A stretch of 29,688 nt of DNA from a virus. The stretch's first letter is position 1. The number at the start of each line of letters is the position of its first letter. The stretch spans positions 1 through 29,688 of IMG/VR virus record IMGVR_UViG_3300041955_001940; one strand, given 5' to 3'. A program made the position numbers and the translations under genes. This document shows, piece by piece, positions 1 to 29,688 of this stretch. The notes under the pieces were generated by a model. It saw nothing but the letters and a program-made list of their open reading frames with translations. It made no database searches and was not told where the DNA came from.

Positions 1-360
1 GGTCGTAGCTCGGGATTCCTCAACGGTCGAAGCTCGGGATTCCTCAACGGTCGTAGCTTGGGGTTCCTCAACGGTCGTAGCTTGGGGTTCCTCAACGGTC
101 GTAGCTTGGGGTTCCTCAACGGTCGAAGCTTGGGGTTCCTCAACGGTCGTAGCTCGGGATTCCTCAACGGTCGTAGCTCGGGATTCCTCAACGGTCGAAG
201 CTCGGGATTCCTCAACGGTCGAAGCTTGGGGTTCCTCAACGGTCGTAGCTCGGGGTTCCTCAACGGTCGTAGCTTGGGGTTCCTCAACGGTCGAAGCTTG
301 GGGTTCCTCAACGGTCGTAGCTTGGGGTTCCTCAACGGTCGTAGCTCGGGGTTCCTCAAC
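1..360 (+). repeat. 24-bp tandem repeat, 15 copies
   Basis: Fifteen head-to-tail 24-bp units begin GGTCG(T/A)AGCT and end TTCCTCAAC. They differ at only three positions: T/A at unit base 6, C/T at base 11 and A/G at base 15. In the coding frame these change GTA/GAA (Val/Glu), CGG/TGG (Arg/Trp) and GAT/GGT (Asp/Gly). The remaining bases are identical in all copies. The array starts at the window edge and may continue upstream. Confidence 0.95.
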
Positions 361-469
361 GGTCGAGCTGTCTTCAGAGTTTGCGGTTGCTCTTTGCCAC
401 GGAAAAATCTTCGTCAACAAAAAAGCCACCGTAATCGTCCAAGACAAATTTGTTGCTTCAGGGGTCTAA
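2..469 (+). CDS. DSS-repeat protein, 5' truncated
   Basis: This is the 3' part of a gene that enters from outside the window, in frame 2. The first 120 residues are 15 copies of an octapeptide, V-(V/E)-A-(R/W)-(D/G)-S-S-T. A short non-repeat tail follows and ends in KFVASGV. This frame is preferred over the open GFLNGRS frame because it gives the alternating polar/hydrophobic DSS-type repeats seen in phage and prokaryotic beta-solenoid-like proteins, and because it matches the DSS repeats of the gene at 1379. The tail (FAVALCHGKIFVNKKATVIV) also reads as normal protein. No start is visible. The function is unknown; repeats of this kind probably form an elongated beta structure. The repeat sits at the very edge of the window, so copy number and the upstream sequence could be affected by assembly. 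Confidence 0.7.
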   Translation, partial: VVARDSSTVEARDSSTVVAWGSSTVVAWGSSTVVAWGSSTVEAWGSSTVVARDSSTVVARDSSTVEARDSSTVEAWGSSTVVARGSSTVVAWGSSTVEAWGSSTVVAWGSSTVVARGSSTVELSSEFAVALCHGKIFVNKKATVIVQDKFVASGV

Positions 470-472
470 AAC

Positions 473-577
473 GTGCTGCCTGAAAGTTATCTGCATGACC
501 TCGCGCTTGAGCTTGAAAGACAATACGGCCATATGAACACGCAGAAAACAGCTAAGGAGGCAAAAACGCGTGACTGA
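473..577 (+). CDS. hypothetical protein, 34 aa
   Basis: A short GTG-started frame begins four bases after the stop of the repeat protein. It encodes MLPESYLHDLALELERQYGH and then a basic, polar tail ending KTRD. The upstream AGGGGTC could act as a weak ribosome site. Its 3' end overlaps the start of the next gene by eight bases, as is common in this cluster. It is predicted helical with no recognisable domain. Support is only context and the lack of a gap, so it could be spurious. Confidence 0.4.
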   Translation: MLPESYLHDLALELERQYGHMNTQKTAKEAKTRD

Positions 578-707
578 CATAGAAATCAATCATAAAAAAG
601 TCACCCGCCTCATCATCCATGAATCCGAAGGTACAACTTGGCTGGAATGCATTTTTGAAAACGGCAGAACCTACGATACATGGCCTCTAAAACATGGAGA
701 AATCTAA
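570..707 (+). CDS. hypothetical protein, 45 aa
   Basis: GTG start with a strong ribosome binding site, AAGGAGG at 554-560, nine bases upstream. The product starts MTDIEINHKKVTRLIIHESE and contains TTWLECIFENGRTYDTWPL, a pattern of short beta strands with conserved-looking Trp and aromatic residues. The stop overlaps the region where the next gene starts, so the two are probably translationally coupled. No family is recognised. The small beta fold suggests a small accessory virion or regulatory protein, but that is only inference. Confidence 0.65.
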   Translation: MTDIEINHKKVTRLIIHESEGTTWLECIFENGRTYDTWPLKHGEI

Positions 708-708
708 A

Positions 709-1026
709 ATGACTATTACACTATCGCCGCAGCGTGAAGCAGCGCTCTTACAGCAATACCATCAGAACCATGCGGAACTTCAGAAGCAGCAAGAACTCCT
801 CAACCAACAAAAAGCCGAAACTGACATTTACTGGCGAAAAAAACGTGAAGCAGGCGCAAAACCAACCCTAACTCGCGCTCCGCATCCTTGCCACGAATGC
901 GGCGTAACAATCCCTAAAGGCACCCGCGTCCACGTTCGCACCGTCATAAGACCAGGCAGCCACAGTGACAGCTTCGGGCATTTTGAAACTTGGTATTTCT
1001 GCCCTGTCTGTTTGGAGGTAAAATAA
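709..1026 (+). CDS. zinc-ribbon protein, 105 aa
   Basis: The N-terminal half is a charged helix rich in Gln, Glu and Lys, probably coiled coil. The C-terminal half holds two Cys pairs, CHEC and CPVC, about 45 residues apart, which should bind one zinc ion. Between them lies a basic beta segment (GTRVHVRTVIRPG) that could contact nucleic acid. ATG 709 follows the previous stop by one base and has GGAG at 696-699 as a ribosome site; an in-frame ATG at 694 is a possible alternative. The stop TAA overlaps the next ATG (TAATG). No specific family was recognised. Confidence 0.75.
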   Translation: MTITLSPQREAALLQQYHQNHAELQKQQELLNQQKAETDIYWRKKREAGAKPTLTRAPHPCHECGVTIPKGTRVHVRTVIRPGSHSDSFGHFETWYFCPVCLEVK

Positions 1027-1382
1027 TGCCAAAATTCAAGTGTGATAAAGGGCACGTTTTCGTTTACCCCATAACCATCACCGAACACACCGCAAAAGAA
1101 GTCAATGTAAGAGCAAATCCGAATGACGTTTTAGAGAATTACGCAGTTGTGGATTGGTTTGAGAAAACCACGCACCGATGCCCCTTCTGCGAATCTTTAG
1201 ATATTAGCGAGTTTGCTGAGCCGCAACCTGACGTAAGCAACGTCTTTGTCTACAACATAGACGTTAATGGCGAACAAACAGCCTTAAACAAGCTCTTGGC
1301 AGAAGGCTACAAAATCGTAGCCCGCTACGCTAAACAGTATTTCCTTGAAAAATCCGCCGAAGCAAAGGAGGCGAAACCATGA
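1026..1382 (+). CDS. zinc-binding hypothetical protein, 118 aa
   Basis: ATG 1026 overlaps the preceding stop and has GGAGG at 1014-1018. The protein begins MPKFKCDKGHVF and contains CPFC near residue 53. Cys-x3-His plus Cys-x2-Cys is a plausible single zinc site of rubredoxin/zinc-ribbon type. The C-terminal 45 residues (NALNKL-like helix, then GYKIVARYAKQYF) look like a small alpha/beta domain. The gene overlaps the next start by four bases (ATGA). An in-frame TTG at 990 would add residues inside the previous gene and is not preferred. Function unknown. Confidence 0.75.
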   Translation: MPKFKCDKGHVFVYPITITEHTAKEVNVRANPNDVLENYAVVDWFEKTTHRCPFCESLDISEFAEPQPDVSNVFVYNIDVNGEQTALNKLLAEGYKIVARYAKQYFLEKSAEAKEAKP

Positions 1383-2359
1383 AGGAAATAATTGTCAGAA
1401 CCCAAAAAGACTTTGACGCCATCAAAGACCAAGAAACGCAGACATATATCCACATTGAGTCTGCGCCAGCTGAAAGAATTTTGATTGAGAAGGTTCCGAA
1501 GAACTGTTTTATCTCGTGCGGGGATTCGAGTCAGCCAACCATTGAGTGCGGGGATTCGAGTCAGCCAACCATTGAGTGCTGGGATTCGAGTCAGCCAACC
1601 ATTAGGTGCGGGGATTCGAGTCAGCCAACCATTAGGTGCGGGGATTCGAGTCAGCCAACCATTAGGTGCGGGGATTCGAGTCAGCCAACCATTAAGTGCG
1701 GGGATTCGAGTCAGCCAACCATTAGGTGCGGGGATTCGAGTCAGCCAACCATTGAGTGCGGGGATTCGAGTCAGCCAACCATTAGGTGCGGGGATTCGAG
1801 TCAGCCAACCATTAGGTGCTGGGATTCGAGTCAGCCAACCATTGAGTGCTGGGATTCGAGTCAGCCAACCATTGACGCATGGCAGCAATCAACTCTTGTA
1901 ATGCGAGGCGACAAAAAACAGGTAACTACACATCAGCAGTCTTTAGCACGCTATATCACTGAAGAGCGGACAGATTTTGCTTCCGTTAAAGCATGGCTGA
2001 AGTATTGGGAGCTTACACCTAAGAACGGCAAGGTTACACTATTCAAAGCGGTTAAGCCTGATTCAAAATCTTTCAACAACGGATCCGCTGGACCAGTGCT
2101 TTATGTTGACGGCGCCACAGTTGAGTGCCCCGATTGGCTTGAAGACTTCACTGAAGAATGCGGCCACGGCCTGCACTGCAGCCCTCACTTATTCTTAACA
2201 GAGCGGTATGCACAGAATCCACATATCCACAAAGCCGTCGAGGTCGATATCTCCGATATCCGTTTGCCAAAAGGTTCCATGTCGATGCCTGATAAAGTCC
2301 GCGTGAAACGCGTGCAAAACATTCGCACAGTTGATGAAAAGGCCGCGTTGCAGAGGTGA
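1379..2359 (+). CDS. DSS-repeat protein with DUF7666-like C-terminus, 326 aa
   Basis: ATG overlaps the previous stop and has AAGGAGG 6 bases upstream (1366-1372). Residues 1-46 form an N-terminal cap (MKEIIVRTQKDFDAIKDQE). Residues 47-166 are 12 copies of the decapeptide C-(G/W)-D-S-S-Q-P-T-I-(E/R/K/D). Residues about 195-320 form a globular domain with KVTLFKAVKPDSKS, GATVECPDW and ECGHGLHCSPHLFL. This resembles the domain I know as DUF7666, found in many phage proteins, often behind pentapeptide-like or DSS repeats. The family name is from memory and should be checked. The protein is probably an extended beta-solenoid carrying a conserved C-terminal domain; its role is unknown. It may be a virion or anti-host factor. 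Confidence 0.85.
   Translation: MKEIIVRTQKDFDAIKDQETQTYIHIESAPAERILIEKVPKNCFISCGDSSQPTIECGDSSQPTIECWDSSQPTIRCGDSSQPTIRCGDSSQPTIRCGDSSQPTIKCGDSSQPTIRCGDSSQPTIECGDSSQPTIRCGDSSQPTIRCWDSSQPTIECWDSSQPTIDAWQQSTLVMRGDKKQVTTHQQSLARYITEERTDFASVKAWLKYWELTPKNGKVTLFKAVKPDSKSFNNGSAGPVLYVDGATVECPDWLEDFTEECGHGLHCSPHLFLTERYAQNPHIHKAVEVDISDIRLPKGSMSMPDKVRVKRVQNIRTVDEKAALQR
1517..1876 (+). repeat. 30-bp in-frame tandem repeat, 12 copies
   Basis: Twelve exact 30-bp units lie inside the gene at 1379. They vary only in the second codon (GGG/TGG, Gly/Trp) and the tenth codon (GAG, AGG, AAG, and GAC in the last unit: Glu, Arg, Lys, Asp). All other bases are identical. Trp occurs in units 3, 11 and 12. Glu occurs in units 1, 2, 8 and 11, Lys in unit 6, and Arg in the others. 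Confidence 0.95.
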
Positions 2360-2366
2360 GTAAAAA

Positions 2367-2558
2367 GTGAGTTCTAAGAACGAGAAGATTACATACATCT
2401 GCGACGTTCCGTGCCCCGCCTGCAAAAACATTGTCATAATCAAAAAAAGGACACGAATCATAACGCCAGCGGAACCCGCAGAAAAAAAAGAAGAATATTA
2501 CGCGGAAAAAGGCGTCCAAACAACACTTGACTCCAAAGAAGAGGCGACTGACAAATGA
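2367..2558 (+). CDS. small CxxC protein, 63 aa
   Basis: GTG start with GAGGTGA at 2353-2359 as ribosome site. The first 30 residues contain CDVPCPAC, then a Lys/Arg-rich strand (IVIIKKRTRIIT). The rest is acidic, polar and probably disordered. Only one CxxC is complete, so zinc binding would need Cys from CDVPC as well or dimerisation. The stop overlaps the next ATG (ATGA). No family recognised. Confidence 0.6.
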   Translation: MSSKNEKITYICDVPCPACKNIVIIKKRTRIITPAEPAEKKEEYYAEKGVQTTLDSKEEATDK

Positions 2559-2713
2559 CTACAAAAGAGCTCTGCGATAGCTGCGGCAAAATGAGCGAAA
2601 TCACACATGAATTCTTCTTCAAACGCGACTCCATGATAGACTCGAAAGTATGGAAATTCTGCTATGAATGCGGATTGAAGCTTGAAAAAATAATCGAGGA
2701 GGGCTTCAGTTGA
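2555..2713 (+). CDS. zinc-ribbon mini-protein, 52 aa
   Basis: The product starts MTTKELCDSCGKMSEITHEF and has CYECG about 30 residues later, giving a classic CxxC...CxxC zinc ribbon with almost nothing else. It overlaps the gene before (ATGA) and the gene after (TTGA), so it lies in a tightly coupled operon. Proteins of this type in archaeal viruses are often nucleic-acid or protein adaptors, but no specific role can be given. Confidence 0.65.
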   Translation: MTTKELCDSCGKMSEITHEFFFKRDSMIDSKVWKFCYECGLKLEKIIEEGFS

Positions 2714-2868
2714 CTCAGTCACTGCAGGATTTTCTCTCAGACTTAGACGGCGTTGGGCAGCGGATTAAAGCTTTGCAGATAAAGCAGGCTAAGCTTGAAT
2801 CTGACTCGAAACGAATGCTTGAAGACGCCAAACGATACGTCGCGGAAATAGAAGGCAAGGAAAAATGA
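2710..2868 (+). CDS. coiled-coil mini-protein, 52 aa
   Basis: TTG start overlapping the previous stop, supported by GAGGAGG at 2696-2702 seven bases upstream. The product (LQDFLSDLDGVGQRIKALQI and onward) is entirely helical, with heptad-like spacing of Leu/Ile and many Lys/Glu. It probably forms a short coiled coil. The stop overlaps the next ATG. No function is recognised. Confidence 0.6.
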   Translation: MTQSLQDFLSDLDGVGQRIKALQIKQAKLESDSKRMLEDAKRYVAEIEGKEK

Positions 2869-3140
2869 GTCAACTGGTTATGATTAGAAGCGTTTGGGGA
2901 GGAAACATCAGATGCCTGAAGAAAGGCACAAAATGTTACGGTGGGAGAGAAAATATTTTTACTTGCTCTAAATGCAAATTCAATACAGGCTTTTACAAAT
3001 TGCCTAAGGCTGTCGTTGTGGCTTGTGCTAAAAGATATTATCCTGCTTGGCAAACCCAAACATGCGCCATATTTGAAATTAATTCTTTGAAGCATTTTTC
3101 CCAAATCAATATTAATGAAATCACAGGTGTTCCCGAATGA
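2865..3140 (+). CDS. hypothetical Cys-rich protein, 91 aa
   Basis: ATGA overlap with the previous gene. Cysteines occur as RCLKKGTKCYGG and TCSKCKF, followed by single Cys at VVACAK and TQTCAIF, so a zinc-ribbon-like N-terminal half is likely. The C-terminal third has no recognised domain. Base composition after 2940 is more AT-rich than in neighbouring genes. The stop overlaps the next start (ATGA). Function unknown. Confidence 0.55.
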   Translation: MSQLVMIRSVWGGNIRCLKKGTKCYGGRENIFTCSKCKFNTGFYKLPKAVVVACAKRYYPAWQTQTCAIFEINSLKHFSQININEITGVPE

Positions 3141-3514
3141 GTCAGCAGGATGTTTTTCCCCGCAGCAGCGTCACCCTCAAACTACCATGCTGGCGCCCTC
3201 AGCTTATACCCGCAGACGAATCTGAATGTGCAACCATCCGCAAACTCGCAGTCGAAGCCGTCTACAAAATCTGGAACACCCAACATCGACCCTGCACACT
3301 CCAAGAAATCTTCGACATTGTCACCGAAAAAATCAGTGTCCAACGGGAAAAAGGCGAGTGGCCCTGGAAAGAATTCAGGAGCAAACGCACTGTGGATCGC
3401 CGCGTTAACGAGGCGTCAAGCAAAGACTTCTATGCTGACGGAATCCCGAAGATTTGTGCGGTTACCAGTGGGATTTATCAGCCGAACCCGAAACTGTTTG
3501 AGGCGAAAAAATGA
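3137..3514 (+). CDS. possible winged-helix protein, 125 aa
   Basis: It follows the previous gene with a four-base overlap. Residues about 33-100 show a helix (IRKLAVEAVYKIW), a second helix (TLQEIFDIVTEKI), a basic helix (FRSKRTVDRRVNEASS) and then a beta segment (KICAVTSGIYQPNP). This order fits a winged helix-turn-helix in which the Arg-rich helix reads DNA. This is a fold guess from pattern, not a family match. In this position a transcriptional regulator of the accessory region would make sense. The other open frames over 3150-3530 are shadows. Confidence 0.6.
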   Translation: MSQQDVFPRSSVTLKLPCWRPQLIPADESECATIRKLAVEAVYKIWNTQHRPCTLQEIFDIVTEKISVQREKGEWPWKEFRSKRTVDRRVNEASSKDFYADGIPKICAVTSGIYQPNPKLFEAKK

Positions 3515-3717
3515 CGATTTTCGCTGTTAAAAGAAGAGTTCTGGAGAAGTTGTATGCTGACCGCAAATGGCGCAAACGCGCTGTAGCCTGCAAAACCCTT
3601 GCTGAGCTCCAACAGGTTGTTATCGAGTTCGCTAAAGCAAAAGGATTCCGCATCAAATACCTGGATGAAACTTCTCCGCTAAATAACGAACAAGTTAACC
3701 AGGAGGCTGTATCGTAA
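3511..3717 (+). CDS. hypothetical protein, 68 aa
   Basis: Small basic protein (MTIFAVKRRVLEKLYADRKW) made of two helices, then a short strand (GFRIKYLDE) and an acidic tail. It overlaps the previous gene by ATGA and the next gene by TAATG, so translation is probably coupled. The many Lys and Arg in the first 30 residues would allow nucleic-acid contact, but no domain is recognised. Confidence 0.6.
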   Translation: MTIFAVKRRVLEKLYADRKWRKRAVACKTLAELQQVVIEFAKAKGFRIKYLDETSPLNNEQVNQEAVS

Positions 3718-4676
3718 TGGCTATTTCAATAACTGACTTAGAGGATAAGTTTCAAACTGTAACAGTAGCGCCTTACGGTGAATGCTTGGTTATTCCAGGC
3801 GTTGAATTTAACCCTGACTGGGAAGCTGAACTCGGCGATCAAGGGTACAGGTGCCACTTTACAGACTACGAAGGCAAAGCTGTAACGCTTGTACCGCTCA
3901 AGAGAACTGTGCCCAAAAACAAAGTAGTTTATGTCCCGCCAAAAACAGGCTCTGTGCACAATGTAGACGCTGTGCACACAGACCAGCCAAAACAAGAATT
4001 GACAGAAACAAAGCAAAAATACGCTTTGAAAGGCGAAGTCTGGACTGAAACAGATGAAGCACGACTGCTGAAACGCTTAAGCGAAGTTCAAGCACCCACA
4101 GTTATGGCAAAACTACGCATGATACAGCCGGAGTTTCCAGGACGAAGCCTCAACGGTTTAATGCAGAAACTAAAGAAACTGCAAAATAAAGAGAAAAGAA
4201 CTGCAAAGGATCGACGGCATTCTAACCACGGCGGATATCATCGAGCAGATAAATGGCAACCGCCTGAAGACGATTTCTTAATTGAAGTTTGGAATAGGCA
4301 GCCGCCCTTGACAACTGCTAAAGTCGCTGCTGAATTTCACATAAAGTTTCCTGACCGCAGCGTAAGCGCCGTAAGCAACAGAATAACAGATCTACAAAAT
4401 GAAGGCAAAATCCAAAGAAGAAACGAAAAAACGCAGACCCAAAACGACACGTTCCTCAACAAGGAACTTAAAACCTTAAGACAAGGGGTTGATGCTCTCA
4501 ACAAACAATACACCGAATTAAAAGCTGAGTTAGAGAATCAAAAGAAGTTTGACATCGACCACATTTACGTGCCGCTCAACATGATGACTGACGATGTCGA
4601 GGAATTGAAAAAGAGTCTTTCAAAGCATAAACATGCGGTTTCAGGCGATGCAATGATTCCAATGGAGACTTCTTAG
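3717..4676 (+). CDS. double Myb/SANT-like DNA-binding protein, 319 aa
   Basis: ATG overlaps the previous stop; AGGAGG lies near 3702. Three parts are visible. Residues 1-70 are beta-rich. Residues 108-156 (WTETDEARLLKRLSE, ending in a basic helix) and 179-228 (WQPPEDDFLIEVWN, ending SAVSNRITDLQ) each look like a Myb/SANT helix triplet with the leading Trp and acidic cluster. Residues 245-310 form a long heptad-like coiled coil (KELKTLRQGVDALNKQYTEL). The two Trp-led domains separated by about 70 residues suggest sequence-specific DNA binding, and the coiled coil suggests oligomerisation. A phage-type regulator or DNA-organising protein is likely. No closer family was recognised. Confidence 0.75.
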   Translation: MAISITDLEDKFQTVTVAPYGECLVIPGVEFNPDWEAELGDQGYRCHFTDYEGKAVTLVPLKRTVPKNKVVYVPPKTGSVHNVDAVHTDQPKQELTETKQKYALKGEVWTETDEARLLKRLSEVQAPTVMAKLRMIQPEFPGRSLNGLMQKLKKLQNKEKRTAKDRRHSNHGGYHRADKWQPPEDDFLIEVWNRQPPLTTAKVAAEFHIKFPDRSVSAVSNRITDLQNEGKIQRRNEKTQTQNDTFLNKELKTLRQGVDALNKQYTELKAELENQKKFDIDHIYVPLNMMTDDVEELKKSLSKHKHAVSGDAMIPMETS

Positions 4677-4677
4677 A

Positions 4678-4749
4678 ATGCAGAAATTAGTAGTAGAAAA
4701 AGAAGAGACAGTACGTAAGTACGTACGTCTGAGTCTAAAGAAGGCATAG
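4678..4749 (+). CDS. possible 23-aa peptide
   Basis: ATG one base after the previous stop, with GGAGA at 4664-4668 as a usable ribosome site. It encodes MQKLVVEKEETVRKYVRLSL followed by three residues, a charged amphipathic peptide. The frame also contains a perfect inverted repeat, so the region may be regulatory instead of coding. Confidence 0.35.
   Translation: MQKLVVEKEETVRKYVRLSLKKA
4711..4726. promoter_or_regulatory. inverted repeat GTACGTA-AG-TACGTAC
   Basis: A perfect 7-bp inverted repeat with a two-base spacer; the arms are themselves palindromic (TACGTA). It lies in the short gap between the Myb-like gene and the next substantial gene. It could be an operator for a dimeric regulator, but it also falls inside a possible 23-codon frame, so its role is uncertain. 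Confidence 0.35.
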
Positions 4750-4821
4750 GGATGGTTGAAAAGCTAAACAAAGCTCAATTTGAAGAGAAACATAATATGT
4801 CTTTGGAGGCCTCTTAAAACA

Positions 4822-5235
4822 TTGCGGGCTCAAGAACATTATATGCCCCTTTTTCTCAACCCAAAATTGCGCCTTGCCCTCATCAAGTTGCAAGCTGACA
4901 AAGAACTCGGGCCTTCTTACGCTGCATTGTACGCGCTCAACGAAGGATTACATGTATTGAAGTATCTGGGTGAAGAGGACTATCAAGTTTTCAAGAAACG
5001 GTACAGCCAGAAACTTGTAAGTGATGCACAGCAAAAACTGGTTCCTCTGGTGAATATGCAAGAGGTCAAAGAAAGCGAGGGCATGACTAAACAGTTCAGC
5101 ATGGTAATAGACCAGTGGCAGCTGCATCCTGACATGGTGTGGCGCCAGCGATGGGCTAAGAAAGCCCGTGAATACGAGAACCGCGTGCCAAACGCCAAAT
5201 ACATAATTGAACTCGCAGCAAAGGAGGACTCTTGA
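4822..5235 (+). CDS. hypothetical helical protein, 137 aa
   Basis: The preferred start is TTG 4822, 12 bases after GGAGG (4805-4809). TTG 4780 and ATG 4843 are alternatives in the same frame. The product is helical and soluble: LFLNPKLRLALIKLQADKEL, then YAALYALNEGLHVLKYLGEE, and a long amphipathic region ending NAKYIIELAAKEDS. There are no Cys pairs or membrane segments. The helix 'LRLALIKLQADKELGPSYAA' has the look of a ribbon-helix-helix or small regulatory module, but this is not certain. The last codons carry the AAGGAGG used by the following small gene. Confidence 0.65.
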   Translation: MRAQEHYMPLFLNPKLRLALIKLQADKELGPSYAALYALNEGLHVLKYLGEEDYQVFKKRYSQKLVSDAQQKLVPLVNMQEVKESEGMTKQFSMVIDQWQLHPDMVWRQRWAKKAREYENRVPNAKYIIELAAKEDS

Positions 5236-5384
5236 TTTCGCTTAGAGATTTTTCCATGCTTTTCATCGTCAAAACAGGTATACAGGTTTCTAACGCAAAT
5301 AGCCTACACTGGCGACTTTCAGTTTTATTCTCTTCATGGAAGCATGCAAGATTTCCCTGTATCATATCGGTAAGCAGATTATAG
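5232..5384 (+). CDS. hypothetical protein, 50 aa
   Basis: TTG start overlapping the previous stop, with a perfect AAGGAGG (5221-5227) four bases upstream. The product (MISLRDFSMLFIVKTGIQVS and onward) is moderately hydrophobic in the middle (LSVLFSSW) and basic at the end. The main support is the ribosome site and position; amino-acid content is not convincing by itself. Confidence 0.4.
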   Translation: MISLRDFSMLFIVKTGIQVSNANSLHWRLSVLFSSWKHARFPCIISVSRL

Positions 5385-5396
5385 GTTGGGTGTGAA

Positions 5397-5639
5397 ATGG
5401 CAGAAAACTTCAAATCGAAAAAAATCGGTGTAAAGGCACTTTGCCGTATATCCGCTAAGGGCGGCGAAGGCATTTACCTGTATATCCCAAAGAATTTCTC
5501 TGACGTCTACAATATCGTTGGCGCTGACTACGCTGAAATAACTTTCCATAAAATCTTCTATAAAGTTGAGGGACACCCCGATTCTGACGTTAAAGACTTG
5601 CGTAGCCGAAAAAAGAAGCAGGAGAAGCTGGAGGGATAA
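5397..5639 (+). CDS. AbrB-like or hypothetical protein, 80 aa
   Basis: A compact protein with beta-strand pattern: VKALCRISAKGGEGIYLYIP, NIVGADYAEITFHKIFYKV, then a basic tail (SRKKKQEKLEG). The sequence 'IYLYIPKNFSDVYNIVGADYA' recalls SpoVT/AbrB swapped-hairpin domains, where a strand, 'IPK', a helix and 'GD' follow one another. I treat this as a resemblance only. If right, it would be a small dimeric DNA-binding regulator. No strong ribosome site was found before ATG 5397. Confidence 0.6.
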   Translation: MAENFKSKKIGVKALCRISAKGGEGIYLYIPKNFSDVYNIVGADYAEITFHKIFYKVEGHPDSDVKDLRSRKKKQEKLEG

Positions 5640-5645
5640 GTTGTA

Positions 5646-5846
5646 ATGATGCAGGTGAGACCTAAGAGTAATCGTAAGGGCAAAAAATGTAAAGAGTGCG
5701 GTTGCCAAATTTCTAATCAGAACAAAACAGGCTACTGCAAGAAATGTTTCGGTCGCTTTGTGTTGTCGCCTGCAGGCGCAGCTGCAACGCGAATAGTTCC
5801 TGATGCATCGATTACAGGAAAAGTGGTGAGTAATGGAAGCAAATAA
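5646..5846 (+). CDS. zinc-ribbon protein, 66 aa
   Basis: Residues 14-35 contain KKCKECGCQI and GYCKKCFGRF, a clear CxxC...CxxC zinc ribbon with Lys/Arg around it. The remainder is Ala/Gly-rich. Two Met codons (5646 and 5649) are possible starts. Its end overlaps the next possible mini-gene. The arrangement fits a nucleic-acid-binding zinc ribbon, one of many in this region. Confidence 0.65.
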   Translation: MMQVRPKSNRKGKKCKECGCQISNQNKTGYCKKCFGRFVLSPAGAAATRIVPDASITGKVVSNGSK

Positions 5847-5901
5847 TTGCTCAGTATGTATAAAGACTAGAGACAATTGCTTAAGGGCAACTTGTTTCTA
5901 A
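5833..5901 (+). CDS. possible 22-aa Cys-rich peptide
   Basis: ATG preceded by GTGGTGAG. It encodes MEANNCSVCIKTRDNCLRAT and CF, with four Cys as C-x2-C and C-x4-C that could hold one zinc ion. The size is very small, and the evidence is only the Cys pattern and the overlap with the previous gene. Confidence 0.3.
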   Translation: MEANNCSVCIKTRDNCLRATCF

Positions 5902-5917
5902 GAGTCTCTCATTACTA

Positions 5918-5972
5918 TCTTCGCTTGCCTGCCTCAGACAAGAGAGGATTGTGTGCGGCGACATAGCGAAGA
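5918..5972 (+). other. candidate structured RNA or leader
   Basis: In the gap 5902-5985 a perfect 8-bp inverted repeat, TCTTCGCT (5918-5925) and AGCGAAGA (5965-5972), encloses GCC/GGC (5927-5929, 5957-5959) and a small hairpin CCTC/GAGG (5932-5935, 5944-5947). The nested arms would form a branched stem in RNA. It lacks tRNA features. It may be a structured leader of the following genes or a small RNA. Confidence 0.35.
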
Positions 5973-5985
5973 GTCTCATAATTGC

Positions 5986-6087
5986 ATGACCGAAACCTCT
6001 GACGAAGGTCGCTACTTGAAAAATGAGGATGACGAGGACTTGCAATTAAATGCTTCTTGGAAGGTTTTATGTTTTGAGTACACATAG
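5986..6087 (+). CDS. possible 33-aa acidic peptide
   Basis: ATG-started frame encoding MTETSDEGRYLKNEDDEDLQ and a hydrophobic end (WKVLCFEYT). It lacks a good ribosome site and overlaps the start of the next gene by 38 bases in another frame. It could be a leader peptide or not translated at all. Confidence 0.25.
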   Translation: MTETSDEGRYLKNEDDEDLQLNASWKVLCFEYT

Positions 6088-6313
6088 GGGACATAGGTCA
6101 AAGGAAAGTTTAGAGTTTCGTAACGCCCGTTTCTTCTGTTTTCACAACTGCAAGTTTGACCCGAAAAAACAGGAGACTCTTTTTACAGGATCGCCTGAAA
6201 ATTTGAAGGTTTTTATTGAATCTACAATTCCAAATGCTTTTGCAGCTGATATTCCTGATTGCCCACGGGGTCTTGTTTTATCAGATAATCATGGTACTGG
6301 AGCGTTTCAATAG
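6050..6313 (+). CDS. hypothetical protein, 87 aa
   Basis: ATG 6050 with GAGG about 12 bases upstream, a spacing used by several structural genes here. The product includes FRNARFFCFHNCKF, ENLKVFIESTIPNAFAADIP and a short tail ending GTGAFQ. Two Cys and one His lie close together and might bind a metal. No domain recognised. It is followed directly by the next gene. Confidence 0.5.
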   Translation: MLLGRFYVLSTHRGHRSKESLEFRNARFFCFHNCKFDPKKQETLFTGSPENLKVFIESTIPNAFAADIPDCPRGLVLSDNHGTGAFQ

Positions 6314-6544
6314 TTGGCTGCTGCAGCGTTGTTTGAGGTTTTAAGCGGTATCGCGCCTGAAGCCGCGTCAATGGTTGAGAAACTGCAGAAAGCAAAATTG
6401 AATACGAACCAAACCTTAATCGCGTTGTTGGCTTTGAACCTGGAAGCATGCCGCCGAGCAGACTGCGTCCTGAAAGCAGTACAAGTAAACCAACAGGAAA
6501 TCCGCAATTTAAAAGGAGCCTTAGCAACAAAAGGCGTAATCTAA
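6314..6544 (+). CDS. hypothetical helical protein, 76 aa
   Basis: TTG start one codon after the previous stop; GGAG at 6299-6302 is the likely ribosome site. It is entirely helical: LFEVLSGIAPEAASMVEKLQ, NTNQTLIALLALNLEACRRA and VQVNQQEIRNLKGALATKG. Leu-rich heptads suggest a helical bundle or coiled coil. No family was recognised. It lies two genes before the terminase genes. Confidence 0.55.
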   Translation: MAAAALFEVLSGIAPEAASMVEKLQKAKLNTNQTLIALLALNLEACRRADCVLKAVQVNQQEIRNLKGALATKGVI

Positions 6545-6545
6545 A

Positions 6546-6695
6546 ATGGAACCCTGCTACTTCGGCAAAGAAGCCCGCATCAAACAATGCGAAGACTGCT
6601 GGGCACACCTATACTGCACACCCTACATGCGATACGCCCAAGCAGAACATGACCGAGCAGTAATCCTTGAATTGACACCGATGAAAAAAGATTAG
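6546..6695 (+). CDS. Cys-rich mini-protein, 49 aa
   Basis: ATG one base after the previous stop, AAAGGCG upstream. Cys residues are arranged CYFGKEARIKQCEDCWAHLY and CTP, i.e. C-x10-C-x2-C-x5-C, which suits one zinc site or an iron-sulphur-type site. The C-terminal helix is charged. The length and pattern recall small putative zinc-finger proteins seen just upstream of terminases in tailed viruses; the role is unknown. Confidence 0.55.
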   Translation: MEPCYFGKEARIKQCEDCWAHLYCTPYMRYAQAEHDRAVILELTPMKKD

Positions 6696-6708
6696 CCACG
6701 GGACTCAC

Positions 6709-7182
6709 ATGCAGGAACTAAAGCATCAAGAACGAAAAATGTTAGAAAATGTTGCAATGGTGAAGGCTGCACCACCATCCTTAGCCGTAATAGTCTCTTT
6801 GTCTCCTGCAAAACTTAGCGCTTTAGAACGGGCCCAAAAATTCATAGACGGCTTAGCAGCAGGCAAAACCGTTATCGGGTTAGCCCAAGAACTTAACGTT
6901 TCACCCATGACACTGTACCGTGACTTTGACGAGTGGATGAAAACCAATGGGCCAGCACATTTACAGGTAGAATGGCTCAAGCTATATGAACAGTTGAAAC
7001 TAACCAATCCTGAGAAAGCACTGGAATGCTTAACGCGGCTACTCTGCAAAGTCATGGAGAAAGAAGCTAAAATCGAAGTTAACATGTCCAGCACCAAAAA
7101 CTTAACAATCATAAAGATGTGGCAACCGAATGCAGCAAATGGAAAAACCGAAGGAAGTAACCCTGCGGTACTACCCATTTAG
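6709..7182 (+). CDS. terS: terminase small subunit (probable)
   Basis: Position directly before, and overlapping by 53 bases, the large terminase subunit is the main reason for the call. Residues about 38-76 form a helix-turn-helix (ALERAQKFIDGLAAGKTVIG, LAQELNVSPMTLYRDFDEW), as expected for recognition of the packaging start on viral DNA. A second helical region (VEWLKLYEQLKLTNPEKALE) could be the oligomerisation part. In phages TerS forms a ring that binds DNA and hands it to TerL. The length of 157 aa is within the usual 140-200. The sequence is not close to any subfamily that I can name. Confidence 0.65.
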   Translation: MQELKHQERKMLENVAMVKAAPPSLAVIVSLSPAKLSALERAQKFIDGLAAGKTVIGLAQELNVSPMTLYRDFDEWMKTNGPAHLQVEWLKLYEQLKLTNPEKALECLTRLLCKVMEKEAKIEVNMSSTKNLTIIKMWQPNAANGKTEGSNPAVLPI

Positions 7183-8413
7183 TAAACAGCAAACATTTCA
7201 TAACGACCGCTACCGCGTACGCCACCGAGCAGTCTTCAGCGGCGTAGGCGGAGGCAAAACATTATGCGGCTGCTTCGAAATCCTCAGCATGCTTCTGGAG
7301 AACCCGCGCAGCGTCGGCTACATCTTTGAACCCACCTACAAAATGGTGCGGCGCATCCTTATTCCGACGCTTGAAAGTAACTTACTGTTGGGCCATCCAA
7401 TAGACTCTAATCCTGTTGTCACCGCGTACAAGCGAAGCGATAACTGCATTGAGTTTTTGGATGGCCAAACCCTATGGTTCGGCGGCCTTGAAGAACCCGA
7501 GTTTGCTGAAGGCACAAACGTTGATGTAGTTTTGCTTGATGAGGCGCAATATGTTCGGCGGTTTGCTGAGTCTCAAGATGTGGTTTTGCGTAGGCTTAGA
7601 GGCTCTGGCAAAACGGACCGCGATATAACCTCAAGTATAGTTACGACTTCGCCGCCACCTCTGCTGCCAGATTGTCGGCTTTACGATTTTTATGAGAACC
7701 CGGGAACACGAAATCCTGAATCTAAAGTTTACCGCTGGTCAATGCTTGACAATGTTCATTTAAGTGAACAGTACAAGAAAGAGATTATTGCGACGCATCA
7801 TGGCAACTTGGCGAAAAGGTTCATAGATGGCTTGTTTGCGCCTGTTGCTGCGGGAAGTTTCGATTTTGACAGCACGGTTCATGAGCTCAAATACGTCGAC
7901 CTGTCTATACTCCGAGATATCGTTTATGGCGTCGATTTCGGCTGGACAAATCCCAGTGCAATCGTCTGCATCGGCTTCGACAACGACAACCGCGCCTATG
8001 TGTTGGATGAGTTCTATCAGAACCGTACTCAGACAGAAACGCTTATCGAAGAACTTAAAGAAATGCAGGCGACGTATGGCAAGGGTCATATAATCTGCGA
8101 TCGCAGCGAACCCGCAGCGATTGACGCTTTTCGCAAAGCAGGCCTGCCCGCTTACCCGGACGAGAGCAAACGCGAAGACGGAATTCACGAACTCGGCGGC
8201 CGATTCATAAAGCAGGCGGACGAGAAACCTCGCATCTACGTGCTCAGCCGCTGTGTAAACTGGATTCATGAAGTTATGGTTTACAACGCGGACATAAAAG
8301 AAAATGACCACGCTGTCGATGCTACGCGTTATGCATTGATGGGCAAACGACCACAAGCGCCTGTTTATCATCCGTACACTCACACGGGCAAACTACTTGG
8401 AGACCTCACTTAA
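7130..8413 (+). CDS. terL: terminase large subunit (ATPase-nuclease)
   Basis: This is the packaging motor that pumps DNA through the portal and cuts it. Residues 37-44, SGVGGGKT, are Walker A. Residues 131-140, VDVVLLDEAQ, are Walker B with the catalytic Glu. The TTSPPPL segment near 173 fits the coupling motif. The RNase H-like nuclease part has Asp 269 in GVDFGW, Asp 324 in IICDRSEP, and Asp 393/397 in NDHAVDATRYA, the usual three acidic positions. At 427 aa it is full length and intact. It starts inside the 3' end of terS, as is common for translational coupling. ATG 7139 is another possible start. Confidence 0.93.
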   Translation: MQQMEKPKEVTLRYYPFSKQQTFHNDRYRVRHRAVFSGVGGGKTLCGCFEILSMLLENPRSVGYIFEPTYKMVRRILIPTLESNLLLGHPIDSNPVVTAYKRSDNCIEFLDGQTLWFGGLEEPEFAEGTNVDVVLLDEAQYVRRFAESQDVVLRRLRGSGKTDRDITSSIVTTSPPPLLPDCRLYDFYENPGTRNPESKVYRWSMLDNVHLSEQYKKEIIATHHGNLAKRFIDGLFAPVAAGSFDFDSTVHELKYVDLSILRDIVYGVDFGWTNPSAIVCIGFDNDNRAYVLDEFYQNRTQTETLIEELKEMQATYGKGHIICDRSEPAAIDAFRKAGLPAYPDESKREDGIHELGGRFIKQADEKPRIYVLSRCVNWIHEVMVYNADIKENDHAVDATRYALMGKRPQAPVYHPYTHTGKLLGDLT

Positions 8414-8414
8414 A

Positions 8415-8561
8415 ATGACGTTTAACAGGTTTAAACCGACGTTTTGGCGATGCTTCAAATGCGGACACGTAAGCCTACGCGTAAGCGACAATTCACTTAT
8501 ACTTTGCCCTGAATGCCTCAAGAAAGGCGAAAAAAACAGGATGGTACGCAACATTGACTAA
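8415..8561 (+). CDS. zinc-ribbon mini-protein, 48 aa
   Basis: ATG one base after the terL stop. It reads FWRCFKCGHVSLRVSDNSLI and LCPECLKKGEK, a complete CxxC...CxxC zinc ribbon with basic ends. It overlaps the next gene by eight bases. It is one of a dozen such mini-proteins here and may be an adaptor or regulator linked to packaging; no precise role can be given. Confidence 0.65.
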   Translation: MTFNRFKPTFWRCFKCGHVSLRVSDNSLILCPECLKKGEKNRMVRNID

Positions 8562-8721
8562 CGAAGAAGAAGTTTTCAGAGCTGACGACAAAAACCAGAA
8601 AGTCACCGTTTTCGGTCTAGAAGTTGCCAAGGCCAAAGCGGCGCAAGTTTGCATTTACTTGGACGGAAAAGAAATTCCACTTGTGTGGAGCGAGATTAAA
8701 GTAACAATCAAACGAGAATGA
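8554..8721 (+). CDS. hypothetical protein, 55 aa
   Basis: TTG start overlapping the previous stop, with AGGATGG nine bases upstream. The product (KVTVFGLEVAKAKAAQVCIY, LDGKEIPLVWSEIKVTIKRE) has a short strand, a helix and two strands. No domain recognised. A gene-free control region follows. Confidence 0.5.
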   Translation: MTNEEEVFRADDKNQKVTVFGLEVAKAKAAQVCIYLDGKEIPLVWSEIKVTIKRE

Positions 8722-8850
8722 TGTAGAGTACTGATGTAGAGCACTTTTCAAGAGGCGTTAACAATGTTGACGCTGTGCACAAAGTAGAAGAAGTAGAAGA
8801 AAGCTACTCGGTGACAAAGTAACCAAGTGACAAAGTAACAAAATTACTTT
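8719..8850 (+). promoter_or_regulatory. repeat-rich control region before portal gene
   Basis: The 146-base gap 8722-8867 holds several ordered repeats. There are two tandem 13-bp units, TGATGTAGAG(T/C)AC, at 8719-8744. There are two 16-bp units built on GTGACAAAGTAAC, at 8811-8842. A perfect inverted repeat AAAGTAA/TTACTTT lies at 8832-8850. A 21-base segment (8761-8781) recurs at 3958-3978. A TATA-like TTTAAAAG (8848-8855) ends the block. This arrangement suggests operators or regulator-binding iterons controlling the head and tail genes; a replication or packaging role is also possible. Confidence 0.5.
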
Positions 8851-8867
8851 AAAAGAGAATAAAACTT

Positions 8868-10475
8868 ATGCCTGCACGAAGCACCCTCATTCAAACCGCA
8901 GTGGTTTCTCCTGCAAAAACCGAATCGCACGGCTACGGTGTAGTGACAACTTCCTCGCGTCTTGCAAACTTAACCAGCTACAACACGAAGATGCTGATGG
9001 AAAATGTCCCCTTAAACTGGATTAGTAAAGGCCGCATAACTGAAGCAGACATAGGCATGGCGGCAACCACGCCGATCCTCGGCCAGTACGTGCCTGCTTT
9101 CGGCTGGCCAGATGACTGGGCCTATTACTGGGAATACCTCGACGCACGACTGCTTGTGCCTGAAGTTGCTTTCGCTATTAAGTTGAAGAATCGCTTGATT
9201 TGGAAGCCAGGCTTTGAGATTGAATGTAAAACCGAAAGCAACCGCGATAAATTCATGAAGGCTTGGACAAAACTCAAGTTTGCGAAAGCTTTTAGCCGAT
9301 TAACCACGAGCGCTCTCACTTACGGCAACGGCTACGGAGAAATCATAGATAACAGCAAAGCCGTGTGGTCTGGCGCCAGTCAGTTGCCAAGCGGCTACAC
9401 TGTTGGCATGCGTGACCTGACGTCTTGGACGCCTGGAACAGCAACTTACGGCGTTAAACTCTTAGATGCACGTACGATGCGGGTTTACATTGACCCGAGA
9501 AGTTGGGACACTGAAAGAGCAGAAAACTACATTGAACGCTACATCCAGCGGTTGTGGACTGCACCGCTTAGCCGAACTCGCCAAGACCTGCTTGAGAGCA
9601 ATCAGGAACCTAACTTTCACCCCGACCAAATCCTACACCTCAAATTCAACGAGGTAGTCGGCGGCACCTACGGGTACAGCATGATCCGCGAAGCATTCTA
9701 CACAATTAAAGCCTACTTACTGATGCTTCAGTATTTGCCTGCGATTGTGCAGAAACGCGCCGACCCTCTATTGCATATTCAGTACGGCGGACTAATCAAA
9801 ACGCCTGACGGCACAGAACAAACAGTCCTCAGCAAAGGCCAGAACGACAGCGACATGGCAACTTGGCAGGCAGGGCTTATGTACAGGCAGCCAGGTGAAG
9901 ATATTTACACTGATATACTTACAACCATCAAGCAAATCTACACGAACGAAGGCGCCCTACGCGGCATAAACGAGCTAATCGAAATCTGGAAAGAACGTGT
10001 CCTAATCGGCCTCGGATTACCCACAGCCCTTATAGACCCGCTTGGCAGGTCTGCAGGAGAAATCAAGTGGGGCGACCTCAAATTTGAAACCTTAGAAGAT
10101 GAAATCCAAGAGTGCCAACGCCAAGTTGAAGAGCTCATAAACTTCGAGTTCATTAACCGCATAATACCTGGCGACGTCGAATTTCATTTTAACCCGATTA
10201 CGCCTGAAGACTGGCGTGCCAACGTGGCGCCGCTGCTTGACCTATACCACGCTGACGCTATCAGCCGCGAATACTTGCTAAGCCGCTTGAACATGACAGA
10301 AGACGCGGGGCAAGGCACACTGTTTCCGTTGCCAGCAGGCGGAGGCTCAGGCGGCAACATTCCAGCAATAGGCGTTTCTGCAGCTCCAGGCACACAATCA
10401 GTCGCTCCTCAAATTTATGAAACGGTGCAGGTTAAGACTCCTGACGGCCAAATCTACGAGGTTAAGCGGCGATAG
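8868..10475 (+). CDS. portal protein
   Basis: At 535 aa and placed after terminase and before a Mu F-like gene, this is the portal, the dodecameric ring at one capsid vertex through which DNA passes. Typical parts are visible: the clip/wing region RLIWKPGFEIECK, a helix GYSMIREAFYTIKAYLLMLQ leading into the stem, IQYGGLIKTPDGTEQ, and LIGLGLPTALIDPLGRSAGE in the crown-facing part, which is a common portal pattern. The Gly-rich C-terminus (PAGGGSGGN) links to a short beta tail. No good Shine-Dalgarno site precedes ATG 8868, only AAAAGAGAAT, so the start could be read from a short leader. Confidence 0.85.
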   Translation: MPARSTLIQTAVVSPAKTESHGYGVVTTSSRLANLTSYNTKMLMENVPLNWISKGRITEADIGMAATTPILGQYVPAFGWPDDWAYYWEYLDARLLVPEVAFAIKLKNRLIWKPGFEIECKTESNRDKFMKAWTKLKFAKAFSRLTTSALTYGNGYGEIIDNSKAVWSGASQLPSGYTVGMRDLTSWTPGTATYGVKLLDARTMRVYIDPRSWDTERAENYIERYIQRLWTAPLSRTRQDLLESNQEPNFHPDQILHLKFNEVVGGTYGYSMIREAFYTIKAYLLMLQYLPAIVQKRADPLLHIQYGGLIKTPDGTEQTVLSKGQNDSDMATWQAGLMYRQPGEDIYTDILTTIKQIYTNEGALRGINELIEIWKERVLIGLGLPTALIDPLGRSAGEIKWGDLKFETLEDEIQECQRQVEELINFEFINRIIPGDVEFHFNPITPEDWRANVAPLLDLYHADAISREYLLSRLNMTEDAGQGTLFPLPAGGGSGGNIPAIGVSAAPGTQSVAPQIYETVQVKTPDGQIYEVKRR

Positions 10476-10477
10476 CG

Positions 10478-10954
10478 GTGTTAGCGTCTGTTGCAGCAGT
10501 GCAATCCGTAGAGGATCTTAAAGCTGTTGAAGCGGTCAGGCTCTTTGAATCTACGCGTTACTGGATGTACGTCGCTGTAAACGATAACAAGACCTGCGAG
10601 GAATGCGACAACTATGCAGGCAGCATTTTCAACACTCACGAATGCCACTTTTACTTTAGTTACCTAGAGGAGTTCGACGATGAACTCTGGCTCCCAATGG
10701 TTCACCCACATTGCAGATGCATGCTTGTCGTGAAAGCGCAGGAGTACGACCCCTTCAACTTCGGCGCAACCCTTAACCCCGCGGAAGAATCAACACTTCA
10801 TGAGGCATCAAGCATGCATGACGACTACGAACGCATCCGCAAAGCATTCATGAAAATGTACGGTCCACAGCAAGGCGGAAAACAGTTTAAGGCTTGGCTG
10901 AAGAAAAACGGGTTTGACCCCGACAAAAGCTACGGGGTTCACAAGAAACTTTAG
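10478..10954 (+). CDS. Mu F/SPP1 gp7-like minor head protein
   Basis: GTG start two bases after the portal stop. The core has KTCEECDNYAGSIF (Cys 40, Cys 43) and MVHPHCRCML (His 76, His 78, Cys 79, Cys 81), the hallmark TCxxC...HPxCRC of the phage Mu F/SPP1 gp7 head-morphogenesis domain. Such proteins bind the portal and help assembly or early DNA ejection. The usual long N-terminal helical region is missing, so this 158-aa form is short. The C-terminal helices (YERIRKAFMKMYGPQQGGKQ) may contact the portal. Confidence 0.75.
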   Translation: MLASVAAVQSVEDLKAVEAVRLFESTRYWMYVAVNDNKTCEECDNYAGSIFNTHECHFYFSYLEEFDDELWLPMVHPHCRCMLVVKAQEYDPFNFGATLNPAEESTLHEASSMHDDYERIRKAFMKMYGPQQGGKQFKAWLKKNGFDPDKSYGVHKKL

Positions 10955-10994
10955 CTTTAGTAGCCAAATTTTGCAGTTATGGACGTAATGTAAA

Positions 10995-11090
10995 ATGAGT
11001 GAAAAACCTATCGGTAGTCAAACCGACGAAGAGTACGATACAAACGGCTACATGAAAATAGTTAAAGCCGTGCAAAGGAGCAGCCCATAA
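10995..11090 (+). CDS. 31-aa peptide related to N-terminus of next gene
   Basis: It starts MSEKPIGSQTDEEYDTNG. The next gene, starting one base after its stop, begins MSVKPIGAQTIPLFDSNG, so both share M-S-x-K-P-I-G-(S/A)-Q-T...D-x-N-G. The DNA is also similar at these positions. The peptide stops after 31 residues and may be a duplicated N-terminal arm, or a small virion or coupling peptide. AAGGAGC near its end can serve as ribosome site for the next gene. Confidence 0.55.
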   Translation: MSEKPIGSQTDEEYDTNGYMKIVKAVQRSSP

Positions 11091-11669
11091 ATGAGCGTTA
11101 AACCAATCGGCGCACAAACAATTCCTCTCTTCGACAGCAATGGCAACCTGTTAGTCAGCGCTTTTGAAGATGTCGCTGTGCCTACGGCGAACTCGGCGAA
11201 CAACGCAAAGATGGCAGATGTACTCGGCAATAAAACTGACACGACCTCGGGCAACAGCGTAATCGCTCTGCTCAAGCAACTCGCGGTAGCAATAACTTTT
11301 CAGCATCAACCCGCCGCAACCCTCTCACAAGCCACGCCATCACAGAATCAATACTACGATATTTTGCCCGCAACAGTTAACGCTAAAGTCTTAAGCTGCA
11401 GCGTCTCAGTCGCAAGCACAGGCGAAACCTTACAGGCAGCCTTAGTTATTGACGGTCAAACATACACTGGAACACAAGCCGCAGTAGCTGGAACACTCTA
11501 TTACATCTATTTAACGCCAGCCGGAGCACTCTCGTTCACCACAAGCGTCGTGCCATTCTACAACCAATCAGGCGCCATTGAAGGCCGCAGCATCGAAATC
11601 AAAGTGGAAAAAACCACAAACGCGGGTTCAGGAACAATCACGGGCACAGTACAGTACCAGAAACGTTAA
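11091..11669 (+). CDS. probable head decoration/fibre protein, 192 aa
   Basis: The protein is beta-rich and low in charge. An N-terminal arm (IPLFDSNGNLLVSAFEDVAV) is followed by a helix region (VIALLKQLAVAITF). A beta-sandwich-like domain follows (VNAKVLSCSVSVASTGETLQ, AALVIDGQTYTGTQAAVAGT, GTITGTVQYQKR). The gene lies between the minor head protein and the prohead protease. Position and composition suggest a capsid decoration or head-fibre protein. No family is certain. Confidence 0.5.
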   Translation: MSVKPIGAQTIPLFDSNGNLLVSAFEDVAVPTANSANNAKMADVLGNKTDTTSGNSVIALLKQLAVAITFQHQPAATLSQATPSQNQYYDILPATVNAKVLSCSVSVASTGETLQAALVIDGQTYTGTQAAVAGTLYYIYLTPAGALSFTTSVVPFYNQSGAIEGRSIEIKVEKTTNAGSGTITGTVQYQKR

Positions 11670-11679
11670 GGCGATTGAA

Positions 11680-11925
11680 TTGGCAGTTAAACTTCAAAAG
11701 TTGCCTCAGCATTTGCCTTGGCGGATTCGCCAGCAGATTCTTTGGCGGAATGGTCAGCTTCAGAAAAGCGCAGCGGAACTTGAAGCAGAGAATAGAAATA
11801 TCGAATCGAGTTTGCTGCAGATGCGTAAAACACCTAAAAATAAGAAGCTTATCGCAAAGCTGAACCAGACGCTTCAAGTTAACAAACAGATTCTTCAATC
11901 AAGAACTAACCTTTATGGAAAATGA
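11680..11925 (+). CDS. coiled-coil protein, 81 aa
   Basis: TTG 11680 is the best of the available starts, following the previous stop with only a weak ribosome site (AAGGCGA). The product has a basic start (LPQHLPWRIRQQILWRNGQL) and a long coiled coil (SAAELEAENRNIESSLLQMR, KLIAKLNQTLQVNKQILQ). It may be a scaffold-like or head-assembly helper, judged only from its position before the protease gene. An earlier in-frame start within the previous gene is unlikely. Confidence 0.55.
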   Translation: MAVKLQKLPQHLPWRIRQQILWRNGQLQKSAAELEAENRNIESSLLQMRKTPKNKKLIAKLNQTLQVNKQILQSRTNLYGK

Positions 11926-11931
11926 TGAAAC

Positions 11932-13671
11932 ATGCCTGGAAAACAGAAAATTCTTGAATCGCTTGTGCCCTTCAAAGTGTCTATTTTAGGCGCTGTTCCT
12001 GGTACAAGCCGAAACAACCGCACCTACAGCCGCGAGGTCCTTATGGCTGCGACGCCTACGTTCCGCGAGAAACCCTTCATCCTGGACCACAACTACGAAA
12101 ACTGCAACGGCGTTGTAGGCATCTGGAACAACACCGCCTACGAAAAACGCAAACTCAAAAACGGAACTGAAATCGAGGGCATGTGGCTTGACGGTGTAGG
12201 TCTCATGGAAAGGGACCTCTTCGACAAAGTCGCAGGATCAGGTCCTATCCCACCATTGATTAAGGGTGTAAGTATGGGAGCTGACGGCGAAGGGCATCCA
12301 AGCGCTACAGGCGGCGTTATTTTGGACAGCCTTGTCGGGCAAGAATATAGCCTTACAGCGTTTCCTGGAATTCCTGAAGCACAAGTCGCATCTATCAGCG
12401 CGATCCGAGAGCATTATCTTCACGGTAACGAGGTGAAAAACAAATTGGAAGAAAAAACCAAAGTTAAAGAGGAAGCTAAGAAACTTGAAGCGAAGTATTG
12501 CCCGCAATGTGGCGAAGAACTTGATAAAGGGCTATGCGTGAAATGTAAGAAACGCTTCAGCATGACCCAAGCGCCCGATGATGCTGGCGAAGAAGAAAGC
12601 AAAGCGAAAGAATCAACGGTCACAATTCAGATTAAAGAGGCTAAACAGAGTGCTCCGCCAACAGATCAAGAAGGCGAAGAAGAAGAGAGTTGGGGTGACG
12701 CAAGTTTCCCCGACAGCAGTTTCATGTATGTGCCTGACTCTGCGAAAGGCAAGGATGGAAAGAAAAGCGACCGCAAACTGCCTGTGAAAACCGCAGATGG
12801 CAAAGTAGATATTCCACACGTAAGAAACGCTTTGGCAAGGCTGAATCAGACACAAGGTATTCCAGCGGCTGCTAAGGCTGAAATCAAAAAGAAACTTCAA
12901 GCCATGCTCAAAAAGGATAATCCAGACTACAAGCCAAGCGACGAAGAAGAATCGGCACCGCCTAACTCAGCAGTTAAGGAATCAAAGAAAACAGAAGAGT
13001 TGAAAGGTAAACTTGCTGACGCCATGACAAAGCGAAACGCCGTTATGAACGCCATGTACCCGCCCTCGCCTAAATGCGAGAAATGCGGCCAATCTACAGG
13101 GCCCCCGCCCACAGTAGATGATGAAACACGAAGTAAACTTGCTGCTGAAGCCGCAGCTTTAGACGCGGAGATAGAAGCAATCAAAGGCGCCTTATCTCAA
13201 GCAGTAACAGATGACACGGCAGAAGCGAAGGTTCCTGAAAGCCCAGATGCTAAAAGCGTTGGCACACCGCAGAATGTGACTCAGCCGCCTACTTACGGCG
13301 GACACCAGACAGGCGGAACAGAGCAACCTGCTGACCCATCAACAGGCCAAGATGGAAAAGACGCTGACGACGAAAAAAACAAGACCGCCACATCTGCTGA
13401 CGCGAAGTTGCCTGACGAATCAGAATCGAAAGAGAAGCCGCCCCGCGTCATTGAAACCGTGGGCAGCAGCAACGACGTGTCACTGAAGGAAGCTGTGCAT
13501 GCTGAGGCTGAACATAAAGCCGCAACCGTGGAACCTGCGCAGTTGCGCACGCCATCGGTTCTTAAAGAAACCAACAGGTTAAAACAGTTGCTTGCAGAAC
13601 ACAAGGGCGACGTGAAAGAAGCATACGCGCATTATTTGAACGAGCAAAACATAGCTAAACCCGCAGCATAA
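11932..13671 (+). CDS. prohead protease fused to scaffold-like region
   Basis: Residues 1-165 fit a HK97-type (U35-like) prohead protease: His 53 in FILDHNYENC and Ser 114 in IKGVSMGADGE are the probable catalytic pair, and YSLTAFPGIPEA (139-150) matches the end of the protease core. Residues 190-205 are a zinc ribbon (CPQC...CVKC). Residues 255-330 (FPDSSFMYVPDS, then HVRNALARLNQTQGI) look like the domain I know as DUF6582. Another CEKC lies at 382-385. The rest is acidic and disordered and ends in a helix (LKQLLAEHKGDVKEAYAHYL), as a scaffold would. In HK97-like viruses such proteins direct capsid assembly, cleave scaffold and coat, and then degrade. The fusion of zinc ribbon and DUF6582-like part is unusual. 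Confidence 0.75.
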   Translation: MPGKQKILESLVPFKVSILGAVPGTSRNNRTYSREVLMAATPTFREKPFILDHNYENCNGVVGIWNNTAYEKRKLKNGTEIEGMWLDGVGLMERDLFDKVAGSGPIPPLIKGVSMGADGEGHPSATGGVILDSLVGQEYSLTAFPGIPEAQVASISAIREHYLHGNEVKNKLEEKTKVKEEAKKLEAKYCPQCGEELDKGLCVKCKKRFSMTQAPDDAGEEESKAKESTVTIQIKEAKQSAPPTDQEGEEEESWGDASFPDSSFMYVPDSAKGKDGKKSDRKLPVKTADGKVDIPHVRNALARLNQTQGIPAAAKAEIKKKLQAMLKKDNPDYKPSDEEESAPPNSAVKESKKTEELKGKLADAMTKRNAVMNAMYPPSPKCEKCGQSTGPPPTVDDETRSKLAAEAAALDAEIEAIKGALSQAVTDDTAEAKVPESPDAKSVGTPQNVTQPPTYGGHQTGGTEQPADPSTGQDGKDADDEKNKTATSADAKLPDESESKEKPPRVIETVGSSNDVSLKEAVHAEAEHKAATVEPAQLRTPSVLKETNRLKQLLAEHKGDVKEAYAHYLNEQNIAKPAA

Positions 13672-13673
13672 AA

Positions 13674-13697
13674 TTTCTTTTCCTCTTTTCTTGTGGA
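13674..13697 (+). terminator. T-rich tract after protease gene
   Basis: The 115-base gap 13672-13786 begins with pyrimidine-rich runs (TTTCTTTTCCTCTTTTC), the kind of U-tract at which archaeal RNA polymerase stops without a hairpin. A small hairpin with a GCGA tetraloop, CCCT-GCGA-AGGG, lies further on, before the AAAGGAG that serves the capsid gene. Together they may separate protease and capsid transcripts. Confidence 0.4.
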
Positions 13698-13786
13698 GTT
13701 TCCAGTTTTCATTAGTTTCCTAAGTTTCATGGTCCTGCCCTGCGAAGGGTGACACAAATATCCTGCAAAGGAGAAAACAGAAAAAA

Positions 13787-14782
13787 ATGAGTTTAAACCT
13801 AAACAACCCTCAACCGTTCAACACAAACTTGAAAACTTTAACGGAATCATGGGGAAGATACACTGTTAAAGAACTAAGCGCAGCAGACAGCAGCAGCGTA
13901 GCACTACGACAGATGGTGGCAGCCCGAGCAAACCTTCAGCTGCTAACCCGCGTAGACGCAAGACAAGCCGCACGAGTAGAACTGATGCCGGAAGGCGCAG
14001 GCTTAACCTACAACTTCCAAAAAGTCACTGTAACCTCTGGCATGTCATCCGCAAGTTACGCGCCTGGAAGCGGCGACGTAACCAGCGGAGATCTCGTTCC
14101 CGCTGACCCAACTCTCGCCGCGGTTGCAGCTACAATCGCCACGTTCGCCGCAGCCAGCTTCATAGAAGACAAGATGCAACGCCAAAGCGCCGTAAACTTC
14201 GCTGAACTATATGGTGTCGCTCAAGGCAACAGTCTCAACTACCAAATCAACCTTGCATTGTGGTCTGAAATCGTGAAGGCCACAACCAACACAATTAAAG
14301 AAGTCTTAAGTGCACACAGCAAAAACTACACTTGGGATGACATCAACAACGGCATAGGCGCTATTGAAGCTCAACGAGGCATCGGCGACATATACATGAC
14401 GTACCCGTTCCTGATAGCGGACGGTGCAAGCGGCTCTAACACTGGTTTCCGACCGTTCATCCAAAGCAACATAACCAGCATCCAATTCACCACGGGCCTC
14501 AGCGAATTCATGAAGTCAGGCATGATAAGCCAGATTCTCGGCTTAAAAGTCATGTCTGACGCCTCGTTTGCACCTGTAACCTACGCATGTGCAGACGGTG
14601 CAGTCATGGGCGCTATATTGCAGAGCAACGAAGCAGTAGGCTGGGCACAAGCAAGCGACATCATCAGCGCAATCCAACGTTGGGAACTGAAAACAGGCTT
14701 CTACCTCGTATCTAACTGTATGGCAGCCGCGAAACTGATTAAAGACCAGTGGGTAACCCTCATCGAACACACCAACAGCTAA
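13787..14782 (+). CDS. major capsid protein, HK97-fold (probable)
   Basis: The 331-aa product directly after the protease is the expected major capsid protein. It begins MSLNLNNPQPFNTNLKTLTE and has an Ala-rich helical spine (LRQMVAARANLQLL, then AVAATIATFAAASFIEDKMQ). Beta segments follow (GSNTGFRPFIQSNITSIQFT), and GLKVMSDASFAPVTYACADG fits the late P-domain. An AAAGGAG ribosome site stands 13 bases from ATG. Flanking T-rich stops suggest high-level separate expression. The identification is by position, length and secondary-structure pattern; there is no motif that proves it. Confidence 0.75.
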   Translation: MSLNLNNPQPFNTNLKTLTESWGRYTVKELSAADSSSVALRQMVAARANLQLLTRVDARQAARVELMPEGAGLTYNFQKVTVTSGMSSASYAPGSGDVTSGDLVPADPTLAAVAATIATFAAASFIEDKMQRQSAVNFAELYGVAQGNSLNYQINLALWSEIVKATTNTIKEVLSAHSKNYTWDDINNGIGAIEAQRGIGDIYMTYPFLIADGASGSNTGFRPFIQSNITSIQFTTGLSEFMKSGMISQILGLKVMSDASFAPVTYACADGAVMGAILQSNEAVGWAQASDIISAIQRWELKTGFYLVSNCMAAAKLIKDQWVTLIEHTNS

Positions 14783-14802
14783 AACAACCGAAAACGAAAT
14801 AA

Positions 14803-14823
14803 TTTCCCTTCTTTCCTTTTTTT
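14803..14823 (+). terminator. T-rich terminator after capsid gene
   Basis: The gap after the capsid gene has TTTCCCTTCTTTCC followed by a run of seven T. No stem is seen. It fits archaeal U-tract termination. The AAGGTGA ribosome site of the next gene lies just downstream. Confidence 0.45.
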
Positions 14824-14849
14824 GTTTAAAGTTTAAGGTGAACTGAAAA

Positions 14850-15065
14850 ATGGTTACACGAGCGAGAAAACTAAGCATTCTCTCTGGTTGGCTAGACACT
14901 ATTGTTGACGAAAGCACAGGCGTTGTCACACTTCAGACCACATCAAAGATAACGGTTGCAGACCAATTCGGCCATAACGTAGTATTAACGTTAGGCGGCA
15001 CACAAACCGTGACTGCCGCGAGCCTGCGTGGAACAAGCGAAGCAATACAATGGAAGCAGCCCTAA
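14850..15065 (+). CDS. small beta protein, 71 aa
   Basis: ATG preceded by AAGGTGA. The sequence (KLSILSGWLDTIVDESTGVV, TLQTTSKITVADQFGHNVVL, TLGGTQTVTAASLRG) is a series of short beta strands with few charges. Placed right after the capsid gene and between two T-rich stops, it could be a decoration protein or head-tail component. No family recognised. Confidence 0.55.
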   Translation: MVTRARKLSILSGWLDTIVDESTGVVTLQTTSKITVADQFGHNVVLTLGGTQTVTAASLRGTSEAIQWKQP

Positions 15066-15080
15066 CTCAACTCATTTCCC

Positions 15081-15090
15081 CTTTTTTTTC
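15081..15090 (+). terminator. T8 tract
   Basis: CCCC followed by eight T and CCC at 15077-15092, 15-25 bases after the previous stop. It suits archaeal termination. It also makes a translation that runs through this stretch in the next gene's frame unlikely. Confidence 0.45.
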
Positions 15091-15144
15091 CCTTGCAAAA
15101 GGAGAGCATCTAACATTAATAGCATTAACAAACCTAAACCTGAA

Positions 15145-15612
15145 GTGAATTCTGCTTGGAAACAAACGTGGGCTACGCCTGAAGCGAAACGTGAGCTTGC
15201 CCATCTGCAGATTGAGTATGAATTGTTGCTTCAGCTGCCTTGCAGTCTTATTCTGGTAGATCGGGTTGATAAGTCGCTTTGGCAGTGGTTTCCAAAGTAC
15301 GATAAGAATAAGCTTCAGGTGAAGTTTCAGCCTTGCACTCATGGAAACGTCTGGGTGTGGCTGATGATTTTGCCTTCTTTTTTAACGTTAAAGTTTCATC
15401 CGTTCTTTTGCCCAAGCGAGCATTCGTGGATGACGCGACCGCATTTCTCATGTACTTTTTGCAGGATACGCAAAGTAGTTGTCGGCTTGTTGCCGCGCAA
15501 GTTTGCGTTGGAGCGTTATCAAATCTTCACGATTAAAAAGCGGCAGCATAAACGGTTTAAAGCATTTTTGCTGCGGAAATTTGGCGTGTTAACTGAGAGT
15601 GTTGCAGTATGA
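15145..15612 (+). CDS. hypothetical basic Cys/His protein, 155 aa
   Basis: The protein has a Trp-rich N-terminus (NSAWKQTWATPEAKRELAHL), then a region with His and Cys: QPCTHG, FFCPSEHSW and HFSCTFCRIRKV, enough ligands for one or two zinc ions. A very basic tail follows (IKKRQHKRFKAFLLRKFG). GTG 15145 is the first ordinary start after the T8 tract. A strong AAAAGGAG at 15097-15104 instead points to ATT 15115, in the same frame, as a possible non-standard start. Function unknown; nucleic-acid binding is plausible. The end overlaps the next gene by four bases. Confidence 0.5.
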   Translation: MNSAWKQTWATPEAKRELAHLQIEYELLLQLPCSLILVDRVDKSLWQWFPKYDKNKLQVKFQPCTHGNVWVWLMILPSFLTLKFHPFFCPSEHSWMTRPHFSCTFCRIRKVVVGLLPRKFALERYQIFTIKKRQHKRFKAFLLRKFGVLTESVAV

Positions 15613-15755
15613 AGGCGAAGCAGCCTAATCTATTCAGAGGCTTCTCAGCACCGTCGCCTATGGATCCGCCGCGTGTCCTGGTTCCTAATCGCCGCTGCCG
15701 CCGATGTCTAAAGTACTGTCATGAGCTCTGCAGTGAGTGTAAATGGGAAAATTAA
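15609..15755 (+). CDS. Cys-rich zinc mini-protein, 48 aa
   Basis: ATGA overlap with the previous gene. The C-terminal half reads RRCRRCLKYCHELCSECKW, with six Cys: CxxC, C, C and CxxC. That could hold one zinc ion or more. The N-terminal half is proline-rich. No family is recognised. Confidence 0.55.
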   Translation: MKAKQPNLFRGFSAPSPMDPPRVLVPNRRCRRCLKYCHELCSECKWEN

Positions 15756-15767
15756 GGTGCCAGCTTA

Positions 15768-16067
15768 ATGCCGCTTGATATGCAATCAAAACATGCAACA
15801 AGCAAATTCTGTGACCGATGCAATCGCCGCAGTGACAAGTTCTGCGGGCAATGCATCTTCGCATCCTGGAACGTGGACGGCATCATAGGTGCCTTCGGCA
15901 GCAAGAAACTGGACAGGGATGCGTTGTCAGCTCCAGTTATTCAGGGTATGCCGAAGCAACGTGCGTTTAAGGCGCTTGAGGCGATTCCGAATTTGAACCC
16001 GAAAATGGACAGCCGCCTGGTTGTGCGCAGTTACAACCGCGCCTTGGAAATTGCTAATCTGCTTTAA
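15768..16067 (+). CDS. zinc-ribbon hypothetical protein, 99 aa
   Basis: AAGGTG lies 9 bases before ATG. The N-terminal part has FCDRCNRRSDKFCGQCIFAS, a four-Cys zinc knuckle. The rest is mixed alpha/beta with a basic helix (GMPKQRAFKALEAIPNL) and ends VVRSYNRALEIANLL. A nucleic-acid-binding adaptor is possible. Its last 14 bases overlap the 3' end of the opposing mini-gene. Confidence 0.6.
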   Translation: MPLDMQSKHATSKFCDRCNRRSDKFCGQCIFASWNVDGIIGAFGSKKLDRDALSAPVIQGMPKQRAFKALEAIPNLNPKMDSRLVVRSYNRALEIANLL

Positions 16068-16176
16068 GGTCTGAAATGGAGAACTTGCCGTTCCAAGCGT
16101 CGAAGCCGATAGCGAGCATCCAATCTACTAAATCATATCCTTTAAGGAGCTTTGCGGTGTAGACGGGTTTGCTCAT
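16054..16176 (-). CDS. lone minus-strand mini-gene, 40 aa
   Basis: The only minus-strand candidate before the integrase. It encodes MSKPVYTAKLLKGYDLVDWM and continues LAIGFDAWNGKFSISDLKAD. The even mix of hydrophobic, aromatic and charged residues looks like a real small protein. A TATA-like TTATAAAAAA on the minus strand (16218-16228) lies about 45 bases upstream of ATG, the right distance for an archaeal promoter with a short leader. No ribosome site is evident. Function unknown; a small regulator transcribed against the late genes is one idea. Confidence 0.45.
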   Translation of the reverse strand: MSKPVYTAKLLKGYDLVDWMLAIGFDAWNGKFSISDLKAD

Positions 16177-16210
16177 TGTGACTCATAATTAGTTTTACAC
16201 ATGCGCACCC

Positions 16211-16232
16211 TTAAAAAGTTTTTTATAACGGT
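16211..16232. promoter_or_regulatory. probable divergent promoter
   Basis: The gap between the minus-strand mini-gene and the gene at 16287 holds TTAAAAAGTTTTTTATAACG, A/T-rich and nearly symmetric, so TATA-like boxes occur on both strands. On the plus strand it lies about 60 bases before ATG 16287, leaving room for a leader with AAAGGAGG (16267-16274). On the minus strand it suits the 40-aa gene. Confidence 0.45.
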
Positions 16233-16286
16233 TAGCTGTCCCAAAATCACGAGAACAAACATTAACAAAGGAGGAAAAAAACAAAA

Positions 16287-16940
16287 ATGAGTTTTGAAAA
16301 AAGCGGTATGCATCTTGATGCTCAAGTTGAAGTAAGTTCTCTGAAGGCAGTTGAAGCAATTGATAATCCTGATGGAGCAAGATTAACTTATGCGCCTAAG
16401 CCTAAAGGTTGGAAACAAGGGAAAGTTCACGTTAAATGCAGAGTCGCTGTAGTCAACAAGGAAACAGGTAAGGAAGAGGAAGTTTGGATTGATAACTATC
16501 ATGGCGGAACGGTTCAGCTCTCAAACTTAATTGCAGCAAACATTTTAGGAGCAGCCCAAACCTCAGTTTGTAAAGATACCGCTGGCACAGCGACACGAAC
16601 TGTTGCAGCTAACAGTGCGACTTCTGCCTGGCAAATTGTTGCGGGTACAGCAGGAACAACAGCGGCAGTCACGGACTATCAGCTTAACACCCAATATACT
16701 ACTGTAGCAGGTTGTGGAGCACAAACACCAACAGTAAACGCAGTTAACACAAGCACTGATGTATTCACTGTTACAGCAAACATGCAGGGACCACCAGCAA
16801 CAGTTGTTTACAAAGAAGTTGGCATATACGTAACGGCAGCAACATACGTATTCTGCATTGCCCGTGACTACAACAGCGGCGGCTGGAGCGTAGACGTACT
16901 ACACTATCTTGCAGTGACGTACACGATAACCATAAGCTAA
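16287..16940 (+). CDS. tail/appendage structural protein, 217 aa
   Basis: Strong AAAGGAGG 12 bases before ATG. Residues 1-75 are alpha/beta and include EEVWIDNYHGGTVQLSNLIA. From residue 90 the sequence becomes Thr/Ala/Val-rich beta. The end, VVYKEVGIYV...YVFCIARD, then VLHYLAVTYTITIS, is a pattern I know from phage and archaeal-virus tail-fibre or collar proteins ('EVGLY', 'RD', then 'VTYTI'). It is probably part of a fibre or spike. The gene shares an operon with the next appendage protein. Confidence 0.6.
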   Translation: MSFEKSGMHLDAQVEVSSLKAVEAIDNPDGARLTYAPKPKGWKQGKVHVKCRVAVVNKETGKEEEVWIDNYHGGTVQLSNLIAANILGAAQTSVCKDTAGTATRTVAANSATSAWQIVAGTAGTTAAVTDYQLNTQYTTVAGCGAQTPTVNAVNTSTDVFTVTANMQGPPATVVYKEVGIYVTAATYVFCIARDYNSGGWSVDVLHYLAVTYTITIS

Positions 16941-16943
16941 AAG

Positions 16944-16959
16944 CCTCTTTTTTAAGGGG
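16944..16959 (+). promoter_or_regulatory. hairpin covering the ribosome site
   Basis: CCTCTT-TTTT-AAGGGG can fold into a six-pair stem with a four-U loop. The right arm is the AAGGGG Shine-Dalgarno site of the next gene. It may lower translation of that gene, or serve as a weak terminator because of its T-run. Confidence 0.4.
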
Positions 16960-16967
16960 CGAAAAAA

Positions 16968-19262
16968 CTGACTATTGCAATCGCGCAGAATCAAGGGTCG
17001 GGCGGAACTACTGTTTATGCGCAAGGAACAAGTACAAGCTCCACTTTAACGGTAACGTTGTATGCAACGCCGATAAGTGGAGATTTACTTATACTTTGTT
17101 TCGGCAGCATGAAAAGCGGCAGCGCATACTCTGCCATAAGTTCAATTTCCCAACCAAACGTTACTTGGGCAGCAATCGGTAATCCGCAAATTCAACAGCA
17201 ATATCTTTATTCGACTTATGGTCTTGACGGGGAAGTCTGGGTTGGCGTAGTTGGCGCAAGTGCGTCAAAAACTATTACCGTGTCTCTATCCAACTCAACT
17301 TCCTATGGTGCTATAGCTGACGTATTCGAATATAGCGGATTATTAACTTCAAGCTTTACTGATAAAACAGCATCCAATTATGGTTACGCTGCTCCACCGA
17401 CAGGATACACCACGGATACTGGCACAACGGCGACGGCAACACAAGCATCCGAATTATGGATAGGACTAACTTTTGAGGCGCCTTATAACCAATCAGAATC
17501 GCAGAGTACCCCAACTAACAGTTTTACTTTGTATGATGGGCAAGCCGTGGGTAACTCTGGTTCGCTTGCTTGCTTAACAAAAATTGTTAGCGCTACGGGG
17601 GCAGCAAATTCTGGAACTACAATGCTTAATAATGATAACCCGTGGGTTGGCTGCATCGTCACTTTCAAGGCAAAGTTAACTTCCGTGGCGGCTTCTGGCA
17701 CCATTGGTGTAGCATGTACCTATTCTAACTCAGTAACTGCGTTAACGTCTGTTGCTGCTTCGGAAACTATTGGAGTTGCTGGTAGCGCTGGAACACCCGC
17801 AGTTACTGCCTTAACAAGTGTAGCAGCATCAAAAAACATAGGCGTGGCAAATGTAGGCTCTACATCAGCTACAGCTTTATCCGCTGTTTCTGTGTCTAAA
17901 GCAATCGGCGTTGCTAACGTTTATGGCGAAGCCGTAGACTCTTTGACTTCTGTTTCCGCATCGTATTCAGTCGGCGTGGCTTGTAGCTATTCTGAAGCCG
18001 TTGACGCCTTAACGTCTGTGCCTGCATCTGGATCCGTAGGCGTAAATGGCGTAGGCTCCTCTGCCATCACCGCCTTAACTCCAGTTTCCATATCTGTTAG
18101 TGTAAGCGTAACTTATGGAAACTCAACTTCACCCAGCGCTTTAACAGCTACTCCTGCAAACGTAGCGGTAGGCGTAGCAAACAACGGTAGCTTATCAGCT
18201 TCCACCGCATTAACGTCTGTTTCTGCATCGGTCACCATAACCGTTTTAAACGACGGCAGTTCATCAGCACCAACCGCTTTAACGTTAGTTGCAGCTTCTG
18301 AAAATATAGGCGTATCTTATAGCTACTCAAACTCTGTTATTGCCTTAACTTCGGTATCGGCGTCTGGTTCAGTGGGGTTATCCAGTAGTGGCTTAGGCGC
18401 TTCGTCAGATTTAACATCTGTTCCCGTTTCTGTCAGCATAACCGTACAAAACGACGGTTCAGGAACAGCTTCAACCACTCTCACAGCCGTTCCTGCAGCA
18501 GCTTCTATAAGCATCGAAAACCTCGGCTCAGCTACAGTTATACTACTAACTATTTCGTTAACACCTGTCGATGCGTCTGGATCAATCGGAGTATTTAGCA
18601 GTGGATTAGGCGTTCCAACTGATTTATCATCTGTTTCTGCTTCAGTTGCAGTCTCTATCCAAAATGATGCCTCTTTAACTGCTGCCAATTCATTAACGCC
18701 CATATCAGCCTCAGGCACAATCAGCATAGGATATTTAGGCTCACATGTAATAATAGCGTTAAACTTTGTTTCTGCTTCAGGCGTCATCGGAGTAAGTAGC
18801 TTTAAGTCGCCTGTTGTCTCCAGTTTAACCTCTGTTCCTGTTTCCGTTTTCTTAAGTATAAGAAATAATGCTTCGCCTTCAGCCACAGCATTAACGCCTA
18901 TACAAGCCCCAGCAACTGTGTCATTAAACAGTAATGGAGCAAGCATAATTACCGTTTTATCGGCTCTGTCGGCTTTAGGCGTAGCCGGCGTATCTGAATC
19001 TGGCATCTCAATAAGCACACCGCTTACTTCAGTTCCTGTAAATGAAGCGATATCAATTCAGAATAAAGCCCGCTGGGGCATCAGCCGAAAAGCCCTGCAC
19101 ATCACAGTAACCATGACTCAACCACACATAACTCAAACTATACCGAAAACAGGCGCCATTACCCAATCAAAATTTAAAGCCGCGATAACTCAAACCGTTA
19201 ACAAAGGCAAAATAACTCAAACTAACCCTAAAAAAGGAGCAGTAAAGGAGACAAAAAATTAA
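16968..19262 (+). CDS. repeat-rich adhesin/fibre protein, 764 aa
   Basis: The coding signal starts at LTIAIAQNQGSGGTTVYAQG. No ATG, GTG or TTG stands there, so CTG 16968 after AAGGGG is the likely start; TTG 17058 or ATG 17109 would cut a clear beta domain. Residues 1-235 form a beta-sandwich-like domain ending GCIVTFKAKL. Residues 237-705 are about 21 imperfect 22-residue repeats, LTSV-x-AS-x-x-IGV plus a Ser/Gly/Thr-rich spacer. The last 50 residues carry four ITQ(T/S) motifs with Lys (ITQTVNKGKITQTNPKKG). The protein lacks Cys-rich or membrane segments. A long host-contact fibre is likely; the specific receptor is unknown. Confidence 0.65.
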   Translation: MTIAIAQNQGSGGTTVYAQGTSTSSTLTVTLYATPISGDLLILCFGSMKSGSAYSAISSISQPNVTWAAIGNPQIQQQYLYSTYGLDGEVWVGVVGASASKTITVSLSNSTSYGAIADVFEYSGLLTSSFTDKTASNYGYAAPPTGYTTDTGTTATATQASELWIGLTFEAPYNQSESQSTPTNSFTLYDGQAVGNSGSLACLTKIVSATGAANSGTTMLNNDNPWVGCIVTFKAKLTSVAASGTIGVACTYSNSVTALTSVAASETIGVAGSAGTPAVTALTSVAASKNIGVANVGSTSATALSAVSVSKAIGVANVYGEAVDSLTSVSASYSVGVACSYSEAVDALTSVPASGSVGVNGVGSSAITALTPVSISVSVSVTYGNSTSPSALTATPANVAVGVANNGSLSASTALTSVSASVTITVLNDGSSSAPTALTLVAASENIGVSYSYSNSVIALTSVSASGSVGLSSSGLGASSDLTSVPVSVSITVQNDGSGTASTTLTAVPAAASISIENLGSATVILLTISLTPVDASGSIGVFSSGLGVPTDLSSVSASVAVSIQNDASLTAANSLTPISASGTISIGYLGSHVIIALNFVSASGVIGVSSFKSPVVSSLTSVPVSVFLSIRNNASPSATALTPIQAPATVSLNSNGASIITVLSALSALGVAGVSESGISISTPLTSVPVNEAISIQNKARWGISRKALHITVTMTQPHITQTIPKTGAITQSKFKAAITQTVNKGKITQTNPKKGAVKETKN
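17676..19070 (+). repeat. degenerate 66-bp coding repeat, about 21 copies
   Basis: The DNA follows the 22-residue protein period (mostly 66 bases, some copies 69 or more). Consensus LTSVSAS-x-x-IGV-x-x-x-GS. Copies vary at many positions, unlike the two near-identical DSS arrays at the left, so this repeat is older. Confidence 0.8.
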
Positions 19263-19263
19263 A

Positions 19264-20208
19264 ATGAGTGACAACACGGTGTATGCAGGCGACACAATCA
19301 GCCGAACATACACATTCACAGACACTAACGGCGACGTCTACGACCCCGACACAATCACAATCAACATTCTTGACCCCACAGGCGCAATCATAGACACTCT
19401 TGCAAAAACAGATTTAACCCGAGCAAGCACCGGCGTTTACACTATGCTCTATACGTTAGCAAGCGATGCTGTAGCAGGCAACTGGAATATTCAAGTAATT
19501 GCCACATACGCGGCGCAGAACCTGCAGACAGAAGAATATTTCCCCTTCACCGTTTCAGCAACTCCTGCACCGGCATACTGCACCACAGACCAAGTTAGCG
19601 TGTGGCTGCAAAACCGCGCTTTCACCTCAACATCTCAGCCTTCAGACAGCCAAGCAGCCGCATTCATCGCGTTATCTGACGCGTTCATAAACGGTTACTG
19701 TGGCCACGATTACTATGAGTACGACGGCGTTATCGAATACCAGGATGGCGTCAGCTTAGGCATAAAAGCAGGCATGATCCTGCTGCAGAACAGCCCCGTC
19801 CTCACAATAAGCAAGGTTGAATACTACGACGGCGCCAACTGGAACACCGCGGTCGAAGGCAAACCCCACGACAACCCAGGCTTCGAAACCTACGAGACTT
19901 ACTTGAGTCAGGGCAGAATCCAATTTTTCAGTCTTGCCATAACAGGCATGAAAGTTTACCGTGTCACCTACAACTATGGCTACGCTTCAGTGCCAACAGA
20001 AATATCTCAGTTAAGCGCAATTCTCACAGCTCTTAAAGTTCTCGCTAACCTCACAGGCTCAACACTCCAGAACTATCATACGGGCGATGTAGGCGTAGCT
20101 TACCCTAAAGATGGGCAGTACGGCGTGCAATGGGAAAAACTCATGTTTGAAGCAAAACAGTTGATGATGAGCCTGCCCACGCGTAGACCAAGAGCCTCAA
20201 CAGGATAG
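19264..20208 (+). CDS. head-tail connector with N-terminal Ig-like domain
   Basis: Residues 1-97 look like an Ig/MG2-type beta sandwich (DTISRTYTFTDTNGDVYDPD, then GVYTMLYTLASDAVAGNWNI). Residues 103-314 resemble head-completion (HK97 gp6-like) connectors: CTTDQVSVWLQNRAF, DSQAAAFIALSDAFINGYCG, then PVLTISKVEYYDGANW and VTYNYGYASVPTEISQLSAI. In HK97-like viruses this ring sits below the portal. The Ig-like front part is unusual and may project outward. The ribosome site AAAGGAG lies 14 bases before ATG. Confidence 0.6.
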   Translation: MSDNTVYAGDTISRTYTFTDTNGDVYDPDTITINILDPTGAIIDTLAKTDLTRASTGVYTMLYTLASDAVAGNWNIQVIATYAAQNLQTEEYFPFTVSATPAPAYCTTDQVSVWLQNRAFTSTSQPSDSQAAAFIALSDAFINGYCGHDYYEYDGVIEYQDGVSLGIKAGMILLQNSPVLTISKVEYYDGANWNTAVEGKPHDNPGFETYETYLSQGRIQFFSLAITGMKVYRVTYNYGYASVPTEISQLSAILTALKVLANLTGSTLQNYHTGDVGVAYPKDGQYGVQWEKLMFEAKQLMMSLPTRRPRASTG

Positions 20209-20215
20209 ACCATTC

Positions 20216-20686
20216 ATGACGGATTCCTTGTCGAAAACGCTTAACGCATTGCTGCAGGCTCAGTGGAACCAGACGGCCACCGGCTTAGCAGTAACCGACG
20301 TTTACTGGAGCAACATTAAATATGAAGCCTTAGACCAGCTGAGCGTCATAACCGAAAACGTGATAATCAGCGTTTATAATCCGTCGGCGCCGACGGTTAG
20401 CACGCCGATGTCGCGTGAAATGGTTAAGGTTGATGAACGTGTAATCGTGGACATCTTGATTAAGCCTTCAAGCACGGCAGACGCGGATGTGCAGGCGGCT
20501 ATGGCTACACGGGAAAACATCATACGCTGGCTGCAGGCAACAATTCAAACTAACCAATTCAAAGTTTCAGGCTACGAAGTCATGCAGGCAGACAAAGAAC
20601 TGGTGAAGGCTGAGTCGCCGCCGCTTATTCGTAGCGCCTGGCTGATTTTGGGCACAAACTGGCTTATCAACACCGCCTTAAGGTGA
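20216..20686 (+). CDS. head-tail joining or tail-terminator-like protein, 156 aa
   Basis: An ATG start seven bases after the previous stop. A helical start (LSKTLNALLQAQWNQTATGL) is followed by a beta core (VITENVIISVYNP, ERVIVDILIKPSS), a helix (ATRENIIRWLQATI) and a final strand (SAWLILGTNWLI). This order suits the small alpha/beta proteins between connector and tail tube. It is called by position and fold pattern only. Confidence 0.5.
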   Translation: MTDSLSKTLNALLQAQWNQTATGLAVTDVYWSNIKYEALDQLSVITENVIISVYNPSAPTVSTPMSREMVKVDERVIVDILIKPSSTADADVQAAMATRENIIRWLQATIQTNQFKVSGYEVMQADKELVKAESPPLIRSAWLILGTNWLINTALR

Positions 20687-20740
20687 AAGAGCTCGAGTGC
20701 ATTCAACGTAGCAGTTACTCGTCGAGGCGTAAACCTCAAC

Positions 20741-21148
20741 ATGCTCGCTGAGGCCTTACCCAGCGACATTATTCCCGACTACATCAGCCGCCTCGCAGAC
20801 GTGTGTTTCCAAAGCATGTATCAGAATGCGCCGTGGCGCACAGGCTTCCTCGCAATGAGCATCACCAAAGAAGTAAGCGATAACACAGCTCAAGTTTACC
20901 CAACTGCATCTTACGCAAAATACGTGGCGAAAGGCACGGCGCCCCACGCGATCCTGCCGAGGACTGCTAAGGTTTTAGCATTTCCACCAGGAGGCGACCT
21001 CGGCGGCATGGTCTTTACAAAACGCGTGCAGCATCCAGGCACAAGAGCGAATCCCTTTATCAAAACCGCTGCGGCAGAAACCCGCGATCAATCATTGAAG
21101 ATTTTCAGTGACGTTTGGAACGACCATATCGGCGAGTGTATGGAATGA
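20741..21148 (+). CDS. HK97 gp10-like tail completion protein, start uncertain
   Basis: The body (NAPWRTGFLAMSITKEVSDN, QVYPTASYAKYVAKGTAPHA, then QHPGTRANPFIKTAAAETRD) carries the hallmark of HK97 gp10-like proteins: 'AP..TG.L..SI', 'Y..yve.GT..H', 'HPGT.a.PF...A'. Coding sequence clearly continues upstream of ATG 20741 (SSAFNVAVTRRGVNLN), but no start codon exists in that frame before the TGA at 20684. A GTG at 20683 overlaps the previous stop (GTGA), as is usual here, but lies one frame away. Either one base is extra in 20687-20740, or a +1 shift occurs, or the gene starts at 20741 without its first strand. Confidence 0.7.
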   Translation: MLAEALPSDIIPDYISRLADVCFQSMYQNAPWRTGFLAMSITKEVSDNTAQVYPTASYAKYVAKGTAPHAILPRTAKVLAFPPGGDLGGMVFTKRVQHPGTRANPFIKTAAAETRDQSLKIFSDVWNDHIGECME

Positions 21149-21657
21149 ACCTGAATTTGCGGTTGCGGCTGCTTAAGCTTCTGTTGAATGTGCCTGTACG
21201 CTTACTTAACAGAGTATTACCAGAACGCAAAGCCACGTTCCCGCAGACACAGATTCTTGAGAAAATGTACACGCGGATGTTTCAGGCTTACCGTCTTGAG
21301 CGTAGCCAGGGCGTTTTCAGTGAAGCCGACGGCAGAGTGGAAGACGGCAATTTCCTGAGGCTGCTGCAGATATCGCGTAAGCTGCTTGTAGGTATTTCGG
21401 AGGATGATCGTTACTACCGTGAATGGCTCGGTCTGCTTGTGGTTTTAGCGTCTGAAGAATACCAACGTTGGTTAAGCAGCGTTACGCCGCAGGAAATCAA
21501 ACATTGGTGCGCTTCACAATGGTACGTTTCGCCCACGTGCCTCAGCGACCAAGGCCTCAATGAAGTGAAAGCGGAGATTGCGCCTGACGCTCTCTGCTAT
21601 TACCTGCACATTTTAGCGGGTAAAACCATAGGTCACAGTAACTTGAAAGTTACATAA
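21145..21657 (+). CDS. hypothetical helical tail-region protein, 170 aa
   Basis: ATG overlaps the preceding stop (ATGA). The N-terminal 30 residues are basic and Leu-rich (LNLRLRLLKLLLNVPVRLLN), possibly an amphipathic helix on a membrane or in a bundle. The remainder is helical (TQILEKMYTRMFQAYRLERS, RYYREWLGLLVVLASEEYQR). It sits between gp10-like and tail-tube genes; a tail-completion or assembly role is possible. No family recognised. Confidence 0.55.
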   Translation: MNLNLRLRLLKLLLNVPVRLLNRVLPERKATFPQTQILEKMYTRMFQAYRLERSQGVFSEADGRVEDGNFLRLLQISRKLLVGISEDDRYYREWLGLLVVLASEEYQRWLSSVTPQEIKHWCASQWYVSPTCLSDQGLNEVKAEIAPDALCYYLHILAGKTIGHSNLKVT

Positions 21658-21691
21658 AACAAATAAAATCTAAAAGGAGAAAAACAAGAAA

Positions 21692-22102
21692 ATGACTAAT
21701 ACAAAACCCAGAATTGGCAGAATAGCAATCGTCCAAGTTAGCGGCACAACAGTCGCATACGCACAAGGTTACGACGTGAAAGAAACAGGCAAAGCAGTCA
21801 CCGAATACAGTTTAACCCCATCGGGAACAAGCGGAGACTGGCCTTCAGTCGGGTTCAGCGGCAACAAGACAGGCACCGTAACAATCGACGCGCTCTACGT
21901 AGACAACACCTACATCACCATGTTCGAAGCAAACGCGACTGTCAGCATCATTTGCGGTCCAGCAGGCAGCAGCGGCGGCAACCCAAAAGACACATACAGC
22001 ACGATTATAACGAGTGTTCAAACAACAGTTAAGCATCCGAGTATAACAGTGCTGAAGATAACGGCGGACATTATTGCAGCTCCAACACACAGTACTTGGT
22101 AG
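21692..22102 (+). CDS. major tail tube protein (probable)
   Basis: AAAAGGAG stands 12 bases upstream, like at the capsid gene. The 136-aa product is beta-rich: RIGRIAIVQVSGTTVAYAQG, YDVKETGKAVTEYSLTPSGT, then NKTGTVTIDALYVDNTY and TVLKITADIIAAP. Length, beta content and location just before the tail-chaperone genes fit the major tail protein of siphovirus-like particles, which stacks in hexameric rings to form the tube. No diagnostic motif is visible. Confidence 0.65.
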   Translation: MTNTKPRIGRIAIVQVSGTTVAYAQGYDVKETGKAVTEYSLTPSGTSGDWPSVGFSGNKTGTVTIDALYVDNTYITMFEANATVSIICGPAGSSGGNPKDTYSTIITSVQTTVKHPSITVLKITADIIAAPTHSTW

Positions 22103-22110
22103 TGGCTTAG

Positions 22111-22479
22111 GTGAATGAAGACGAGTTAGTGCATGAAGCGCAGAGGCTTGAAGAACAACGCTTACAGCAGCTAAACATCAAAGTTAACTTTGACCCCTTC
22201 GAAACAGTCCAGGACGCTAAAGTCATACGTGAAATCTGCGATGAGAAACTCGGCGTCGTCCGTTACGGGGCCTTAACCTACAAAGAATCGCGTGAATGCA
22301 GTGCTATCGAAAGCAATGAGGACCGCACAGTCAAAACTATCTGGCTAATGCTGAAGAAAGCTTATCCGCAGTTGACGCTTGAACAGGTGGAAGCTATGCC
22401 TGTTGAGAAAGTAGCGCGTTTGGGCAGTTTGCTTGGGGAGCGCATTAAGAGTTTTTTACCAAAGAAGACATCGCCGTAA
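22111..22479 (+). CDS. tail assembly chaperone G
   Basis: GTG-started, 122 aa, right between tail-tube and tape-measure genes, the standard position for gpG of lambda-type viruses. The sequence is acidic and helical (DELVHEAQRLEEQRLQQLNI, then EQVEAMPVEKVARLGSLLGE). Near its end lies the slippery heptamer T TTT TTA in the correct phase, from which a fraction of ribosomes would continue into the T frame. G and G-T together coat the tape measure and recruit tail-tube protein. They are not in the finished virion in lambda. Confidence 0.8.
   Translation: MNEDELVHEAQRLEEQRLQQLNIKVNFDPFETVQDAKVIREICDEKLGVVRYGALTYKESRECSAIESNEDRTVKTIWLMLKKAYPQLTLEQVEAMPVEKVARLGSLLGERIKSFLPKKTSP
22452..22458 (+). 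promoter_or_regulatory. -1 frameshift slippery site TTTTTTA
   Basis: The heptamer is read as AGT TTT TTA in the G frame, i.e. X-XXY-YYZ = T-TTT-TTA. A one-base slip back gives ACC AAA GAA... and opens the T frame. A hairpin ATCCCA (22480-22485)/TGGGGT (22498-22503) lies 21 bases downstream; it is weak and includes one G-U pair. Confidence 0.75.
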
Positions 22480-22619
22480 ATCCCAGAGCGCAGAACTTGG
22501 GGTTAATCTGCCATGAATTCGGGTACACTCTTAACGAAGTTTACGAGTTGACAGCGGAGCAAATCAACTTCCTAATTTCTTGGTTAAACTGGTTTAAAGA
22601 GGCACCACAAGCGAAATGA
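22458..22619 (+). CDS. tail chaperone T extension (G-T fusion, frame -1)
   Basis: No start of its own is needed. After the slip the frame reads TKEDIAVNPRAQNLGLICHE, FGYTLNEVYELTAEQINFL and ends APQAK. The stop overlaps ATG of the tape measure. 'LGLICHEFGYTLNEVYELTAEQINFLISW' type sequences are typical of the T part of tail chaperones (an early 'n.glicHef', then 'eL...qi.fL'). The G-T product would be 169 aa. Stops at 22477-22479 in the G frame and continuous coding in the -1 frame agree with programmed frameshifting. Confidence 0.78.
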   Translation, partial: TKEDIAVNPRAQNLGLICHEFGYTLNEVYELTAEQINFLISWLNWFKEAPQAK

Positions 22620-24109
22620 GCGAAACCGACATTAACATTTTGCTTAATGCAACTGATGAGGCATCAGGCACTATAGCAGATGCCAGCGACCAGATAGACA
22701 GCAGCCTCAACGAAGTCACTGATAGCACCCAGCAAGCCACAGAAGCAACAGACACGCTTAATGAAGCAACTCAAACTGCAGGCGACACATTCACTCAGGC
22801 AGCATCACAAGCCGACGAGATTAATGCTTCTTACGGCAATGTAGCAACCGCAACAGATGAAGCCTCTAGCAGCCTGAAAGATAACGCTTTAGCTGCTTCG
22901 CAAGTTGCTGCTTCAGGTGCAGCGTTGGTTATGAGCATCAGCAATATAGAGAATGCGCAGGTTTCAGTTGACCGTGCGCACGTCTTGGTTGAAAAAGACA
23001 CTAACGCCGTCACATCAGCTCAAATTGCATATAACAAAGCCTGTGCAGAGTACGGGCCGAACAGTGAGCAGGCTCAGCTTGCAGCCAGTAAACTTCAGGC
23101 AGCGCAGGATGCTTTAACGGTTGCGCAAGAACGAGCGCAGGAAGCACAGCGAAACTTAAGCAACGACTACATGATGGCAGGCGTTCAGGTTGTGCCGACA
23201 GTTATCAGCGCCATCACGGCGCTCAGTACGCTTACGGCGGCGTGGCCAGCAGTGGCAGGGGCTGCTTCAAGTGCAACGGAAGCCTTGAGCGGTGCAATGG
23301 ATTTCTTGGCGGCTAACCCGATAATCTTGGTGATCGCGGGTATTGCAGCGTTAATTCTTGTTTTGTATGAGGCTTATGAGCATTGCGGGCCTTTTCGCGA
23401 CGCAGTTAACGAAATTGCAAAAGTATTAGGCGGAGCATTAACAGACGCTTTCAACGCTGTTAAAGATGCGTTGGAGTGGCTTTGGAACAACGTTTTGGTT
23501 CCAGTCGGCAACTTCATAGAATACTTGTTTGTCAGTCAACTGAACGCTGCCATCTACGTGATAAACGGCTTCAAAACTGCAGTAGACGACATTTACAACG
23601 CGTTAAATTGGCTTTGGCAAAACGTTTTGGTGCCAATCGGCAGATTTTTAGAAGGCACATTTCTATCTGCAATTAACATGGTTATGGCGCCCATCAACGC
23701 GTTAATCAACGGAATCAGAACTATAATGAACATAGGCAGCTCAATCGGCGGAGCCATAGGCGGCGCACTTAAAGCCATCGGCTTAGCAGAAGGCGGCATA
23801 GTTACTTCGCCTACTTACGCGTTAGTCGGTGAGGAAGGTCCTGAAGCTGTGATTCCTTTGAGTGAACCGTTTGGTAACGCGCTTAGCGACATGGGTTCTG
23901 CAGGCGGATCCAGCGGCGGAGGCGGAGGCACACAGAACATCAGTATGCAGATTTCTTCTCAGCCTACTATTCAGATTAACGGGTTAAGCAGTAACGCGAC
24001 GCTGCCAGAGATCATTGCGGCGTTAACTGATGGCGTGAACCGTGGGCAGGCTCAAAGCTTAATTGTTGCAGTTAATCGTGCGCTGCAACTGCAGCAGGCA
24101 AGGCGGTAA
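22616..24109 (+). CDS. tape measure protein
   Basis: The protein is 497 aa. Residues 1-190 are Ala/Thr/Gln/Asp-rich coiled coil, and residues 190-260 include two hydrophobic helices (PIILVIAGIAALILVLYEAY is the clearest). A duplicated 44-residue block (LEWLWNNVLVPVGNFIE and LNWLWQNVLVPIGRFLE) follows. Then comes EGGIVTSPTYALVGEEGPEA with VIPLSE, a signature seen near the end of many tape measures. This protein sets tail length; by the roughly 1.5 angstrom per residue rule the tail would be about 75 nm, quite short. ATG overlaps the G-T stop. Confidence 0.88.
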   Translation: MSETDINILLNATDEASGTIADASDQIDSSLNEVTDSTQQATEATDTLNEATQTAGDTFTQAASQADEINASYGNVATATDEASSSLKDNALAASQVAASGAALVMSISNIENAQVSVDRAHVLVEKDTNAVTSAQIAYNKACAEYGPNSEQAQLAASKLQAAQDALTVAQERAQEAQRNLSNDYMMAGVQVVPTVISAITALSTLTAAWPAVAGAASSATEALSGAMDFLAANPIILVIAGIAALILVLYEAYEHCGPFRDAVNEIAKVLGGALTDAFNAVKDALEWLWNNVLVPVGNFIEYLFVSQLNAAIYVINGFKTAVDDIYNALNWLWQNVLVPIGRFLEGTFLSAINMVMAPINALINGIRTIMNIGSSIGGAIGGALKAIGLAEGGIVTSPTYALVGEEGPEAVIPLSEPFGNALSDMGSAGGSSGGGGGTQNISMQISSQPTIQINGLSSNATLPEIIAALTDGVNRGQAQSLIVAVNRALQLQQARR

Positions 24110-24110
24110 A

Positions 24111-24503
24111 ATGACGGCTTGGGCGATTGTGAAGGGCTCAACTACGGTGACTTTGCCGATTGCGCCACGGGTTATTGATGAGTCTTACCCAACTAAGAAT
24201 GATGAGGTCGGCGTGGACGGCGGCGGCACCGTGCTGGTTTCAAGGTTTATGCAGTCGCGTAAGCTGAAGCTTCAAGGCAGCTTTTACGTGTCTGGCTACA
24301 CGAATTCTCAGTATGAATCGACTTATTTGGCGCCTTTGCGTGGGATGCTGCGGCAAACTGTCACTGTGACGGATCCTGACAGTCAATGGAGTGGCAACTG
24401 GATTTTTACGCAGGTTGATTTTCACCGTGAAGCCGAAGGCGCTGCTGTTCGGTACACTTACACGTTAACGTTCATGCAAGGCGTTACAATCGTGACTCTC
24501 TAA
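24111..24503 (+). CDS. distal-tail-like protein, 130 aa
   Basis: ATG 24111 follows the tape-measure stop by one base, with AAGGCGG upstream; a longer frame beginning inside the tape-measure gene is not preferred. The protein is beta-rich: SRFMQSRKLKLQGSFYVSGY, TVTVTDPDSQWSGNWIFTQV and AAVRYTYTLTFMQGVTIVTL. Order after the tape measure and a 'R....y...l.F..' ending suggest a distal tail (Dit-like) or small baseplate protein. The family is not certain. Confidence 0.6.
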   Translation: MTAWAIVKGSTTVTLPIAPRVIDESYPTKNDEVGVDGGGTVLVSRFMQSRKLKLQGSFYVSGYTNSQYESTYLAPLRGMLRQTVTVTDPDSQWSGNWIFTQVDFHREAEGAAVRYTYTLTFMQGVTIVTL

Positions 24504-24533
24504 GTTAAGTTAAGGAGGAGAAAAAAAATAAAA

Positions 24534-27500
24534 ATTGATGAAGATTCCGGCAAAAAACGTAGCAAACACTTAGGGCGTTTTACGCATATTTGCCCTAAAT
24601 GCCGAAAAGAAGTTAAAGCCAACAGCCATCAATGCCCGCACTGTAAAGAAAAATACCCGATTACGCTTAAAATTCCAGTCATATTCCTGAAAAACCCGAA
24701 GAAACTGGAAGCTTACGTACATGAACATATTTTTCCACGCATCAGCAACTTCAAACGCCACTATCTAACGCAATATTTCACGGTTCTTTTCAGTAGCAGT
24801 TGGGCAGCAGGCAACCCAACCGACAACGGAGCATGGACAGGACTTGATGATTCCCCAACAGTTCAATCATCCATCGTGTATCCTGGTAATACTTATGCTT
24901 TGGAATGTACTGCGTCTGGTCAGGACTGTGAGGAAGTTTTAGGTTCTGGACAACCTGATTTATTCTGCAGTTTAGAAGTTTATTTTGCATCGCTTCCCAC
25001 GACTGCATGGTACGGCGTAACCATAGTTGCTTTAAGAGATAATAACGGTGCAAACCCAGTGTATCTTGCTGTCTACAATACAGGTACGACTCCGTATTGG
25101 GCTTTACAAGTAGGCGGTATATGGTATTATTCCACATCCGTTGTTAATACAGGGCTATGGTATTACCTTCAAGTCGAAAGAAATACGGCTGGAACCGCAA
25201 ATTTGTGGGTTGGGACTTCGCCAAGTAATGCAGTTAACGTATTAAGTCCGTCTGGTACAATTACTAATAATGCCCAAAAAGTTCTTGTCGGTGAACTTTC
25301 TGCGGATATGGATGTAACTCTTTATATGGACGGCGTCGTTGTTGCTGACACTTCTAACTTGAGTACCAGACCCCAGCCTTCTGAAACGCTTAGCAGTGCA
25401 ATAATAGATTACGGAGATTACTATAGCATTCCCTCTGGCAGCCTATCAACTCTTGATACGTACGGCATGGCTATTTTTGACATGAATGCTCAAGCTTCGG
25501 TGCCTAGTTTAAGGGCTCTTGATAGCAGTATGTTGATACTTGCCTATTTGGACTTGATTATGGGAGTTGATGGTTACAGGTATAATGTAAGTACGCTTCC
25601 TGAAAGTGCATTCCTGCATGATACTGCTGGGTACAGAATTAAGATGGCTGGCAGTTCTAATTACCTTATGGATATTACTTCTTCAGCTTGGCAGGTCGCA
25701 TATATTAACTGTGTAAATAACAGTATCAGTTCATCGTCCAGCGGATTGTACTGTGATGATGTTTGGGATTATGACACATTAACTTACTATGTAAGCATTG
25801 GCTCTCTGATAGATACTAATGGCACTATAATAACGTCCGTAAACCAGCTTGTAGGTCAGACTCCTAACTATTGCCAAAGCCAAGCAACTTGGCGTAGTGC
25901 AATGGGAACGTGGCTGGGATACATTAAAGCCAACATTACGCCAGGTATGTTGGTAATCATAAATTCAACTGACTTCGTAGATAACACTTATTTAGCTTAC
26001 GTTGATGGTGAAATGTTCGAGGGATGGTTTTATGCAAATTGGTTCAGTGGCTACCAGTCCTCTTCGGCTCTTCAAACGCAAATAACTGAGATGTCTTCTG
26101 CTTCTGCAACTGGAAAGATAATGTTTATTGAAAGTTCTTGTCCTTCCAGTTTGGCATCATCTGAAGTTACTCAAGCTGTAAATTACTGTTATGCTGCATC
26201 GTTACTAGGAATGAACGGTGCAAACTGCTATTTCGGATTTAATTACGGAGGACCATATTCACCGTTTGGGACTGAGGTAGTTTCGCTTCCTTTAGTATCG
26301 AATTTGGGTTCTCCATCTGGTTCATATTACTTAACTCAAAACGTTTACATGAGAAACTTCGCGAACGGCATAGCCCTATTGAATCCATCAGCTTCTAACT
26401 ACACAGTAACTTTACCAGGCAATTATCTTTTAAATGGAGCAGTAGTTTCAAGTGTAACTATTAATGCTTACAGCGGCATGGTTCTTGCATCAGTTTCTAC
26501 ATTAACCATTGAAAGTGCAACAGGCGGAACCACTAACCCTGTACCAGGCGTTTACAATGAGCCTTTAGGAACAACTGTAACTATAACAGCTGTTCCGAGT
26601 TCAGGATACACTTGGGTAGGCTGGAGCATCAACGGGTCAGGAACCGACAGCGGATCAGCATTTCCTAATCCGTATTCTGTTACTTTAATGAGTGACTTAA
26701 CGATTGCGCCAGTATTCATATCTAACTCTAATGAGACATTAACCATTGACGGCAGCGCTAATGGCTCAGTTTTTCCTGTTGCAGGCACCTACAATTACGC
26801 TCAAGGAACTCAAGCCACAGTAACTGCAACGCCGAACAGCGGATACATCCTTGACCACTGGATCGTTAACACAGGCAGCGGAAACACCAATACTCCAGCA
26901 AATGGAAACACCCTTACGTTAACAATGAACAGCAACATCACAGTGACGCCTGTCTTTGTAACTGCTCCCTTAGCGCCAGGGTCGTGGATATTTAACTACT
27001 GGAATGGCTCCGCATGGATAAATCTCGCTAACGCGGCGCTTGACCCGCAGGGCATAATGGAAGAGCTTGACGGAACCGAACAAGCGATTTTAAATGTGCC
27101 GAACACCAACGCGAACCGCACAGCACTGGGTCTTAATTCGCCGACAGCCAGCAACGTCCCCGTACAAATCATGTATCGAGGCACGCAAGTTTGGTTTGGA
27201 CTTTGCACAGGCGCCCAAATGACCGCGACTAACCTACAGTGCATCGCGTACAACCCAACTTTTTGCGCGTTAAAACAAGCTCCTGGAGTCGTAAGTTATC
27301 ATGATAATTTCGCTCTTTATAACATACCGGCAGCCGCTATTCTGCAATTAATACTAAACGCTACAGGCGCATATGTTACCGTTACGATTGGAACTTGCCC
27401 TGGCTTTCCAAACAGTGATACAAACATTATCGTTCCGTTATTTGATGTAAATCGGCAAACAGCCATAAACGCAATAATTCAATTAGCCCAGATGTTGAAC

Positions 27501-28031
27501 TTAGATTACTGGGGAAGCGGTTCACCTGGAAACCTGCAGATAAACATTGGCGTACGCGACGACACTACTTACAGCGACGCAAACTTCAGCTACGAAACCA
27601 CCACGCAAAGAGGATTAGATCGAAGCATACAAGTCAACACCGTTTTCGTGCAAGGAACAGACTCAAACGGAAGCAGCATCCAAGGACAAGCAGGAACAGG
27701 CGGCGGCCCAGTGCAAGTTTACGTTTACAGTCAACCCAACACCATAGCTACACTCAACAATATAGCAGCTTACGAGTTGTCTATTCTCGGCAGCCCCTCA
27801 ACAGGCAACCCGCTAAGCATTCTCACTGAGACAGCAGCTTACTGGCATCCAGGGCAATATGTAACGTTGAACCGCAGTGACCTTGCGTTAGTCGGCACCT
27901 ACGAAATCATCAGAATAACCAAAGGACCCGTTTTAACCACGGTTGAGGTTGAAGCCGCCGTGCCCCGCCTGGACGTTAACCTGCAGAATCTAACGTTGCA
28001 ACTGCAGGCTGTCGGTTTGAATCAAGCTTAA
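24534..28031 (+). CDS. composite tail-tip protein with glycosidase-like domain, about 1165 aa
   Basis: Counted from ATT 24534. Residues 18-37 are a zinc ribbon (HICPKC...CPHC), followed by a basic linker. Residues about 85-260 are a LamG/concanavalin-like beta domain. Residues about 285-630 look like a TIM-barrel glycoside hydrolase of the GHL15 type (TYGMAIFDMNAQASVPSLRA, SGLYCDDVWDYD, AYVDGEMFEGWFYANW, NCYFGFNYGG); acidic residues in CDDVWD and DGEMFEG are candidates for catalysis or binding. Two InlB-type repeats lie near 655-810 (TLTIESATGGTTNPVPG, TLTIDGSANGSVFPVAG). Residues 815-1165 resemble tail-hub proteins (QTAINAIIQLAQMLNLDYWG, TYEIIRITKG). It would bind and possibly digest host glycans. 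AAGGAGG (24512-24518) is present, but no ATG/GTG/TTG opens this frame. ATG 24538 with a slip on A AAA AAC, or an A-run indel, is an alternative. Confidence 0.72.
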   Translation: MDEDSGKKRSKHLGRFTHICPKCRKEVKANSHQCPHCKEKYPITLKIPVIFLKNPKKLEAYVHEHIFPRISNFKRHYLTQYFTVLFSSSWAAGNPTDNGAWTGLDDSPTVQSSIVYPGNTYALECTASGQDCEEVLGSGQPDLFCSLEVYFASLPTTAWYGVTIVALRDNNGANPVYLAVYNTGTTPYWALQVGGIWYYSTSVVNTGLWYYLQVERNTAGTANLWVGTSPSNAVNVLSPSGTITNNAQKVLVGELSADMDVTLYMDGVVVADTSNLSTRPQPSETLSSAIIDYGDYYSIPSGSLSTLDTYGMAIFDMNAQASVPSLRALDSSMLILAYLDLIMGVDGYRYNVSTLPESAFLHDTAGYRIKMAGSSNYLMDITSSAWQVAYINCVNNSISSSSSGLYCDDVWDYDTLTYYVSIGSLIDTNGTIITSVNQLVGQTPNYCQSQATWRSAMGTWLGYIKANITPGMLVIINSTDFVDNTYLAYVDGEMFEGWFYANWFSGYQSSSALQTQITEMSSASATGKIMFIESSCPSSLASSEVTQAVNYCYAASLLGMNGANCYFGFNYGGPYSPFGTEVVSLPLVSNLGSPSGSYYLTQNVYMRNFANGIALLNPSASNYTVTLPGNYLLNGAVVSSVTINAYSGMVLASVSTLTIESATGGTTNPVPGVYNEPLGTTVTITAVPSSGYTWVGWSINGSGTDSGSAFPNPYSVTLMSDLTIAPVFISNSNETLTIDGSANGSVFPVAGTYNYAQGTQATVTATPNSGYILDHWIVNTGSGNTNTPANGNTLTLTMNSNITVTPVFVTAPLAPGSWIFNYWNGSAWINLANAALDPQGIMEELDGTEQAILNVPNTNANRTALGLNSPTASNVPVQIMYRGTQVWFGLCTGAQMTATNLQCIAYNPTFCALKQAPGVVSYHDNFALYNIPAAAILQLILNATGAYVTVTIGTCPGFPNSDTNIIVPLFDVNRQTAINAIIQLAQMLNLDYWGSGSPGNLQINIGVRDDTTYSDANFSYETTTQRGLDRSIQVNTVFVQGTDSNGSSIQGQAGTGGGPVQVYVYSQPNTIATLNNIAAYELSILGSPSTGNPLSILTETAAYWHPGQYVTLNRSDLALVGTYEIIRITKGPVLTTVEVEAAVPRLDVNLQNLTLQLQAVGLNQA

Positions 28032-28068
28032 GCTCACTATTAAACCTGTTTGGAGGTGAATTGAACAA

Positions 28069-28434
28069 ATGAGTTTATCAGTTAACGAAAGAAATCATCT
28101 GAAGTTGATCAGCTACATTCTTTTAGCCCTCGGCGTCATATCTTTGCCCGTTGATTTTCCCTATCACTTGGAAATCGCTGCGGTCTTATCATTCCTGTTC
28201 GTTGTTGGCTCTGCATTGGCAAACTACCTAACTGACCCGTCTACGGTAGTGACAAATCTTGAAGCAGTCGCTACAGCAACAGCTAAAGCAGTAAACACCA
28301 TAAAAACTGCTCCTGCTCAGCCTGCACCAACTTTGACACCTAACACGCTTCAGGAAGCAGAAACAATGTTGAATCAGGCATTGGCAAACTATAAGGCACT
28401 TGCAGCAGGACAAACTCCCCCAGCAGCCCCTTAA
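28069..28434 (+). CDS. holin-like membrane protein, 121 aa
   Basis: GGAGGTGA lies upstream of ATG 28069. After a polar start (MSLSVNERNHLKLISYIL) come two membrane segments, roughly residues 11-27 (LKLISYILLALGVISLP) and 33-52 (LEIAAVLSFLFVVGSALANY). A Pro/Ala-rich soluble tail follows (TAPAQPAPTLTPNTLQEAET). Two helices, small size and position at the end of the tail genes resemble a holin, which would open the membrane at lysis. No murein hydrolase gene is near, as expected if the host lacks peptidoglycan. A virion membrane protein is an alternative. Confidence 0.5.
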   Translation: MSLSVNERNHLKLISYILLALGVISLPVDFPYHLEIAAVLSFLFVVGSALANYLTDPSTVVTNLEAVATATAKAVNTIKTAPAQPAPTLTPNTLQEAETMLNQALANYKALAAGQTPPAAP

Positions 28435-28447
28435 AAAAAGAAAAACG

Positions 28448-28468
28448 GATGCTTCTTTCTTAGGCATC
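28448..28468. terminator. hairpin between convergent genes
   Basis: GATGC (28448-28452) and GCATC (28464-28468) pair around a pyrimidine-rich loop, followed by ACTATTTTTATG; AAAAAAAG precedes it on the other side. In the 60-base gap between the holin-like gene and the integrase it can stop transcription from both sides. The stem is short. Confidence 0.4.
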
Positions 28469-28494
28469 TCCAGAACTATTTTTATGCATTTTAA

Positions 28495-29688
28495 CTATGT
28501 TTCAGTGGCGACTATCTTGACTTTGCCCGCCTTCAAATCCCGCAGAAAATCTTTAAGAATACGCTCGTCGTCTGGACTGATGTCTAAGCCACGGTCAGCG
28601 TTTACCTTTCCAGAATACACATTAATGTACGGTTCAAGTTTCACGTACTCTTTTTCAACCACGCCAGGATAAACACGCGGAGCATTATCGTAGACGCCGC
28701 CGACCACATCCAGTTTATTCGATTCGCCGTCGCCGCCGCTGTGACCCATCATAAAGCTGACGTAGGCTTTGCTGATGCCGCGTTCTGGCGGTGACGCTTC
28801 CTGCTCAAAGAACTTACGAAAACCATGACTTCGCACGCTCAGCGGCCCAGTGTACAATTTATGACGTGTAAGTGTTAGGCGGAAGTTGTTATGAAACTGC
28901 TTACATGACATCGGTTTACCCGTTTCTGAAATGAATAGGTAATCGCTTTTCACTCCTAAATTATCAAGGATATGTTGCCGTAGAGGCCGCCACTTCTGTA
29001 TTTCTTGAATTGCGTCCTGCGATATATAACTGAAGTACGCGAAGCCGTTGCCTTTGCGTTCATTAAAGTCCAGGCGGATCCGCTGCTTACCCGCGTCGAT
29101 TTCACGGAAAATATACTTACAGTTTACATTTACATCGACAATAACCTGCTTGATGCTCTGGCCAGACTGCAGTTCAGTCATGCAGACTGCACGGTCCCGC
29201 TGGCTCAACACAGCGAGGATACGCCTTACGTATTCGGCAGTGAAGGGTTTTTCTGGGTATTTGCGGCGGCTTCTTCTTGGAAATAACCCTTTGTTCTGGG
29301 TTAGGGGTGCTTCGTGGTAGTCGCAGAACATTTTCACTGGCAAAAAGAAGGCGGTGTAACCGTAGTTTGGGGCTTTATCTTTCAAGTCGGGGTTGTCGCG
29401 GCTGTACTCCAATGCTAAGCGTAAGGCCCAGCGGCGTTCTTCTACACTGACAGAGTTTTTCTTTGCCAAATGCAAGTCAAGAAACTGGCTGGGCGTTACC
29501 GTTATACCTTTAACGGTACATAGCCAACGGAAAAACCTCGCGAGCCCCACGGACTTTTCAGTGTAGGTGCTGCTGTTTCGGTCGTAGCGAGCTAGGAAAT
29601 CGCTTACGCAATTGTTAGCGTCAGCGAAGGCCTGAGCATCCACGGCTGAAACGCTATAGGTAAATCGGCTTTTTCTTATCCAACTCAC
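28495..29688 (-). CDS. int: tyrosine recombinase/integrase, start at window edge
   Basis: The 397-aa product ends inside the window; its GTG start is exactly at the last bases, so a longer N-terminus outside is possible. Residues 1-130 are an N-terminal SAM-like helical domain. The catalytic part has Lys 212 (ERKGN), His 288 and Arg 291 (SHGFRKFF), His 316 (MMGHSGGD) and a Tyr near 333-348 (GVYDNAPRVYPGVVEKEY). The first catalytic Arg expected after QSG is not there: the sequence reads ELQSGQSIKQVIVDV, with Ser 178 (AGC). The family resembles archaeal provirus integrases. It would insert the viral DNA at a host site, possibly a tRNA gene; no att site is visible. Convergent to the structural genes. 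Confidence 0.85.
   Translation of the reverse strand: MSWIRKSRFTYSVSAVDAQAFADANNCVSDFLARYDRNSSTYTEKSVGLARFFRWLCTVKGITVTPSQFLDLHLAKKNSVSVEERRWALRLALEYSRDNPDLKDKAPNYGYTAFFLPVKMFCDYHEAPLTQNKGLFPRRSRRKYPEKPFTAEYVRRILAVLSQRDRAVCMTELQSGQSIKQVIVDVNVNCKYIFREIDAGKQRIRLDFNERKGNGFAYFSYISQDAIQEIQKWRPLRQHILDNLGVKSDYLFISETGKPMSCKQFHNNFRLTLTRHKLYTGPLSVRSHGFRKFFEQEASPPERGISKAYVSFMMGHSGGDGESNKLDVVGGVYDNAPRVYPGVVEKEYVKLEPYINVYSGKVNADRGLDISPDDERILKDFLRDLKAGKVKIVATET

Follow-up and report, generated by a model that had tools for sequence, protein, structure and literature searches.

Putative programmed -1 frameshifting in a tail chaperone gene of Thermoproteota-associated tailed viruses

Introduction

Do two short overlapping reading frames in front of the tape measure gene of an apparently archaeal virus belong to one tail chaperone gene, the second frame being entered by a backward slip of the ribosome? 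The question arises in the IMG/VR record IMGVR_UViG_3300041955_001940, of which we analysed positions 1 to 29,688 (29,688 nt, hereafter the window). The mechanism by which phage lambda makes its proteins G and G-T from one such gene, and the spread of this mechanism among tailed phages, have been reviewed (work of Levin, Xu, Hendrix, Duda and Casjens; PMC5009743). There are few records of programmed -1 frameshifting in archaea, with one demonstrated cellular case and reports from haloarchaeal viruses (2021 review, PMC8211752), and frameshifting goes unmentioned in the main text of two papers on tailed viruses or proviruses of the Bathyarchaeia (PMC10848311, PMC11705971). Here, we present comparative and structural evidence which suggests, with a probability of roughly 0.93, that the locus is a tail chaperone gene that yields both G and G-T by a programmed -1 frameshift.

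Results

Two overlapping frames and a slippery heptamer

The G frame, a predicted tail assembly chaperone of 122 amino acids, runs on the plus strand from a GTG at 22111 to a TAA at 22477-22479. Near its 3' end lies the heptamer T TTT TTA (22452-22458), which is in phase with G: the distance from the start codon (22452-22111 = 341) leaves a remainder of 2 when divided by three, and the codons read AGT TTT TTA. In lambda, the corresponding heptamer is G GGA AAG. A TAA at 22446-22448 on the plus strand closes the -1 frame upstream, which limits access to T to the heptamer or its immediate vicinity. Beyond the slip, the T frame (22458-22619, plus strand) consists of 53 codons and a TGA (22617-22619), and contains neither ATG nor GTG, though there are two TTG codons (22497 and 22548). 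The TGA overlaps the ATG of the tape measure gene (22616-22618) in the sequence ATGA. Translation of the predicted fusion gives a G-T protein of 169 amino acids with the junction peptide ...SFLTKEDIAVNPR. The arrangement set out in the initial annotation, with a heptamer in exact phase for a -1 slip, a -1 frame open for 53 codons without a start, a stop overlapping the tape measure start and a predicted 169-residue product, is thus correct to the base.

The flanking genes are in the order expected for a frameshifted tail chaperone. Just upstream of G, a gene on the plus strand (21692-22102) encodes a probable tail tube protein of 136 amino acids, a homologue of which, with 70% identity, is located in the same place in a related contig, L021. 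Its product matches no family in Pfam or PHROG, and the name therefore rests on position and synteny. On the downstream side, the plus-strand gene at 22616-24109 encodes a tape measure protein of 497 amino acids that matches PHROG tape measure families, the best of these at 7.7e-18.

Several other features of the window were recorded. Two tandem repeat arrays, at 1-369 (24-base unit, 15.4 copies, encoding GFLNGRS(L/S) repeats) and at 1516-1873 (30-base unit, 11.9 copies, encoding GDSSQPTI(R/E)C repeats), have units that are multiples of three and keep the frame open. An open reading frame of 734 codons among the structural genes (17058-19262) is made up of degenerate repeats of the type ALTSVSASxxIGV and is perhaps a virion surface protein. 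On the minus strand, positions 28495-29688 encode an integrase resembling tyrosine recombinases, with a match to the Pfam family Phage_integrase (E 1.1e-4) that falls short of the curated cut-off. This gene is consistent with a temperate virus.

Relatives in the Bathyarchaeia

The terminase of the virus shares 78% identity with a terminase encoded on a contig from a Candidatus Bathyarchaeota metagenome-assembled genome, and the terminase search also led to ten IMG/VR contigs. The contig L021 was reached through its tail tube-like protein and its tape measure protein (52% identity). When these records were searched with G-T, two further members were added, in G009 and in the Bathyarchaeota genome itself, G001. 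An alignment of four fusions was then searched over 257 genomes of the same class, the Bathyarchaeia, and members were identified in seven of them, including two on a single 2.2-Mb contig in G063. When the whole phylum was searched with G, we also found G302, its duplicate G274, and G281; these are absent from the 257 class genomes and are probably members of a different class. With T, two additional loci were recovered in G098. The resulting comparative set of 18 G-T genes falls into ten diverged clusters. Most come from Bathyarchaeia genomes, and G homologues were aligned across the relatives (alignment A2).

Other searches gave no members. G alone had no match in the viral contigs, and neither a DNA search of phage records nor a tblastn search with a G-T protein from G063 produced any match. 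No significant homologue of G or T was found in the terminase relatives G002, G005, G006 and G008, whose tail modules are probably different ones. In G097c51, a weak match to T was rejected once the DNA was read. The archaeal host suggested in the initial annotation is supported by the terminase identity, by the members in seven class genomes and by the two copies on the 2.2-Mb contig, and the closest relatives of the virus reside in the Bathyarchaeia.

Conservation and turnover of the slippery site

If the heptamer serves as a shift site, it should be kept in the relatives, as the initial annotation recognized in calling for this comparison. We read the DNA of every member, the heptamer itself having played no part in finding them. 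An in-phase heptamer of the form X XXY YYZ was present inside the short overlap of G and T in all 18 full members, across the ten clusters: TTTTTTA in 13, TTTTTTG in two, and AAATTTT, AAATTTC and CCCTTTC in one each. The frequency of in-phase slippery heptamers in 18 related loci is 0.0046 per codon, and 13 of the 15 in-phase TTTTTTA heptamers in 46,329 codons of these loci are located at the shift site. When the chance of finding a heptamer in the overlap is multiplied over the ten clusters, the result is about 1e-10 if these are independent, a figure that overstates the case because TTTTTTA is common to some clusters by descent. A stronger argument is that the position has turned over to other heptamers. 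In most members, the T stop also overlaps or closely abuts the tape measure start; in a few, automatic selection of the longest downstream frame gave no clear answer, or the stretch of contig was broken.

The same comparison bears on two other accounts of the locus. One is that a single gene has been split by a spurious insertion or deletion in the T run, introduced in sequencing or assembly, as some sequencing methods tend to make errors in homopolymers. We regard this as extremely improbable: the paired frames are found again in other, independent metagenomes and genome assemblies, also in versions that lack a homopolymer run, and an identical error would have had to arise in every relative. 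This contradicts the joining of the frames by an assembly error that the initial annotation had named as its possible undoing. The other is that RNA polymerase adds or drops bases on the run of six T, yielding an edited mRNA that is read in one frame. RNA polymerases are well known to slip on homopolymers and most members have the six-T run, but six T is short for efficient transcriptional slippage. Furthermore, the site lies in the exact phase for a tandem slip, and the relatives with AAATTTT, AAATTTC or CCCTTTC at the same place have no long homopolymer. We therefore think it improbable that slippage occurs at the level of transcription.

Two loci outside the full set are informative about the link between the site and T. 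G095 (L063, reverse strand, 4901-5269) has a clear homologue of G (E 2.3e-43) but neither an in-phase heptamer nor T, its G running into the tape measure start, and G097c35, a broken copy, has no intact site. Retention or loss of the heptamer thus tends to go with that of T, as judged from one clear and one decayed case. The initial annotation had considered that relatives might lack the heptamer and give T a start of its own; the relative that lacks the heptamer lacks T as well.

T as a conserved protein segment

Across the ten clusters, T contains invariant residues (alignment A5). The dN/dS ratio of T beyond the G stop is 0.00-0.17 in the group of L021, G097 and G098, 0.13 in G063 and 0.08 in the pair G098c30/c133. 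The values are less clear for G154 (0.38) and for G001/L055 (0.58), with few changes in both, and no ratio can be computed for the T of the window because its synonymous sites are saturated. These ratios suggest that T is mostly under purifying selection. The model of T is a small helical domain (pLDDT 92) with weak matches only.

Could T instead be a small gene with its own start, such as the TTG at 22497, or one translated by coupling, with no frameshift at all? TTG codons occur in the T of most members and TTG starts are used by archaea. However, the possible start codons vary in kind and place and are missing altogether from G154c38, so that the 18 members share a conserved T protein sequence without a conserved start of its own. 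The conserved block in the alignment begins ahead of a point a few codons beyond the TTG at 22497, and a separate gene would leave the in-phase heptamers without explanation. We consider a separate T gene very improbable, and favor entry into T from the G frame by a -1 slip.

A chaperone-like fold for G

The initial annotation had read the -1 frame as a typical T segment. Neither G nor T had a significant match in Pfam or PHROG, a result that leaves room for distant homology. A profile search of PDB sequences with G found nothing. A structural model of G was predicted with AlphaFold2 from 15 G sequences (pLDDT 81). Foldseek gave no significant match to this model in the PDB. When PDB chains were re-aligned to G with VIA, the three best were the tail assembly chaperone of HK97 (2ob9, Z 6.7), YqbN (3klu, Z 6.5) and 3fgx (Z 6.3), with 10-15% identity and an rmsd of 4.0-6.2, followed by an unrelated chain with Z 3.0. 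Several matches to G in BFVD are named tail assembly chaperone, none of them with E < 0.001. Z-scores near 6.5 are middling, yet the gap to the next chain and the kind of proteins matched are telling, and the model supports an HK97-type tail chaperone fold for G.

Elements that may stimulate the shift

No conserved downstream RNA structure was found across the relatives, only scattered z-scores below -2, nor was a consistent upstream Shine-Dalgarno sequence, which is fair in some members and absent in others. In the window, GGGGAG (22435-22440, plus strand), 11 bases upstream of the heptamer, is a candidate internal Shine-Dalgarno-like element. Its pairing energy of -6.4 kcal/mol is also reached at 6% of positions along the gene, and it is not kept in all relatives.

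Discussion

Gene order, the conservation and turnover of the heptamer, selection on T in most pairs, the predicted fold of G and the joint loss of T and heptamer all support the programmed -1 shift proposed in the initial annotation. In the mechanism that we infer, most ribosomes would stop at 22477-22479 and release the 122-residue G chaperone, and a minority would shift by one base in the 5' direction at T TTT TTA. The tRNAs that had paired with TTT and TTA would then pair with TTT and TTT, and these ribosomes would continue through T to give the 169-residue G-T protein. By analogy with lambda, G would coat the product of the adjacent tape measure gene, the T domain would recruit tail tube subunits, and the slip rate would set the ratio of G to G-T needed in tail assembly.

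The likeness to gpG and gpGT of lambda lies in a chaperone gene that directly precedes the one for the tape measure, a -1 slip near the end of G and a T segment in the -1 frame, whereas Pfam and PHROG detect no sequence similarity and the host lineage is apparently archaeal. Among archaeal tailed viruses, HVTV-1, HCTV-1, HCTV-2 and HCTV-5 very likely use -1 frameshifting for G-T (PMC5009743; repeated in PMC8211752), and +1 frameshifting is very likely in HSTV-2 (PMC5009743). The HCTV-5 record contains two annotated products, one of them joined, between the tail tube and tape measure genes, and we found G GGA AAG in phase in its chaperone gene. HCTV-5 thus resembles the window in having an in-phase heptamer, but differs in the heptamer itself, in a longer and dissimilar T, and in a host from the Halobacteria rather than the Thermoproteota.

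Two viruses of methanogens deserve a remark in their own right. In the Methanothermobacter virus psiM2 (L096, NC_001902, 13209-13948), ORF19, which has no detectable sequence relation to the genes studied here, ends with an in-phase A AAA AAG (13712) followed by a T-like -1 frame open to 13948, where the record annotates no frameshift. In the Methanobacterium virus Drs3 (L095, MH674343, 23208-23793), the open reading frame before a large gene of tape measure size has no -1 extension, and a T-like frame in +1 (23635-23793) suggests a +1 or -2 shift.

The proposal in the initial annotation that the mechanism is kept across domains is not new, because -1 frameshifting of G and G-T had already been reported for haloarchaeal viruses (PMC5009743, PMC8211752). 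With these precedents and that of lambda, the mechanism itself is known, and the window represents a well-supported addition that, on comparative grounds, appears to extend the G/G-T frameshift to viruses of the Thermoproteota. The lack of a conserved RNA or Shine-Dalgarno stimulator raises the thought that Thermoproteota ribosomes may set the ratio of G to G-T by the heptamer alone. We offer only tentatively, as somewhat doubtful, the broader proposal that viruses of the Bathyarchaeia and of a probable second Thermoproteota class use a -1 shift with five interchanging heptamers and obtain the ratio in this way. The ten Thermoproteota-associated chaperone clusters provide a ready comparative set for studies of slippage on archaeal ribosomes, and they suggest that the G/G-T device may be an old part of tailed viruses.
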